Both the position numbers and the translations under genes were made by a program. Positions 1 to 64,000 of a stretch of DNA of 64,000 bases are shown here, piece by piece; the stretch's first letter is position 1, and every line of letters starts with the position of its first letter. The notes under the pieces were generated by a model that saw nothing but the letters and a program-made list of their open reading frames with translations, was not told the DNA's origin and made no database searches. Source of the DNA: Methanofollis aquaemaris (GTDB lineage: Archaea; Halobacteriota; Methanomicrobia; Methanomicrobiales; Methanofollaceae); contig NZ_CP036172.1 in the NCBI RefSeq assembly GCF_017357525.1, positions 744,001-808,000 on the forward strand, in the 5' to 3' direction.

Positions 1-531
1 CGAGACCGGGGTGAAGATTCCCCCCACCTCGACGGCCCTTACCAGGGTGGCTACGTTTGTCCTGAGCATGCCGGTGTAGACCAGGTAGCCCTGCTGGAGG
101 CGGAGGAGGTCGGTGAGGCCACGGAGGTCATCGAAGCGGTTGAGCGGGACGATGTCCGCCGTGGTGCTCCCGACATCCAGGAGGACAGTCTCTGGGTAGC
201 GTCCCCGGAGATAATCCGCAGAAGCCAGCCAGTTGGCGGCGGCAAGCTCCGATACCGGACCATCGTGGAAGGCCCCGTCGGTCCCGTAGAAGAGGGCGTC
301 AGGGAAGGACTCCTGCACGGCCTCTACGATAAACCGGATCCCTTCATTTTTGGAGGAGAAACTGTCGGCAAGCTCGCCGCTCATCACGACGGCGGCGTTC
401 TCCCCGTCCTTCGCATAGGGAGCGAGCAGGTCGGCGAGCGGGGCCTCGGTCCAGAGGGGGCAGTAATGGATGTGGGCACCGGTCCGGTCCACCACCTTCA
501 GGTTCGCCCCGCCGACATCGATGCCGATCAT
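1..531 (-). CDS. mfnF: MfnF-like methanofuran biosynthesis protein (3' part off the window)
   Basis: The reading frame starts MIGIDVGGANLKVVDRTG and runs open for 177 codons to the left edge, so the C-terminus is missing. The N-terminal glycine-rich IGIDVGGAN segment is the sugar-kinase/Hsp70/hydantoinase-like nucleotide fold seen in proteins annotated as H4MPT-linked C1 transfer pathway protein. In methanogens that family includes MfnF, which joins gamma-glutamyltyramine to the furan methanamine moiety of methanofuran. The ATG overlaps the stop of the upstream gene by four bases (ATGA), so the two are translationally coupled. That upstream gene looks like MfnD, which makes the MfnF substrate, and this supports the call. 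The family assignment is from remembered sequence pattern, not a search. Confidence 0.8.
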   Translation of the reverse strand, partial: MIGIDVGGANLKVVDRTGAHIHYCPLWTEAPLADLLAPYAKDGENAAVVMSGELADSFSSKNEGIRFIVEAVQESFPDALFYGTDGAFHDGPVSELAAANWLASADYLRGRYPETVLLDVGSTTADIVPLNRFDDLRGLTDLLRLQQGYLVYTGMLRTNVATLVRAVEVGGIFTPVS

Positions 532-1418
532 AGGAGCATCACCCGGCCTTCGCGGTCGAACTCAACTCTTCCTTTGAGATGCACGCCGTCGGCCGGCACC
601 TTCCCGCAGGAGGCGTCGACGAGGAGGTCGGCGATCTCTTCTTCCATGCAGGCGGCGATCCCGACCATGCTCGTCGTCATCCTGGGGTTCACCTCCAGCA
701 CATAGGGGCGGTCGCCGACGACCAGGTCGACGCCCACATATCCCTGGCACCCGAGCACCATCGCCGCCTGCACCGCGGTCCTGACGATCTCATCCTTCAT
801 CGGGTGGTCGACCGGGGTCTCGCCGCCATGATAAGCAAAGTACCCGTCCTCGCCGAGGGTGATCTTCTGCCGGTTGAGAGAGAGGACGAGCGGCCCTGCC
901 CCCGAGAAGTAGAGACAGGCCTCGCCGACGATCCGGCTCCCGATAAGGCTGACCGAGAGGGGTTCGCCCTCGATATATTCCTGCCCGATCTCGTCGGGGC
1001 CTGGCGCCGCCTCAGTGAGTCTGGTGTTGTAGGTGTCGCACCCACGGATTGGCTTGACCACCTTGAGCCCATCGGTCTTCTCCGCGGGTACCGGGATGCC
1101 GTGCGCGGCAAGCACCTGGAGAGACCGCTTCTTGTTGGCACAGAGAGCGACATTCATCGATCCACACCCGATGTTATGCGTGCAGTCCTCAAGTTTCTTG
1201 GTGAGAGGGGCGAGGAGGCGGTCGGGGGCGATGACCAGCCCGACATCGCAGTCAGGGGCCATATCCTCGATCTCGGCCATCAGGTCGCCGCCGCGGGGAC
1301 AGACCACCTCGTAGCCGCAGCGTGCAAAACTCTCGGAGAGGATCTTCAGCATGGCCCGCCCTTCCACCGCAAGGTCGGGGTCATGGAAGACGGTATATTC
1401 AGCAAGAAATGCCCTCAT
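528..1418 (-). CDS. mfnD: Tyramine--L-glutamate ligase (ATP-grasp), MfnD
   Basis: The 296-residue protein has the ATP-grasp layout. An N-terminal domain starts MRAFLAEYTVFHDPDL, a central region carries EYIEGEPLSVSLIGS, and the C-terminal metal-binding stretch DLVVGDRPYVLEVNPRM contains the E-x-N-P-R ending typical of the fold. In methanogens an ATP-grasp enzyme of this size next to MfnF is MfnD, which adds glutamate through its gamma-carboxyl to tyramine in methanofuran synthesis. It is first in a two-gene minus-strand operon with mfnF (4-base overlap). An unrelated carbamoyl-phosphate-type ATP-grasp enzyme is possible, but the partner gene makes MfnD the better reading. Confidence 0.82.
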   Translation of the reverse strand: MRAFLAEYTVFHDPDLAVEGRAMLKILSESFARCGYEVVCPRGGDLMAEIEDMAPDCDVGLVIAPDRLLAPLTKKLEDCTHNIGCGSMNVALCANKKRSLQVLAAHGIPVPAEKTDGLKVVKPIRGCDTYNTRLTEAAPGPDEIGQEYIEGEPLSVSLIGSRIVGEACLYFSGAGPLVLSLNRQKITLGEDGYFAYHGGETPVDHPMKDEIVRTAVQAAMVLGCQGYVGVDLVVGDRPYVLEVNPRMTTSMVGIAACMEEEIADLLVDASCGKVPADGVHLKGRVEFDREGRVMLL

Positions 1419-1503
1419 TCCCTACTGCGTTGGCATCGACCGGTGATGTAGATATTGATCGCAAACGACTATCAGGGAGGCGGGCATACCCATTCAACCA
1501 ACG

Positions 1504-2283
1504 ATGGACCGAAAGATTCTTCTCACCAATGACGACGGCGTGTACTCCAACGGGATCTGGGCGGCGTACGAGGCGCTCTCAGAGATCGCTGATGTAACCG
1601 TCGTTGCACCTGCCACCCAGCAGAGTGCGGTCGGACGCTCGATCTCGATCTTCGAGCCGATCCGTGCGACGAAGATCTCAGTCAACGGGGTGCCGGCCTA
1701 TGCTGTCGGCGGCAAACCGACCGACGCGGTGATCATCGGGCTCTTCGCCCTGGATCTCAAACCTGACCTCGTGGTGAGCGGGGTCAACATCGGCGAGAAC
1801 CTCAGTTACGAATCGATCATGACCTCGGGCACGGTGGGAGCGGCGCTGGAGGCGGCGAACCACGGGACACCCTCGGTCGCCTTCTCCCTCCAGGTCTGGG
1901 ACCAGGGCGACAAGTTCGACGACCCGCGCCATGTCGGGAGCAATTTTGAGGAGACGAAGACGGTGGTGCGGGACGTCTGCGAACGGATCTTTGCACGCGG
2001 GTTCCCGGCAAAGACTGATGTCGTCAATGTGAACATCCCCTCGGAGGTGCGCGGCGATTACGAGGTCACCCACCTGGCGCGCAAGCTCTTCCACACCGGC
2101 GTGGAGCGGCGCCTCGACCCGCGCGGGAGGCCATATTTCTGGATCAACGGTCCACTGGTCGAGGACGCAGAGGAAGGGACCGACGTCCATGCGATCAGAA
2201 AAGGAAATATCTCGGTCACGCCGATCACCCTCGACTGCACGGCGGCCGGGGCCGACGCCGGCATGCATGATCTCCTGAGATAG
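1504..2283 (+). CDS. surE: 5'/3'-nucleotidase SurE
   Basis: This 259-residue protein opens MDRKILLTNDDGVYSNG. The paired aspartates of LTNDDG bind the catalytic metal in SurE. Further SurE signatures follow: APATQQSAVGRSIS (metal/phosphate-binding serine region), VVSGVNIGEN and SYESIMTSGTVGAALEA. SurE hydrolyses nucleoside monophosphates and is cytosolic. The length is normal for the family. It is divergent from mfnD with an 85-bp gap, and it precedes rpiA on the same strand with a 48-bp gap that contains a run of seven T, so the two may be separate transcription units. Confidence 0.95.
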   Translation: MDRKILLTNDDGVYSNGIWAAYEALSEIADVTVVAPATQQSAVGRSISIFEPIRATKISVNGVPAYAVGGKPTDAVIIGLFALDLKPDLVVSGVNIGENLSYESIMTSGTVGAALEAANHGTPSVAFSLQVWDQGDKFDDPRHVGSNFEETKTVVRDVCERIFARGFPAKTDVVNVNIPSEVRGDYEVTHLARKLFHTGVERRLDPRGRPYFWINGPLVEDAEEGTDVHAIRKGNISVTPITLDCTAAGADAGMHDLLR

Positions 2284-2322
2284 GAAGGCGTCGGCACCTC
2301 TTATCTGTCCGGCCCTCCATAC

Positions 2323-2329
2323 TTTTTTT
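2323..2329 (+). terminator. T-tract after surE
   Basis: Seven consecutive T residues lie between the surE stop and the rpiA ATG. Archaeal RNA polymerase terminates at such tracts without needing a hairpin. The tract is only three bases before the rpiA start, so it could equally be leader sequence. Confidence 0.4.
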
Positions 2330-2331
2330 CA

Positions 2332-3027
2332 ATGAGCAAACAGGACAACCTCGATATAAAGCGGGTCGCTGGCGTCGCAGCCGCAGAAGAGGTACAGGAC
2401 GGTATGGTGGTCGGCCTCGGCACCGGGTCGACGGCACATTATGCAATCCTCAGGATCGGCGAACGGATCAGAGCGGAGGGGCTCTCGGTCGTCGGGATCC
2501 CGACCTCGTACCAGTCGGCGATGCGGGCGCGCGCGGCCGGGATCAGGGTGGCCGACCTCGCCGACTACCCTGAGATCGACCTGACCATCGACGGCGCCGA
2601 CCAGGTGGACGCGGCCTTCAACCTCATCAAGGGCGGCGGTGCGGCGCACACCCGCGAGAAATGTGTGGCGATGGCATCAAAGCGCATCATAACCGTCGTG
2701 GACCCTTCAAAACTCTCGGAGCACTTGAATGTCCCGGTGCCGGTCGAAGTCGTCCCTTATGCGGCCACGCTCGTTGAAAAACAGATCGAGGCCCTCGGGG
2801 GCAGGTCGGTGCTGCGAGAAGGCGTGAAGAAAGACGGCCCGGTTATCACCGACAACGGAAACTTCGTCTTCGACTGCGACTTCGGGACGATCGCCGATCC
2901 TGCAGGGCTTGAAGCGCGCCTGAACGCCCTCACAGGCGTCCTGACGTGCGGGATCTTTACGGAATTTGCAGAAAAAATATGTGTTCTCGTTGGTGAGAGC
3001 AAGGGGTGCAGAACTCTTACGAGATAA
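2332..3027 (+). CDS. rpiA: Ribose-5-phosphate isomerase A
   Basis: The 231-residue protein carries GLGTGSTAHYAI (phosphate-binding loop), DLTIDGADQVD (catalytic Asp region) and LIKGGGAAHTREK (catalytic lysine/glutamate region), all diagnostic of RpiA. It interconverts ribose-5-phosphate and ribulose-5-phosphate. In methanogens this feeds nucleotide synthesis and connects to the hexulose-phosphate route encoded by fae-hps elsewhere in the window (37640). The C-terminus overlaps the opposing HTH gene by about 11 bp, so the two genes are convergent with no room for an intergenic terminator. Confidence 0.96.
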   Translation: MSKQDNLDIKRVAGVAAAEEVQDGMVVGLGTGSTAHYAILRIGERIRAEGLSVVGIPTSYQSAMRARAAGIRVADLADYPEIDLTIDGADQVDAAFNLIKGGGAAHTREKCVAMASKRIITVVDPSKLSEHLNVPVPVEVVPYAATLVEKQIEALGGRSVLREGVKKDGPVITDNGNFVFDCDFGTIADPAGLEARLNALTGVLTCGIFTEFAEKICVLVGESKGCRTLTR

Positions 3028-3391
3028 GGCCCCTGGCCTTCTCGATTAGAGCCAGCTGGTTATCAACCTCTTTTCTTTTATTTTTCTCAATGACGTCGAT
3101 GATCTCGTTTATCGGCTTGGAAAGCGTGTAGATCTTGACCGGACGCCCTTTGCTCTCGGCTTTGCTCTCACGAGTGTTGATCCACTTCTTCTCCTTGAGG
3201 TAGCGCATCGCAATCGAGACCTCAGGCTGTCTGAGGTCGGTACCGCGCTCGATCTCCCGGGAAGTTGCCTCATCGGTGTTGGCAAGGTAGACGAGTACCT
3301 TTGATACATTGCGCTTGATCCCGATATCGATGAGGAGTGTGGCGAACTCTTCTTCTTTCTGAGTAAAGTACAGGACTTCTTCTGCTTTCAT
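3017..3391 (-). CDS. Winged-helix transcriptional regulator (TrmB/ArsR-like)
   Basis: From the internal ATG the protein reads MKAEEVLYFTQKEEEFATLL and is 124 residues long. An upstream in-frame start at 3412 is possible, but the extra residues look unnatural. The middle holds a helix-turn-helix (VSKVLVYLANTDEATSREIERG ... QPEVSIAMRYLKEKKWI) followed by a wing with basic residues (KAESKGRPVKIYTL) and a C-terminal helix rich in Lys and Glu that could dimerise. A TATA-like GATATATAAC lies near 3456-3465, giving a leader of several tens of bases. The family is common in euryarchaea; the target genes are unknown. Confidence 0.8.
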   Translation of the reverse strand: MKAEEVLYFTQKEEEFATLLIDIGIKRNVSKVLVYLANTDEATSREIERGTDLRQPEVSIAMRYLKEKKWINTRESKAESKGRPVKIYTLSKPINEIIDVIEKNKRKEVDNQLALIEKARGLIS

Positions 3392-3613
3392 AATGTTCAC
3401 CCAGTTGACCAATATTAGGTTTCGTATTGGAAATATAAGAATATTGGCGAGGGTTATATATCGCGCATGATAATCTCAGGTACAATATCATCTTGCAAAA
3501 GAAGTGCGTCGCGTGCCTGGATCCCCATGACAACCCGCCGATATAAGGTTCCCAATGGCTGAAGGGGGTCTCCTCACCAAATATATTGACGCAATAATTA
3601 AAAAAGGTATAGC

Positions 3614-4174
3614 TTAGAGGAGACCGAGATTTGAGAGATCTGTAATGATCTTTCTGACAGCGAGGCGCGCGTCCTCGGGCTTCTTGCCGCCGGTGATGAT
3701 CAACTTCCCCGAACCGAAGAGGAGGACGACTACCTTGGGCTCTTCAAGGCGGTAGACAAGGCCGGGAAATTGTTCGGGTTCGTACTCGATCCGGTCGAGG
3801 TTGAAACCGATCGCGATCTTGTTCAGGTTGATCGGTTTGCCGAGGTCAGCGGAGGTGACAATATTCTGGATCGTATAGGTGAGATGTTCGTCGATCTCGA
3901 TATCCAGGTCACGAAGTTTGCCTCCCAGGATCTCAAGTCCCTGGCTGAGACTTTCAACGCTTTTTGCCCCGGTCAAAACGACTTTCCCTGAGCCGAAGAC
4001 GAGAGCGGCGATCTTCGGATCCTTCATCCGGATGACAACACCGGGAAACCGTTTCTTGTCGTAGTCAGCCCCGGGGATGCGCGATGATATCGTCGGGAGG
4101 TCAAGGGAATCGGTTACTTTGGCAGAGGCAACGATATTTTCTATCTTCAGGGATTCCTCTGGGGTACCGTGCAT
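3614..4174 (-). CDS. tbp: TATA-box-binding protein
   Basis: The 186-residue protein is two imperfect repeats of the TBP saddle. The first runs about residues 8-95 (IENIVASAKV ... FPGVVIRMKDPKIAALVFGSGKVVLTG). The second runs about 99-186 (TIQNIVTSADLGKPI ... FPGLVYRLEEPKVVVLLFGSGKLIITG). It binds promoter TATA elements and recruits TFB and RNA polymerase. A strong TATA element sits about 25 bp upstream of the ATG, so the mRNA is probably leaderless or nearly so. The acidic C-terminal tail of some archaeal TBPs is absent; the protein ends DLSNLGLL. Confidence 0.97.
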   Translation of the reverse strand: MHGTPEESLKIENIVASAKVTDSLDLPTISSRIPGADYDKKRFPGVVIRMKDPKIAALVFGSGKVVLTGAKSVESLSQGLEILGGKLRDLDIEIDEHLTYTIQNIVTSADLGKPINLNKIAIGFNLDRIEYEPEQFPGLVYRLEEPKVVVLLFGSGKLIITGGKKPEDARLAVRKIITDLSNLGLL

Positions 4175-4194
4175 GTTATAAATGACGTAAAAAA

Positions 4195-4204
4195 GGTATA
4201 TAAA
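4195..4204 (-). promoter_or_regulatory. TATA box of tbp
   Basis: On the minus strand the sequence is TTTATATACC, about 25 bp from the tbp ATG at 4174. That distance puts the transcription start at or next to the start codon. It lies in the 41-bp gap between acs and tbp. Confidence 0.6.
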
Positions 4205-4215
4205 GAGTTGGTCGA

Positions 4216-6111
4216 TTATTCCTCCAGGGTCGAGAGGTCTCCCAGATCCATCCCGAGCTCCTGCGCCCTGAGCACCCGGCGCATGATCTTGCCGCTCCGG
4301 GTCTTGGGGAGGGTATCGACAAACTCGATCTCGGTCGGCATGGCGATCGGCCCCACAGTCATCCTGACATGGTAGCGCAGGTCCGAAACAAGACGGTCGC
4401 TTCGGGCCTGGCCGTCTCGGAGGATGACAAAGGCCTTGATCTGATTGCCCTTCACCGGGTCGGGGATCCCGATCACCGCCGCTTCGGCCACCGCCTGATG
4501 AGAGACAAGGGCTGACTCCACCTCTGCCGTGCCGATGTTATGGCCGGCGACGATGATCAGATCGTCGGCCCGGCCGATGACCATGATGTTGCCGTCATGC
4601 CCCTTCACTGCGAGATCGGTGGCTGTATAGACGTTGTCGATGGTGGTCCAGTACTTTCGGTAACGCTCGTCGTTGTGGTAGACGCCCCGCAACATCGAGG
4701 GCCAGGGCTGCTGGATCACCAGGTAACCGCCGTTTCCGGGCTCGACCGATTTGCCGTCCTGATCGACGACGTCGGCGACGACGCCCGGGATGGGCCGGCC
4801 GGCAAATCCAGGCCGCATCGGTTCGCCGACCATCGTGGTGATCATGTGCATCCCGGTCTCGGTCTGCCACCAGGTATCGATGATCGGGCACCGTCCGCCG
4901 CCGACGTGGTGGTAGAACCACTCGAAGGCCTCGGGGTTGAGAGGCTCGCCGACCGAAGCGAGGATCCGCAACGAACTGAGGTCGTATTTCGCAGGCCACT
5001 CCTCACCCACCCGCATGAACATCCTGATCGCTGTCGGGGCGGTATAGAAGACAGAGATGCCGTAGTCACGGATCAGTTTCCACCATATCCCGGCGTCAGG
5101 GTAATCGGGGGTCGACTCGGTGAAGAAGACCGTCGCCCCGTTGAGAAGGGGACCGTAGACCACATAGGAGTGGCCGGTGATCCAGCCGGGATCGGCGGTG
5201 CACCAGTAGACGTCGTCCTCTTTGAGGTCAAGGACGTACTTGGTCGTGTACTGGGTGCCGACGGCGTAGCCGCCGCAGGCATGGACGATCCCCTTTGGCG
5301 CACCGGTCGTCCCGCTGGTGTACAGGAGAAAGAGCGGGTCTTCCGCGTCCATCACCTCGGGCTCACAGGTATGTGGTTCGTTCTCCATCAGTTCCTCGAA
5401 GTCGACCTCCATCTCAGAGTGGAGTTCGACCCTGGGATCGTCCCGGCGCAGCACGATGATCGTCTCGATACTCGGTGCGTTGACTACCGCTTCCTCTACA
5501 ATCGGCTTGAGCTGGATCGCCTTGCCGCGACGCATGGAACTGTCCGCGGTGATTACGATCCTGGAGCCCGAGTCCCGGATCCGCTGGTTGAGGGCGTTGA
5601 CACCAAACCCACCGAAGACGACCGAGTGAACCGCACCGATCCGGGCGCAGGCCAGCATGGCGATGACCTGCTCGGGGATGACCGGCATGTAGATGCAGAC
5701 TCGGTCACCTTTTTTCACACCGATCCGCTTGAGGCCGTTGGCCAGTCGACAGACCTGCCGGAGAAGTTGGCTGTAGGTGTAGGCCTTCTCCTCGCCTTTC
5801 TCTCCACGCCAGAAGAGGGCAACTTTGTTTGCCCGGCCGTTCTTCACATGCCTGTCCAGGCAGTTGTAGGTAATGTTGATTTTCCCATTCAGGTACCACC
5901 GGGCATACGGAAAGTCCCACTGCATCACCTCATCGAATGGTTCGAACCACTCGAGTTCTGCTGCACGTGCCTTCCAGAACGCCTCAGGATTGGTGACGAA
6001 TTTCTGGTACGCCGTCTGATAGTCTCCGATCCACGACCGCTCCCGGTAGGAGGGATCGGGTCGGTAGTACTTCGGGGCCTCGAGAGGCACAGCAAAATCT
6101 TGCTCCGTCAT
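4216..6111 (-). CDS. acs: Acetyl-CoA synthetase, AMP-forming
   Basis: From MTEQDFAVPLEAPKYYRPDPS the protein is about 631 residues, the usual Acs length. It carries the adenylate-forming core YTSGTTGAPKGIVHACGGY, the DTWWQTETGMH acetate/AMP-pocket motif, the hinge region IGRADDLIIVAGHNIGTAEVE and the C-terminal PKTRSGKIMRR. The lysine in that last motif is catalytic and is the residue controlled by acetylation in characterised homologues. The start at 6111 is preferred because GAGGTG sits four bases upstream; an in-frame ATG at 6162 would add 17 residues. Acs converts acetate, CoA and ATP to acetyl-CoA, the route by which hydrogenotrophic methanogens assimilate acetate. It is divergent from the ADP-forming enzyme at 6608. 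Confidence 0.95.
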   Translation of the reverse strand: MTEQDFAVPLEAPKYYRPDPSYRERSWIGDYQTAYQKFVTNPEAFWKARAAELEWFEPFDEVMQWDFPYARWYLNGKINITYNCLDRHVKNGRANKVALFWRGEKGEEKAYTYSQLLRQVCRLANGLKRIGVKKGDRVCIYMPVIPEQVIAMLACARIGAVHSVVFGGFGVNALNQRIRDSGSRIVITADSSMRRGKAIQLKPIVEEAVVNAPSIETIIVLRRDDPRVELHSEMEVDFEELMENEPHTCEPEVMDAEDPLFLLYTSGTTGAPKGIVHACGGYAVGTQYTTKYVLDLKEDDVYWCTADPGWITGHSYVVYGPLLNGATVFFTESTPDYPDAGIWWKLIRDYGISVFYTAPTAIRMFMRVGEEWPAKYDLSSLRILASVGEPLNPEAFEWFYHHVGGGRCPIIDTWWQTETGMHMITTMVGEPMRPGFAGRPIPGVVADVVDQDGKSVEPGNGGYLVIQQPWPSMLRGVYHNDERYRKYWTTIDNVYTATDLAVKGHDGNIMVIGRADDLIIVAGHNIGTAEVESALVSHQAVAEAAVIGIPDPVKGNQIKAFVILRDGQARSDRLVSDLRYHVRMTVGPIAMPTEIEFVDTLPKTRSGKIMRRVLRAQELGMDLGDLSTLEE

Positions 6112-6607
6112 GGGGCACCTCGGATTGCCATCAAAAATACCGGCGGTATTTTGATGGACCAATCTACACGATCAATAGTGAATGTTCATTAAATATTTTG
6201 TGGTAAGCCACATACTCGCTTAATTTTAGAATTTAAGCCCATACTTCGACAATCTGCGATACCACGATAAATCAACATGATCGTACGTTATGAATCGCGC
6301 AGCTGGGTAATTTCACCGATTTTTGATAAATTACCGTAAAATTGTTCATTTTACGATCTGATCAGACCACACCCGGATTCAGATCATGCCTCGATCTTCG
6401 GCGATTGCCGATGGGCGCTTCAACAAATTCAAAAAGAACTTAAAGGCAGGAGTATGACACTATGGTGTCAATCCAATAAATATTTCATATCAGTGCATGT
6501 ACCGAATGTTGTCGCATTTGAGAGCGCTGTTCCCTGATCCTGGCCGTCAAGATGCCTCAGATGGCTGCTCCGGGTCAGTTAGTTCCCAGTATCTGAGAGG
6601 AAATTCC
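6112..6607. promoter_or_regulatory. Divergent acs/acyl-CoA synthetase promoter region
   Basis: This gene-free stretch is clearly more AT-rich than the flanking genes. For acs, a TATA-like AAAATATTTAA lies at 6189-6199 on the minus strand. For the plus-strand gene, an AATAAATATTTC element lies near 6475-6486. Just upstream of it is a perfect dyad (6455-6470, TGACAC-TATG-GTGTCA). The leader to the plus-strand start is about 100 bases. Confidence 0.55.
6455..6470. promoter_or_regulatory. Perfect 6+6 bp inverted repeat upstream of the ADP-forming synthetase
   Basis: TGACAC and GTGTCA are exact reverse complements separated by four bases. The dyad lies immediately upstream of the probable TATA element of the gene starting at 6608, a position suited to an activator site or to a repressor competing with TFB. 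No regulator is identified. Confidence 0.5.
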
Positions 6608-8671
6608 ATGGCAAAGAGAATGCTGAGTGAGGCAGAGGGTTATGACCTGCTCCGGGAGTATGGTGTCCCGACCCCTGGCTTTGAGATCGTCACGAGCGCC
6701 GATGCTGCTGCGAAGGCAGCGTCGGCCATCGGTTTCCCGGTCGTCATGAAGATCATATCCCCCCAGATCGTCCACAAGAGCGATGCTGGCGGTGTGGTTG
6801 TGGGGATCTCGGGGGCTGCCGAGGCAAAGAAAGCATTTACGCAGATCGTCGAGTCTGCGAAAGAGTATGATGCTGAAGCTGAGATCAAGGGTGTCATCAT
6901 CGAAGAGATGGCAAAACCGGGTCTGGAACTCATCCTCGGTGGAAAAACCGATCCGGCCTTCGGAAAGGTGATCACCTTCGGAATGGGCGGAACCCTTGTC
7001 GAGTTGATGAAGGATGTCACCCTCAGAATCCTCCCGGTCTCCGAGGAGGAGATCAGGACGATGGTCAGGGAGATCAACGCCTACCCCCTCATCTCCGGTT
7101 ACCGCGGGATGAAGCCGAAGGACGAGGAGACCCTGGTCGAGATCATCGCCGGAGTGGCAAAGTTCTTCGATGAGAACCCCCAGGTAACCGAGTTCGACAT
7201 CAACCCGATGCGGTTGTATGAGTCGGGCGCCTGCGCAGTGGATGCAAGGGTCATCGTGGACGATGATTACCAACCCGCCGAGCGCAAAGAGCGGACCTTT
7301 GTCCCGCCCGAGTACTTTACCCCGCGCTCGGTCGCGGTCATCGGAGCCTCATCGGACCCGCAAAAGATGGGCTATGCCGTCCTTCACAACCTCCTCCACT
7401 TCCCGGGCCAGATCTACCCGGTCAACAACAAGCGGACCGAGGTGCAGGGGCTGAAGGCCTACCCAACGGTGACGGCGGTCCCCAACCCGGTCGACCTTGC
7501 GGTGATCACCGTCCCGGCAGTCCATGTCCCGCGAGTGATGCAGGAGTGCGGCGAGAAGAAGATCCCGTTGGTCGTGGTCATCACCGCCGGGTTCAAGGAG
7601 GCCGGCGAGGAGGGCAAAGTCCTCGAAGAGCGGATGCTCGACATCGCCAGGCACTATAATATCAGGATCGTCGGCCCCAACTGTCTGGGCCTGATCATCC
7701 CCCCCAGGGGCCTGGACACCACCTATGTCCACGAGTCACCCGAGCCCGGCAGCATCGCCTTTATCTCACAAAGCGGTGCGATCATCAACACAGTCGTCGA
7801 TTGGAGCCTCAAGCAGGAGATCGGGTTCTCGGCGGTCTTCTCGGTGGGCAACCAGGCCGACCTCGACTTCCTGGACTATCTGCGGTTTGTAGAGCAGGAT
7901 AAGAGCACCAGGGCGATCATCCTGTACATCGAGCAGCTCACCAACGGCAAAGAGTTCATGGAGGTCGTCTCAGAGGTGGCGAAGAAGAAGCCGGTCGTTG
8001 CGATCAAGTCAGGCTCCTCACAGAAGGGGCAGAAGGCAGCCTCATCCCACACCGGTTCGCTCTCAGGCTCGTACGAGGTCTACATGGAGGCGTTCAGAGA
8101 GGCGGGTGTCATCCCGGTGCGGGCGCTTCGCGGTGCCTTCGAGGTGGCCGAACTCTGTGCTTCGCCTGGCGGGTACCCGAGAGGCAGGCGTGCGATCGTG
8201 ATCACCAACGCCGGCGGGTTCGCCGTTCTCTCCTCTGACTATGCGGAGATGTACGGCCTCGATCTCATCGATCTTCCACCAGAGATCCTGGAAGAACTCA
8301 ACGAGTTCCTTCCCGACTACTGGAGTCACGCAAACCCCCTCGACCTCCTCGGCGACGCCTCGGAGAAGCGGTTCCAGCAGGTCTTCGATGTGCTTGCCCG
8401 TCACTCCGACCTCTGGGACATGGCCTTTGTGGTCGGGTTCCCGAACCTGGTCCTGGACTCCGAGCATCTGGCCGACCAGATTATCAGATTCAGCGGGAAG
8501 ACCGAGAACCTGGTCGTCGCTTCCCTCCTGGGCGGCGAGTGCATGGATGCGGGCAAGAAGGTGCTCAAGGGGCACCAGATCCCCGACTTCGACGACCTCG
8601 AACAGACATTCAAGGTGGTCGGCCGCGTCGTCTGGCAGCGGTGCAGGGCAAAGTCCATCGGACTGCCCTGA
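6608..8671 (+). CDS. Acetate/acyl-CoA ligase (ADP-forming), fused beta-alpha subunits
   Basis: The start at 6608 is preceded by GAGAGG and gives a 687-residue protein beginning MAKRMLSEAEGYDLL. Residues 1 to about 230 are the ATP-grasp (beta) domain (FPVVMKIISPQIVHKSDAGGVVVGI; EFDINPMRLYESG). The rest is the CoA-binding and ligase (alpha) part, with a Rossmann start RSVAVIGASSDPQKMGYAV and the SSHTGSLSG histidine region that corresponds to the phosphorylated His loop of succinyl-CoA synthetase. The fused beta-then-alpha order is one of the known arrangements of ADP-forming acyl-CoA synthetases. The enzyme can make ATP from acyl-CoA or activate acids. The substrate cannot be read from sequence; acetate is the default. 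Confidence 0.88.
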   Translation: MAKRMLSEAEGYDLLREYGVPTPGFEIVTSADAAAKAASAIGFPVVMKIISPQIVHKSDAGGVVVGISGAAEAKKAFTQIVESAKEYDAEAEIKGVIIEEMAKPGLELILGGKTDPAFGKVITFGMGGTLVELMKDVTLRILPVSEEEIRTMVREINAYPLISGYRGMKPKDEETLVEIIAGVAKFFDENPQVTEFDINPMRLYESGACAVDARVIVDDDYQPAERKERTFVPPEYFTPRSVAVIGASSDPQKMGYAVLHNLLHFPGQIYPVNNKRTEVQGLKAYPTVTAVPNPVDLAVITVPAVHVPRVMQECGEKKIPLVVVITAGFKEAGEEGKVLEERMLDIARHYNIRIVGPNCLGLIIPPRGLDTTYVHESPEPGSIAFISQSGAIINTVVDWSLKQEIGFSAVFSVGNQADLDFLDYLRFVEQDKSTRAIILYIEQLTNGKEFMEVVSEVAKKKPVVAIKSGSSQKGQKAASSHTGSLSGSYEVYMEAFREAGVIPVRALRGAFEVAELCASPGGYPRGRRAIVITNAGGFAVLSSDYAEMYGLDLIDLPPEILEELNEFLPDYWSHANPLDLLGDASEKRFQQVFDVLARHSDLWDMAFVVGFPNLVLDSEHLADQIIRFSGKTENLVVASLLGGECMDAGKKVLKGHQIPDFDDLEQTFKVVGRVVWQRCRAKSIGLP

Positions 8672-8675
8672 ATTC

Positions 8676-8682
8676 TTTTTTT
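8676..8682 (+). terminator. T-tract terminator after the ADP-forming synthetase
   Basis: Seven T residues begin five bases after the TGA stop, as expected for an archaeal intrinsic terminator. Confidence 0.55.
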
Positions 8683-8719
8683 CCCGGCCCTGTAGAAAAC
8701 CTCACTTTTTCTAGGTTTG

Positions 8720-8962
8720 AGTATGATTCAACCGCCTTCCCCCATGCTCACGCCGGGAGCTCTGCCCCCGGCATGGTGGTGTGGGAAGGCACGTCGATCT
8801 GATGGCCGCCCCCCGGACCCCCCACGAACCGAAGATAGACAGGGGCGGCGATGGAGTGAGGTCTCCACCAGTTCTTCTGTCTTGAAAAGAGAGCGATCAA
8901 GCGGCGAGAAATTTTCATCCCGTATGCTTGAACCCCACTTTCAGGCCCGATTCTACAGAGCC
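8720..8962 (-). repeat. Composite dispersed repeat, modules C-B-A (copy R1)
   Basis: This is one of the family described in the findings, in reverse orientation relative to module A. Module C occupies 8733-8791 and is bounded by CGCCTTCCC and GGGAAGGCA, with an internal inverted pair around CCGGGAGC/GCCCCCGG. A B-like block follows (CCCCCCGGACCCCCC then AAGATAGACAGGGGCGG, about 8806-8850). Module A (8906-8962) reads GGCTCTGTAGAATCGGGCC at its 5' end on the minus strand and includes TTCAAGCATACGGGATGAAA. No ORF here looks coding. The remaining 8963-9096 holds only the RRM gene's promoter region. Confidence 0.8.
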
Positions 8963-9096
8963 TTTTACCCTGTATTCTGACCGTTTCGGCACCCCCTGGA
9001 GAGAATGATGCCGCAGTCCCCGGAAGGGTTCACCCCCCCCACCGCACCAAACTATTATCTCCCTCCACTGCTATTTCCCTCCAGAGGGGACCAGAG

Positions 9097-9357
9097 ATGG
9101 AAACCAGCAGATTGTATGTCGGGAATCTGACCTATTCGGTAACCGAAGAGCAATTGGAGGAACTCTTCTCCAACTATGGCGATGTCAAGAGCGTCAAGAT
9201 CATCGGGGACAAAGGGTTTGGGTTTGTCGAGATGAACACCGCCGAAGAGGCGGAGAAAGCACAGGGAGCTCTGAACGAGACCGAATTTGTCGGACGCACG
9301 CTGCGGGTGGAGGAGGCCCAGCCGCCCCGCCCGCGAAGAGAATATCGGAGATATTGA
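9097..9357 (+). CDS. Small single-RRM RNA-binding protein
   Basis: The 86-residue protein is one RNA-recognition motif. RNP2 is LYVGNL (residues about 6-11) and RNP1 is KGFGFVEM (about 43-50). The tail is short and basic, rich in Arg and Pro (PPRPRREYRRY). Single-RRM proteins of this size are known in some methanogens and cyanobacteria and are thought to act as RNA chaperones, often cold-induced. A GAGGGGACCAGAG stretch before the ATG is a good ribosome-binding site. It stands alone between two copies of the dispersed repeat. Confidence 0.92.
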   Translation: METSRLYVGNLTYSVTEEQLEELFSNYGDVKSVKIIGDKGFGFVEMNTAEEAEKAQGALNETEFVGRTLRVEEAQPPRPRREYRRY

Positions 9358-9460
9358 TCTCTCCATTTCATTCTCTTTTCATGTGCACCGTGCGGCAGGG
9401 TGCAGACAGTTTTTCAGCAAATATCACAAGGACCAGATTCGTAAAAATCCTTCTCCAGAT

Positions 9461-9843
9461 TTTGTAGAATGAGGCATGAACCGGGAGCACGCCTCAGACA
9501 TACCGCAGGAACATTGTTCTGAGCAGTGCTTCTGAGTGTGGAGGGATCCCTTTCCTCGCGACAGGGCAACAGAGAGTATCCCATTCACTTGCCGCCCCTG
9601 CTATCCTCTGTCCATGGGGGTTCCGAGTGTTAAGGGCACCATGATCCCTCCCCTCGCGACATGGCAGCGGGAAGGACGCCGCACCTCGCCGCCCCCCCCT
9701 CCTATCCCCACAGATGGGGGGGGGTCCGTGGGGTTGCTCCCTAGTGCGAGAGAGTAACTAAAATTTCTTCGTTTTTCTGTGGGGCGGCCTGTCTGATCGA
9801 CGTGCCTCCCCCCATCTTCTGCTGGGGGACCAGGGGTGACCAA
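9461..9843 (+). repeat. Composite dispersed repeat, modules A-B-B-F-C' (copy R2)
   Basis: Module A starts TTTGTAGAATGAGGCATGAA (from 9461) and continues through TTCTGAGCAGTGCTTCTGAG to GGAGGGATCC near 9547. Two B-like units follow (9550-9630 and 9655-9735), each with GCCGCCCC, a TATCC block and a GGGGG run. Module F (9746-9807) contains AAATTTCTTCGTTTTTCTGT and GGGGCGGCCTGTCTGATCGA. It ends against the stop of the next minus-strand gene at 9850. The bases 9358-9460 hold nothing recognisable. Confidence 0.78.
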
Positions 9844-9849
9844 TCCCCG

Positions 9850-10197
9850 TCATTCAGAGATCTTCACCAGCAACTCCTCGATATGATCGACCTTCCTCTC
9901 CATCACCTCGACCCGCCCGGCAACCGCCGTCATGTCCACTCCATTTTTCTCCGCCGTCAGGGCATCCAGGTAGCCCTCGACCCAGACCTTCACCCGTCCG
10001 GCGCAGAAGCAGAGGCCGAGATATCCATACACCAGAAGGAAGAGATAGAAGAGTCCTGGCCATGTGACCCCGGCGACGTGCGGATTCGCCAGCGAGACAA
10101 GAACGATGAGAATCAACCCCACCGTCACCGCCACCGTCGTCCAGGCAAGCCATCCCTCGTCTGATATCCTGTCAAGATCCATATCGACCCACCTCAC
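9850..10197 (-). CDS. Small membrane protein with C-terminal coiled coil (paralogue 2 of cassette)
   Basis: This 115-residue protein is of unknown function. It has two predicted membrane segments (about residues 18-38 and 44-67), then VKVWVEGYLDALTAEK and a C-terminal heptad-like helix (VEVMERKVDHIEELLVKISE). The next gene upstream encodes a paralogue with VKAWLERYLDALVEQK and HMEKQLEHIEDILVKVSE in the same places. It starts at a GTG that overlaps the previous stop (GTGA); an ATG at 10182 is an alternative. It is last in a three-gene operon headed by an ArsR-like regulator. The two proteins may form hetero-oligomers through the coiled coils, which is inference only. Confidence 0.75.
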   Translation of the reverse strand: MRWVDMDLDRISDEGWLAWTTVAVTVGLILIVLVSLANPHVAGVTWPGLFYLFLLVYGYLGLCFCAGRVKVWVEGYLDALTAEKNGVDMTAVAGRVEVMERKVDHIEELLVKISE

Positions 10198-10553
10198 TCC
10201 GAGACCTTCACCAGGATATCCTCAATATGTTCCAGTTGCTTCTCCATATGTTCGAGTTTCTCGTTCAGGACTGCCATCCTTGCGTTGGTCTCCCCTGCAC
10301 CGGTCTTCTGCTCCACCAGGGCGTCAAGGTATCGCTCAAGCCATGCCTTCACCTTCACGACGATGATGGAGAGAACCATATAGGCCAGAATCAGCGGGAT
10401 CAGCAGACGAGAAACAAATGCCAGGGGGATGATCAGGAAACTCAGGTCGAGAGCGAGAGTAGACGCCAGGACCAGAGAGACGATCATCAGCATCAACAAC
10501 CCGATCACCAGCCAGGTCAGCCAGTGAAATTTACGTACTCTTGCACAGTGCAT
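10194..10553 (-). CDS. Small membrane protein with C-terminal coiled coil (paralogue 1 of cassette)
   Basis: This 119-residue protein of unknown function has a basic N-terminus (MHCARVRKFHW) followed by two long hydrophobic stretches (about residues 13-35 and 38-65). Next come a conserved KVKAWLERYLDAL segment and a C-terminal heptad-type helix ending EHIEDILVKVSE. The last 50 residues closely match those of the downstream gene, so the pair arose by tandem duplication. It begins two bases after the ArsR-like gene ends and overlaps the next gene by four bases, so the three are co-transcribed. Confidence 0.78.
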   Translation of the reverse strand: MHCARVRKFHWLTWLVIGLLMLMIVSLVLASTLALDLSFLIIPLAFVSRLLIPLILAYMVLSIIVVKVKAWLERYLDALVEQKTGAGETNARMAVLNEKLEHMEKQLEHIEDILVKVSE

Positions 10554-10555
10554 TT

Positions 10556-10858
10556 TTACTCCTCACGCAGGTTTTTGATCAGGTCCAGGTCCACAACCAG
10601 TGCAAAGGGGACGGCCCGATAATACCGTCTCATCAGGGGAGGGTCGTCGGTGACGCGCGCGGTCCCGACAGCCAGCCCCCGCTTCTCCAGTTGCTTGAGA
10701 TAGATGGTGACGAGCGGGCGCGAGATCCCGAGTTCTTCCGAGATCTCCCGAGCATACTTCTCCTCCTCTGCAATCGCCCTGAGAATCCTGAGCCGCTGCT
10801 CGTTTCCCAAGAAGCCGAGCAGGTCAGAGAGCTCTTTGAGGGCGGTGGTCGAGGACAT
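10556..10858 (-). CDS. ArsR-like winged-helix regulator heading a membrane-protein cassette
   Basis: The protein is about 100 residues from the ATG at 10858; a TTG directly upstream is also in frame. It reads SDLLGFLGNEQRLRILRAIAEEEKYAREISEELGISRPLVTIYLKQLEKRGL, a textbook ArsR-type helix-turn-helix. The wing region is ARVTDDPPLMRRYYRAVP. It has no ArsR metal-binding cysteines, so metal sensing is unlikely. Being first in the operon and next to a perfect TGTAAA/TTTACA dyad suggests autoregulation and control of the two membrane proteins downstream. Confidence 0.85.
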   Translation of the reverse strand: MSSTTALKELSDLLGFLGNEQRLRILRAIAEEEKYAREISEELGISRPLVTIYLKQLEKRGLAVGTARVTDDPPLMRRYYRAVPFALVVDLDLIKNLREE

Positions 10859-10865
10859 CAACAGG

Positions 10866-10883
10866 TGTAAATTTAATTTTACA
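10866..10883. promoter_or_regulatory. Dyad operator candidate for the ArsR-like gene
   Basis: TGTAAA and TTTACA are exact inverted arms separated by six A/T bases, 8 bp upstream of the ATG at 10858. A second TTTAC half-site lies at 10894-10898 in the adjacent AT-rich promoter. Position next to the start codon fits repression by the encoded regulator. This is inferred from layout only. Confidence 0.5.
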
Positions 10884-11147
10884 TAAAATAAAATTTACGT
10901 TCAAATATATTACATAAATTGATCTCTCAAGAATTATCCGCCGCACCAGATATCGTCCGGGCGGCCCACTCCCCCCTCTCAATACACATCCAGATCGCAG
11001 ATGAGATAACCACAAACTTCCGATGTCATGTGGATCAAAAATCCAGGCACCGAAAGAGAGGGTCTCGATTTGATCATGAAGTATACGCACTCAGGACGGA
11101 TGATGCGGGGGCCAAGATATTAATATCAGATCACTGATTAACCGCCC

Positions 11148-11540
11148 ATGGCCGGTATATCACGACCCCTCGGGGTCACTATCGTGGGCTTGTTGTATCT
11201 TTTTCTTGGGATAATCGGACTGCTTGCCGGGATCACCGTGTTCGTGGCGGGGACCGCTCTTGAAGTGTCCGGAGCAGGCGCTTTTGCAGGGGGCATTGTC
11301 ATTCTTGTCGCGCTTATCAACCTTGCAATAGGGATTGGATGTTTCAAAGGCTGGGGATGGGTATGGACCGTCGCTGTTCTCTTTGCATTCATCAATATCC
11401 TGATAGCCTTCTATAACTGGTGGGTGGCGGGCCACAGCATGGCAGGACTCACCGCAACGCTGGTGAGCATCATCATCCCGTTGATCATCCTCTGGTATCT
11501 CTACAGAGACAACGTGAAGGCCTTCTTCGGGAAGACCTGA
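11148..11540 (+). CDS. Four-helix integral membrane protein, unknown function
   Basis: The 130-residue protein starts MAGISRPLGVTIVGLLYLFLG and has four hydrophobic segments (about residues 10-35, 43-64, 70-90 and 98-118). It ends in a short charged tail (YRDNVKAFFGKT). The RPLGVTI start is common in small euryarchaeal membrane proteins of unknown role. A perfect palindromic GATATTAATATC at 11116-11127 is the probable TATA element, about 25 bp from the ATG, so the transcript is likely leaderless. No partner gene is apparent. 10884-11115 shows no other feature. Confidence 0.8.
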   Translation: MAGISRPLGVTIVGLLYLFLGIIGLLAGITVFVAGTALEVSGAGAFAGGIVILVALINLAIGIGCFKGWGWVWTVAVLFAFINILIAFYNWWVAGHSMAGLTATLVSIIIPLIILWYLYRDNVKAFFGKT

Positions 11541-11943
11541 CTCTCTTACTTTTTCCTTCATTCCCGGGCCGGGCACAGATCCGACCAGATACAGCCATAT
11601 TCAACTCTGTTTCGGGAACAGAGACCTCAATTCCGGACCGGAGCGCGGCCGGATCCCTACCCCTCCAGAATAAAGCCGGTTCGTAAAACGCATAGAGCAG
11701 AAGGGGATTATATGTGCCCTCTGGTGGCCCACATGAGTGGAGGAGACATCATGGGGCCCCATCCCACCCGGAACAGCAAGTGTGGACCGGGGAGTACCTC
11801 CGGAAATCACCGCGATTGGAAAGGAGAATGTGGCTTTTTCGTCCTCTTCAAAGCCCATATGGACAAGATGTCCAACCTCGCCCCGGGGAATAGAAGAAAA
11901 TCAGGGGAAAGGATCAAAGTGGGGGGGGAAGATCGACTCAAGT
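11541..11943. other. Gene-free stretch
   Basis: It begins with a short T-rich sequence after the membrane protein stop. The rest is GC-rich, with a small palindrome ATGGGGCCCCAT at 11751-11762. The open frames here have no recognisable protein character. No clear member of the dispersed repeat family is seen. Confidence 0.4.
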
Positions 11944-12192
11944 TCAGGTATAATACTCCCTGGGAAGACCATATTCATCGCATTCCCTCTCTGACAGGGA
12001 TGACGAAAATGTCGCTTCAGGATCCTCCCCCCGCACCCATTTCAGGTCTTCAAGCCCCTGAACGACCATCGTCACAATCGCTTTTTTGAGATATTCCTCA
12101 AGAGACATGTTCCCGCTCTCAACCGCGGACGCATAGTACCGGTCTACCAACTCAAACTCACGGTCAGAAAAATCGATCTCAAGTACAGGCAT
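11944..12192 (-). CDS. Small acidic protein, unknown function
   Basis: The 82-residue protein reads MPVLEIDFSDREFELVDRYY, then MSLEEYLKKAIVTMVVQGLEDLKWVRGEDPEA. It is acidic and mostly predicted helical, with a short beta start, resembling small archaeal proteins adjacent to toxin-antitoxin or regulatory loci, but I cannot assign a family. A TATA-like GGTTATAATG about 30 bp upstream (12220-12229) and natural amino-acid composition support it as real. It stands alone. Confidence 0.6.
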   Translation of the reverse strand: MPVLEIDFSDREFELVDRYYASAVESGNMSLEEYLKKAIVTMVVQGLEDLKWVRGEDPEATFSSSLSERECDEYGLPREYYT

Positions 12193-12428
12193 GCACGCGA
12201 ATATACTTCAAAACATTATAACCGATCCGATATGAATCAGAAGAGAGACCTGGCCATCGTCCAGGAAAATACCCTGCATCGAGTTGAAGAAGTGGGGGGT
12301 GGAGAGTTCTGATGAAACGGCTCTGTTGCATTCCTCTTCTGGCGTGACCATGAGGGGCTGCTCACACCCTTGCCCCTCCGTGATGGACCGGCAGAGGATG
12401 GGAACCCCCTCTGAACGATTCCCCGCCC

Positions 12429-12722
12429 GCCTTCCCACCCTATCGCAATCACGGGGGTTCCGGGGGCAGAACCCCCGGCATCGATGTTTGGGAAGGCATG
12501 ATGATCAGATGTGCCGCCCTCATCGCAGAATTTTCATCGCCCTCTCGCGCCGGCGGGAGGCTCCCAGACCCCCACGACGAAGATAGCCGAGGGGCGGCAC
12601 GATGCTCGACTTCGATTCGCTCCTCGGTCGCAAGGAGGAGGATCAAGAATCGATCAAACTCTGATATGAAATTTTCATCCCGTATGCCTGAGCCCCGGGT
12701 TCATGCTCAATTCTACAGAGCC
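12429..12722 (-). repeat. Composite dispersed repeat, modules C-B-A (copy R3)
   Basis: This is the longest copy with the canonical order. Module C is at 12429-12498 (GCCTTCCC ... GGGAAGGCA, inner pair CCGGGGGCAGAACCCCCGG). A linker with GATGATCAGATG and CAGAATTTTCATCGCC follows. Module B (about 12546-12600) includes CGCGCCGGCGGGAGGCTCCC and AAGATAGCCGAGGGGCGG. Module A is at 12666-12722 (TTCATCCCGTATGCCTGAGC to TTCTACAGAGCC). The stretch 12230-12428 is unassigned apart from short GC-rich similarity to the spacer of copy R6. Confidence 0.82.
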
Positions 12723-12816
12723 AGAAGCCGGATGAGTTCATCCAGAGAAAGGAGATACACACACGACACCAGATACATCATCCGGTCTTCATGCATTGAA
12801 TCATTTTCAGAAGAAG

Positions 12817-12901
12817 TGCGAGGGGAGCGATTCGAACGCTCGAACACCTGCGTGACAAGGCCCTCAACCTTGCGCCTTTGACCTGGCTCGGCAACCCTCG
12901 C
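12817..12901 (-). tRNA. tRNA-Leu (GAG)
   Basis: The 85-nt sequence folds with a 7-bp acceptor (GCGAGGG/CCCTCGC), anticodon stem CAAGG/CCTTG and a loop TTGAGGG giving anticodon GAG. There is a long variable arm (class II, as for leucine) and a T-arm GAGCG-TTCGAAT-CGCTC. The discriminator is A, as expected for tRNA-Leu. The CCA end is not encoded and there is no intron. Confidence 0.95.
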
Positions 12902-12957
12902 CCGAAAAAGCGGGTTGGAGAACTGATGTCCCCAATACCTGTATGCTTTTCTGAGAC

Positions 12958-13272
12958 TTAATCGTATTCCCGCCAGGTGTGGCTGCACTTGGTGCAGCGG
13001 AAGAAGCGGACCTCGCTCTCATCAGCACTCCGCAGCTGGCGCAACCACCAGAAGGCGATCTTGTTTCCACACTCAGGGCACAGTACGTTGGTCGTCGGGA
13101 GAGTCTGCGCCGTCTCCTCATCGTCGACGATGGTGATCTCTTTCTCGGTGCGGATGGTCGTGATCTTCAGGTCGTCCTCCCTCTCAATTGCCTGAATATA
13201 ACCGCACTTGCGGCACTTCATCTGACCACCCGATGACATCATCAGGCTGTTGCACTTCGGGCAGAATATCAT
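12958..13272 (-). CDS. tfs: Transcription factor S (TFIIS/RPB9-like)
   Basis: This 104-residue protein has two zinc ribbons. The N-terminal one is CPKCNSLMM ... CRKCGYI. The C-terminal one is CPECGNKIAFWWLRQLRSADESEVRFFRCTKCSHTW. The RSADE acidic pair inserts into the RNA polymerase secondary channel and promotes cleavage of backtracked transcripts; it is intact here. Length and motif order are standard for archaeal TFS. It lies between tRNA-Leu and the divergent artA. Confidence 0.96.
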   Translation of the reverse strand: MIFCPKCNSLMMSSGGQMKCRKCGYIQAIEREDDLKITTIRTEKEITIVDDEETAQTLPTTNVLCPECGNKIAFWWLRQLRSADESEVRFFRCTKCSHTWREYD

Positions 13273-13400
13273 CTATCCATTATTGGGAGGCATGCCTGAT
13301 TAAGCCTTGGATATCTGACATTCACGAATGAGACCCGGAAAACTCAGGATTTTTACCCCCTTGAGAACGGTTAATTATAAGCGCAGGCAAATAGTGGGTG

Positions 13401-14207
13401 ATGGAAGCACTCCTCCTCACCGCAGCCTTCGTCTCCTTTATCCTCTTCCTCATTCCGGGAAGACACAGGCCGTACGCCGGGATCGCAGGCTGGCTCTCGA
13501 TGTCGCTCTTCCTCTTCGCCGAGGTTCCCCACTACCTCTCCATCAACAACTTCCTGTATCCCACCATGGCAGCCCTCTCGATTCCTTTCATGTACGTGAC
13601 CACAAAGAGGCTGCTCGCCGGGGATACAAATGTTCAGTACCTCACCCGTGCCGCGGCGGTCGCCGTCCTTGTCTATCTCCCCTTCGCCTACACTCCCCTC
13701 GGCGACTGGCTGATCGGCGTCGTCACCGGAGAGGTAGGATGGCTTCTCAACCTCGTCGGCGTCCAGTTCTCGATGTATGACTGGAACATGTTTATCAGAA
13801 ACGGACTACGTGTCGAGATCATCCTCGGATGCACCGGGATCCAGAGCGTCGCCATCATGCTCGGTGTGGCCGCCGCCGTCCCGACCGAACTGCGCCAGAA
13901 GATCCTCGCCGTCCTGGTAGTTGTCCCGACGATCTATATCCTCAACCTTGTCAGGAATGTCTTCGTGATCACCGCCTACACCGGGCAGTGGTTCCCGTAC
14001 TTCCCCGAGATCGCCAGCAACGGGGAGTATGGCTACGAGAGTTTCTTCTGGGCCCACAACGTCCTCTGCGAACTCGGGGCCCTCGTCGCTCTGGTGATCA
14101 TCGCCTACGCCCTCTTCGCCCTCATACCAGACCTCGGCCGGATGGCCGGCGGACTGTATCAGGCCTACCGCGACGACCTCACGAGAGTGATCTCGAGAGA
14201 TAGATGA
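13401..14207 (+). CDS. artA: Archaeosortase A
   Basis: The protein is about 268 residues with seven or eight membrane segments. Counting from the GTG one codon upstream, it carries the exosortase/archaeosortase triad: Cys145 in ILGCTGIQS, Arg186 in NLVRNVFV and His220 in FFWAHNVL. ArtA cleaves PGF-CTERM tails of secreted proteins, including S-layer glycoproteins, and passes them to a lipid anchor. A TATA-like TTAATTATAAGC lies at about 13370-13381. The 3' end overlaps the opposing CDP-alcohol phosphotransferase by 29 bp. No PGF-CTERM substrate is encoded in this window. Confidence 0.9.
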   Translation: MEALLLTAAFVSFILFLIPGRHRPYAGIAGWLSMSLFLFAEVPHYLSINNFLYPTMAALSIPFMYVTTKRLLAGDTNVQYLTRAAAVAVLVYLPFAYTPLGDWLIGVVTGEVGWLLNLVGVQFSMYDWNMFIRNGLRVEIILGCTGIQSVAIMLGVAAAVPTELRQKILAVLVVVPTIYILNLVRNVFVITAYTGQWFPYFPEIASNGEYGYESFFWAHNVLCELGALVALVIIAYALFALIPDLGRMAGGLYQAYRDDLTRVISRDR

Positions 14208-14811
14208 TCCGCTGGATCGCCGAGAGGTTGGTGCAGAAGGCAATAACCAGGACCGAAATCCAGGCATACCCAAGCGACGCCCCGACGATGAGGACGATAA
14301 GGGTCTCGGGCCTGCCGAAGAACCCGACCCCCTCAAGAGGGTCGTGGATCTTCCCGCCGACCCGGTCGGAGAACCCGACCTCGGCATAGACCACCGGTTT
14401 GATGAAGGTATTGATCATCGAACCGAAGATCGCAATGGCGACGACCGCAAAATCAGCCTCAGGCGGGAGAGGAAAGAACCTGGAGAGGATCGCCATACCC
14501 GAAAGCCCGACGCCAAGGATGGCCAGGGCATCGACGTACTTGTCGAAGACCCAATCGATCACCGCGCCGAAATCGGTCTGGCACCCCTTCTTCCTGGCGA
14601 CCGTCCCATCCACCAGATCGAGGATAGCCGAGACGAGCAGCAGAAGACTTCCCACCAGGAAGGAACTCATTGCATAGGCGACCATGCAGAAGACTCCAAA
14701 TAGCAGGGAGAGATAGGAGATCTGATTGGGGCTGAAGCCGGCTCTTATAAATATGTCGGCGATAGGTTCGAGTTTAGAGATGAGACGCGGCCTCAGCGCC
14801 GTAATATTCAT
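14179..14811 (-). CDS. CDP-alcohol phosphatidyltransferase (archaetidylinositol phosphate synthase-like)
   Basis: The 210-residue membrane protein has the full CDP-alcohol phosphotransferase motif. It is D65-x2-DG-x2-AR-x8-G-x3-D-x3-D90, within ILDLVDGTVARKK and DFGAVIDWVFDKYVD. The N-terminus (RPRLISKLEPIADIFIRAG) resembles archaetidylinositol phosphate synthase, which joins CDP-archaeol and inositol phosphate. Substrate choice cannot be proved from sequence; the archaetidylserine or glycerol versions remain possible. It is convergent with artA. Confidence 0.85.
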   Translation of the reverse strand: MNITALRPRLISKLEPIADIFIRAGFSPNQISYLSLLFGVFCMVAYAMSSFLVGSLLLLVSAILDLVDGTVARKKGCQTDFGAVIDWVFDKYVDALAILGVGLSGMAILSRFFPLPPEADFAVVAIAIFGSMINTFIKPVVYAEVGFSDRVGGKIHDPLEGVGFFGRPETLIVLIVGASLGYAWISVLVIAFCTNLSAIQRIIYLSRSLS

Positions 14812-14910
14812 ATCAATATTAAGGTCTGCTCAAAGCCATAAGGGTTGCTTCGATACCGGCACCACGGACCCGACCCTCTTTTAAATCTCAGACGTAATAT
14901 AGAGACAGAG

Positions 14911-15600
14911 ATGACAGCGATACCGACGCGACCGCATGTGCTGATGATGTCTGAGATCACGGTGGACGGCAAACTCACCCTGAAAAGGGGGGCGTCCAGC
15001 AAGATTCTCATGCAGCACATGGCCCCAGAAACCGAGGTGCTCCTCCACCAGACCCGCGCCGAATGCGGCGCCATCATGGTCGGGTCCAGGACCATTGCCA
15101 TCGATAACTCCTACCTGACCGTCCGCCTTGTCGAGGGCAAAAGCCCGCTCAGGGTCATCCCCTCCAGCATGGCCGCCATATCCCCTGACGCCAACGTGCT
15201 CAACAGCGACGCACCCACCCTCGTCGCCGTCTCGAGGGCGGCACCTGAAGAGCGGGTCGCCGCGATCCGGGCGAAAGGCGCCGATGTCGTCGTCTGCGGG
15301 AAGGAACATGTCGACCTCCCTGCTCTCATGCAGGTGCTCAGGGAAGATTACGGCGTTGAGAAGATGATGATCGAGGGCGGCCCGACCCTCAACTGGCATA
15401 TGTTGAGACATGGCCTTGTCGACGATATCCGACTCATCCACCTCCCCTTCATCGTGGGCGGCGAGGACACGCCCTCCCTGGTCGGAGGGATGCATATCGA
15501 GTCAGAGGACGAGATGATCCGCCTCGATCTCAAGAAGTATTATATGTGCGGGACCAATCTGGTAACCGAATACACGGTCCAGTATGGGAATAATGAATGA
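14911..15600 (+). CDS. 2,5-diamino-6-ribosylamino-pyrimidinone 5'-phosphate reductase (riboflavin/F420 pathway)
   Basis: From MTAIPTRPHVLMMSEITVDGKL the protein is 229 residues, the standard length of the archaeal RibD-reductase-like enzyme. Family marks are the SEITVDGKL start, AIMVGSRTIAIDN, a central VVCGKEHVDL and EKMMIEGGPTLNWHML. It reduces the ribosylamino pyrimidine intermediate made from GTP with NAD(P)H, on the way to riboflavin and coenzyme F420. The upstream in-frame ATG at 14845 would add unlikely residues; the TATA-like CTTTTAAAT at about 14877-14885 supports 14911. Its stop overlaps sppA by four bases. Confidence 0.9.
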   Translation: MTAIPTRPHVLMMSEITVDGKLTLKRGASSKILMQHMAPETEVLLHQTRAECGAIMVGSRTIAIDNSYLTVRLVEGKSPLRVIPSSMAAISPDANVLNSDAPTLVAVSRAAPEERVAAIRAKGADVVVCGKEHVDLPALMQVLREDYGVEKMMIEGGPTLNWHMLRHGLVDDIRLIHLPFIVGGEDTPSLVGGMHIESEDEMIRLDLKKYYMCGTNLVTEYTVQYGNNE

Positions 15601-16388
15601 AATTTCTCAGGGAAGAACTTGAACGCGTGCAAAAAAGGCGGAGACAGAAGAAATGGCTCGTCACAGGAGGGGCCACTCTCTTCGCCGCCATAGTCTCCGT
15701 CGTCATCATTTCTTTTGTCCTGATGCCCACGGTAACCGGGGAGGAGGTCGCCGTGATCAGGGTGGAGGGCGAACTCCTCACCGGCGACTTCTCTGGCGGA
15801 GGGTACGTGGGCAGCGAGGCCATCGGGAAAGAACTCAGAGAGGCCGCCGACGATCCCTTTGTGGAGGCAGTGGTGTTGCGGATCAACAGTCCTGGAGGCA
15901 GTCCTGCCGCCGCCCAGGAGGTGATCCGGGATCTGGAGTACACCCGGACGAAAAAACCGGTCGTCACCTCGATGGGAGACATGGCCGCCTCCGCGGCGTA
16001 CCTCATCGCCGCGCACACCGACCGGATCTACCTCTCCCCCGACACCGTCACCGGGAGCATCGGGGTGATCTGGCTCTTCCCTGACGAGAGCAAGTGGATG
16101 GAAGAAGAGGGCAGGCAGGTCGAGGTGGTGAAGTCGGGGGAGCAGAAAGATATGACCTCACCGTTCCGCCCCCTCACCGATAAAGAGCGGGCATATGCCC
16201 AGAAGATGGTGGATGAGAGTTTCGAGACCTTCATCGCCGACATCATGGAGGAACGCCCAGTGAAACGCGCCGATGTCGAGACGGCCAGGGTGATCAGGGG
16301 TGAAGAGGCTCTCTCCATCGGGCTCGCCGATGAGGAGGGGAACCTCTTCGATGCCATCGACGGGGCAAAGGCCCTCGCAACCACCTAG
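15597..16388 (+). CDS. sppA: Signal peptide peptidase SppA (serine-lysine protease)
   Basis: The 263-residue protein has a basic cytoplasmic start and one membrane anchor (about residues 20-43), followed by an external ClpP-fold domain. The nucleophile is Ser132 in MAASAAYLIA. The general-base lysine is probably Lys184 in SGEQKDM, matching the archaeal/bacterial SppA spacing. LRINSPGGSP is the conserved oxyanion-side motif. SppA degrades cleaved signal peptides in the membrane. It is coupled to the upstream gene (ATGA overlap). The TAG stop belongs to a CTAG that flanks the mobile-like repeat starting at 16389. Confidence 0.92.
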   Translation: MKFLREELERVQKRRRQKKWLVTGGATLFAAIVSVVIISFVLMPTVTGEEVAVIRVEGELLTGDFSGGGYVGSEAIGKELREAADDPFVEAVVLRINSPGGSPAAAQEVIRDLEYTRTKKPVVTSMGDMAASAAYLIAAHTDRIYLSPDTVTGSIGVIWLFPDESKWMEEEGRQVEVVKSGEQKDMTSPFRPLTDKERAYAQKMVDESFETFIADIMEERPVKRADVETARVIRGEEALSIGLADEEGNLFDAIDGAKALATT

Positions 16389-16769
16389 TGGCAATTCAAG
16401 AACAAAAAGTCGCCAACACGATGCAATTGAACGAGATCTCTCTCTATCCTCGCGTGAAGAGAATGTCGAGAACAACACCATCCTCTTCATGATCTCCTCT
16501 CTGCCTTCCCGGCCCAATCGCAATCTCAGGGGTCCGGGGGCAGCGCCCCCGGCGCGAGCGTGGGGGAAGGCACGTCGAACCGAAGGGCCGCCCCACAGAA
16601 AAACGAAGAAATTTATGTCACTCTCTCGCGCCGGGGGGAGACCCCCCGGAACCCCCCATCGCGAGGATAGGGACGGGTCGGCAACGAAGCGGTGATCCCG
16701 CTCGCTGCCCCGCCATGAAGAGCGTGATCCGAGGCCCCAAGGTCGGACCATTTGAGTGATGAACCGCCA
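16389..16769. mobile_element. MITE-like element with inverted ends and CTAG flanks (copy R4)
   Basis: The 381-bp non-coding block has ends TGGCAATTCA and, on the other strand, TGGCGGTTCA (8 of 10 identical). It is flanked on both sides by CTAG (16385-16388 and 16770-16773), which looks like a target-site duplication. Inside, in order, are modules D (16389-16497), C (16502-16572, outer arms TGCCTTCCC/GGGAAGGCA, inner hairpin CCGGGGGC-AGC-GCCCCCGG), F (16571-16630, reverse), B with a perfect hairpin CCGGGGGG-AGA-CCCCCCGG (16631-16649), and E (16708-16769). It encodes no transposase, so it would depend on one elsewhere. Confidence 0.72.
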
Positions 16770-18041
16770 CTAGATCATCGCGTGCGGGTCGGCCTTCATG
16801 AACTCCCGGCATACCGTGGTGGCATAGTGCCCGGGTGGGAGGGCGAAGGCGAGGCTGACGTCCTGCCCGGCGACCTCTGCCTTTATCTCAGTCCTGACAG
16901 CGATGGGCCTGAGTGTTCCCCGGTAGCGCAGCCCGACAAAATCGGACGCCCGCCCGAAGTCTTCCGCGGTGACCCCGTCCTCCTCAAGGAGGGCGGTCAT
17001 CCGCTCGTCGTCTTTCCCGATGGTCTCTCTTGGTTCTGAACCCGGCATGAAGAACGCGACCGCACACCGTCCCCTCTTCATATGGACCGAGACGATCCGT
17101 TTATTCTTCTCGGTCACCGTGTCCTCACGCCCGTTCGCAAAGAGAAGCCGTTCGCCAGGGAGAGGATCGTCAAGATTGGTCCCATCGGCAAGGCGCATCG
17201 AGAGCACCCTGTTGAAGAGCCAGGACTGGTAGGCCGAGACGAACATCGAGAGGAGCTTTGGCGGCAGGTTCTTGAGGGCCGCGGCATAGTCACCTGGTGC
17301 TCCGGCAAGCCCGGAGAGCACGGCCCGCTCAAAGCCGAGGTGGTGAGGAAGGGCGGCGATCGCCGGGCCGGGATCCCCGGTCTCAAGAAATGTCCGTCTC
17401 GTCTCCTGCACGTCGGGCGACTCATCAGGGAAGGCGAGGCCGACATAGGTATCGACGGCGGCCTGGTAGTCGCCGCGCAGGATCTCGCGGCCCACCAGGT
17501 GGGTGACCGGCCTGACCACCCCAAAACGCTGGAGCCCAAAGTAGTTGGGGAGACCGGTGGCGGCGGCGGCGGTGCAGGCCTCTACAGTGGCCTGGAGTGC
17601 CGGGCCGGTGCAACCCCTCACCATGATCGAGAAGCGGTTGCCGGCAAGCCCGCCCAGGGCAAGTTGGTGCTGGCTCCGGCCGACCGGTTGGAGTTCGATC
17701 TCCTTGAGGTGCACTCTCGCGACCGCCTCCTCGTCCACGTCATATATGGAGATATACTGGGTGGTGACCGCGTTCTTGTCCTTGGTCCCGGCCCAGGCGA
17801 TCCGTCGGTGGGAGATCCCCATTGCCGAGGCGATGGACTTCATCGCATGCTGGTGTTCCCAGTTCCGTTTGGTGAGCCGGCAGATGAGGTACGAGCCCTC
17901 ATCCGCAGGTTCAGCGAGCGGAACTTCCTCGACCTGGAAGTCCTCGGGAACAGCGCGCAGCACCCCGCCAACACCCGGAGTGTCGGTGACGTACCATGCC
18001 ATTCCCAGGTCGACCTCCAGGGGGTAGGGTGTCCGCATCAT
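16770..18041 (-). CDS. truD: tRNA pseudouridine(13) synthase TruD
   Basis: The 423-residue protein contains RIAWAGTKDKNAVTTQ, where the Asp of GTKDK is the catalytic nucleophile. It also has NRFSIMVRG and the NYFGLQRFG motif followed by a TruD-specific insertion domain. Its length matches archaeal members. It converts U13 (and in archaea possibly U35 of some tRNAs) to pseudouridine. It overlaps pth2 by four bases. The C-terminus ends at a TAG that is part of the CTAG flanking the repeat at 16389-16769. Confidence 0.95.
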   Translation of the reverse strand: MMRTPYPLEVDLGMAWYVTDTPGVGGVLRAVPEDFQVEEVPLAEPADEGSYLICRLTKRNWEHQHAMKSIASAMGISHRRIAWAGTKDKNAVTTQYISIYDVDEEAVARVHLKEIELQPVGRSQHQLALGGLAGNRFSIMVRGCTGPALQATVEACTAAAATGLPNYFGLQRFGVVRPVTHLVGREILRGDYQAAVDTYVGLAFPDESPDVQETRRTFLETGDPGPAIAALPHHLGFERAVLSGLAGAPGDYAAALKNLPPKLLSMFVSAYQSWLFNRVLSMRLADGTNLDDPLPGERLLFANGREDTVTEKNKRIVSVHMKRGRCAVAFFMPGSEPRETIGKDDERMTALLEEDGVTAEDFGRASDFVGLRYRGTLRPIAVRTEIKAEVAGQDVSLAFALPPGHYATTVCREFMKADPHAMI

Positions 18042-18400
18042 AGGAGCGTGAGGTTTCCGGTGATCTGGTCGAGGATCTCGCTCTTCGCCGGGCCGAGGCC
18101 CAGGGCAGTGATCGTCCCCGGTGGGATCTCGGTCATCCCGGCATCCTGGATGAGTGAGGTCGAGATCCCGGCGAGTTCGGCGGCGGCCTTCAGTTCATAG
18201 AGGGCGCGCTCCCCCGATACCTTGAGCACGACCTTCTTCTGTCCCTCGGAGAGCCATGCCTTCTTCGTCTCTTTCCCGGCATGCTCATAGGCCATGACGG
18301 CTGCATGGGCGACCTGGGCACACTTCTTGCCACAGCTCATCTTGACATCAGTCCTGATGACCAGACACTGCTTCCACTTGAACACGGGCTCTTTGGACAT
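18038..18400 (-). CDS. pth: Peptidyl-tRNA hydrolase, Pth2 type
   Basis: From MSKEPVFKWKQCLVIRTDVKM the protein is 120 residues, the usual Pth2 size. Diagnostic segments are MSCGKKCAQVAHAAVMAYE, VVLKVSGERALYEL and SLIQDAGMTEIPPGTITALGLGP, which closes the active-site cleft. It releases peptides from prematurely dropped peptidyl-tRNA. An upstream start at 18481 would reach the divergent reductase gene and is not supported. It is co-transcribed with truD. Confidence 0.95.
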   Translation of the reverse strand: MSKEPVFKWKQCLVIRTDVKMSCGKKCAQVAHAAVMAYEHAGKETKKAWLSEGQKKVVLKVSGERALYELKAAAELAGISTSLIQDAGMTEIPPGTITALGLGPAKSEILDQITGNLTLL

Positions 18401-18481
18401 CCACACCCTGTTGGCGCGGAGGGGCAATAAGCCATGGGCATCGGGACATTCATGTAGGGGAAAGGGAGAGATAACCTCCAC

Positions 18482-19651
18482 ATGTATGACGTAGCGGTGG
18501 TCGGGGCCGGGCCTTCAGGCTCGGCGGCGGCACGGGCGTGCGCGGAGGCCGGGCTCTCGGTCCTCTGCATTGAGGAACACGCCGCACCCGGGTTCCCGGT
18601 TCAGTGTGCGGGCCTTCTCTCGTGCCGGGCATTTTCCGGGTGCGAGGTCTCCGACCGCTCGGTCCTCAACACAGTTCAAGGAGCGCGGGTCGTCTCCGAC
18701 CTCGGTGCTGAGGTCTTTTTCGACGCACAGGAGACCAAGGCCTATGTCGTCGACCGTGCCATTCTGGATGAGGAGATGGCCATGGATGCCGCATCTGCGG
18801 GGGCCGTGTTCTGGCCGAAGACCTCGGTCGTCGGGCGCGAGGAGGGGCGACTGGTCACCCGCGGCGCCTCAGGTCGCCGGGACGTCGGGGTGAAGATGGT
18901 CATCGCCGCCGACGGGCCGCGCAGCAGCATGGCGCGGATGCTCGGCCTTGCCCGCGCACCGGTCTACCTCTCCGGGGTCCAGGCCGATATCCCCCTTGAT
19001 CTCGACACCAGGTATGTGGAAGTCCACCCGAACGCCGCCCCACAGTTTTTCGCCTGGGTGATCCCGACCGGTGAGGGGCGGGCGCGAGTCGGGCTCTGCG
19101 GGACCGGAGGGGTGCGCGAGGCCTTCACACGCTTTGCAAGCCGGTATCCCACAGGCTGTACCCACCTGGTTACCGGGACCATCCCGCTCGGCACGATGCC
19201 GCGGACCTACGGGCAGCGGACCCTCTTTGTCGGGGACGCCGCCGGGATGGCAAAGCCCACCTCAGGAGGCGGGGTCTATACGGGGGTGCGCGCCGCGCGG
19301 CACGCCGCCGGGGTTGCGGCCTCCTGCTGCGAGGCCGACGATTTCTCGGACCGCACCCTCGCCGCATACGAGCGGCGGTGGCAGGCCGATTTCGGCCAGG
19401 AACTCTCCCTCGGGATGCGCCTCTTCAGGCTGAGACAGGAACTCTCTACCGAGAAGATGGACGTCCTCATCAGAACCCTCTCCGACCCCGGCGTCACCGA
19501 CCTTATCGTGGAGCACGGTGACATGGACCGACCCGGCGATCTTGTCCGTAGACTTATGATAAAACCAAAAGTCCTGCTCGGGCTTGTAACCGTCGCCGGA
19601 CCTGCAGTACGCGTACTTTTGAAAGAAAATATAGTACAAGTGAACAAGTAA
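18482..19651 (+). CDS. Geranylgeranyl reductase family FAD enzyme
   Basis: The 389-residue protein begins YDVAVVGAGPSGSAAARACAEAG, a dinucleotide-binding motif. It has FPVQCAGLLS near residue 39, the cysteine region typical of geranylgeranyl reductases, and a second FAD motif FVGDAAGMAKPTSGGGVYTG. Archaeal members saturate geranylgeranyl chains of digeranylgeranylglycerophospholipids to form archaeol-type lipids; related enzymes act on menaquinone or dolichol. The exact substrate is not certain. It is divergent from pth2. Confidence 0.9.
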   Translation: MYDVAVVGAGPSGSAAARACAEAGLSVLCIEEHAAPGFPVQCAGLLSCRAFSGCEVSDRSVLNTVQGARVVSDLGAEVFFDAQETKAYVVDRAILDEEMAMDAASAGAVFWPKTSVVGREEGRLVTRGASGRRDVGVKMVIAADGPRSSMARMLGLARAPVYLSGVQADIPLDLDTRYVEVHPNAAPQFFAWVIPTGEGRARVGLCGTGGVREAFTRFASRYPTGCTHLVTGTIPLGTMPRTYGQRTLFVGDAAGMAKPTSGGGVYTGVRAARHAAGVAASCCEADDFSDRTLAAYERRWQADFGQELSLGMRLFRLRQELSTEKMDVLIRTLSDPGVTDLIVEHGDMDRPGDLVRRLMIKPKVLLGLVTVAGPAVRVLLKENIVQVNK

Positions 19652-19690
19652 CACTTATATCCAATTAGGTGACACCCTTAACCGATAGAC

Positions 19691-20329
19691 ATGCATATAC
19701 CTGATGTGTTCATCCCACTCTGGCAGAGTGCGATCTACTGGGTGATTGCCCTTGTATTCATCGCGCTTGCACTGCGCTGGGCACGAAATGAACTGGACGA
19801 CGAGAAAGTCCCCCTCATCGCCGTCCTGGCTGCCGGGATCTTTGCCATTCAGGCCTTCAACCTCCCGGTCGGCATGGGCACGACCGGCCACCTGGTCGGT
19901 GGCGCCCTCGCGGCTATTGTCCTCGGCTCGCCCTATGCGGCGGTTTTCGTCCTCACCCTCGTCCTCCTGGTCCAGGCCGTCGTCTTCGGCGACGGCGGGA
20001 TCACCACGATGGGCGCGAACATCATTAACATGGGCGTCATCGGTGGGTTCGTCGGCTTCTACACCTACCAGGGCGTCCTCAAGGCCGCAAAGAACCCCTA
20101 CCTCTCCGCAGCGATCGCTGCGTGGCTTGCCTGTCTCATCCCGGCCCTCGCGGCCTCGGTCGAGATGTTCATCGCCGGCACATTCCCGCTTGTCGAGGGC
20201 ATGATCGCCATGGGCACTTACCATGCCGCCATCGGGGTCATCGAGGCAGTGATCACGGCCGGAGCCGTTTACCTCATCGCATCGGCGCGTCCTGAACTGA
20301 TGGACACCTCTACGGGGGCGACGGCCTGA
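19691..20329 (+). CDS. cbiM: Cobalt/nickel ECF transporter substrate-binding component CbiM
   Basis: The 212-residue membrane protein begins MHIPDVFIPLWQS; the Met-His N-terminus takes part in metal coordination in CbiM/NikM. Other marks are LPVGMGTTGHLVGGALAA and QAVVFGDGGITTMGANIINMG. It captures Co2+ or Ni2+ and works with CbiO and CbiQ. The order M-PDGLE-O-Q is a typical operon. In a methanogen the imported metal serves corrinoids (Co) or F430 and hydrogenases (Ni); sequence does not decide which. The gap to the previous gene is 39 bp, too small for a cobalamin riboswitch. Confidence 0.93.
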   Translation: MHIPDVFIPLWQSAIYWVIALVFIALALRWARNELDDEKVPLIAVLAAGIFAIQAFNLPVGMGTTGHLVGGALAAIVLGSPYAAVFVLTLVLLVQAVVFGDGGITTMGANIINMGVIGGFVGFYTYQGVLKAAKNPYLSAAIAAWLACLIPALAASVEMFIAGTFPLVEGMIAMGTYHAAIGVIEAVITAGAVYLIASARPELMDTSTGATA

Positions 20330-20664
20330 TGGAGACCAATCAGTTCGTGGCGATCGGACTTGTCGTGGCCATCCTCATCGGGGTCACGGCCGTCTTCTTC
20401 GCTGCAGGCGACCCTGACGGCCTGGAGAGTACAGCCATCGTCGTACAGGGCGAGAAGGATCTCTTTGGCCCCACCCCTGAGGACGCCGACGCCGAAGCTG
20501 TCGGCCACGAGGGCGGTTTCGAGTACGAAGCCCCGATGCCAGACTACTCGATGGGAGAGGAAGGCGGAAAGATGGGTGAAGTGATCGCCGTCGTAGTCGG
20601 CATCATCCTCGCGCTCTTAATCGTCTTCGGTGTTGGCAAGGCGGTCACCGCCTCAAAACACTGA
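20329..20664 (+). CDS. PDGLE-domain component of the metal transporter
   Basis: The 111-residue protein has an N-terminal membrane helix, the sequence DPDGLESTAIVV that names the PDGLE domain, an acidic external loop and a second membrane helix (EVIAVVVGIILALLIVFGVG). It replaces the small CbiN subunit in many archaeal cobalt/nickel transporters. The ATG shares a base with the cbiM stop (TGATG), so translation is coupled. Confidence 0.88.
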   Translation: METNQFVAIGLVVAILIGVTAVFFAAGDPDGLESTAIVVQGEKDLFGPTPEDADAEAVGHEGGFEYEAPMPDYSMGEEGGKMGEVIAVVVGIILALLIVFGVGKAVTASKH

Positions 20665-20697
20665 ACATTTATCCTTTTTTGGAGAAACTCTGTACTG

Positions 20698-21531
20698 ATG
20701 CATATCATCGAGACCCGGGATCTCACCTTTGCCTACCCGAACCGTCCCCCCGCCCTCGACGGTGTGAACTTCACCGCGGGCCGGAAAGAGAGAGTTGCGG
20801 TGATCGGGGCGAACGGTGCCGGGAAGAGCACACTTTTCAAACACCTGAACGGGATCCTGATGCCATCTTCGGGCGAGGTGCTCGTTCACGGAGAGGCCGT
20901 CACGAAACGAAACCTGCGCGAGGTGCGCAAGGCTGTCGGGCTTGTCTTCCAGAACCCCGACGACCAGGTCTTCTCACCGACCGTCGAACAGGACATCGCC
21001 TTCGGGCCGGCCAACCTCGGTCTTGATGAGGAGACGATCGCCCATCGGGTGGAGAGTGCCATCAAGCTCATGGCCCTCGAAGACCTGCGCGACCGTCCGC
21101 CCCACCACCTCTCAGGGGGGGAGAAGAAGAAGGTGGCCATCGCCGGGATCCTCGCGATGGAACCTCAGGTGCTCGTCCTTGACGAACCGACTGCCGGACT
21201 CGATCCGCAGGGCGTCACCGACCTGATCAGATTTGTGAACACCCTTCCCGAACAATTCGGGATGACGGTGATCTTCTCCACCCACCACCTCGACCTCGTC
21301 CCTGAACTTGCCGACTCGGTCTATGTGATGGACCACGGCAGGGTGGTGGACCATGGACCGGTGCCCGCGATCTTCTCGCAACCAGACCTGCTCGAACAGA
21401 CCCACCTCGACGTTCCGGTCCTCCAGCGGTTGATGAGCGACCTGCGCGATGCCGGGGTGCCGATCGATGAGGGCTACACCTATGAGGAGATCAGGGAGGC
21501 CTTCAAAGGGGCATACCGGGGCCGGCCATGA
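20698..21531 (+). CDS. cbiO: Cobalt/nickel ECF transporter ATPase CbiO
   Basis: The 277-residue ABC ATPase has Walker A GANGAGKST (residues 37-45), Q-loop FQNPDDQVF, signature LSGGE (138-142), Walker B VLVLDEPTAGLD (with Asp162 and Glu163) and the switch His in STHHLDLV. It powers metal uptake through CbiM and CbiQ. The first part FAYPNRPPALDGVNF is the standard aromatic A-loop region. It overlaps cbiQ by four bases. Confidence 0.95.
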   Translation: MHIIETRDLTFAYPNRPPALDGVNFTAGRKERVAVIGANGAGKSTLFKHLNGILMPSSGEVLVHGEAVTKRNLREVRKAVGLVFQNPDDQVFSPTVEQDIAFGPANLGLDEETIAHRVESAIKLMALEDLRDRPPHHLSGGEKKKVAIAGILAMEPQVLVLDEPTAGLDPQGVTDLIRFVNTLPEQFGMTVIFSTHHLDLVPELADSVYVMDHGRVVDHGPVPAIFSQPDLLEQTHLDVPVLQRLMSDLRDAGVPIDEGYTYEEIREAFKGAYRGRP

Positions 21532-22340
21532 TCGAGAAACTCTTTGATATCGAGGAGGTAGCCCAGGGCACCAGCCCGGTCCACCGGTGCGACGCACGGG
21601 TGAAACTCATCATCAGTTTTGCCGTGATCATCGCCGCCGTGGGTCTGCCGTATACCACGGCGGCCTACCTCCCGTCCGCCCTCTTCCTGGGGTTCTTTAC
21701 GATTCTCTGGGCATTCGCACGTCTTTCTCCAACAATATACCTTAAACGTCTCCTTCTTATCCTGCCCTTCGGGTTCTTCCTCATCTTCTTCCAGATCTTC
21801 TTCACCAACCCGCACTATGTCGAGTTCCATCCTCTCGTCACCCTGCCCCTGGGGATTCAGATCTATGCCGAGTCGGTGGAATTCGCATCCATCCTGGGGG
21901 TGAAGTTCCTGGCCTGCATCTCTTTCATCATCCTCCTCTCATCGACGACGACAATGCAGGGGATGCTCGAAGGAGCGGGAAGGCTCGGTCTCCCGGCCGA
22001 GTTCACCCTCATCATCGGAATGATGATTCGCTATCTCTTCCTCTTCGCCAGGATGTACCTCCAGATCGGCGCGGCCCTCCAGACCAGGTGCTTCAATGCC
22101 TTCGACCGTTCCCTCCCCTATCGCTACCGCATGAAGATGCTCGCCTACACCATCGGGACAGTCTTTCTCCGCTCTTTCGAGCAGGGGGAGCGGACCTATA
22201 CAAGCATGCTCTGCCGGGGGTACGGACGGGACTCACACCTCTTCATCACAAAAAAGCCGCTCAAAATTGGTGAGTGGGCCTTCCTCGCTGCGAGTCTTGT
22301 CGTCGTCCCGGCCATCGCACTCCTTGGCTGGTTCCTCTGA
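21528..22340 (+). CDS. cbiQ: Cobalt/nickel ECF transporter transmembrane component CbiQ
   Basis: The 270-residue protein has five or six membrane helices. Its cytoplasmic stretch holds the two coupling motifs of EcfT proteins: GAALQTRCFN (A-x-x-x-R-C/G type) and YTSMLCRGYGRDS, which contact the ATPases. An early SPVHRCDARVKLIISF matches the usual DPRVKL start region. A T-tract follows the stop by ten bases, closing the operon. Confidence 0.93.
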   Translation: MIEKLFDIEEVAQGTSPVHRCDARVKLIISFAVIIAAVGLPYTTAAYLPSALFLGFFTILWAFARLSPTIYLKRLLLILPFGFFLIFFQIFFTNPHYVEFHPLVTLPLGIQIYAESVEFASILGVKFLACISFIILLSSTTTMQGMLEGAGRLGLPAEFTLIIGMMIRYLFLFARMYLQIGAALQTRCFNAFDRSLPYRYRMKMLAYTIGTVFLRSFEQGERTYTSMLCRGYGRDSHLFITKKPLKIGEWAFLAASLVVVPAIALLGWFL

Positions 22341-22350
22341 GAGACAATTC

Positions 22351-22357
22351 TTTTTTT
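22351..22357 (+). terminator. T-tract terminator after cbiQ
   Basis: Seven T residues lie just after the cbiQ stop and immediately before the dispersed repeat copy R5. Confidence 0.5.
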
Positions 22358-22360
22358 CAG

Positions 22361-22800
22361 GGCTCTGTTGAATCCGGCATGAGGCGGGAGCACGCCTCAA
22401 GCATACCATAAGCATATCCCAAAACTCCCTGAGGCTTGAACATCGCCTTGAACTGGAGTCTTTCCTTACAGATGTTCTGAACCCTATCCTCCATCGGGGG
22501 GCTGGCAGCCCCCCGGACCCCCGCTGATGAAGATTGACAGGGGATCGCATCCCGTCTTCACGATTATCACTTTGCCTTCCCGCCCCAATCTTCATCCCGA
22601 GGGTCCTGGGGCAGAGCCCCCGGTGCGGTAGTGTGGGAAGGCATGAATGCATGGTTGCGCAACGAAGAGGAGAGGATCCCCCCACCACATCCATTGCTCT
22701 CTTCTGGGAGGGGGAGGTCTGGAGAGTTTTGGGATGACCTCCATATGAAAATTGTTCTGAGCAGCGCTTCGGAGTGTGGGAGGATCCTTGATCCCTCTCA
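22361..22800 (+). repeat. Composite dispersed repeat, split module A with B and C inside (copy R5)
   Basis: The 5' half of module A (GGCTCTGTTGAATCCGGCAT ... CGCCTCAAGCATACC, 22361-22407) and its 3' half (ATGAAAATTGTTCTGAGCAG ... GTGTGGGAGGATCCTTGAT, about 22745-22791) are separated by other modules. A reversed B block sits at 22490-22548 (CCCCCCGGACCCCCGCTGAT, AAGATTGACAGGGGATCG). A full C module lies at 22573-22643 (TGCCTTCCC ... GGGAAGGCA). This looks like insertion of B/C into, or recombination within, an A copy. Confidence 0.75.
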
Positions 22801-22927
22801 ATCGTCGCACCCCGGCGAGGCGCGAAAAGGAAGGCGAACGATCAGAGAGACACGACATCATGGAGAGAGTTTCAAGAGAGCCAGGGGAACCATACCTTTT
22901 TTCTCGGACGGCGGTGATCCCCTTCTC

Positions 22928-23235
22928 ATGGAAAGCAGATTCGGTAGGGGATTTGTGATCCCGATCGTCGCACTCAGCAAACATTTTGCCCTCAAACCCG
23001 AGCAGGCCTTCCTGGGGGCGGCCGACCATCTCACCGAACGGTCCTCCCCGACCAGTTCAGAGGCACCAGGGTCGAAGACCTCGTCACCCAGCTCCGCAAG
23101 CAGGTGATCTGGCACCAGCCAGGGACCGCGGACACCGATGATGCCGAGGCGGTGAGGAGAACACTGGACCGGTTGCTTGTCGAGATCGACCGTGTTCTGG
23201 GGGTCGAAGACCCGCAGATCGGGGTCTATGATTAA
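22928..23235 (+). pseudogene. Frameshifted small conserved gene upstream of gyrB
   Basis: The first frame from ATG 22928 reads MESRFGRGFVIPIVALSKHF then ALKPEQAFLGAADHLTE. The second frame, from about 23041 to the TAA at 23233-23235, reads VLPDQFRGTRVEDLVTQLRK, then QVIWHQPGTADTDD and RRTLDRLLVEIDRVLGVEDPQIGVYD. Both halves look like one natural protein of about 100 residues, but two extra bases (CG at 23039-23040) or one missing base separate the frames. The cause could be a true mutation, an assembly error or recoding. The function of the intact protein is not known to me. It lies between a repeat cluster and gyrB. Confidence 0.65.
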
Positions 23236-23285
23236 CGAACAAGAGTACCTTAATGAGGATATACAACCTATATATGAGATTGTGA

Positions 23286-27747
<4,462 letters not shown>

Positions 27748-27760
27748 GAGGTCGATCTTC

Positions 27761-27800
27761 GGGAGCCAGGCCATACAGGGTCGGCTCCCTCCTTTTTTTT
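27761..27800 (+). terminator. Hairpin plus T8 terminator after gyrA
   Basis: GGGAGCC (27761-27767) pairs with GGCTCCC (27783-27789), followed within three bases by eight T residues. This resembles a bacterial intrinsic terminator, though archaeal polymerase needs only the T-tract. Confidence 0.65.
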
Positions 27801-27829
27801 GTTGCTTATCGTCACCGGCGGAGGTTCGA

Positions 27830-28125
27830 CCGGTCGAAGAGATGCGAAAACACTCCCCGGATACTCTGCTCTGCCATACTCCACCAATCCCCATCGCGGG
27901 GGATGGGGTGCAGTACAGATCCGTGAGTCTGTACACTGTACCGTCTCCCGTCTGGGGGAGACCCCCGACCTCTCCACACCACAAAGATAGACAGGGGACG
28001 GGAACACCCCCTGAACGATCACTCCACGCCGATCAGACAGGCCGCCCCACAGAAGAACAAGAAATTTCACCCTGATCTCTCTCGCCGGGGGAGATCCCCC
28101 GGACCCCCTCCGGCAGAGGTATGCT
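27830..28125 (-). repeat. Composite dispersed repeat with modules B and F (copy R6)
   Basis: It contains B-like blocks (CTGGGGGAGACCCCCGACC near 27951; CGCCGGGGGAGATCCCCCGG near 28083) and AAGATAGACAGGGGACGG. Module F (28030-28085) has ATCAGACAGGCCGCCCCACA and AGAAATTTCA. The left part includes a short inverted pair CCCCATCGCGGGGGATGGGG. No coding signal is seen between gyrA and the YjbQ gene. Confidence 0.7.
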
Positions 28126-28152
28126 TTTCTATCAGGCGACCGATGCTCACAC

Positions 28153-28569
28153 ATGGTGCATCAGGAACGGATCACGGTGACCACCAGGGGCGAAGGCGAC
28201 ATCGTCGACCTCACTCCGGCGGTGCACCGATGTGTGGAGGCAAGCGGGACGGAGAGCGGGGTCTGCACCCTCTTTGTCGTCGGTTCGACGGCGGCGATCT
28301 CGACGATCGAGTACGAGGATGGGGTGCTCGACGACCTGAGGGGCGCCCTCGAGCGGGTCGCTCCTTCAGATATCATCTATGCTCACGACCAGCGGTGGGG
28401 CGACGGGAACGGACGATCACATGTGCGTGCCTCGTTCGTCGGTCCTTCGCTCACCCTGCCGGTGGAGAACGGGTCGCCGGTGCTCGGCACCTGGCAACAG
28501 GTCGTCCTCCTTGAACTTGATATCAGGCAGCGCCGTGAAAGAACGGTTGTCTGTACGGTGCTGCCTTAA
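28153..28569 (+). CDS. YjbQ/UPF0047 family protein
   Basis: The 138-residue protein has GVCTLFVVGSTAAISTIEYEDG, RWGDGNGRSHVRASFVGPSLTLPV and GTWQQVVLLELD, the signature of the YjbQ family (conserved His and a trimeric jelly-roll-like fold). Some members have weak thiamine-phosphate synthase activity, but the true role is unsettled. It stands alone. Confidence 0.92.
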   Translation: MVHQERITVTTRGEGDIVDLTPAVHRCVEASGTESGVCTLFVVGSTAAISTIEYEDGVLDDLRGALERVAPSDIIYAHDQRWGDGNGRSHVRASFVGPSLTLPVENGSPVLGTWQQVVLLELDIRQRRERTVVCTVLP

Positions 28570-28619
28570 AAAATGGATCTCAGATTAAGCACGGAAAAAT
28601 ATTTTCCGTGAAATCCTGT

Positions 28620-28883
28620 TCAGTCAAGCGGAACCGTTTCAAGCTGTGAGACCAGTTCCCAGATCCGGGTGCGGGCGTGAACCGGCATGTTCGGATCATT
28701 CGAAACCTCATCGATGGTCGAGATGGCCTCAGCCGCACGCAGACCAATGCTCTTTTGATCGTTCATGAGAAGAGACTTGGTTTCATCAGCAACCCTGCGG
28801 ATGTTACGAGGGATAGTGTTGTCTTCAGAAATATGCTGAAGCATCTGAATACACACATTTATTGTTTCCTCTGGAGTGGCCAT
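28620..28883 (-). CDS. UPF0147 family protein
   Basis: From [20 protein letters not shown] the protein is 87 residues and all helical, ending [13 protein letters not shown]. It matches the archaeal UPF0147 family ([19 protein letters not shown] is diagnostic). The biological role is unknown. The chosen ATG has GGGTGAT upstream; a TTG six bases earlier is an alternative. TATA-like GTATATAG lies at about 28902-28909. It is divergent from the zinc protein at 28957. Confidence 0.92.
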
Positions 28884-28956
28884 TGACAATCACCCTTTAT
28901 TACTATATACCCCAGGTTCTTATATACATTGATTTATCAGACCACCGGTGGCAGAG

Positions 28957-29310
28957 ATGACAGAGAGAAAACCAGAGGATATCATGGCGGAATACCTCCT
29001 GAAAGGAGGCAAAATGCTCGCTAAAGAGTGCAAGGCCTGCGGATCTCCGATGTTCGAGTACAAAGGCGAGACACTCTGCGTCGTCTGCGCAGAGAGGACG
29101 GTACGGCAGGAGCGCGAGCCGCCCGCACCGATGCCCGCCGCACCTGCCGCACCACCCGCCAGGGCAGGCACCGCCGAGGCCGGGATCGAAGCGGCGGTCA
29201 CCGCCCTCTGCACGCGGGTCGAAGGAGAGAACGACGAGCGCCGGTGCCTCACCCTGATGCAGGCGGTGCTTGCCGGCGCTGAAGCCCTCAAGATCCTCCG
29301 TCACTCATAA
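28957..29310 (+). CDS. Autoantigen p27 (Sjogren/scleroderma autoantigen 1)-type zinc protein
   Basis: From MTERKPEDIMAEYLLKGGKM the protein is 117 residues. It has one zinc ribbon, CKACGSPMFEYKGETLCVVC, then a Pro/Ala-rich linker and a C-terminal helical part. The layout LLKGGKMLAKECKACGSPMF matches the archaeal family related to human autoantigen p27. Its function is unknown. A GTG at 28948 could add three residues. Its stop lies about 10 bp inside the convergent hef gene. TATA-like CTTATATAC is at about 28919-28927. Confidence 0.88.
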   Translation: MTERKPEDIMAEYLLKGGKMLAKECKACGSPMFEYKGETLCVVCAERTVRQEREPPAPMPAAPAAPPARAGTAEAGIEAAVTALCTRVEGENDERRCLTLMQAVLAGAEALKILRHS

Positions 29311-31550
29311 GGCCGACTGGATACATCCCTGATCCCTTCGGCCCTCTTCTTCCCGATCCCTTTCACCTGGCTCAGGTCGTCGACCCCGGCGTCGATGACC
29401 GCCTGCACCGAACCGAAGTGTTCGAGGAGGGCGCGCGCGTGTTTCAGCCCGACCTCAGGGAAAGACGCGACCACATATTCCTGCTCTTCTTTTGCGGTCC
29501 GGTACGATTTTTTCGGCTGGACCGACCGTTCGGTCCGCTCGCTCCCCTCTCTTCTGGCGATGACAGCGAGCATCTCCGCAGTCTCGTCGGCGTCTCTGGT
29601 GAAGAGGACCGAGATGCCGAGGTCGATGGTGATCGCGGCGAGCGCCCCTCTGATGGCGTTGGGGTGGATGTCTCTTGCCGCATAGAGATCACCCTCCCCC
29701 TCGACGATCAGGACCGGGCGGGTGGCCGCCGATGCCAGGGCCCGCACCTGCCCCAGGAGGTCACGCTCGACAAGAGTGTCGGCAAAGTCCCGGACGGTCT
29801 TACGCTCCACCAGGACACGGTCGCCGACGGCATAGTCCCCGACCTCAAGGCGGGTGAGCGTCACCCGGAGCCCCAGGTCGGAGAGCACCTCGGCGACCCT
29901 CGACGAGGTCTCGCGGTCGTCGACGGTGATCGCCGGTCCCTCCTGTTCCGCAGCGGGGGCGGGGGCGGCGGCAAAGGCGCCGATGCTCGTCTGCCCGGCA
30001 ACCGACAACCTGGGCGAGACCTGACCGCCGTTGTTCCCGAGTTTTTTGATCCCCTTGAGCATCTGGCGCTCGCGGTTGAGACTCACGTACTTGTAGACCT
30101 CGTCCGAGGTGCCCTTTGTGGTGAGCACGACAATCCGGCCCGCCTCATTCCGGCCGGTCCGTCCCTTTCTCTGGATGCTCCGGATCTCTGAAGGGACAGC
30201 CTCATAGAAGACGACCAGGTCGGTGGACGGGACGTCCAGGCCCTCCTCCCCGACCGAGGTGGCGACGATCGCCGGGAACTCGCCCTCCCGGAAACGTCTC
30301 AACACCTCGATCTGCTGCTTCTGGGTGAGCCCCTTCTCCGCGTCTCTGGTCGCCTGCCCGACAAAGCGCTCGGCATGGACCCCGGCCGCTTTCAGGGCCT
30401 CGACCAGATGGCCGACCGTGTCCCTGAAACTGGCAAAGATGATGGTCCGGCTTTCGGGATGCTCGCGCACCTCTTCGAGGACGAGATCGATGGTCAGCCC
30501 GACCTTGGGGTGGAGTTCGGTCTCCCACCCGGCGGCGCGAGCGCAGAGCCGCCGGAAGACCGGGTCTCCAGCAAGCCGCTTGCTCGCCTTCGTCCCCGAA
30601 CCCGACCGCCCCTCGGAGAAGAGTTTCTCCAGGTAGGTCCGCAGGGCCGTACTCCCCTGCGACTCGGCGAGGGAGACGGCGTGTCTCACCTTCATGATCT
30701 CGGCGTACACCGAAGCCGCCATAAACCCCGCGGGGTCGTGCTGCGCGATCCTCGCCTGGACCTGGGCGTTGAGAGCATTGAGCGCCTTCATCGAGAGTTT
30801 CTCGCGTGCAGGCACCCTGAACCCCGCCTCCCCCAGGGCGTTGAGGCGCGAGTCCAGGAGACGGTTGAGGTCGCCGACGGCCTCCGCGAGTTCGTCGGGA
30901 AGGTCGACCGAGAGATAGTCCACGTCGCGCTCGTGGATGTACGGGCGGACATCGTCATCATGCTCGGTCCGCGCCTCCACCTGCACGACGCCGAGGTTTG
31001 CCATCACTTCCTCCACCTTCCCGTGGTCCCCGCCCGGCGAGGCGGTCATCGCAAGGAGAAGAGGTTTCCCGGCTGTCGTCAGGTACCGGCGCGTCAGAAA
31101 GACATACGCGTAGTTTCCGACCGCCCGGTGACACTCGTCCACCACCAGGAGGGTGACCTCCCCCAGGTCGTAGCGTCCGGCGATGAGATCGTTTTTCACC
31201 ACCTGCGGGGTGGCAAAGACCGCCTGCGCACATTCCCAGATCGCCTTCCGTTCATCGGGTGCGGTATCCCCGGTAAAGAGAGCACAGGCTCCCTCAGGGA
31301 GGTTGAGCCGTTCGGAGAAGAAACGGAGGTGCTGCTCGACGAGCGGTTTGGTCGGGGCGAGCACCAGGAGCCTGCCCCCTTCCTGATACAGCCTGGAAGC
31401 CGCGGTGATCAGGGCGACGGCGGTCTTGCCAAGTCCCGTGGGCAGGACCACCATCGTGCTGGCGTCGAGGGCCTGGAGGGCGATGGCGAGTTGGTATCGC
31501 CGCTCTTCCAGACACTCGGGCCTGATGAGGGGGTGGCTGATGTACTTCAT
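29301..31550 (-). CDS. hef: Hef: fork-processing helicase-nuclease
   Basis: The 749-residue protein has a superfamily-2 helicase part with Walker A PTGLGKTA (residues 37-44), DECH (138-141) and QRKGRTGRNEAG (motif VI). A C-terminal XPF nuclease follows, with DDRETSSRV ... GDYAVGDRVLVERKTVRDF; the ERK is at about 582-584. The end holds two helix-hairpin-helix motifs (FPEVGLKHARALLEHFGS; LSQVKGIGKKRAEGI). All catalytic residues are intact. Hef unwinds and cuts stalled forks and is the archaeal relative of FANCM/XPF. It overlaps glyS by four bases. Confidence 0.95.
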   Translation of the reverse strand: MKYISHPLIRPECLEERRYQLAIALQALDASTMVVLPTGLGKTAVALITAASRLYQEGGRLLVLAPTKPLVEQHLRFFSERLNLPEGACALFTGDTAPDERKAIWECAQAVFATPQVVKNDLIAGRYDLGEVTLLVVDECHRAVGNYAYVFLTRRYLTTAGKPLLLAMTASPGGDHGKVEEVMANLGVVQVEARTEHDDDVRPYIHERDVDYLSVDLPDELAEAVGDLNRLLDSRLNALGEAGFRVPAREKLSMKALNALNAQVQARIAQHDPAGFMAASVYAEIMKVRHAVSLAESQGSTALRTYLEKLFSEGRSGSGTKASKRLAGDPVFRRLCARAAGWETELHPKVGLTIDLVLEEVREHPESRTIIFASFRDTVGHLVEALKAAGVHAERFVGQATRDAEKGLTQKQQIEVLRRFREGEFPAIVATSVGEEGLDVPSTDLVVFYEAVPSEIRSIQRKGRTGRNEAGRIVVLTTKGTSDEVYKYVSLNRERQMLKGIKKLGNNGGQVSPRLSVAGQTSIGAFAAAPAPAAEQEGPAITVDDRETSSRVAEVLSDLGLRVTLTRLEVGDYAVGDRVLVERKTVRDFADTLVERDLLGQVRALASAATRPVLIVEGEGDLYAARDIHPNAIRGALAAITIDLGISVLFTRDADETAEMLAVIARREGSERTERSVQPKKSYRTAKEEQEYVVASFPEVGLKHARALLEHFGSVQAVIDAGVDDLSQVKGIGKKRAEGIRDVSSRPYE

Positions 31551-33271
31551 TCTTTCTTCAAGTCGGCGAAGATGGTGCGGCCCCTGATCAGAGAGAGCAG
31601 GGTTGGAACCAGATCCTCGGTCCTGACCCGCACCTGTTCCATGGAGTCGCGGTCACGGAGGGTGACCGTGCCCGCGTCCTTTGTCTCGGTATCGACGGTC
31701 ACCGCAAAGGGCGTCCCGACCTCGTCCTGGCGGCGGTATCGGCGGCCGATCGCGCCGTTGTCGTCGTAGTCGGCGAGAACACCGGCGTCCTGGAGGTCGG
31801 CGGTGATCTCTCGTGCAATGACGTCGAGGCCGTCCTTGTTCACCAGCGGGAAGACCGCCACCTGGACCGGGGCGATGCAGGGGGCGAGGCGGAGCACCTT
31901 GCGCACCTCGCCGTCGATCTCTTCCTCGTCATAGGCATGTTCGAGGACCGAGTAGATCATCCGGTCAATCCCGTACGAGGGTTCGATGACATGGGGCATC
32001 ACCTCGGCGCCCCGCACCTCGACCTCCTCCTCGCTGACCGTGTAGAGGTCGCCGGGCACAAAGATCGTCTCGCCGTCGACGACCACCTCGGCACCGTCAG
32101 GACCGGGCATCGCCTCGGCCAGGGCGGCGGCGATCTTCGCGGCCTTGCCGCGATACTTGGGGCCGAGCACACCCATGTTGGAGACGATCCGCTTTCTCGT
32201 CTCCCTGCGCGCCTCAGCGAAAGGCACAAAGACGGTCATGGAGTCACCGCTCTCGGCCGCATGGGCCCTGAGGTCGTAGTCGGTGCGGTCGGCGATCCCG
32301 ACGATCTCGACCCAGCCGAAACGCCCGGAGTACACCTCGGCGTCCCAGCAGTCGATGGCATAATGCGCCCGCTCGTCAGGGAGGTGCTGCCTGAAGCGTG
32401 TCCGCTTCGGGTCGACCCCGATGGCGACCATGAGTTCGTGGGTGAGGGCGAGATAGTAGGCGATATACTCGTTGGCAATGATCCCCTCATCCACCGCCTG
32501 GCGCATCGTCTTTGTGATCGCCTCGGTATTGTTCTGCTGCTGCTCGATCCCCCAGAGGTCGACGGGGTAGTCGGCGTAGCGCGAGAAGGCCGGATGAGTC
32601 TTCTCCTGGGGGTTGACGAAGATCTCGGCCTCGGCCTGGGTGAACTCGCGCAGGCGAATCATACCCTGGCGCGGGGAGATCTCGTTCCGGTACGACTTGC
32701 CGATCTGGACGGCGCCGAAGGGGAGTTTCTGCCGGTAGAAGCGCGAGAGCCTGGAGAAGTCGGTGAAGATCCCCTGAGCGGTCTCAGGTCTGAGGTAGCC
32801 CTTCCGCTGCGAACCAGGGCCGATGGTTGTCTGGAACATCAGGTTGAAGTCGAAGACCTCGGTCTGTCCGAAGGTCTCGCCGCAGGAGGGACACGCGGCG
32901 TCGGTGATGGCGGCCGCCAGTTCTTCTCTTGAGAGGACCGCGCCGTTTTCGATCCCGCACGCCTCGGCAAGGTGGTCTGCCCTGAAATATTCGTTGCAGT
33001 GGGGGCACTGGCACATCTTGTCGGCAAATCCCTTCACATGTCCAGAGGCGAGATATATTGACTCGGTCCCGACGGTCGGGCACTCAATTTCATAGTAACC
33101 CTCTCTGATGACGTAATAACGTCTCCAGATATTTTCGATCCGCCGCTTCATCATGGCACCGAGGGGGCCATAATCGATGAAGCCTGCAACAGCGCCATAG
33201 AGCTCTGCCGAGGGCCAGACAAAGCCGCGCCGCTTTGCGAGTTCTATGACTTTATCGTAGATGTCACTCAC
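31547..33271 (-). CDS. glyS: Glycyl-tRNA synthetase (archaeal/eukaryotic dimeric type)
   Basis: The 574-residue class II synthetase begins MSDIYDKVIELAKRRGFVWPSAELYGAVAGFIDYGPLG, the canonical start. It has a zinc-binding insert (CPHCNEYF, CPSCGETF), LRPETAQGIF (motif 2 region), RNEISPRQGMIRLREFTQAEAEIF, and motif 3 EPSYGIDRMIYSVLEHAY. It ends in an anticodon-binding domain. It charges tRNA-Gly and is first in a two-gene operon with hef. Confidence 0.96.
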   Translation of the reverse strand: MSDIYDKVIELAKRRGFVWPSAELYGAVAGFIDYGPLGAMMKRRIENIWRRYYVIREGYYEIECPTVGTESIYLASGHVKGFADKMCQCPHCNEYFRADHLAEACGIENGAVLSREELAAAITDAACPSCGETFGQTEVFDFNLMFQTTIGPGSQRKGYLRPETAQGIFTDFSRLSRFYRQKLPFGAVQIGKSYRNEISPRQGMIRLREFTQAEAEIFVNPQEKTHPAFSRYADYPVDLWGIEQQQNNTEAITKTMRQAVDEGIIANEYIAYYLALTHELMVAIGVDPKRTRFRQHLPDERAHYAIDCWDAEVYSGRFGWVEIVGIADRTDYDLRAHAAESGDSMTVFVPFAEARRETRKRIVSNMGVLGPKYRGKAAKIAAALAEAMPGPDGAEVVVDGETIFVPGDLYTVSEEEVEVRGAEVMPHVIEPSYGIDRMIYSVLEHAYDEEEIDGEVRKVLRLAPCIAPVQVAVFPLVNKDGLDVIAREITADLQDAGVLADYDDNGAIGRRYRRQDEVGTPFAVTVDTETKDAGTVTLRDRDSMEQVRVRTEDLVPTLLSLIRGRTIFADLKKE

Positions 33272-33680
33272 TGCGATCAGTCCTGGTGTATTATTTTGGC
33301 CATGGGATTATATAGTCCCACTTTCCCTGCCACAGATGGGGCGGCGTGCAGAGGGAGAGGGGCGGCATGCATGGGATCGTTGTCGCAGAACCGCGCAGAG
33401 GACCACGCCCAACCCGACGCGCTCACAAGACATTTACAGGGGAAAAGTCCGGATCTCACCTCATCGGATGTCGGAATGATCCTGCGCACACCAGTGGAAA
33501 AATCTGAAAATATATGGCAATATAATAAGAGTATCTTTTTTTAAGCAGTGCCCTTTTTACCCCATACATCTAAAATATTCCAATATCTCCGATTGAATCC
33601 CTCTGGTCCTGCCGGGGATTAATTAAAAATTTTTAAATATGATCAGACGTATTCTATTTCAGACCTAGTGTGGTATTGCC
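33272..33680. other. Gene-free stretch with promoters
   Basis: The left part (to about 33470) is GC-mixed with no coding frame I can support. The right part is AT-rich and ends in a strong TATA region (TTAATTAAAAATTTTTAAAT, 33619-33638) for the HTH gene starting at 33681. A T-rich run lies at 33535-33542. No dispersed repeat copy was recognised here. Confidence 0.45.
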
Positions 33681-34289
33681 ATGCCAGCAGAAAAGAGAAA
33701 AAAGGAACTCCTTGCACTCTTCCAGGACCTCACCAGCAAGACGGAGATCGTCGAGCCGATGAAAAAGATCCATGGGAGTCTCAGGGACCGTGATGCGGTG
33801 GGGCGTGAGATCGCTCTCATCATGCGCGAGATCCTTGACCGGGGTTTCTTCCAGACCAAGCTCTCCCCCCGCCAGCTGGCGACGCTCGTCATTGCCTTCA
33901 ACGAAGACAAGAATGACACCGAGATCGCCCGCGAGCTTGGAAACGAAAAACTGGCGAAGACTGTTGCCAGGGCACGGGTCAGGATCAAACTCTTCCGTGA
34001 GTCTGACTTTGACATGCCCTTCGAGCGTACGCTCCTCACCGATCTGGTCGATTCAGGGAAGACGATGAACGACATTTCCCAGATTCTGGGGATCAGTTCC
34101 TCGTCCCTGCGCGAGTACCGGCATGTGATCGCCATGGACGAGGACGCAACTCTCGATCCCTACCTGGAAAGGATCAAAGACGTGATTGAGGACCGCGACC
34201 TTTCAGAGCAGATGACCAGTGGTGTCGCTAACGACGGGCTTTCCGAGGCGATCGACGCGACTGAAGCCGAGATGGTCGACGTAACGTAA
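33681..34289 (+). CDS. HTH-containing conserved protein (Cmi4-like), unknown function
   Basis: The 202-residue charged, helical protein has two HTH-like regions: SPRQLATLVIAFNEDKNDTE with ARELGNEKLAKTVARARVRI, and SGKTMNDISQILGISSSSLREYR. It resembles proteins annotated in euryarchaea as conditioned medium-induced protein 4, but I am unsure of this match. The composition suggests a DNA-binding or regulatory role. A strong TATA region precedes it. Confidence 0.75.
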   Translation: MPAEKRKKELLALFQDLTSKTEIVEPMKKIHGSLRDRDAVGREIALIMREILDRGFFQTKLSPRQLATLVIAFNEDKNDTEIARELGNEKLAKTVARARVRIKLFRESDFDMPFERTLLTDLVDSGKTMNDISQILGISSSSLREYRHVIAMDEDATLDPYLERIKDVIEDRDLSEQMTSGVANDGLSEAIDATEAEMVDVT

Positions 34290-34349
34290 CGACCTGCCAG
34301 GCGGCCCTTCAGTACCACCTTTTTTACTCCAGGACACAGATCTGCGTGT

Positions 34350-35003
34350 ATGAAGATCCAGTGGCTTGGACATGCATGTTTTCTGCTTGAAGGGAGCAGG
34401 ACCATTCTGATCGATCCGTTCGTTCCTTCAGGCGAGATCCCGACCGACCCGGATATCGTGGCCGTCACCCATGGCCACGGCGATCATCTCGGGGCGGCGG
34501 CGAGTGTCGGAAAACTGACGGTAGCGGTGAACGAGATCGCAAAGTACCTCGCTGCACAGGGCATCCCGACCGAAGAGATCAATATCGGGGGGACAGTCGA
34601 GGTGGACGGCGTCTCGTTCACGATGACGCCGGCGCTCCACTCTTCATGGCTTGAGGAGGCGGGCAACGGGTATTATGGCGGTGTTGCAGCGGGGTTCGTC
34701 ATCAGGATGGACGGCGTCACCGTCTACCACGCAGGCGACACCGGCCTCTTCTCAGACATGAAGTTGATCCGGGAACTCTACCGCCCCGACGTCGCCCTCC
34801 TCCCGGTCGGCGGGCGGTACACGATGGGGCCCAGGGAGGCGATGATGGCGGCCGAGTTCGTGGGGGCGAAGATTGTCATCCCGATGCACTACAACACCTG
34901 GCCGCCGATTGCCCAGGATCTTTCAGGCTTCAAGACGGCGATCGAACGGACGACCGACATGAACGTGGTGCTTCTTGCGCCTGGCGAGAGTCTTGAGATG
35001 TAA
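34350..35003 (+). CDS. UPF0173 metal-dependent hydrolase (metallo-beta-lactamase fold)
   Basis: The 217-residue protein starts MKIQWLGHACFLLEGSRTILIDPF. It has the metal motif THGHGDHLG (H-x-H-x-D-H), a second ligand in HSSWLEE, YHAGDTGLFSDM (Asp ligand) and IPMHYNTWP (last His). All ligands for two metals are present. UPF0173 proteins are related to UlaG lactonases; the substrate is unknown. Module A of the dispersed repeat begins just after the stop. Confidence 0.93.
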   Translation: MKIQWLGHACFLLEGSRTILIDPFVPSGEIPTDPDIVAVTHGHGDHLGAAASVGKLTVAVNEIAKYLAAQGIPTEEINIGGTVEVDGVSFTMTPALHSSWLEEAGNGYYGGVAAGFVIRMDGVTVYHAGDTGLFSDMKLIRELYRPDVALLPVGGRYTMGPREAMMAAEFVGAKIVIPMHYNTWPPIAQDLSGFKTAIERTTDMNVVLLAPGESLEM

Positions 35004-35007
35004 AATA

Positions 35008-35310
35008 GGGCTCTGTTGAATCAGGCATGAACCCCTGGCTCAAGCATACGGGATGAAAATTTCTCGTTGCAGTTCTCCTGAGTGCGGAGGGATACTTGAT
35101 TCTTCTCCTTGCAACAGGGCACCTGAAGGATACGGTTCCATCGCCGCCCCCGGCCATCTTCACTATGGGGGTCCGGGATTGCGATTGGGCCGGGAAGGCG
35201 GAGGGGAGAACATGAAGAGGGTGGTGTCGTTCCCTCTGTTCTCTTCACGCGAGGAGAGAGATCTCGTTCAAGTGCATTCTCCTGGCGACCTTTTGTTCTT
35301 GACTCGCCAC
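35008..35310 (+). repeat. Composite dispersed repeat, modules A-B-C'-D (copy R7)
   Basis: Module A (35008-35102) begins GGCTCTGTTGAATCAGGCAT and includes CAAGCATACGGGATGAAAAT and GAGTGCGGAGGGATACTTGA. A shortened B (GCCGCCCCCGGCCATCTTCA, then GGGGGTCCGGG) follows. Half of C (GGGCCGGGAAGGCGG) comes next. Module D in reverse (35211-35310) closely matches the first 110 bp of the element at 16389, including AACGAGATCTCTCTC and CCTCGCGTGAAGAGAA on the minus strand. Module D ends at CTCGCCAC, matching the terminal TGGC of that element. Confidence 0.8.
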
Positions 35311-35357
35311 CAGTCGAACGTCAGCCCGGTTGTCTGGAAAAAAAGGTGCCGGATCGT

Positions 35358-37058
35358 TCAGGCCGTCTCGACCTTCGAGGCCTCTCCGAGCCCGAGTTCT
35401 TCGACGGCAATATCGCGCATCCTGAACTTCTGGATCTTGCCGGTGACCGACATCGGAAAGTCTTCGACGAACTTGAAGTATTTCGGAATCTTGAAGCGGG
35501 CGATCTGGCCGGTGCAGAAGTCGACGATCTCCCCGGGTGTGATGCTCTGTCCCTCCCGCGGCTTCACCCAGGCCATCAGTTCCTCGCCGTACCTCACGTC
35601 AGGCACCCCGATCACATAGGCGTCGGCGATCTTGGGGTGGTGGTGGAGGAACTCCTCGATCTCTCTGGGATAGATGTTCTCGCCGCCCCTGATCACCATC
35701 TCCTTGAGCCTGCCCGACATCCTCACATAGTCCTCCCCGTCCATCACCCCGAGGTCGCTGGTATGGAGCCAGCCATTGTGGTCCAGGGTGGCGTGACTGG
35801 CCGAGGGGTTGTTGTAGTAGCACTTCATCGCCATATACCCCCTCGCGCAGATCTCACCGATCTCGCCGCGCGGCACGATCCGTTTTGTCGCCGGGTCGAT
35901 GATCTTGATCTCGGTGTGCGGGAAGGGCCGGCCTACCGTCGTCACCCGTTTCTCCAGGGGATCGTCGACGGTGGTCATCGTGACACCCGGCGAGAGTTCG
36001 GTCTGCCCGTAGACGATGACGATGTCTCTCATGTTCATGAGCGTGTTGACCTGTTTCATCACCTCGATCGGACAGGGCGAACCGGCCATGATCCCGGTGC
36101 GCAGGGTGGAATAGTCGTATTTCGAGAACTCATGGTGCGAAAGTTCGGCGATGAACATCGTGGGCACGCCGTGGAGGGCGGTGCACCGTTCGTTCTGAAC
36201 CGCCTGCAACACCGCCTCCGCGTTGAAGACCGGCGAAGGGATAACCATCGTCGAGCCATGGGTGACGCAGGCCATGTTCGAGAGCACCATCCCGAAGCAG
36301 TGGTAGAAGGGTACCGGGATGCAGAGACGGTCCTTCTCGGTGAAACCCATCCCCTCGCCGATGATGAACCCGTTGTTCATCACGCCGTGATGGGTGAGCA
36401 CCACGCCCTTGGGAAACCCGGTCGTCCCGCTCGTATACTGGATGTTGATGGCGTCGTCGAAGTTGAGCATCTCCTCGCGCTCTTCCAGTTCGTCGGGACT
36501 GATCGCCTCTCCCCGCTTGATCATCTCGTCCCAGGTGAACATGCCGTTGTACGGGATGTCGCCCATGAAGACGATGTTTTTCAGGAACGGGAACTTCTCT
36601 GTCGAGACCCTGCCGGGCCGCGCCTCGATCGCCTCGGGGCAGGCCTCGTAGACCATGCCGACATAGTCGGAGGTCTTGAACCGTCCCTGCACGATAAGGG
36701 TCGAGACTTCGGCCTGCTTGAGGGCGTACTCCAGTTCAAAGACCCGGTACGCCGGGTTGATGTTGACCAGGATGGCCCCGATCTTCGCAGTCGCAAACTG
36801 GGTGAGGGTCCACTCGGCGTAGTTCATCGCCCAGATAGCAACCCGGTCGCCGCGCTCGACGCCGAGCGCCATAAGGCCACGTGCAAGAGAGTCTACCTGG
36901 AGAAGGAACTCCCGGTACGTCCAGCGGATGTTCTGGTGCACAGATACCAGGGCCTCGTTCTCCGGGTATTGTGCGGCTATACGGTTGAGCATGGCGCCGA
37001 TGGTCTCGCCCATCAGCGACAACTCTGAATGTCCGCATGCATAGCTGCCCGTGACCAT
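35358..37058 (-). CDS. Acyl-CoA synthetase, AMP-forming (medium-chain type)
   Basis: The 566-residue protein carries the P-loop-like YTSGTTGFPKGVVLTHHG, YGQTELSPGVT, GWLHTSDLGVMD (ATP-binding Asp), the hinge RLKEMVIRGGENIYPREIEE and the C-terminal lysine in PMSVTGKIQKFRM. The motif set is that of AcsA/FadD-type enzymes that activate short to medium carboxylic acids; the substrate is not readable from sequence. Together with acs and the ADP-forming enzyme it makes three acyl-CoA ligases in this window. TATA-like GATATAAG lies about 30 bp upstream, next to a perfect dyad. An internal ATG at 37013 is an alternative start. Confidence 0.92.
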   Translation of the reverse strand: MVTGSYACGHSELSLMGETIGAMLNRIAAQYPENEALVSVHQNIRWTYREFLLQVDSLARGLMALGVERGDRVAIWAMNYAEWTLTQFATAKIGAILVNINPAYRVFELEYALKQAEVSTLIVQGRFKTSDYVGMVYEACPEAIEARPGRVSTEKFPFLKNIVFMGDIPYNGMFTWDEMIKRGEAISPDELEEREEMLNFDDAINIQYTSGTTGFPKGVVLTHHGVMNNGFIIGEGMGFTEKDRLCIPVPFYHCFGMVLSNMACVTHGSTMVIPSPVFNAEAVLQAVQNERCTALHGVPTMFIAELSHHEFSKYDYSTLRTGIMAGSPCPIEVMKQVNTLMNMRDIVIVYGQTELSPGVTMTTVDDPLEKRVTTVGRPFPHTEIKIIDPATKRIVPRGEIGEICARGYMAMKCYYNNPSASHATLDHNGWLHTSDLGVMDGEDYVRMSGRLKEMVIRGGENIYPREIEEFLHHHPKIADAYVIGVPDVRYGEELMAWVKPREGQSITPGEIVDFCTGQIARFKIPKYFKFVEDFPMSVTGKIQKFRMRDIAVEELGLGEASKVETA

Positions 37059-37100
37059 AGGTTTTCGTACATACTGGTGCGAGAAGATCTTATATCATTA

Positions 37101-37115
37101 GTGTTCGCCGAACAC
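37101..37115. promoter_or_regulatory. Perfect 7+1+7 bp inverted repeat between the acyl-CoA synthetase and tRNA-Trp
   Basis: GTGTTCG and CGAACAC are exact complements around one central base. The dyad is about 5 bp upstream of the probable TATA element (37089-37097, minus strand) of the acyl-CoA synthetase gene and overlaps the region leading to the TATA-like ATTATTAAG of the tRNA. The position suits a regulator of the synthetase. Confidence 0.55.
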
Positions 37116-37156
37116 AATTATTAAGTCAGAAGAAGGCGCATATGAATAATACATTC

Positions 37157-37324
37157 GGGGTCGTGGCCTAGTCCGGAATGGCGACGGGCTCCAGCGGTCT
37201 TTGCGTGTGATGAACAATGGGTCTACTGATCTGATGATGACCCGTTGGAGCGCTGATGCATGTCTCGCTCCCCGCGCATGTCGGAGAGACCCGTCGATCG
37301 TGAGTTCAAATCTCACCGACCCCA
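37157..37324 (+). tRNA. tRNA-Trp (CCA) with 94-nt intron
   Basis: Exon 1 is 37157-37194, intron 37195-37288, exon 2 37289-37324. The joined tRNA has acceptor GGGGTCG/CGACCCC, anticodon stem ACGGG/CCCGT, loop CTCCAGA with anticodon CCA, and T-arm GTGAG-TTCAAAT-CTCAC. A bulge-helix-bulge forms from CTCC (37189-37192) pairing with GGAG (37283-37286). Its 3-nt bulges AGC and AGA place the splice sites after position 37 and before position 38, exactly as in archaeal tRNA-Trp. Confidence 0.95.
37195..37288 (+). ncRNA. Box C/D guide RNA inside the tRNA-Trp intron
   Basis: Box C GTGATGA (37207-37213), D' CTGA (37226-37229), C' ATGATGA (37234-37240) and D CTGA (37253-37256) are all present. The guide before D pairs with the 5' exon and its fifth base (37248) faces C34, the wobble base. 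The guide before D' pairs across the 3' splice site and its fifth base (37221) faces C39. This matches the known haloarchaeal case in which the intron directs 2'-O-methylation at positions 34 and 39 of its own tRNA. Confidence 0.88.
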
Positions 37325-37639
37325 CGTTTTCTGACTCATTCCGGTGATTTCATCTCTTTCTGCTGCGATTATACCATCAACTCATGCAAGGAGAAGGATC
37401 CCTCTTTCTACGATATGAGCCAGTATCCATAGTATTAACGACAGCACATCCATCTGGAGGCTGCGAGTGGTCGACGTGCGGTCCGGGACGATCGTGACAG
37501 AGGCTTCCTTTCATCGTCTTCTGGATCCCGGGGTTTCAGAACTCTCTCACTCCCGGACAGTTCTCCAATTTTCCTGCCCCCCGTCACTTTATGTATAAGC
37601 GCGTGCCATCTATATGCAGCATTAATTGAAGGGATTTCT
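37325..37639 (+). promoter_or_regulatory. Leader and promoter of fae-hps
   Basis: This 315-bp stretch has no coding frame. A TATA-like TTTATGTATAAG lies at 37588-37599, about 45 bp before the ATG at 37640, leaving a leader of roughly 15-20 bases. The left part (37325-37560) holds nothing I recognise. Confidence 0.5.
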
Positions 37640-38821
37640 ATGTATCTGATAGGTGAAGCTCTCGTTGGAACTGGCGCGGAACTCGCGCACATCGACCTTG
37701 TCATGGGGGATAAGAACGGACCGGTAGGGATGGCCTTTGCAAACGGTATGTCGCAGCTCTCTGCAGGCCACACTCCGCTCCTTGCAGTGGTACGTCCGAA
37801 CCTTCTCACCAAACCGGCCACCCTCATCATCCCGAAGGTGACCCTGAAGAAGGGCGAGCAGGTGAATGAGATCTTCGGCCCGGCCCAGGCCGCCGTCGCA
37901 AAGGCCGTCGCCGACTCGGTTGAGGAAGGAGTCTTTGAGGGGATTGACCTTGACGAGACGGTCATCCTCGCAAGCGTCTTCATCGCACCCGACGCGGAGG
38001 ACTACAGCAAGATTTACCGGTACAACTATGGCGCCACCAAACTTGCCATCACTCGTGCCATCCAGAAGTTCCCTGACACCGAGACCCTCCTCTACGAGAA
38101 GGACCGGTCCACCCACGCTGTCATGGGCTTCAAGGTCCAGCGTCTCTGGAACCCGCCGTACCTCCAGGTCGCCATGGACCTCGTGGACATGGCAAAGGTC
38201 GAGGCCGTGCTCACTGCGGTCCCGAAGAACGACCATGTCCTCTTCGAGGCCGGCACCCCGCTGATCAAGCAGTTCGGGCTGAATGTCCTCTCCGAGATCA
38301 GGAAGATCCGGCCGGACGCCTTCATCATCGCCGACCTCAAGACCCTCGACACCGGCAACCTGGAGGCCCGGATGGCCTCTGACGCCGGTGCCGACGCCGT
38401 CGTCATCTCCGGTCTCGCCCCGACCGCCACCATCGAGAAGGCGATCGAAGAGACGAAGAAGACCGGCATCTACTCGGTCATCGACATGCTCAATGTCAAG
38501 GATCCGGTCGCACTGATCAGGGAACTGAAGGTCAAGCCGGACATCGTCGAACTCCACCGCGCCATCGACGCCGAGGGCGACGAATATTCCTGGGGCAACA
38601 TCCCGGCGATCAAGGAGGCCGCAGGCGGCAAACTCCTCGTCGCCACCGCAGGCGGGGTCAGGCAGCACGTCGTGCAGAAGGCCCTCGACTCTGGCGCCGA
38701 CATCCTGGTCGTCGGCCGTGCGATCACCGCGAGCAAGGATATCGGTCATGCCGCCGACGAGTTCCTCGAGCGGATGGACAACCCGGAGATCGATCAGTTC
38801 CGGATTATGACCGATTTCTAA
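37640..38821 (+). CDS. fae-hps: Bifunctional formaldehyde-activating enzyme / 3-hexulose-6-phosphate synthase
   Basis: The 393-residue protein is a fusion. Residues 1-165 are Fae (IGEALVGTGAELAHIDLVMG, the His general acid region, and GHTPLLAVVRPNLLTKP). Residues about 166-393 are Hps, an orotidine-decarboxylase-like barrel with FIIADLKTLDTGNLEARMA, GADAVVISG and VATAGGVRQH. Fae condenses formaldehyde with tetrahydromethanopterin. Hps catalyses the ribulose-5-phosphate/hexulose-6-phosphate reaction, which in archaea runs toward ribulose-5-phosphate and so feeds rpiA. The fusion is known in several methanogens. Confidence 0.96.
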   Translation: MYLIGEALVGTGAELAHIDLVMGDKNGPVGMAFANGMSQLSAGHTPLLAVVRPNLLTKPATLIIPKVTLKKGEQVNEIFGPAQAAVAKAVADSVEEGVFEGIDLDETVILASVFIAPDAEDYSKIYRYNYGATKLAITRAIQKFPDTETLLYEKDRSTHAVMGFKVQRLWNPPYLQVAMDLVDMAKVEAVLTAVPKNDHVLFEAGTPLIKQFGLNVLSEIRKIRPDAFIIADLKTLDTGNLEARMASDAGADAVVISGLAPTATIEKAIEETKKTGIYSVIDMLNVKDPVALIRELKVKPDIVELHRAIDAEGDEYSWGNIPAIKEAAGGKLLVATAGGVRQHVVQKALDSGADILVVGRAITASKDIGHAADEFLERMDNPEIDQFRIMTDF

Positions 38822-38826
38822 ATCTC

Positions 38827-38834
38827 TTTTTTTT
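38827..38834 (+). terminator. T8 terminator after fae-hps
   Basis: Eight T residues begin five bases after the stop codon. Confidence 0.55.
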
Positions 38835-39050
38835 GCTCCTGATCCAGCATGCTCTCTGTCGGAGGGCGACCATTGTATCTCCGTACCGAAGCCCGGTCGC
38901 GTGCGGGGGTCGGGGAGACGGCAGAGCGGCAGATCAGATGAGATGATCGCATCATCAGTCGACCGGTGCCTGACCTCGCCGCCGGATGCCGGTTCGGAGG
39001 GTTATTTTTTCCAATACCAAGAGACAATTGAGATGATCAAAGGGAGAGAC

Positions 39051-40214
39051 ATGAGCGAAAAGATCTATTACTTCGACCACGCCGCAACGACCCCGACCCA
39101 TCCTGAGGTCGTCGCCGCGATGCTCCCGTATTTCACCGAACACTTCGGCAACCCCTCTTCCCTGTACGGCCTTGCCGATGAGTCGCGCGAGGCGGTGACC
39201 CATGCCCGCGGGCAGGTCGCCGACGCCCTCGGCGCCTCGCCCGGCGAGATCTTCTTCACCGCCGGCGGGACCGAGTCGGACAACTGGGCGCTGAAGGGCG
39301 TTGCCCTGGCGAACCGGGAGAAGGGCGACCACATCATCACCACCGCCATCGAGCACCACGCCATCCTCCACACCTGCGAGTTCCTGGAGAGGCAGGGTTT
39401 CTCGGTCACTTACCTGCCGGTCGACCGGTACGGTATGGTCGACCCGGCCGCGGTCGAGGAGGCGATCACCGACCGGACCATCCTTGTCTCGGTGATGACC
39501 GCCAACAACGAGGTCGGCACCATCCAGCCCATCGCCGAGATCGGCGCCGTCGCCCACAAACACGGCGTCCTCTTCCACACCGACGCCGTCCAGGCCGTCG
39601 GGAACGTGCCGATCGACGTCGATGCGATGCAGATTGATCTCCTCTCCCTCTCGGGCCACAAGTTCTACGGACCCAAGGGGACGGGAGCGCTGTACATCAG
39701 GGACGGCGTCGCCATCGAGACCTTCGTCCACGGCGGCGGGCAGGAGAAGGGCCGGCGCGCCGGCACCGAAAACCTTCCCGGCCTCGTCGGCCTGGGTGCG
39801 GCCATCAAGCGGGCGTGCGACGACATCCACGGTCACACGGCGCGGGTGGCGCAACTGCGCGACCGCTTCCTCGACGAGATCCTGGAGAGTGTGCCCGAAG
39901 TCACCCTCAACGGCCACCCGACCGAGCGCCTCCCCGGCAACATCAACATCTCGTTTGCCGGGATCGACGGCGAGGCCCTCCTCACCCTCCTCGGCATGCA
40001 GGGCGTCTGCGCCTCCACCGGAAGTGCCTGCTCCTCCGGCGAGGAAACGCCCTCCCACGTCCTCACCGCCATGGGCGTTCCCCCCTCCCTCGCCCGCGCC
40101 TCGCTCCGCCTCAGCCTGGGCGACCTGACCACCGAAGCAGATGTCGACTTCCTTCTCGACACTCTTCCCGACGCCGTCGCCCGCCTGCGCAGACTCTCAC
40201 GTGGGCATGCCTGA
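39051..40214 (+). CDS. Cysteine desulfurase (NifS/IscS family)
   Basis: From MSEKIYYFDHAATTPTHPEV the protein is 387 residues. It has the N-terminal YFDHAATT, EHHAILHTCE (PLP-stacking His), HTDAVQAVGN, the PLP lysine in SLSGHKFYGPKGTGALY and the mobile loop cysteine in CASTGSACSSGEETPSHVL, so it is catalytically complete. It moves sulfur from cysteine to the scaffold. AGGGAGAG before the ATG supports this start over frames opening at 38901. The scaffold gene iscU follows by 41 bp. Confidence 0.95.
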   Translation: MSEKIYYFDHAATTPTHPEVVAAMLPYFTEHFGNPSSLYGLADESREAVTHARGQVADALGASPGEIFFTAGGTESDNWALKGVALANREKGDHIITTAIEHHAILHTCEFLERQGFSVTYLPVDRYGMVDPAAVEEAITDRTILVSVMTANNEVGTIQPIAEIGAVAHKHGVLFHTDAVQAVGNVPIDVDAMQIDLLSLSGHKFYGPKGTGALYIRDGVAIETFVHGGGQEKGRRAGTENLPGLVGLGAAIKRACDDIHGHTARVAQLRDRFLDEILESVPEVTLNGHPTERLPGNINISFAGIDGEALLTLLGMQGVCASTGSACSSGEETPSHVLTAMGVPPSLARASLRLSLGDLTTEADVDFLLDTLPDAVARLRRLSRGHA

Positions 40215-40255
40215 GAGCGAAGGGTTTTGTGAATACCATACCAAGAGGTGATCAG

Positions 40256-40639
40256 ATGCAGTTCACAGAGACCGTCATGGACCACTTCACCAACCCGCGC
40301 AATGTCGGGGTGCTGGAGGACGCGGATGCCTTCGTCGAGGTGGGGAGTTCAGAGTGTGGGGACACCACCGCCCTGTACCTCAAGATCGAGGAGGGCCGGA
40401 TCGTGGACGTCAGGTTCAGAACCCTGGGGTGCGCCGCGGCCATCGCCTCCTCCAGCATGGCCACCGAGATGATCAAGGGCAAGAGCCTGGAAGAGGCCTG
40501 GGCGCTCACCAACCGCGAGGTCGCCGACGCCCTCGGCGGCCTCCCCGAGCCGAAGATGCACTGCTCGGTCCTGGCCGAAGATGCGATCAGAGAGGCGATC
40601 AACTCGTACCGGGAAAAACAGGGGCTTGAACCCTGGTGA
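40256..40639 (+). CDS. iscU: Iron-sulfur scaffold protein IscU
   Basis: The 127-residue protein reads MQFTETVMDHFTNPRNVGVL. The three ligand cysteines are in SSECGDTTALYLKI, FRTLGCAAAIASSSM and EPKMHCSVLAEDAI. The Asp after the first Cys (CGD) that allows cluster release is present. It receives sulfur from the upstream desulfurase and builds 2Fe-2S or 4Fe-4S clusters. AAGAGGTG lies about six bases before the ATG. The short C-terminus (REKQGLEPW) is as in archaeal IscU. Confidence 0.95.
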   Translation: MQFTETVMDHFTNPRNVGVLEDADAFVEVGSSECGDTTALYLKIEEGRIVDVRFRTLGCAAAIASSSMATEMIKGKSLEEAWALTNREVADALGGLPEPKMHCSVLAEDAIREAINSYREKQGLEPW

Positions 40640-40644
40640 ATCTC

Positions 40645-40651
40645 TTTTTTT
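40645..40651 (+). terminator. T-tract terminator after iscU
   Basis: Seven T residues start six bases after the iscU stop. Confidence 0.5.
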
Positions 40652-40718
40652 AGCCATTTAGAAAAACTCGATCACTCTCCCGCACCATGGCAGCGAGGGA
40701 GAGCACAAGCCCTCACCA

Positions 40719-40779
40719 CCCCCCGTGAAGAGCGTGATCCGCGTCCCCGGGGTCAGACATTTAGGGGTTGACACGACAC
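40719..40779 (+). repeat. Isolated module E of the dispersed repeat (copy R8)
   Basis: It reads CGTGAAGAGCGTGATCCGCG then CCCCGGGGTCAGACATTTA, matching the right end of the element at 16389-16769 (ATGAAGAGCGTGATCCGAGG, CCCCAAGGTCGGACCATTT). No other module is attached, so it is a decayed remnant or a solo module. Confidence 0.6.
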
Positions 40780-40874
40780 TCGCGTCAAAGAGATCACTTA
40801 TATGTACTGCATCCGGTAATGACTCCTGACCCTTGCGGGCGGACAGCCTGATGGGGGCATGGAGAAAGAGCATT

Positions 40875-41249
40875 ATGGTCGGGATCACAAACAGCGCGAT
40901 CGACCCCAGTACACCGATGAAAACGTCGAGCGCCGCCCTGGCAGGTTCGGTCGTCACGTATGTCGGTCGGGTGCGGGCTGAGGAGGGCGCCAGCGGGCTT
41001 TCGATCGAGGCGAATGTTGAGCAGGCAACGAAGAGCCTGAAATCGATCCGGGACGATGCAGTCAGGCGTTTCGGCCTGAGTTGCGCACATGTCGTCCACC
41101 GCGTCGGGGAGGTCAGCGTCGGGGACGTGGTTCTTCTGGTGGCCGCAGGGGCACCTGAGAGAAACGTGGCCTTCGAGGCATGCGAGTACATCGTCAATGC
41201 CGTCAAGGAAGAGAAAATCGTCAGGAAACAGCCCCTGCTCGCAGCCTGA
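40875..41249 (+). CDS. MoaE-like protein
   Basis: From MVGITNSAIDPSTPMKTSSA the protein is 124 residues. It contains AGSVVTYVGRVRAE, a shortened central part, HVVHRVGEVSVGDVVLLVAA and ERNVAFEACEYIVNAVKEEKIVRKQ. These match the order of MoaE, the large subunit of molybdopterin synthase, which ends with a catalytic lysine before its C-terminus (here in EEKIVRKQ). The usual LEYEAY is replaced by LSIEAN, so activity is less certain. GGAGAAAGAG upstream of the ATG supports the start. Methanogens need molybdopterin for formylmethanofuran dehydrogenase. Confidence 0.75.
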   Translation: MVGITNSAIDPSTPMKTSSAALAGSVVTYVGRVRAEEGASGLSIEANVEQATKSLKSIRDDAVRRFGLSCAHVVHRVGEVSVGDVVLLVAAGAPERNVAFEACEYIVNAVKEEKIVRKQPLLAA

Positions 41250-41286
41250 GATCGACAACAGGGCTAACCGGTCCACTCCAAACTAC

Positions 41287-41294
41287 TTTTTTTT
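41287..41294 (+). terminator. T8 terminator after the moaE-like gene
   Basis: Eight T residues about 40 bases after the stop and 55 before the next ATG. Confidence 0.5.
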
Positions 41295-41349
41295 CCTTGC
41301 ATGGGACAGGAGAGAGAACCTTAAACCTGGTGCCACACTACCCGGACGC

Positions 41350-42303
41350 ATGTCCTACACCCTCAGCCTCATCCCGGTCGAAGAGAAGGAGAAACTGGTC
41401 GAGAGGTACGCCGATGAGATCAAATACGAGGTGAAGTCGGAGATCTTCGGGTGCTGCATCAAACTCCTCACCGACGATAAAGAGACGAAGGAGCGGTGGG
41501 AGGAGAACTTCTATTTCATCTCCCAGAACATCCGCTCTCACGGCCGTCTCTACCATCTCAGGGATCCCATGGCCCCTGAAGACACCCTGCTCTACGACCC
41601 GCAGTCCAGGACCGCCTTTCTTATCAATGTCGCCTATTACGGTCTGGTCAAGTCCCTCGCCCTCTCGGTCGCGGGAGATGTTCTGGAGGAGGAGCACGGA
41701 ACCCACTCGGTCCATGGTGCATGCATTGATGCCGAAGGCTGGGGTACCGCGATTCTCGGCGAGTCGGGGGCGGGCAAGACCACCCAGACATACGGCCTCC
41801 TCCTGGACTCGCGGGTGCGGGTGGTCTCAGACGACTGGTTCTTTGCCAGGGTCTACGGGAACGATGTATTCGCCTATGGTTCAGAGAAGAATTTCTATAT
41901 CAGGGCCGACCTGTCCGGGGCATGGCCGGAGTTCGAGGAACTGATCGGCCGGGCCGACCTCGACGCCGAGGAGCGGGGGGTGGTCGACCTCAGGTCTGTG
42001 GTCGGGAAGGGCCGGGTGCTGCCGATGACCACGCTGAGGACGGCGGTCTTTCTCAGACGACATGAAGGAGGGCCGGTCCGGTGCGTCCCCCTCGATCCTG
42101 AGGAAGCCCTCGAAGTTGCATCGGCCTCCGGGTACTTCAACCCTCATCTCCTGGTCAGGACTCCCTTCAGGGAGGAGATACGCCGTCGCTTCTTCGCCTC
42201 GCTCCTCGGGGCGACCAGGGTCTTCGAGGTCACGGCCGGGCCGACGCCCGCCGAGACGCAGGAGGTGTTGCGAGAGATTGTTCTGGGGTGGAGGGGGGAG
42301 TGA
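41350..42303 (+). CDS. HprK/PEPCK-like P-loop protein, unknown substrate
   Basis: The 317-residue protein has a central P-loop ILGESGAGKTTQTYGLLL followed by VRVVSDDWFFARV (Walker-B-like acidic pair) and FLRRHEGGP. The order His-Gly-Ala, GxSGAGKT, SDD is that of HPr kinase/phosphorylase and PEP carboxykinase-type P-loops. The N-terminal 130 residues (MSYTLSLIPVEEKEKLVERY...) have no recognised domain. No HPr or PTS gene is near, so the phosphoacceptor or small-molecule substrate is unknown. It could be a small-molecule or serine kinase. Confidence 0.72.
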   Translation: MSYTLSLIPVEEKEKLVERYADEIKYEVKSEIFGCCIKLLTDDKETKERWEENFYFISQNIRSHGRLYHLRDPMAPEDTLLYDPQSRTAFLINVAYYGLVKSLALSVAGDVLEEEHGTHSVHGACIDAEGWGTAILGESGAGKTTQTYGLLLDSRVRVVSDDWFFARVYGNDVFAYGSEKNFYIRADLSGAWPEFEELIGRADLDAEERGVVDLRSVVGKGRVLPMTTLRTAVFLRRHEGGPVRCVPLDPEEALEVASASGYFNPHLLVRTPFREEIRRRFFASLLGATRVFEVTAGPTPAETQEVLREIVLGWRGE

Positions 42304-42419
42304 GGGATCCTTGCTCTCTTTCCTCGTGACATTCTCTCTCATCACGACATGGCACGGGCGGGAACGCCGCTCAATCGCTCCCCCCGGTGCGAAAGAGCAC
42401 GTTCGCATTCATCATTCTT

Positions 42420-42645
42420 TTTTCAGGGCAGCCCTTCTGAACGATCACCTTTCCACACGCTCGCACCGGGTGCGCTGCCCCCGACGCGTATGGTATGGGA
42501 AGACGTGATGATCCGACGTGCCCCCCTCAATCACAGAATCTTCACCGCCATCTCGCGCCGGGGGGAGACCTCCCGGAGACCTGTGATGAGAAATTTTCAT
42601 CGCGTATGCTTGAGCCAGGGGGTCAGCCCGATTCTACACGGCCTC
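42420..42645 (-). repeat. Composite dispersed repeat, modules C-B-A (copy R9)
   Basis: Degraded C (CACCGGGTGCGCTGCCCCCG ... TATGGGAAGACG, about 42465-42510) is followed by the linker GATGATCCGACGTGCC and CAGAATCTTCACCGCCATCT. Module B is CGCGCCGGGGGGAGACCTCC (from about 42553). Module A (42587-42645) includes AGAAATTTTCATCGCGTATG and GATTCTACACGGCC. The order is the same as in R1 and R3. Bases 42304-42419 show weak similarity only. Confidence 0.75.
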
Positions 42646-42915
42646 ACCGTCAGGCAACTGCAGGGCGACCTGAACCGTGGCATCCCGGACAGGTGTCCGG
42701 CGGTCAGTCTCATCGACGCCGCGGTGGCTGAAAAGCCGTACAAGATCGAGATGAAACGCCGGGAATATTATTTCTCATTCGATTACCGGACCTATCGCGA
42801 GTGGGCGGCGAAGGGGGACGTCTGGCTTGACGACGATCCCGACTCTTTCACCCTCGCGCCCGGTTTCCACTTGCGGGGTGAAAACCAGACGGCCGCAGAG
42901 GAAAGCCGATCCTGA
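42646..42915 (+). pseudogene. Gene remnant with 5' end replaced by the repeat
   Basis: The open frame reads LTVRQLQGDLNRGIPDRCPA, VSLIDAAVAEKPYKIEMKRR and EYYFSFDYRTYREWAAKGDV before a TGA. It looks like the natural C-terminal 88 residues or so of a protein, but its 5' side merges directly with module A. In-frame translation could start only inside the repeat (ATG near 42583, giving MRNFHRVCLSQG). I do not recognise the family. It is either a truncated gene or one now using repeat sequence as its N-terminus. Confidence 0.5.
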
Positions 42916-43205
42916 CCCGGATCTGCGTACAGAGTACATAGAGAGAAGTGTGTACAGGTACCCCCAATAATTTTCACACATTTCAGAGAACACCCGGCAC
43001 CCCTGATCGGTGGCCGGGCATCTCCGGCTGTGTTCTCAGGACGGGTGCGAATGTGGAAACGATGGGGGAGAGTCAGGCATTCGGGCCGCCGTTTTCGGAT
43101 CGACCGGCACAGGTGACGGCGCTCGGGGTGCCTAAACAGAAGCACAAGAGTGAAAACCATTGCAAAGGTGTAAATTTCGATCCCGAGAAACGATGAAAAA
43201 AAGCG

Positions 43206-43410
43206 TGTTGTAGAATTTTACATGAGACGAGGGGTACGCCTCAAGCATAAGGGATGAAAATTACTCGTCGCTCGATCTCCGGGTGTTGAAATGGTTTCGA
43301 TCCATCTTTTCAGGACATAGGATCAGTGGAGGCCCTGTTCAATCGCCGCCCCTCGGCTATCCTCATACGTGGGGGGGCCCGGGGGGTCTCCCCCCGACGG
43401 ATCTCTCCAC
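43206..43410 (+). repeat. Composite dispersed repeat, modules A-B (copy R10)
   Basis: Module A is GTTGTAGAATTTTACATGAG, CGCCTCAAGCATAAGGGATG (43206-43275). Module B begins CAATCGCCGCCCCTCGGCTA (43339) and runs through a GGGGGGGCCCGGGGGG and TCTCCCCCC hairpin region to about 43398. It ends just before the convergent deaminase stop. The bases 42916-43205 show no gene or repeat. Confidence 0.75.
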
Positions 43411-43415
43411 GGTCC

Positions 43416-44717
43416 TTATTCGGACACCGATGCACGGTGTCGCTCAAGCAGTCCGGCGATCGCCTGCCGTGCGCCGTCCAGCACCTCGGCCTCGCCGGGG
43501 ACGACGCGGTCCTGCATCAGGACGCGGCCGTCGCAGAGCACGGTGGTGACCGCGCCGCCGTTGCAGGCATAGACCGCATTGGAGGTCGGGTTGTACAGCG
43601 GAGTGTTGCAGGCGGCCCGGCGATCGAGGAGAACCAGGTCGGCCGGGGCACCGACTTCAAGTTGTCCGCCCTCGAAGCCGAGTGCCGCGGCGCCGTTTGC
43701 GGTCGCCATCTGGAGGGCCTCGCCTGCCGGGAGGATAGTTGGTGAGTGCCAGAAGAATTTCTGGAGAAGGGCGGCGAACTTCATCTCCTCGAACATATCG
43801 AGATTGTTGTTGGAGGAACATCCGTCGGTCCCGAGACAGAGTCCGGCACCCCGTTCCTTCAGCAACCCATACGGCATCGCCCGGCCCACGGCGAGTTTCA
43901 TGTTACTCGCCGGGTTGTGGGAAGCGAAAACGCCGCGGTCACCCAGGAGGGCGCAGTCGTCCGAATCGAGCCAGCAGCAGTGGGCCGCGACGGTCCTCGG
44001 GGTGAGTAGCCCGCACCTGTCCAGCACCTGCGTGGGGCGCACCCCGGTCTTGGCGACACAGTCAGTCACCTCCTTCTCGGTCTCGGCCAGATGGACGTGG
44101 ATGTTGATATCCTGCTGACGGGAGAACTCGGCGCACCAGGAGAGCCCCTCCTCAGAGACGGTGTACACAGAGTGAGGACCGACTGCTGCCTTGATCCTCG
44201 GGTTGTTCATCGCCTGGATTGACGAGGCCAGCGCCTTGGTCGCCTTGATCTCTTTCTCCCGCTTTTCCTCGTCGAAGAGGTCGATGAAACCGTACGAGAG
44301 CTGCGCCTTTATCCCCATCGTCTCGACGGCCCTTGCGGCGTCTTCCATGAAGAAGTACATGTCGTTAAAGCCGACCGTCCCGGACCGGATCATCTCCAGG
44401 CACGCGAGTTGCGTTCCCCAGTAGACGTCCTCTCCCGTCAGGTGCGCCTCAAGCGGCCAGATCTTCTCTGAGAGCCACTCCTGGAGAATCATGTCGTCGG
44501 CGTACCCCCGCAGCAGGGTCATCGCCGCATGGGTGTGGGTGTTGTACAGCCCCGGAATGGCAACCGCACCCCGACCGTCGATGACGACGTCGGCCTCGCC
44601 GCCGGCGTCCTCGCCGATGGCCGCAAACCGTCCGCCCTCGATTGTGATGTTCACCCGTCTGCCCTGTACCTCGACGTCCCGTACCAGGACATCCTCTCCA
44701 TTGTATGTCTCTTTCAT
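43416..44717 (-). CDS. dadD: 5'-deoxyadenosine / methylthioadenosine / SAH deaminase
   Basis: From MKETYNGEDVLVRDVEVQGR the protein is 433 residues, the length of the amidohydrolase family. Metal ligands and family motifs are LYNTHTHAAMTLLRG, NIHVHLAETEKEV, AAHCCWL and GLCLGTDGCSSNNNLDMF. It deaminates methylthioadenosine, 5'-deoxyadenosine or S-adenosylhomocysteine to the inosine form. The next gene upstream is a purine-nucleoside phosphorylase-like enzyme that would cleave that product. An upstream in-frame region lies in that gene and is not used. Confidence 0.93.
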   Translation of the reverse strand: MKETYNGEDVLVRDVEVQGRRVNITIEGGRFAAIGEDAGGEADVVIDGRGAVAIPGLYNTHTHAAMTLLRGYADDMILQEWLSEKIWPLEAHLTGEDVYWGTQLACLEMIRSGTVGFNDMYFFMEDAARAVETMGIKAQLSYGFIDLFDEEKREKEIKATKALASSIQAMNNPRIKAAVGPHSVYTVSEEGLSWCAEFSRQQDINIHVHLAETEKEVTDCVAKTGVRPTQVLDRCGLLTPRTVAAHCCWLDSDDCALLGDRGVFASHNPASNMKLAVGRAMPYGLLKERGAGLCLGTDGCSSNNNLDMFEEMKFAALLQKFFWHSPTILPAGEALQMATANGAAALGFEGGQLEVGAPADLVLLDRRAACNTPLYNPTSNAVYACNGGAVTTVLCDGRVLMQDRVVPGEAEVLDGARQAIAGLLERHRASVSE

Positions 44718-44721
44718 CACT

Positions 44722-45396
44722 TCACGCTCCCAGTGCATGCACGACCGCACCGACCAGATCCTCGGTCCGCCTCGCGTATTTTTTCGAGGTGGCGAGGATA
44801 TGCTCATAGGTGAGCACCTCGTCGGAGAGGCCGTTTGCGTAGTTGTCCACCGTGCAAACCGCGGCGAACGGGATCTCAAGTTCGCGCGCAAGCGTCGCCT
44901 CGCTCGCCACCGTCATCCCGACGACATCCGCGACCTTCGCCAGGGCCCGCACCTCTGAGACCGTCTCGATCCTGGGCCCCCGCGTCTGGGCATAGGTTCC
45001 CCCGACCTCGGCGGTGGGGATGGCCCCGGAGATCTGCCTGACCAGGCCCTGGTCCAGGGCCGGCATCACATGCTCGATGGCGTGATTATGGAAGGACGGG
45101 ATATCAGTGAGGCTGAGATAGTCGGTCGGGAGCACCACTGTCCCCGGCTGGATGAGGGGCTTCAGCGAACCGACCGAACCGAAGGCGACGATCTGGTCCA
45201 CACCGCAGAGGGCGAGTGCCGCCATCTGGGCCCGATAGTTGATCTGGTGGGGCGGCCGGTCGGCCTGGTGCCTGAGCATCAGGGCGATTTCGCCGACATG
45301 CACGGCGGCCGGGCCGTAGGGGGTCCAGACCATCTTCTCCTCCAGTGCCGGAAGGTCACAGTACAGGAGGCTGGTGCCGCCGATTATCCCGAGCAT
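44722..45396 (-). CDS. S-methyl-5'-thioinosine/thioadenosine phosphorylase
   Basis: The 224-residue protein begins MLGIIGGTSLLYCDL (GGTSL phosphate loop), has LRHQADRPPHQINYRAQMAAL, VGGTYAQTRGPRIETVSEVR and VVGMTVASEATLARELEIPF with the purine-site residues. It cleaves the glycosidic bond with phosphate. Following a deaminase, the substrate is probably methylthioinosine, as in the Methanocaldococcus route. It is two to four bases from dadD, so the pair forms an operon. Confidence 0.9.
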   Translation of the reverse strand: MLGIIGGTSLLYCDLPALEEKMVWTPYGPAAVHVGEIALMLRHQADRPPHQINYRAQMAALALCGVDQIVAFGSVGSLKPLIQPGTVVLPTDYLSLTDIPSFHNHAIEHVMPALDQGLVRQISGAIPTAEVGGTYAQTRGPRIETVSEVRALAKVADVVGMTVASEATLARELEIPFAAVCTVDNYANGLSDEVLTYEHILATSKKYARRTEDLVGAVVHALGA

Positions 45397-45509
45397 CAGC
45401 GGCCCCTCCTCTGCTCAGCATGCGTGCCTGCCATCAGGAAAAGTTTGGTCTTCTGAGGGTTAAAAACCACGCCTTTTTAGTCTCTGCCGTCTCATATCGC
45501 AGAGTCGGG

Positions 45510-46637
45510 ATGGATATGAGCCGATTCCATATAGTTGACGATGAGACGATCGGGCGCGGCGGGTGCACGGACATCTACTTTGCGCGCTGTGAAGAGGTGC
45601 TTGAGAAGGAAGGAAAAGACCCGGTGGTCACGGCAGAGGTGACGACAGCCGGTATGCCATATGAGTGGGGGATCTTCTGCGGGCTTGACGACGTCCTCAC
45701 CCTCCTCTCCGGCCTGAAGGCGGACGTGGAGGCCATGCCTGAGGGGAGCGTCTTTCACCCGAGAGAACCGGTGCTCAGAATCACGGGGCGATACCGTGAC
45801 TTCGGAGTCTTCGAGACCGCACTCCTCGGTTTCCTCTGCCATGCCTCCGGGATCGCCACCGCCGCCGCGCATATCAAACATGCGGCGGGCGAGCGGAAGA
45901 TCTACTCCTTCGGGTCGAGACGCCAGCACCCGGCGATCGCACCGATGATCGAGCGCTCGGCCTGGATCGGCGGCGTGGACGGGGTCTCGAACACCACCGC
46001 TCCGGCCGGAATGCCGGTCGTCGGGACGATGCCGCACGCCTTTGTGATGTGCCATGACAACCCCGAGGAGGCATGGACGGCCTTCGACCGCTACGCCGCG
46101 CCCGAGGTGCCGCGCCTGATGCTCTGCGACACCTTCGGCGACGAGAAGGAGGAGTGTCTCAGGGCGGCCGAACTCGGGTTCACCAGGGGCGTGCGCCTGG
46201 ACACTCCGCGCTCGCGCCGGGGAGATATGCGATCCATCCTGGAGGAGGTGCGCTGGGAACTCGACAGCCACGGGCATGAGGATGTCGAGATCTTCCTCTC
46301 AGGCGGGATCACGAGAGAGGACATCCTCGCCTACCGGGATCTCGTCGAGGCGTTCGGGGTCGGCGGGTCGATCGCCAACGCCCCGGTCGTCGACTTCTCC
46401 CTGGACATCGTCGAGGTGGAGGACAGGAGCGTCGCCAAGCGCGGGAAGTGGAGCGGCGTCAAGCAGGTCTACGCCCTCCCCGACGGCCGGCGAAAACTTC
46501 TCCCGATCTCCGCACCTGCTCCTGAAGAGGCCACACCGCTCCTGGTTCCGACGGTACGGGACGGGAAGATCACGACATCTGCAGAGACCGCGGAGGCGAG
46601 GGCGCGCGTCCTCGCATATCTTGCCGGGATAGCATGA
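45510..46637 (+). CDS. pncB: Nicotinate phosphoribosyltransferase
   Basis: From MDMSRFHIVDDETIGRGGCT the protein is 375 residues. Marks of the archaeal PncB type are ATAAAHIKHAAGERKIYSFG, SRRQHPAIAPMIERSAWIGG (phosphoribosyl site), MPHAFVM and RLDTPRSRRGD and LSGGITREDI. It makes NaMN from nicotinate and PRPP for NAD. An ATG six bases on (45516) is equally possible. The gene is divergent from the thioinosine phosphorylase. Confidence 0.93.
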   Translation: MDMSRFHIVDDETIGRGGCTDIYFARCEEVLEKEGKDPVVTAEVTTAGMPYEWGIFCGLDDVLTLLSGLKADVEAMPEGSVFHPREPVLRITGRYRDFGVFETALLGFLCHASGIATAAAHIKHAAGERKIYSFGSRRQHPAIAPMIERSAWIGGVDGVSNTTAPAGMPVVGTMPHAFVMCHDNPEEAWTAFDRYAAPEVPRLMLCDTFGDEKEECLRAAELGFTRGVRLDTPRSRRGDMRSILEEVRWELDSHGHEDVEIFLSGGITREDILAYRDLVEAFGVGGSIANAPVVDFSLDIVEVEDRSVAKRGKWSGVKQVYALPDGRRKLLPISAPAPEEATPLLVPTVRDGKITTSAETAEARARVLAYLAGIA

Positions 46638-46708
46638 TCTGCATGACCTGTGGGTGTCCCGGCCCAAATCCATTTATTAGATGGCATTCAATATTGTAGG
46701 GTACCACT

Positions 46709-46780
46709 GGGCCGATAGATCAGGGGAAGATCGCTTCCTTGGCATGGAAGAGGCCGCGGGTTCAATTCCCGCTCGGTCCA
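46709..46780 (+). tRNA. tRNA-Ala (GGC), copy 1
   Basis: The 72-nt sequence has acceptor GGGCCGA/TCGGTCC, anticodon stem CTTCC/GGAAG, loop TTGGCAT with anticodon GGC, and T-arm GCGGG-TTCAATT-CCCGC. The G3.U70 pair that identifies alanine tRNA is present. A TATA-like TTTATTA lies about 35 bp upstream. An identical copy is at 49476. Confidence 0.96.
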
Positions 46781-46829
46781 CTCGTTTTTGAAAAGAACAC
46801 CATTGTGAGATTCATCGTTGAAATGAATT

Positions 46830-47060
46830 CTTTGCAGAATCAGGCATGAACCCCTGACTCAAGCATACGCGATTGAACATTGCTCTGAGCAGCGTTTCAA
46901 GATCTGAAAGGATACTCCTCCCTTGCGCCGGGACACCAGAGAGTATCTCGTTCAATCGCCGCCCCTCGGCTATCCTCTGTCCGTGGGGGGGCCAGGGGGC
47001 GGCCAGCCTCCCGGAGAAATAGCCATCCCGAGGATTGCCGCAGAGTCAGAAAAAGAGTCC
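46830..47060 (+). repeat. Composite dispersed repeat, modules A-B (copy R11)
   Basis: Module A (46830-46915) has TTTGCAGAATCAGGCATGAA, CCCCTGACTCAAGCATACGC and GCTCTGAGCAGCGTTTCAAG. The link CGTTCAATCGCCGCCCCTCG leads into B (GGCTATCCTCTGTCCGTGGG, then GCCAGCCTCCCGG). The bases 47061-47132 contain nothing else recognised. Confidence 0.75.
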
Positions 47061-47132
47061 CCTTCCCCCCATTTCCGAACACGGATTCCCACCCGCTGAA
47101 TCCCATTGGGGGGGAGGAGGCTCGCGGCAAGG

Positions 47133-48629
47133 TCAGATACTGTTCAGCCGGTAATCGTACCGTCCGCCGGTGATACGGTTCATCACGATCTCGTTTATCC
47201 TGTCGAGGGCACTCTCGGGGAAATACCCCGAAGTGACGCTCGAACCCCCGGTCGAGGAGAGCATATACACACTTCCCCTGGAGACCCCGAAGACCCTGGC
47301 GACCGGACCCTCCGCGATCCAGACCATCTGCACCTTGTCGTAGTTCATGACAACAGTCTCGCGGTCGACGGCGCCGTTCACAAACGTGAAAAGGTCTTCA
47401 CCGGCGTCAAACTCCGTGACCCTGTAGGAGACGTGCGCAGCATAGATGATCGCGAGGATCGCCAGCGCCGTACCGAGGGGCAGCACGAACGGCACGACCG
47501 CGCCGGCGATGCCGACGCTCCCGGTCAGGGCGGCTCCCTCGCGGAAGACGTAGAGTGAAGGGATGAGCATCGCCGCAGCCAGCACCAGGGATGCGAAGAC
47601 CGCCCGTATCAGGAGCACACGCTTTGCGCCTTCCGGCTGCCTGTCTGGATCGCGTTCGTAGACGAACTCCGGCACCAGTTCCCGGAGAATCCTCTGCTGA
47701 GTTGCATCATCTTTGAGCAGGCAGAGAACAGGGCGCGAACTCTCGCCATCCTCTGAGACCAGCCCCACCACCTCCGCCTCGATGCACGACCGCCCCAGCA
47801 GCCTGGCCGAGAGCGTGCTCTTGACGCGGACGGCGTTGATCCGTGAGACGCTGAAAGCTGTCCTGTAAGTCCTGATCAGACCATGCTGCAGGTAGATCGT
47901 GTCGCCCCGGCGGTAGACCTTGTAGTTGTAGTACCGGAGTATCAACGAGACCGACGGCATAATCTGGATCCCGACGAACATCAGGAGAGAGATCATCGCC
48001 CCTGCACCCGCCTCGACCCCAACGACCGTGGAGAGGTAAAGTTCGAAGACCGAGTAGGCCAGGAACACCGAGCCCAGTATGGTCTGGTAGGTCGAGACGC
48101 TGAAGAGACCGTGTATGATCACGTCCACCGGAGTGAACATTGCCAGGGACTCGATCGTCTCCTCCTCGTCCGGGGAGATTTCATGATCATAGAGGCGTTG
48201 CGACATCTCGGAGCGTATCCTCTCGGCCACGTCCTGCCTGAACGTCAGGACCGCTTCCGGGGCCATGGCGCTGGTCCCGGAGTTGATGTTGATCAGCACC
48301 TTCGATGTCCCGAAGAGCCGGTTCGAGATGTCCCGGTTCACGTTGACCGATGCCATCTTTGCGTAGGGGAGGGTCTTTTTCATCTGAAAGAGGGTGTCCC
48401 TCTCGACCACGACATCGGTCTCGTTGAACCGGATGGTCGTTCTCTTCCACTGCCGGTAGTAGAAGAGGAGGAGCACGACCGGAGAGAGCGCGAGGATACC
48501 AGGGAGCGCGGAGAGATCGATCCATGCACCGAGGAAGATCAGCACCACCACGATCGAAATAAACGTCCTGGCCGTGTTTTCCACGATAACGGTCGGGTGG
48601 CACCTGACTTTTTCGCCGGCCATATTCAT
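47133..48629 (-). CDS. YdbT-like PH-domain membrane protein
   Basis: The 498-residue protein has N-terminal membrane helices (ARTFISIVVVLIFLGAW, ILALSPVVLLLFYY). Repeated bacterial-type PH (bPH2) segments follow, such as VVERDTLFQMKKTLPYAKMA, DTIYLQHGLIRTYRTAFSVS and YDKVQMVWIAEGPVARVFG, with further membrane pairs between. This is the arrangement of YdbT. It forms an operon with a YdbS-like gene (4-base overlap). Function is not established; membrane-associated stress roles are proposed in bacteria. Confidence 0.85.
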   Translation of the reverse strand: MNMAGEKVRCHPTVIVENTARTFISIVVVLIFLGAWIDLSALPGILALSPVVLLLFYYRQWKRTTIRFNETDVVVERDTLFQMKKTLPYAKMASVNVNRDISNRLFGTSKVLININSGTSAMAPEAVLTFRQDVAERIRSEMSQRLYDHEISPDEEETIESLAMFTPVDVIIHGLFSVSTYQTILGSVFLAYSVFELYLSTVVGVEAGAGAMISLLMFVGIQIMPSVSLILRYYNYKVYRRGDTIYLQHGLIRTYRTAFSVSRINAVRVKSTLSARLLGRSCIEAEVVGLVSEDGESSRPVLCLLKDDATQQRILRELVPEFVYERDPDRQPEGAKRVLLIRAVFASLVLAAAMLIPSLYVFREGAALTGSVGIAGAVVPFVLPLGTALAILAIIYAAHVSYRVTEFDAGEDLFTFVNGAVDRETVVMNYDKVQMVWIAEGPVARVFGVSRGSVYMLSSTGGSSVTSGYFPESALDRINEIVMNRITGGRYDYRLNSI

Positions 48630-49204
48630 CTCCTCTCTTCACTCGCCCCTGCGATCCGGTCCTGAAGCATCCGGCCGATCAGGGTGTTGAGCAGGTCGGC
48701 GACCTTCTCCGCCTCCTCGATCTCCAGATATTCGATGGTCGCATCCCCACCTGCGGTGGTGATGGTGACATCCCCGAGCCCGAGCATGGTGTTGATCGGC
48801 CCCCTGGAGACTTCCACCTGGTGCACCCGTTCGATCGGTACCAGGATGTGGCGTATTACGAGGATTCCGTAGCGGACGTCCACCTTGTCCGCCGTGATCT
48901 GATACCTGTACCGGGCGTAGTAGACCGGCGGGGCCGCCACGATGTAGACCAGGACGATCGCCAGGACCGCCAGTGCGGCGTATTGAACAAGATCGTAAGA
49001 CGGGCCCAGGTACTCCCGCGAGAAGAATCTCAGGAGGAGATAGCCCACCAGGAGTACTGCGTATGAGATGGCATACCCGATGTACATCGAGACCATGCAC
49101 TTCCGGTTCAGCCTTCTGTAGCCCTCGCCTCCTGCACCCGTCTCATGAACAGGTTCGCCCTCATCAACCGCAGGTTGCCCTCGAAACGGGCCGGGGATTG
49201 GCAT
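48626..49204 (-). CDS. YdbS-like PH-domain membrane protein
   Basis: The 192-residue protein has two membrane helices (MVSMYIGYAISYAVLLVGYL; ALAVLAIVLVYIVAAPPVYY) and one bPH2 domain (YQITADKVDVRYGILVIRHI, LVPIERVHQVEVSRGPINTM). PIERVHQVEV is the typical signature. It is first in the operon with the YdbT-like gene. An unusual charged N-terminal extension (GQPAVDEGEPVHETGAGGEG) precedes the helices. The real start may be a later codon. Confidence 0.85.
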   Translation of the reverse strand: MPIPGPFRGQPAVDEGEPVHETGAGGEGYRRLNRKCMVSMYIGYAISYAVLLVGYLLLRFFSREYLGPSYDLVQYAALAVLAIVLVYIVAAPPVYYARYRYQITADKVDVRYGILVIRHILVPIERVHQVEVSRGPINTMLGLGDVTITTAGGDATIEYLEIEEAEKVADLLNTLIGRMLQDRIAGASEERR

Positions 49205-49475
49205 AAGTAGAGTTTTTCACCCGGCGCAATTGAAGGTATGGTCGAGAGGGGGGTGCGCTCCTTCGCCCATGGGCCTCACTCCGGCCGGGAGGCGGGCATG
49301 TCATGCTCCCTCTCTCCGCCCCGGTGCCGGAGGGCGCCATTGTGGTGCACCCGAAGATGGATGATGCGCGGGACCGGGTTATCTCCCGGCTCCGGGACCG
49401 CGCGAGGGGGGGTTCGGGGAGCGGCCGGGCCCAATCTTTATTATGCGATCACGATCAACAGTATAGGGTAGCATT

Positions 49476-49547
49476 GGGCCGATAGATCAGGGGAAGATCG
49501 CTTCCTTGGCATGGAAGAGGCCGCGGGTTCAATTCCCGCTCGGTCCA
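49476..49547 (+). tRNA. tRNA-Ala (GGC), copy 2
   Basis: The 72 bases are identical to those at 46709-46780. The upstream 16 or so bases (GTATAGGGTAGCATT) resemble those of copy 1 (TGTAGGGTACCACT), and a TATA-like TTTATTA lies about 35 bp before the gene. The region 49205-49475 has no other supported gene. Confidence 0.96.
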
Positions 49548-49651
49548 TCACTGTTTTACGACATCTTGATCATGTGCTTCCGGTTTGTGTAGAACTCCAC
49601 GTACCCCCCGACGACCTGGACACTCAAAAAAGAAGAACTTGAGATCCGCCC

Positions 49652-50278
49652 CTACTGACCGAACCCGAAGATCGAGATACTGATACTCGGCACCAGCGGT
49701 TCTCCCTCCGGCTGAACCGCCTCGATACCGATGCCGGCCTCAGGGTCGGAGACCGCCATCCTGACATTGAGCACATCCTCAGCCCGGAGCAGAACAACCA
49801 TCTGGCCGGTGATCACATCCCTGTGGCCTTCGTCCTCCTTCGTGGACTGCCAGCGGATATTGCTGTTCGGGACGTCCACCCCGTTGACCGTGAGCCAGAA
49901 GTCGGTGTACGCAGGTTCAGTCACATTCTCGGTGGCATTCAGCATGCCCACCTGCGGCGTGAAGACGATAAAGTACACGCCGTCACTACTGACCGAGATA
50001 TTCTCTCCCTCCAGTGTGACCCCGAATGCGGCATCGATCTGGTCCATCACAATAGAGACCGGAGCCGTGCTGTTGGGCTGCTGGGTGATGCTGCTCGAAA
50101 ACCGGGCAAAGTTGAACCCTGCCATCGGTGCAGCAGCATTTTCCGGTTCGATTATGAGCTCGGTCTCGATCTCATCCCCCAGCCCGGTGACATTCTCCGA
50201 CTCATTCACCGCAGAAGCCATGCCGAAGGCACCGACACTCAGTACGGCTGCGATCACAAGAACCAACAATCTTCTCAT
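49652..50278 (-). CDS. Secreted protein with C1q/TNF-like jelly-roll domain
   Basis: The 208-residue protein has a signal peptide (MRRLLVLVIAAVLSVGAFG, cleavage likely near ASA-VNE). It then carries a beta-rich domain: FARFSSSITQQPNSTAP, VSSDGVYFIVFTPQVGML, DFWLTVNGVDVPNSNIRW, VITGQMVVLLRAEDVLNVRM and a final PSISISIFGFG. The spacing of GVY-F, L-VNG-V-NS, V-L-A-DVL-V and S-SI-IF resembles the C1q/BclA C-terminal jelly roll. No membrane anchor or PGF-CTERM tail is seen. Function is unknown. TATA-like AATAATATAG lies near 50366-50375. Confidence 0.75.
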   Translation of the reverse strand: MRRLLVLVIAAVLSVGAFGMASAVNESENVTGLGDEIETELIIEPENAAAPMAGFNFARFSSSITQQPNSTAPVSIVMDQIDAAFGVTLEGENISVSSDGVYFIVFTPQVGMLNATENVTEPAYTDFWLTVNGVDVPNSNIRWQSTKEDEGHRDVITGQMVVLLRAEDVLNVRMAVSDPEAGIGIEAVQPEGEPLVPSISISIFGFGQ

Positions 50279-50717
50279 TCTTCATCCCCCCATGAATCCC
50301 CGAAAGATACAGGATACATTCTCCTGTCCCTTCTCCGACGAGGCAGTCATCCTCCCTGCTCCCGCTATATTATTATTTCTGAGAAACGCTCATAAAACAA
50401 AGTTTCAGGCGACCCAATGAGAGACAGCGCAGGAGTTTATCGAGGGTACATCCCGGCGCGTAAACTATCCGGTCCATTCAGAGAGTGGTCCCGGCAACCT
50501 GCACCGACCGCACACACATCAAAAGGCGCGGGAAGAGTAGCCATGGCCGGCACACACATTTTTCGTGAACAAACAGCACCGATTGAAATCAGCAATATGG
50601 CATTAGAATCGGGATCGCCCCCCGGTACGCAGTACTCCCGACAACCCCCCTCATCCCGACACCCCCCGGGAGATGGAATGGTTTTTGTCCAGTGAGAACT
50701 GATAACACTTGGGTGCA
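50279..50717. other. Gene-free stretch
   Basis: It contains the AT-rich promoter of the secreted protein (near 50360-50400) and, at the right end, the start of the DUF47 transcript. The central part is GC-mixed, with no coding frame or repeat module I can recognise. Confidence 0.4.
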
Positions 50718-51347
50718 ATGGGTCTTAAAGAGTGGATCGTGCCGCAGGACAAGGTTTTTTTTGACTTGTTCGAAAAGCAGGCAGATACGGTTAACGAGGG
50801 TGCTATGCTCCTCCACGCCCTCGTCAATGACTATGTGGACGTCAAGAATCAGTGCCACAAGATCAAAGAGATCGAACACAAGGGCGACGAGATCGCTCAC
50901 GAGGTCTACGAACAACTCAACCTCACCTTCATCACTCCTCTCGAACCAGAGGAGATCTCCAGGCTCGCCACCGCGCTTGACGACGTCCTCGATTTCATCG
51001 ACGGCACGACACAGCAGATGTACGGGTACGGGGTCACCGAGACCGATGAACTGATGAAAGAACTTGCTCGGCTCATCTACCTCTCCACGCAAGAGATCCA
51101 GACGGCCGTCAGGCTGATCAGGACAATGGACGATCCCAGGGCCGTCGAGAGACACTGCATCGAGATCAACAGACTTGAAAACCTTGCCGATGCGGTGCTT
51201 GCGGACGCCATCAAGAACCTCTTCTCGACCAACGACGCAATCACGATCATCAAACTCAAGGACATCTATGAGAACCTTGAGGAGGCCACCGACAAGTGTG
51301 AAGACGTGGCAAATGTCCTCTCGGACATCGCGATCAGGCACTCGTGA
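50718..51347 (+). CDS. DUF47 (PhoU-like) phosphate transport regulator
   Basis: From MGLKEWIVPQDKVFFDLFEK the protein is 209 residues, all helical. PhoU-like elements are IKEIEHKGDEIAHEVYEQLN, FITPLEPEEISRLATALDDV and the second repeat RLENLADAVLADAIKNLF. DUF47 proteins sit next to Pit transporters and are thought to regulate phosphate uptake. The stop overlaps the pit start (GTGA). Confidence 0.93.
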   Translation: MGLKEWIVPQDKVFFDLFEKQADTVNEGAMLLHALVNDYVDVKNQCHKIKEIEHKGDEIAHEVYEQLNLTFITPLEPEEISRLATALDDVLDFIDGTTQQMYGYGVTETDELMKELARLIYLSTQEIQTAVRLIRTMDDPRAVERHCIEINRLENLADAVLADAIKNLFSTNDAITIIKLKDIYENLEEATDKCEDVANVLSDIAIRHS

Positions 51348-52528
51348 GGAGCATGGAAGTCGTCATCATCCTCGGCATCGTCCTGGCGCTCCTCTTCAAC
51401 TTTGTCAACGGCCTCAATGATGCCGCAAACTCGATCGCAACAGTCGTGGCCACCAAGGTGCTCTCGCCCTTCAAGGCCGTCCTCCTTGCATCACTTTTCA
51501 ACCTGATCGGCCCCCTCCTCTTCACAACGGCGATCGCCCAGACGATCGGGCGCGGGATCGTCGACCCGATCCTGCTCAGTCCTCAGATCATCCTGATGGC
51601 CCTGGTCGGCGCCGTGATCTGGGTCTTTTTCTGTTCGTACTTCGGCATCCCGGTCTCAAGCAGCCACGCTCTGATCGGAGGACTCCTTGGGGCTGCGACC
51701 GCCTGCTGCGGGATCAGCGCCATTCTCTGGCCTTCAGATATGCTTGTCCTCAAACTGCTTGTGATGCTCGTCATCGGGGCCGCCGGCGGGATGGCGGTTG
51801 CGGTCTATCTTGCAACGCACTTCGACGAGACATGGGATCGGTACCTGGGATTCGGCGCCCTCTCGGGCGTTGCCGTGCTCATCCCGATCATGGTGGGCGC
51901 CGGTCTTCTCCCTCTCACAGGGATCCTTGCAGTGGTCGTCTTCATGGTCGTCTCCCCGATGCTCGGGTTCATGGTCGCTTATCTCTTTGGGATAATCATC
52001 ATCAGACGCTTCGCAAGATCAGATTCACCTATTCTCGGCCACGCCTTCAAAAAACTTCAGATCGTGGCCGCGGCCTTTCAGGCGATCGGGCACGGGAGCA
52101 ATGACGCGCAGAACGCCATGGGGATCATCACGGCGATGCTGGTGGCCGCCGGGTTCCTGACCGAGTTCGAGGTACCGATCTGGGTCATCCTCCTCTCATG
52201 CACCGCGATCTCGCTCGGCACCCTCCTCGGCGGGTGGCGGGTCGTGGACATGATGGCCAACAAGATCACCAAGATGCAGCCGTACCAGGGTTTCTGCGCC
52301 TCGGCTGCGGGGGGCACCGTCCTCTCGGTCGTAACCGCCTTTGGTGTCCCGGTCTCGACCACCCACGCGATGAGCGGGTCGATCATGGGTGTCGGTGCGA
52401 CAAAGGGTTATTCCGCGGTAAAATGGGGGATCGTCCGGGACATCGTCGCTGCCTGGGTCATGACCGTCCCGGCCTCTGCAGCGGTGGCCTGGGGATGCTA
52501 TCTGGTCTTCGCACCCCTGCTCCCCTGA
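51344..52528 (+). CDS. pit: Inorganic phosphate transporter, Pit family
   Basis: The 394-residue protein has about ten membrane helices. The duplicated Pit motifs are FNFVNGLNDAANSIATVVAT (first half) and AIGHGSNDAQNAMGIITAML (second half), with PVSSSHALIGGLLGA and PVSTTHAMSGSIMG. It moves phosphate with protons or sodium. The GTG overlaps the DUF47 stop; an ATG at 51353 is the alternative. The 3' end overlaps the opposite-strand nth gene by 31 bp. Confidence 0.95.
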   Translation: MRSMEVVIILGIVLALLFNFVNGLNDAANSIATVVATKVLSPFKAVLLASLFNLIGPLLFTTAIAQTIGRGIVDPILLSPQIILMALVGAVIWVFFCSYFGIPVSSSHALIGGLLGAATACCGISAILWPSDMLVLKLLVMLVIGAAGGMAVAVYLATHFDETWDRYLGFGALSGVAVLIPIMVGAGLLPLTGILAVVVFMVVSPMLGFMVAYLFGIIIIRRFARSDSPILGHAFKKLQIVAAAFQAIGHGSNDAQNAMGIITAMLVAAGFLTEFEVPIWVILLSCTAISLGTLLGGWRVVDMMANKITKMQPYQGFCASAAGGTVLSVVTAFGVPVSTTHAMSGSIMGVGATKGYSAVKWGIVRDIVAAWVMTVPASAAVAWGCYLVFAPLLP

Positions 52529-53169
52529 ACCTCTCCCTCTTCTCTGAAGTAGCGACACCAGGTTGCGAGTATGCATGCCTCGCACCTGGGCCGGCGGGCG
52601 ATGCAGATTGCCCGCCCGTGCTGGACCAGGAGGGCGTTGATATCGCCCCAGACCTCCCGCGGGAAGGTCGTCATCAGGTCTCGCTCCACTTTTTCCGGAT
52701 CGGTCTCGTCGGTGAGCCCGAGCAGTCTGCTGATCCGTCGCACATGGGTGTCGACGGCGATCCCCTCGTCGGTCCCGTAGGCATTGGAGAGGACGATGTT
52801 CGCGGTCTTGCGCCCGACACCGGGGAGGCGGGTCAGGCCATCGAGAGTGCGGGGCACCTCCCCGCCGCACTCGTCCACGATCATCCTGGCGGCCCCTATG
52901 ATATGTCTCGCCTTGACCCGGTAGAACCCGGTCGGACGGATGATCTCGCCCACCTCTCCGGGGTCGGCGGCGGCCAGGGCTTCGGGCGTGGGATACCTGG
53001 AGAAGAGGACCGGGCCGACTGCGGCGACGGCGCGGTCGGTGGTCTGGGCCGAGAGGATGGTGAGCACCAACACTCCGAAGGGATCGCCATAACTGATCCC
53101 TCCTTCAATGGTGCGTGGATATCTAGCATTGAGTGTCTGATAGATAGTGCAGGCGGTTTTTCTGTCCAT
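52498..53169 (-). CDS. nth: Endonuclease III
   Basis: The 223-residue protein has ILSAQTTD, the helix-hairpin-helix LPGVGRKTANIVL with catalytic Lys121, AVDTHVRR with Asp140, and the 4Fe-4S loop C189-x6-C196-x2-C199-x5-C205. It removes oxidised pyrimidines from DNA and cuts abasic sites. It is convergent with pit, and tRNA-Pro follows upstream on the same strand. Confidence 0.96.
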   Translation of the reverse strand: MDRKTACTIYQTLNARYPRTIEGGISYGDPFGVLVLTILSAQTTDRAVAAVGPVLFSRYPTPEALAAADPGEVGEIIRPTGFYRVKARHIIGAARMIVDECGGEVPRTLDGLTRLPGVGRKTANIVLSNAYGTDEGIAVDTHVRRISRLLGLTDETDPEKVERDLMTTFPREVWGDINALLVQHGRAICIARRPRCEACILATWCRYFREEGEVQGSRGAKTR

Positions 53170-53188
53170 GATAATACGATAAGAAAAG

Positions 53189-53263
53189 TGGGGTAGGGCA
53201 GATTCGAACTGCCGTCAAAGCGTCCCAAACGCTCTAGGATGGACCAGGCTACCCTACTACCCC
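53189..53263 (-). tRNA. tRNA-Pro (TGG)
   Basis: The 75-nt gene has acceptor GGGGTAG/CTACCCC, anticodon stem GAGCG/CGCTT (one G.U), loop TTTGGGA with anticodon TGG, and T-arm GGCAG-TTCGAAT-CTGCC. There is no intron. It lies 19 bp upstream of the nth start codon. Confidence 0.93.
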
Positions 53264-53318
53264 GCGCTTGAACATCTATGTTTGTGTTCCAGCCTAAAAT
53301 AATTATGGGGTTGCCCTT

Positions 53319-54023
53319 TTACAGGGGGAACGGACTGCAGGCACCCTCGCTAACGATAGTGCCCTCGAATTTGCCCTCGCAGACCGCTGCAACAAGGTTC
53401 CGAGGGTTTCTGCCGTCGATGACCGCAAGCGGGATGCCGCTGCGCTCGATGATCTTGGCAGCCACGATGTCGATGACCGTGTTGGAACCGGCGTCGAGAC
53501 GGGCGGCCGAGATGATCCCGAGAAGTTCGGCCGGGTTGAGATGGTCGTAACGGCGGGCGTCCTTCTCGACCTTCGGGTCGGCACTGTAGATGGCGTCGAC
53601 CGAGGTGCCGTTGATGATGACATCGGCACCGACGGTCTCGGCGAGCACCGCCGATACGGCGTCGGTCGTCTGTCCGGGAGTGACACCTCCCATCACGATG
53701 ATCTTGCCCGACTCTCCGAACTCCCGCGCCTGCCGGTACGAGGTGGCGACCGCCGGATAGGCGGCATCGCCGAGGGCGAGCATCAGCAGGGTGGCGTTGA
53801 TCCTGGTGACCATGATCCCGATCTCGTCGGAGGAAGCCTCACTGATCCCGAGAGAGCGGGCGGCCCGAATATATCGGCGCGCCTCGCCACCGCCGCCGAC
53901 CACGACGAAGACCTGTGCCCGGGTTGCCATCTCGGTAAGCGCTGCCACATACTCGGATACGGTATGGGATTCAAGGGAAGGCACCAGTATCGAACCTCCC
54001 AGGGAGAGTACTATCTTCGCCAT
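53319..54023 (-). CDS. pyrH: UMP kinase (archaeal PyrH)
   Basis: From MAKIVLSLGGSILVPSLESH the protein is 234 residues. Marks are IVLSLGGSI, VFVVVGGGGEARRYI, GVTPGQTTDAVSAVLAE and GTSVDAIYSADPKVEKDARR. It phosphorylates UMP to UDP. The amino-acid kinase fold and length fit archaeal PyrH. An upstream in-frame start at 54092 adds unlikely residues. Confidence 0.95.
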   Translation of the reverse strand: MAKIVLSLGGSILVPSLESHTVSEYVAALTEMATRAQVFVVVGGGGEARRYIRAARSLGISEASSDEIGIMVTRINATLLMLALGDAAYPAVATSYRQAREFGESGKIIVMGGVTPGQTTDAVSAVLAETVGADVIINGTSVDAIYSADPKVEKDARRYDHLNPAELLGIISAARLDAGSNTVIDIVAAKIIERSGIPLAVIDGRNPRNLVAAVCEGKFEGTIVSEGACSPFPL

Positions 54024-54125
54024 AATCGATCTAAGCTTATTCGTTTCTTCGGGCCTCTGATATATCTTGTTGACGCACCCCATTCCCCACAATCTTCAAT
54101 TATATCACCGTGCATTATCGGGCAT

Positions 54126-55136
54126 ATGTACGAGGCGCACCAGTATGCCAGGACTGAAGGGGACACGGTCAGGTGCTCGCTCTGCGCCCACCGCTGTATG
54201 ATCGCCGAAGGGAAGCACGGGATCTGCGGAGTGCGCATCAACCGGGGCGGCACCCTCTATGCGGCGAACTTTGCCAGAGTGGCCGCAGAGGCGGTGGACC
54301 CGATCGAGAAAAAGCCGCTCTTTCACTTTCTTCCCGGTACGCTTTCCTACTCGCTCGGCGGCGTGGGGTGCAACTTCAGGTGCCAGCACTGCCAGAACTG
54401 GGAGATCTCACAGGCGTCGCTGGATGCGATGCCCCTGATGGAGATCAGCCCGGAACGGGGCGTCGAGCGGGCGCGGGCCTCGGCGGCGGCGAGCATCTCC
54501 TGGACCTACAACGAACCGACGATCTGGCACGAGTACGCCCTGGAGATGGGGGGGCTGGCGCGCGAGCAGGGGATCGGGACCGTCTATGTCACCAACGGCT
54601 ACGCCACCGAGGAGGCGCTCGACGAACTCGCCCCCATGCTCAATGCATTCAGGGTGGACATCAAGGCCTTCTCCGACGATTTCTACCGGAAGATCTGCCG
54701 GGCCAGGCTCCAGCCGGTGCTCGACGCCACCCTTGCCGCGCATGAGCGCGGGATGCATATCGAGACGGTGACCCTGGTCATCCCCGGCCTGAACGATTCT
54801 GAGGATGAGATGAGAGCACTGATCACCTGGGTGCTCGACAATCTCGGGCCCGACACCCCGATGCACTTCACCCGCTTCCACCCTGATTACAAGATGACCG
54901 ACCGGGACCCGACTCCCCTGCCGCTGCTGGAAAAGATCTATACCATGGCACGGGACCTCGGGGTGCACTATCCTTATCTCGGGAACGTGCCGCCCGGCCC
55001 GTACGAGAACACCTACTGCCCGTCGTGCGGCGCCCTGCTCATCGAGCGGTTCGGATTCATGAGTCGGGTGGTCGGGCTCTCCGAAGACCGGTGCGCCAGA
55101 TGCGGGGAGCGGATCGCAGTTGTCAGGTCGGTCTGA
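54126..55136 (+). CDS. amrS: AmmeMemoRadiSam-system radical SAM protein AmrS
   Basis: The 336-residue protein has the radical SAM motif CNFRCQHCQN (C-x3-C-x2-C), preceded by a cysteine-rich start (CSLCAHRCMIAEGKHGICGV). It has ISWTYNEPTIWHEYALEM and a C-terminal zinc-like ribbon (CPSCGALL, CARCGERI). It matches the AmrS/PflA-like group conserved with AmmeMemo proteins; the substrate is unknown. The other two AmmeMemoRadiSam partners are not in the window. The Mut7-C gene overlaps its end. Confidence 0.93.
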   Translation: MYEAHQYARTEGDTVRCSLCAHRCMIAEGKHGICGVRINRGGTLYAANFARVAAEAVDPIEKKPLFHFLPGTLSYSLGGVGCNFRCQHCQNWEISQASLDAMPLMEISPERGVERARASAAASISWTYNEPTIWHEYALEMGGLAREQGIGTVYVTNGYATEEALDELAPMLNAFRVDIKAFSDDFYRKICRARLQPVLDATLAAHERGMHIETVTLVIPGLNDSEDEMRALITWVLDNLGPDTPMHFTRFHPDYKMTDRDPTPLPLLEKIYTMARDLGVHYPYLGNVPPGPYENTYCPSCGALLIERFGFMSRVVGLSEDRCARCGERIAVVRSV

Positions 55137-55611
55137 AGAGCATAGGGCGCGGTTCCTCGCGGACCGGATGCTCGGCACCCTCACCAGAAGGCTGCGGCTG
55201 ATGGGTTATGACACGCTCAGCGCCAACACGCTTTTTCCGGGAAGCAGACGGGAGGACACGGTGCTCCTGGAGATTGCGAGGACACAGGAGCGGGTGCTCC
55301 TTACCAGAGACGCCGAACTCGCAAGAAGGGCTGGGGAGCAGGGCGTGCTGGTCAGGTCCGAGCAGGTCGACGAGCAGGTGGCACAGTTGACGGCCCTCGG
55401 TCTGATCAGCCCTGGTCTCTCCTTTGACCGGTGCTCACTCTGCAACACCCCGCTCAGGCCCGCACGCCGCCGGGAGATCGAGAGGGCCGCGTACGCACCT
55501 GAAGACCGGGAAGGGATCTCATTCTTCTGGTGCCCGGTCTGTCACCGTCTCTACTGGATGGGCTCGCATACCAGGAGGATGCGAGAAGAGATGGAGAAGA
55601 GCAAGGGGTGA
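55120..55611 (+). CDS. Mut7-C RNase-domain protein
   Basis: The 163-residue protein reads RFLADRMLGTLTRRLRLMGY, a PIN-like Mut7-C start with Asp ligands. It also has EDTVLLEIARTQERVLLTRD with the conserved LTRD. A C-terminal zinc ribbon follows (CSLCNTPLRP, CPVCHRLYWMGSH). The family is named after the 3'-5' exonuclease mut-7 C-terminal domain and is a predicted nuclease. The TTG start at 55120 overlaps amrS; the next ATG is at 55168. Translational coupling with amrS is likely. Confidence 0.85.
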   Translation: MSGRSEEHRARFLADRMLGTLTRRLRLMGYDTLSANTLFPGSRREDTVLLEIARTQERVLLTRDAELARRAGEQGVLVRSEQVDEQVAQLTALGLISPGLSFDRCSLCNTPLRPARRREIERAAYAPEDREGISFFWCPVCHRLYWMGSHTRRMREEMEKSKG

Positions 55612-55619
55612 ACCGCCCT

Positions 55620-56285
55620 TCACGCTTCTGGCCGGCCGGCCCAGCAGTCATATTCGTGCTTCCACTCATCTTTGTTTGCTTCGACAAGGAAACGCATCCT
55701 CTCCTCCATCCCCTTGTGGAAGGCCTCCTGTTCAGGGTATCGCCGCCCTTCGCTTACGGCGGCCGCAAGGTTGGTGCCGAGCCGATAGGCCCGCTCTTCG
55801 GCGGGGAAGAGGGCGTCCGGGTCAGGACCGAGGACGACCCCGACCGCACCGATGGTGGTGGCCCCGAGGACGCGGAGGGTCTGATTCAGGTAGGCGGCCA
55901 CCTCGTCGGCTCCCGAGCCGCCGGCGGTCGAGACCGCACACCCATACTTCCCGGCAAACTGCTGGCAGTGGATCGCATCGGCCATCCGGTCGAGGAGGAG
56001 TTTGAGCTGGGCCGAGACATTGTCGATGTAGTTGGGTGAGCCAAGGACGATCGCGTCGGCGGCGAGCATCTTCTCATAGACCGCGGCGAAGTCGTCCACC
56101 TTCGGGCACTCCCCGGTCCGGTAGCAGAGGGTGCACCCGGTGCACGGCCTGATCTTGCGGTCTGCGATATCGAGGTACTCGGTCTCTGCCCCTGCAGCGG
56201 CGGCCCCCTGCAGGACGGCCTCGACAAGACGGCGGGTCCTGCTCGCCGCACCCCTTGGGCTCCCGTTGATGCCAAGAATTCTCAT
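55620..56285 (-). CDS. Iron-sulfur flavoprotein (Isf-like, flavodoxin fold)
   Basis: From MRILGINGSPRGAASRTRRL the protein is 221 residues. The compact motif C-x2-C-x2-C-x5-C in PCTGCTLCYRTGEC is that of iron-sulfur flavoproteins that bind FMN and a 4Fe-4S cluster. GSPNYIDNVSAQLK and STAGGSGADEV are FMN-contact loops. Isf passes electrons between ferredoxin and oxygen or peroxide detoxification in Methanosarcina. The start is not certain (ATG 56294 is three codons earlier). Confidence 0.88.
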   Translation of the reverse strand: MRILGINGSPRGAASRTRRLVEAVLQGAAAAGAETEYLDIADRKIRPCTGCTLCYRTGECPKVDDFAAVYEKMLAADAIVLGSPNYIDNVSAQLKLLLDRMADAIHCQQFAGKYGCAVSTAGGSGADEVAAYLNQTLRVLGATTIGAVGVVLGPDPDALFPAEERAYRLGTNLAAAVSEGRRYPEQEAFHKGMEERMRFLVEANKDEWKHEYDCWAGRPEA

Positions 56286-56880
56286 GGAGATCATTCTGAT
56301 CTCTGCAGGGGATGTCTTGATACTTTTCTTCGGCCATGCCCTGCGTGAATAGGCCTTTTGTCTCCTACAATCCACCATAAAACCTCTCATCAGGCAATCT
56401 CTCTGCGAAAAGTCATTATATCTCCATCTCAAATCATTATGGAGAATTCCACACAGTGCCGGTGCAGATCCATGCTCCGGAGAAAACCTGAACCGATTTT
56501 TCTTCCTCTCTCTCCCTCCAAGGAGGGGAAATATATTATTACAAATTATTATTATTTTACACCATATTCTTATATTTTATTCCTGAAAACTGTAAGAAAT
56601 AGACATATTAACCGATAAATCCAACATATTGGGGGGCCGGTATACTCGGTACAAAATTCGTATAGAAATAATACAACGAAGTTATAATATTCCATTTTAA
56701 TGTAAAAAATCATGTTAAACTATTAAAAAAGATTAGGAAATTTTATATGAGCCTCGCCGGATAGATATATAGTCCCAGATTGGGGCTTGCAGTAGTGACT
56801 CTCAGAATTTCATACCATTTACCGGATGGAATTCCTAGTGAAGATACCTTCCTACACAAAGGGCAAAAGGATGAACTGAT
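56286..56880 (+). promoter_or_regulatory. AT-rich upstream region and promoter of the mcr operon
   Basis: The left part (56286-56440) contains the upstream side of the flavoprotein gene. From about 56520 it is markedly AT-rich, with no supported ORF. TATA-like AAATTTTATATG lies at 56738-56749 and a second AGATATATAG at about 56763-56772. The mcrB ATG follows 110-130 bases later, so the mRNA should have a long leader. An inverted pair CTCCAAGGAG is visible at 56515-56524. Confidence 0.6.
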
Positions 56881-58197
56881 ATGGCAGCATATTCAGAAAC
56901 CATCGATCTCTATTCAGATGATGGGAAACTGCTGAAAAGCGGTGTAACCCTCGACAAGGTCAGCCCGTTGGTGAACCCTGCAACCAGCAAGATCATCGAC
57001 CTGACCAAGCGTACGATCAATGTCAACCTCGCTGGCATTGAGAACACCCTCAAGGCCGGAAAGCTCGGCGGAGGGAAGATCAGGGGGCGTGAGCTCAACC
57101 TCCCGATCATGGAGAACAAGGAAGCTATCGTTGCCAGGATCAAGGAAATGGTCCAGGTCGAGGAGGGTGATGACACCGAGATCCTCGAGTTCAACAACGG
57201 CCAGCTCCTTCTCGTCCAGGTGCCGAGAAAGCGTCTCGACAACGCCGCCACCTACGACGCTGCGATCACCGCCGTCTCTGCAGCGACCACCTACGCGGTC
57301 GTCGAGCAGTTCGACGTCGACATGTTCAACGCGTCCACCGTCAAGGCGGCCTGCTGGGGCGGGTACCCGCACACCATGGACACGAAGGGCAGCAACGTCA
57401 CCTCCATCCTGAACATCCCACAGAACAACGAAGGCCTCGGTTTCGCCCTGAGGAACATCCCGGTCAACCACTTCGTCATGATGACCGGCAGGAACTCCCT
57501 CCAGGGCGCCGCTCTTGCAGCGACCCTCGAGACCGCCGGTGAGTTCGAGATGGGCCAGGCTATCGGCGCCTTCGAACGCAACCAGCTCCTCTGCTACGCC
57601 TACCAGGGCCTCAACGCCAACAACATGGTCTACGACCTGGTCAAGGCCAACGGCGAGAACGGCACCGTCGGTACGGTCGTCCAGTCGCTCGTCGAGCGTG
57701 CGATCGAGGACAAGGTTCTCACTCAGGGCAAGAAGGGCGGGTACTTCCAGTTCTACAACACCAACGACCCGATGCTCTGGAACGCCTATGTCGCAGCCGG
57801 TTCCCTCGCCGCCACGATTGTTAACTGTGGTGCCGGCCGGTTCGCTCAGGCTGTCTCCTCGACCCTCCTGTATTTCAACGACCTCATCGAGCACGAGACC
57901 GGCCTGCCGTCCTGCGACTTCGGCCGCATGATGGGTACCGCCGTCGGTTTCTCCTTCTTCAGCCACTCCATCTACGGTGGCGGCGGTCCGGGTATCTTCA
58001 ACGGGAACCACGTCGTGACCAGGCACGCAAACGGCGTCGCTATTCCGTGTGTCGTTGCCGCCTGTGCACTTGATGCGGGCACCCAGATGTTCTCGCCAGA
58101 AGGCTCCTCCAAGGTCATGGGCGAGACCTACGGCCAGATCGATGTCTTCAAGAAGCCGATCGACCAGATTGCCGAGGGCGTTGATCTTATTGCCTGA
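56881..58197 (+). CDS. mcrB: Methyl-coenzyme M reductase beta subunit
   Basis: The 438-residue protein starts MAAYSETIDLYSDDGKLLKS and carries AIGAFERNQLLCYAYQGLNA, TLLYFNDLIEHETGLPSCDF and GFSFFSHSIYGGGGPGIFNG, all conserved in McrB. Together with McrA and McrG it forms the alpha2-beta2-gamma2 enzyme that reduces methyl-CoM with CoB to methane. Its ending VDLIA* overlaps the mcrD frame. The reading frame is intact. Confidence 0.98.
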   Translation: MAAYSETIDLYSDDGKLLKSGVTLDKVSPLVNPATSKIIDLTKRTINVNLAGIENTLKAGKLGGGKIRGRELNLPIMENKEAIVARIKEMVQVEEGDDTEILEFNNGQLLLVQVPRKRLDNAATYDAAITAVSAATTYAVVEQFDVDMFNASTVKAACWGGYPHTMDTKGSNVTSILNIPQNNEGLGFALRNIPVNHFVMMTGRNSLQGAALAATLETAGEFEMGQAIGAFERNQLLCYAYQGLNANNMVYDLVKANGENGTVGTVVQSLVERAIEDKVLTQGKKGGYFQFYNTNDPMLWNAYVAAGSLAATIVNCGAGRFAQAVSSTLLYFNDLIEHETGLPSCDFGRMMGTAVGFSFFSHSIYGGGGPGIFNGNHVVTRHANGVAIPCVVAACALDAGTQMFSPEGSSKVMGETYGQIDVFKKPIDQIAEGVDLIA

Positions 58198-58729
58198 TTC
58201 AGCCTTCCCCCAGTGCAGGATTGTCCCTCTGCGGCTCCTCTCCCCTGAGACGACGGAGCTTCTCCTCAACCAGGTCGCGGGGGTACCGGGCGTGCGTCGG
58301 GCCGTTATCAACGGCCCCGCCCTTCCGGCCACCGTCCCGTACGGCCCGGCACGGGGTGCAGAGAACCCCAACACCAACAGACGGGCGATCCAGATCCGCG
58401 GCATTGAGTTTGAAATGCGTGTCCAGACCGGCATGGTCACCCTCGAAGTCGAAGACGACTCCGTAGTCGAGAACATACGATCAGTCTGTGACAAGGTCTT
58501 CACGGCATTCCCGTACACCCTCCAGACCGGCCGTCAGTTCATGAAAAGCCAGGCATCCCTGGTAGACTACGCGAAGTACGGCCCCAACGCCGACGAGTTC
58601 ATCATCGGACTCACCGACCCGAGGAGAAAGGACAGCCCTGTTATCATACCAACCGCAGCGTGCAACAACGATGGGGGAAGACTGTCTGATCAGATGCAGA
58701 TAGAATATACTTCAAATCATTCCAATTGA
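58190..58729 (+). CDS. mcrD: Methyl-coenzyme M reductase operon protein D
   Basis: The frame reads CRIVPLRLLSPETTELLLNQ, VPGVRRAVINGPALPATVPY and GPARGAENPNTNRRAIQIRG, and ends about residue 179. It matches McrD, a non-structural protein thought to help MCR assembly or activation. No ATG fits the start. A TTG at 58190 overlaps the mcrB stop and is the best candidate, so the true N-terminus is uncertain by a few residues. mcrG begins nine bases after the stop. Confidence 0.9.
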   Translation: MPDSAFPQCRIVPLRLLSPETTELLLNQVAGVPGVRRAVINGPALPATVPYGPARGAENPNTNRRAIQIRGIEFEMRVQTGMVTLEVEDDSVVENIRSVCDKVFTAFPYTLQTGRQFMKSQASLVDYAKYGPNADEFIIGLTDPRRKDSPVIIPTAACNNDGGRLSDQMQIEYTSNHSN

Positions 58730-58738
58730 GGTGACAAA

Positions 58739-59503
58739 ATGGCATACACACCACAGTATGGTCCAGGGACTTCGATTGTGGCCCAGAACCGGCGCAACCA
58801 GATGAACCCCGAATACGACCTCCAGAAACTCCGTTCAGTTACTGATGAGGACGTCGTCCTTGTCCTTGGCCACCGCGCCCCTGGTGCGGCCTACCCGACG
58901 GCCCACCCGCCCCTGGCCGAGCAGCAGGAACCCGCAGACCCGATGCGCAAACTTGTCAAGCCGACCGATGGTGCCAAGGCTGGCGACCGCGTCAGGTACG
59001 TCCAGTTTGCAGACTCGATGTTCAACGCGCCCTCGCAGCCGTACCAGAGGACCTACGCCGAGATGTACCGCTTCCGTGCCATCGACCCCGGTACGCTCTC
59101 CGGCCGTCAGATCGTCGAGTGCCGCGAGCGCGACCTCGACCAGTACGCCAAGTTCCTCATCGAGACCGAGATGTTCGACCCGGCCACTGTGGGCATCCGC
59201 GGTGCGACCGTGCACGGCCACTCCCTCCGTCTCGCAGAGGACGGCATGATGTTCGACGCTCTCCAGCGCTGTGTTCTCGGCGAAGACGGCATCGTCCGCT
59301 ACGTCAAGGACCAGGTCGGCGTCCTCCTCGACCGCCCGGTCGAAGTCGGCAAGCCGATGGACGAAGCCTGGCTCAAGGCGCACACCACCATGTTCCACTC
59401 ACTCGTCGGGACCGGGTTCCGCGAGGACGAGGAATACATCGAATACATCCAGCGCATCCACACGCTGAGGACCAAGTACGGCTTCATGCCCAAAGAGGAG
59501 TGA
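58739..59503 (+). CDS. mcrG: Methyl-coenzyme M reductase gamma subunit
   Basis: The 254-residue protein contains the conserved blocks [60 protein letters not shown] and [17 protein letters not shown]-like region. All parts look intact. It is one of the three structural subunits of MCR. GAGGTGAC lies four bases upstream of the ATG. mcrA starts six bases downstream of its stop. Confidence 0.98.
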
Positions 59504-59508
59504 TTGCA

Positions 59509-61215
59509 ATGGCAAAGATCGAGAGAGCACAGAAGCTTTTCCTCAAATCACTGAAAGAGAAGTTCCAGGGACAGGACGTCCAGTCCGAGAAGACCGAGTT
59601 CTACAAGTTTGACGGTGTTCGCCAGTCCCCGAGAAAGCGCGAGTTCATGGAAGCCACCAAGGCAATCGAAGCCAAGCGTGGCATCTCCATGTACGACCCC
59701 GAGCGCTGCCACCTTGGCGGTATCCCGATGGGTCAGCGCCAGTTGATGACCTACGAGGTCTCAGGCACCGGCACCTTCGTCGAGGGCGACGACCTGCACT
59801 TCGTCAACAACTCTGCGATGCAGCAGATGTGGGACGACATCCGCAGGACCGTTATCGTCGGCATGGACATGGCCCACGCCACCCTCCAGAAGAGGCTCGG
59901 CAAGGAAGTCACTCCTGAGACGATCAACGAGTACCTCCACACCCTCAACCACGCCATGCCGGGCGCAGCCGTGGTTCAGGAACACATGGTCGAGACCCAC
60001 CCGGGCCTTGTCGACGACTGCTACGTCAAGGTCTTCACCGGTGACGACGACCTTGCCGACGACATCGAGCCCCAGTTCCTCATCAACATCGAGAAGCTCT
60101 TCCCGGCCGATCAGGCCGAGGAGTTGAAGGCCGAGGTCGGCAAGTCGATGTACCAGGCAATCCACATCCCGTCAATCGTCTCAAGGACGTGCGACGGTGG
60201 TACCACCTCCAGGTGGTCTGCGATGCAGATCGGTATGTCCTTCATCGCCGCGTACCGCATGTGCGCCGGTGAGGCAGCCGTCGCCGACCTTTCCTTCGCC
60301 GCAAAGCACGCCGGTGTCGTTCAGATGGGATCCATCCTTCCGGCCCGCCGTGCACGCGGTCCGAACGAGCCGGGCGGTATCAAGTTCGGTCTCTTCTCCG
60401 ATATCGTTCAGGCGAACCGGAAGTACCCCAACGACCCCGCCAGGGCATCCCTCGAAGTCGTCGGCGCCGGTACCATGCTCTTCGACCAGATCTGGCTTGG
60501 TTCCTACATGTCCGGCGGTGTCGGGTTCACCCAGTACGCCACCGCGGCGTACACCGACAACATCCTCGACGAGTTCACCTACTACGGTATGGACTACCTC
60601 AAGGACAAGTACGGCTTCGACTACACCCAGCCTGGCCAGAACATGCTCACCCCGACCCAGGACATTGTCAACGACCTCGCCACCGAGGTTTCGCTCAATG
60701 CCATGGAGCAGTATGAGCAGTTCCCGACCATGATGGAGGACCACTTCGGCGGTTCCCAGCGTGCCGGTGTCATGGCCGCAGCCTGTGGTCTGACCTGTTC
60801 GATCAGTACCGGGAACTCCAACGCCGGTCTCAACGGCTGGTACCTCTCCATGCTCCTGCACAAGGACGCCTGGTCGAGGCTCGGGTTCTTCGGCTACGAT
60901 CTTCAGGACCAGTGTGGTTCAGCCAACTCGCTCTCCATCGAGCCCGACCGTGGTCTGATGGGCGAACTCCGTGGCCCGAACTACCCGAACTACGCAATGA
61001 ATGTCGGTCACCAGGGCGAGTACGCCGCTATCGTCGGCGGTGCCCACTACGGCCGCGGCGACGCCTTCTGCTACGCCCCGCTGGTCAAGATCACCTTCGC
61101 CGATCCCTCCCTCAAGTTCGACTTCGCCGAGCCGAGGAAGGAGTTCGCAAAGGGTGCAATCCGTGAGTTCGAGCCTGCAGGCGAGCGCTCACTCATCATC
61201 TCAGCCAGGAACTGA
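59509..61215 (+). CDS. mcrA: Methyl-coenzyme M reductase alpha subunit
   Basis: The 568-residue protein has the F430-site and catalytic signature [36 protein letters not shown], the substrate-channel region [20 protein letters not shown] and [20 protein letters not shown]. The usual modified residues (histidine, arginine, glycine and glutamine sites) lie in conserved blocks here, but modification cannot be seen in DNA. The protein catalyses the last step of methanogenesis. A T8 tract 15 bases after the stop ends the operon. Confidence 0.98.
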
Positions 61216-61351
61216 GACCCCACGACTTCTTTTTTTTCTGCACGTCCTTCAAATATTTGAAAGAGATGTCGTGATCTTCGAGCCACTCTTCCAGATTCTC
61301 TGCGTGTATGCGCCACATCACGCGGTTGTGTCCGGGGTGTGACATATCCAT
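61196..61351 (-). CDS. Possible small protein antisense to the mcrA 3' end
   Basis: The 51-codon frame reads [38 protein letters not shown], then [13 protein letters not shown] before TGA. The composition (acidic amphipathic helix then basic) looks natural for a small protein, but it is too short to be sure. It overlaps the last 20 bp of mcrA; its lysine run is the complement of the mcrA T8 tract. An ATG at 61345 is also possible. A TATA-like element is not clear. Confidence 0.4.
61230..61237 (+). terminator. T8 terminator of the mcr operon
   Basis: Eight T residues begin 15 bases after the mcrA stop. Confidence 0.6.
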
Positions 61352-61367
61352 AGACAATAAACACCTT

Positions 61368-61389
61368 GGGGGCGCATTGGTGCGCCCCC
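61368..61389. other. Perfect 9-bp hairpin downstream of mcrA
   Basis: GGGGGCGCA (61368-61376) and TGCGCCCCC (61381-61389) pair fully around a TTGG loop. It is not followed by a T-tract on the plus strand. It may protect a longer mcr transcript or act in the ferredoxin leader; neither is proved. Confidence 0.55.
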
Positions 61390-61542
61390 TCTTCTGTCAT
61401 GGGAGATGCAGGTGTGTTCGATCTCTTCTTCAAGTTCTTTCATCATAATCGGGGTCATATCCGTACTTCTCACCCCCCTGACGACCCGGCCCACAGTCCG
61501 GTGCGATAGGTCTATATGAGAGAGCGACAACTCGCCCTCGCT

Positions 61543-61764
61543 ATGGTACGGGTCACGATTGAGAGGGAGGAGTGCACGAGTTGTGCACTCTGCTGGGAGA
61601 CCTGCCCCGAGGTGTTTGAGGAGGGCCCTGACGGATTCGCGCAGATCATGGAGGAGTATCAGACCGACGGCCCGGAGGCCGGCAAGGTTCCAGGTGAGAT
61701 GAAGGAGTGTGCGGTGGACGCCGCCGATGGGTGTCCGGTGGAGATCATCAAGGTCGGGGAGTGA
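61543..61764 (+). CDS. Single-cluster 4Fe-4S ferredoxin
   Basis: From MVRVTIEREECTSCALCWET the protein is 73 residues. The cluster motif is C-x2-C-x2-C (ECTSCALCWETC), with the fourth ligand in DGCPVEIIKV. The two remaining cysteines (one in WETC, one in KECAVD) may form a disulfide as in archaeal monocluster ferredoxins. The TATA-like GTCTATATGAG at about 61508-61518 is about 25-30 bp from this ATG, which supports a leaderless start here rather than at 61516. Confidence 0.9.
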   Translation: MVRVTIEREECTSCALCWETCPEVFEEGPDGFAQIMEEYQTDGPEAGKVPGEMKECAVDAADGCPVEIIKVGE

Positions 61765-61905
61765 GGAGGAGCCAAGTAGGGCCAAATATTCTGAGATATG
61801 GCATTTTATAACCTACAAATTTCCATTTTTTCAGAAAAGATCTCTGGATTCAGAACCCAAAAGTAGATATAAACAAATTTATTTTCCAAAATAACATGGT
61901 ACTCT

Positions 61906-63402
61906 GTGAAATCGAGTCAGCCTTCGACACACGGACAGCGTACGCTTCTCATCATCTCTGCCATTGCCATCGCGGCCTTCATGTCCGCACTCGACGGCAG
62001 CATCGTGAACATCGCCCTCCCGACGATCTCGGAGGCCTTCGATATCTCGACCGGACTCGTCTCCTGGGTCTCGACGGCCTATCTGCTGGTGGTGACGAGC
62101 AGTCTCCTGATCTGCGGGAAGATCGCCGACATCCGGGGCCTCAAGAAGATCTTTCTCGTCGGGTTCATCGTCTTCACCCTGGGGTCGTTTCTCTGCGGCT
62201 TTCTGCCGGTCGCCCTCAACTCCTTCGGGGCGCTCATCGGCGCGAGGGTACTCCAGGCGATCGGCGGAGCGATGCTCGCCGCCATCGCTCCGGCAATGGT
62301 CAGCACCTTCATCCCCATCGAAGAGCGAGGACGGAGCATGGGCCTGGTGGTCACCTTCGCCTCCCTCGGTGCCGCGGCCGGGCCGTTCCTCGGCGGGCTC
62401 CTGACCGAGTTTCTCAGTTGGCACTGGATCTTCTTCATCAATGTCCCGGTCGGGATCGGTGCCGTCATCCTGGGCGCGCGGGTCCTCCCCGACCACCAGC
62501 CCGAGCCCGGACGGACGGTCGGGTTCGACGCACCCGGTGCGGCCTTCCTCTTCGCCGGGATGATGACCGGAGTCTTCGCCCTCAATATGGGAACCTCGAT
62601 GGGCTTCACCTCGCCGCTGATCCTGCTGGCCGCAGCCGTTGCCCTGGTCTGTGCCGCCCTCTTCGTATACCACGAACGGCGCGTCGAAGACCCGCTCCTC
62701 GACCTCGACCTCTTCAGAGAGCGAAACTTCCTCTATGCAAACCTGGCGGTCACCCTGATCATGATCGCCTTTGCCGGGTCCGCCTTCCTCCTCCCCTTCT
62801 TCCTCGAATATGTCAAGGGGCTCCCGACCTTCTCGGCCGGGATGGTGATGACCGCCTTCTCCTTCGCCATGATGATCGGCGGGCCGGTGGCGGGGGCGCT
62901 CTTCAACCGCGTCGGAGGGCGGCGGCTCACCCTGGGAGGGGCGGCCCTGGCGGCCCTCGCGTTTGTCGTCCTCGCAGGCCTCCACCCCGACAGTTCAGTA
63001 TTCATGGTCGCCGGGGCGCTCGGCCTCCTGGGCTTTGCGATCGGGCTCTATGTCGCCCCGAACAACACCATGGTGATGAACAAGGTTGGGGCTGAGAAGC
63101 GGGGGATGGTCTCAAGTCTCCTCAACACCGAGCGTTACGGCGGCCAGTCGCTGGGGATCGTCCTCTTCGAACTGGTGCTTATCCAGACCGTACTCTCGAC
63201 CGTCTCCCATGCAGGCGTGACCTCATCCTCGCTCGCCTCCGTCACCATCGACCAGAAACTCGCGGTCCTCACGGCCGGGTTTGATATGGCCTTCTGGGTC
63301 GGGGCGGCGCTCGCCGTGCTGGCGCTGGGGTTCTCGTTCCTGGTGAAAGAAGACGAGGTGCCGGCCGAGGTGGCGGAAGAGACTCCTGCGGCGATTGGAT
63401 AA
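61906..63402 (+). CDS. MFS drug exporter, DHA2 (14-helix) family
   Basis: The 498-residue protein has 14 predicted membrane helices. DHA2 marks are AFMSALDGSIVNIALPTISE at the first helix, SWVSTAYLLVVTSSLLICGK with ADIRGLKK (motif A), and motif C as GAAAGPFLGGLLTE. Such pumps export drugs or lipids with protons; the substrate is unknown. The start is GTG. A TATA-like GATATAAAC lies near 61866-61874. Confidence 0.92.
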   Translation: MKSSQPSTHGQRTLLIISAIAIAAFMSALDGSIVNIALPTISEAFDISTGLVSWVSTAYLLVVTSSLLICGKIADIRGLKKIFLVGFIVFTLGSFLCGFLPVALNSFGALIGARVLQAIGGAMLAAIAPAMVSTFIPIEERGRSMGLVVTFASLGAAAGPFLGGLLTEFLSWHWIFFINVPVGIGAVILGARVLPDHQPEPGRTVGFDAPGAAFLFAGMMTGVFALNMGTSMGFTSPLILLAAAVALVCAALFVYHERRVEDPLLDLDLFRERNFLYANLAVTLIMIAFAGSAFLLPFFLEYVKGLPTFSAGMVMTAFSFAMMIGGPVAGALFNRVGGRRLTLGGAALAALAFVVLAGLHPDSSVFMVAGALGLLGFAIGLYVAPNNTMVMNKVGAEKRGMVSSLLNTERYGGQSLGIVLFELVLIQTVLSTVSHAGVTSSSLASVTIDQKLAVLTAGFDMAFWVGAALAVLALGFSFLVKEDEVPAEVAEETPAAIG

Positions 63403-63425
63403 AGCCATACAGGCACCGAAAATTC

Positions 63426-63432
63426 TTTTTTT
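63426..63432 (+). terminator. T-tract terminator after the MFS gene
   Basis: Seven T residues about 23 bases after the stop codon. Confidence 0.5.
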
Positions 63433-63452
63433 AATCCGCTTGATACTGCCCC

Positions 63453-64000
63453 TCACGAGAAGGCCGTGGTGATCAGCACGATCGAGACGATGTACGCGAT
63501 CGGGTAAAACCAGACCAGCACGCGGTCGAGGCGTTCGGCCACTTCTTTCTGCTCTTTGGTCGCGAGCCATTTGAGGTACAGATTGTAGACGACGGTGAGT
63601 CCGCTGACCACGAAGGTGGTGATCAGGACGGCGTCAAGGAAGGTGAGGTAGCCGAGACGCGGCAGGTCGCCGGCGATGGTGAAGTTAAAGGCGATGAAGA
63701 GAAGGAGGTTGGCGCTTGCCACGTCGGCGCGTTTGCTGTAGTCCTTGAGGAGGAAGGTGACCCACCCGAGCATGATCAGGATGAAGATGGGGACGAAGAT
63801 CCTGAGGATATAATATTCAAGGTGCCGTTTCGCATCAAAGCCAAAGGAGAATCTGGAGTGGATCCGGTCCTGTTCAACGGTGTCAACCGCGGTCCAATGT
63901 TTGATGATGTACCACTCCTCCTCGCCGAGTTGCGTGCCGACGACGGTCTTGCCCTCCCAGTCGGCATACCTGAAGAACTCTTCGGGGTACAGGGCCTGAA
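63453..64000 (-). CDS. Pentameric ligand-gated ion channel (Cys-loop family), C-terminal part
   Basis: The open frame continues past the right edge. The visible 181 residues start in the extracellular beta domain (ALYPEEFFRYADWEGKTVVG, EEEWYIIKHWTAVDTVEQDR). Four membrane helices follow: M1 EYYILRIFVPIFILIMLGWV (with its conserved Pro), M2 ASANLLLFIAFNFTIAGDLP, M3 YLTFLDAVLITTFVVSGLTV and M4 VLVWFYPIAYIVSIVLITTA. The DLPRLGYLTFLD link between M2 and M3 is diagnostic of the family. Prokaryotic members such as GLIC and ELIC are gated by protons or amines. It is convergent with the MFS gene. Confidence 0.85.
   Translation of the reverse strand, partial: QALYPEEFFRYADWEGKTVVGTQLGEEEWYIIKHWTAVDTVEQDRIHSRFSFGFDAKRHLEYYILRIFVPIFILIMLGWVTFLLKDYSKRADVASANLLLFIAFNFTIAGDLPRLGYLTFLDAVLITTFVVSGLTVVYNLYLKWLATKEQKEVAERLDRVLVWFYPIAYIVSIVLITTAFS

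Follow-up and report, generated by a model that had tools for sequence, protein, structure and literature searches.

A MITE family of Methanofollis at the CTAG junction of sppA and truD, and its candidate IS630-family helper

The window, a 64,000-nucleotide stretch of the single contig (2.746 Mb) that makes up the genome of Methanofollis aquaemaris (G000), contains a 381-bp block lying between two CTAGs at the junction of the convergent genes sppA and truD. The block is a short (381–383 bp) element without a transposase ORF, and its terminal inverted repeats are common to many dispersed copies. It is very likely one copy of an old Methanofollis MITE family for which an IS630-family (Tc1/mariner-type) transposase acted in trans, its target here having been the CTAG overlap of the two genes. 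MITEs as a general kind are well known; that this is a new family of them, with a candidate IS630 helper, is well supported. The family appears to be undescribed in methanogens, and a search of the available literature for a Methanofollis MITE found none.

Results

The block was first delineated in a sequence-only reading of the window, which placed it at 16389–16769, and these coordinates hold when read back from the sequence (Table 1). That reading also took the flanking CTAGs to be the TAG stops of sppA and truD, with which both the ORFs and the Pfam matches agree. Open reading frames crossing the block had no Pfam match, and an Rfam search of the block likewise returned no match. The termini of the block (TGGCAATTCA at 16389–16398 and TGAACCGCCA at 16760–16769) form an imperfect inverted repeat that matches at 8/10 positions, or at 12/14 when CTAG is counted in; although they are real ends of the repeat family, the description "near-identical" was a little generous. 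The predicted fold of the block beats that of every shuffled sequence (z = -5.2), a strength attributable to its internal GC-rich hairpins.

Table 1. Features of the sppA–truD junction and further family copies in the window (strand and positions as in the window)
Feature	Position	Strand	Details
S49 peptidase (sppA-like)	15597..16388	+	Peptidase_S49 E = 4e-32; C-terminus unchanged by insertion
Left CTAG	16385..16388	+	Stop TAG of S49 peptidase gene; putative TA target duplication 16386-16387; one shared CTAG in G002, G004, G006
MITE body	16388..16770	+	383 bp (G...C) if TA-only duplication; 381 bp (16389-16769) if CTAG duplicated
MITE left end	16389..16434	+	TGGCAATTCAAGAACAAAAAGTCGCC...; family consensus TGGCGAGTCAAGAACAAAAGGTCGCC
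Internal GC-rich hairpin module, 71 bp	16502..16572	+	TGCCTTCCC...GGGAAGGCA; occurs outside MITE family too
MITE right end	16710..16769	-	TGGCGGTTCATCACTCAAATG... read inward
Right CTAG	16770..16773	-	Stop TAG of truD; putative TA target duplication 16771-16772
truD, tRNA pseudouridine synthase D	16770..18041	-	TruD E = 6e-143; C-terminus MI* as in relatives
Second family copy, left end	35264..35309	-	Flank CTGG
Third family copy, right end	40721..40778	-	Flank CGAG read inward

A search of the whole genome for copies with the same ends, which had been proposed as a check, was successful. BLAST returned 55 matches to the block in G000, the best other copies being approximately 80–87% identical to it and some of these near full length. 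The termini of other copies coincide with these inverted repeats, whereas ends lying elsewhere had been named as evidence against the element. The left-end 19-mer occurred 24 times in the genome with no more than three mismatches, against 0 occurrences of the reversed control, and sequence-only models built for each end matched 36 left ends and 18 right ends at E <= 0.1. Both ends of the window copy match these models at E of about 1e-16, a value that arises partly by construction because both window end sequences were among those from which the models were built. Complete copies are mostly about 375–435 bp long, with shorter and longer ones also present. The left-end pattern with CTAG was identified in 8 of the 12 genomes of the genus Methanofollis; 220 further genomes from the order Methanomicrobiales all lacked it. 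As the copies are only about 80–87% identical, the family looks old, and this low identity suggests that the family elements in G000 are themselves old and probably inactive.

The hairpin module of about 70 bp has a wider distribution, being present at 22573–22643 of the window and, in both orientations, inside and outside the MITE (loci L001–L030). Other repeat subfamilies (for example L022/L025/L029, 93–94% alike over about 460 bp) have the hairpin core and no CTAG ends.

In three congeners (G002, G004 and G006), a single CTAG forms a 4-bp overlap in which both sppA and truD end, with the same C-terminal residues in truD; in the window species there are two CTAGs, one per gene, and the element lies in between. 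These are the more distant congeners, with TruD identities of about 71–73%, and the closest TruD relatives among named genomes are also Methanofollis (86%, then 72%). As had been claimed, both proteins are intact, with C-termini as given in Table 1. The alignment of this junction across relatives, also proposed earlier, therefore yielded an empty site with one CTAG in G002, G004 and G006, but the nearest species (G005, G003 and G001) have no clean empty sppA–truD site and carry other repeats there, without family ends. Because of these other repeats, the empty state has to be read from the more distant species, and it is the outgroup alone, with its single CTAG, that supplies the empty site and the target duplication. 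The block itself was absent from the orthologous junctions of other species, where its presence had been named as evidence that would count against insertion. The classification as a non-autonomous element (a MITE) is upheld by multiple copies, the absence of coding sequence, inverted ends and the single-CTAG junctions of the outgroups. At the G005 junction (locus L112), well over 1 kb is occupied by other, partly tandem hairpin repeats, so that the sppA–truD junction seems to be a place where repeats accumulate in this clade.

Two further loci provide filled and empty sites. In G000, which has the element at this site, and in G005, which lacks it there, a bactofilin-like gene has the same terminus, ...GGGGAACTAG; the CTAG at the end of cobS is filled in G007 and empty in G002, G004, G006, G008 and others. 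Comparisons at the sppA–truD, bactofilin-like and cobS sites agree in indicating that CTAG predated the insertion. The alternative that CTAG forms part of the inverted repeat was considered and rejected, given that CTAG is already present at the empty sites of the three loci.

The sequence-only reading had further proposed a 4-bp duplication of a palindromic target. The pre-existing CTAG bears out the choice of target, but the duplicated sequence is more likely to be the central TA than all four bases of CTAG, because it is an IS630-family element, and not the PF01609 loci examined, that matches both ends of the family; this palindromic copy, taken alone, fits both. With TA target duplications, the element is probably 383 bp long (16388–16770). 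Left flanks across the genus, read into the element, were CTAG in 14 cases, CTGG in 10 and CCAG in one. Identical direct flanks are uncommon among complete copies; the CTAC/CTAC of one G003 copy fits a TA duplication. Several complete copies have CTGG on one side and CCAG on the other, an arrangement that is no direct repeat and does not fit a TA duplication; in such copies (for example G000:C1:886296 and G000:C1:2224102), the base adjoining the element differs on both sides and CTGG is read inward from each. A bias towards CTGG...CCAG flanks is not obviously expected from random, independent decay of CTAG.

An insertion sequence with matching inverted repeats, for which a search had also been advised, was found in G005, the closest relative, and belongs to the IS630 family. 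Two PF01609 loci of G005 showed a family end beside CTAG, and this end belongs to a separate, adjoining element of about 1.2 kb, present in two copies (L325 and L326) that are 90% identical and have CTAG on both sides of each. Its two overlapping ORFs constitute an IS630 transposase, with HTH domains, DDE_3 and a match to NF033545 (E = 8e-49). In both copies, seven consecutive A residues lie in the ORF overlap, as would be expected for frameshifting, and copy B contains one further in-frame stop. The left end of this element (TGTCGAGTCAATGACGAAAGGTCGC, compared with TGGCGAGTCAAGAACAAAAGGTCGC in the family) matches the family consensus at 21/25 positions and the window copy at 18/25. Scored against the MITE models, its ends gave E = 1e-5 to 5e-5 (left) and 2e-4 to 3e-4 (right), with each end in its proper place, and the likeness is limited to about 25 bp per end. 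The IS630 elements of G005 are thus a candidate autonomous partner with ends matching those of the MITE.

Discussion

Judging from these ends, the likely helper of the MITE family is probably an IS630-family transposon, known here from G005. A transposase of this family would bind both ends of the element and excise it, and the element would then insert at TA, preferably in a CTAG context, with duplication of the TA. At the window locus, the target would have been the 4-bp CTAG overlap ending both convergent genes. As this CTAG was common to both stops, sppA and truD would each keep a TAG stop and their proteins would be unchanged. More generally, because CTAG is a palindrome that reads TAG on both strands, each gene gains its own stop when CTAG is duplicated at a convergent overlap. 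We infer that the family owes its mobility to this IS630 lineage, that TA is what was duplicated and that movement has since stopped in this genome. IS630 elements are known to insert at TA and to duplicate it (PMC2170065), and a study cited there (Tenzen and Ohtsubo 1991) reportedly found preferential transposition to the TA in 5'-CTAG-3'.

The helper originally proposed was of IS5 type, and an IS5-group transposase that duplicates a 4-bp YTAR (CTAG) target could in principle have mobilised the family, as for MITEPsy1 and IS5. For IS5, CTAG is the commonest target and is duplicated (PMC5493358), MITEPsy1 inserts at CTAG or YTAA (PMC3189936), and the flank letters C, T and G of the family copies are about equally frequent. 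However, none of the PF01609 loci read, whether from the window's own genome or fetched from the genus (including a minority of the 48 G004 copies), has the MITE ends (TGGCGAGTCA...TGACTCGCCA) around its transposase. The two G005 loci that do show a family end owe it to the neighbouring IS630 copy, and it is the IS630 element that matches both MITE ends, leaving movement by an IS5-group transposase unlikely.

Immobility of the block also has to be weighed, since a conserved intergenic structured element, acting as terminator-like or regulatory hairpins for both convergent genes and spread by recombination, would account for its strong fold and for the recurrence of its hairpin module outside the MITE family. 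We consider this very unlikely, as the orthologous junction in outgroups lacks the block, copies with fixed ends adjoin unrelated genes and Rfam offers no match. Any influence still exerted on the 3' ends of sppA and truD transcripts could be a secondary one. IS481-type elements have ends beginning with TG and a reported target of NCTAGN, to which the TG...CA ends and CTAG target of the MITE both conform. Nevertheless, rve (PF00665) was found in just 2 of the 12 genus genomes, the window's own genome being without it, and three PF00665 loci (IS481/IS3 type) had no matching ends, so that mobilisation by an IS481-type (rve) transposase seems extremely improbable.

Probable mobilisation by an IS630-family transposase would place the window MITE alongside known members of that family (Tc1/mariner-like; for example IS630 and ISY100), with which it shares the CTAG/TA target and imperfect inverted ends. 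The G005 IS630 element carries the same ends and a transposase in two overlapping frames; the MITE lacks a transposase ORF, and only the roughly 25 bp at each end are common to the two. MITEPsy1 of Pseudomonas syringae is also a non-coding MITE that inserts at CTAG, but differs in its 100-bp length, 18-bp ends, relationship to ISPsy2, 4-nt duplication and unrelated sequence (PMC3189936). The MITEs of Haloquadratum walsbyi and other archaea are likewise transposase-free, mostly under 500 bp and similar to an IS only in their terminal bases, although their sequences and hosts are different; for archaeal MITEs, the helper may be broken or missing from the genome (PMC3119063).

Target choice can render an insertion harmless, and sppA–truD is a neat case. 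CTAG is strongly depleted in the window: it occurs 9 times, where base composition would predict about 232 occurrences and trinucleotide frequencies 38. The sppA–truD insertion accounts for two of these nine, and only one lies inside a called gene (simple gene calls). As CTAG is nearly absent inside genes, a CTAG-seeking element would insert chiefly into intergenic DNA or at stops, although selection against harmful insertions would give the same placement. A preference for CTAG, together with its near-confinement to gene ends and intergenic DNA, could turn stop codons and the 4-bp overlaps of convergent genes into recurrently used safe sites, at which overlapping convergent genes are repeatedly separated without protein change; we regard this generalisation as plausible, though we lean slightly against it. 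Across the genus, 8 of the 46 distinct left ends coincide exactly with a TAG that terminates a long ORF.
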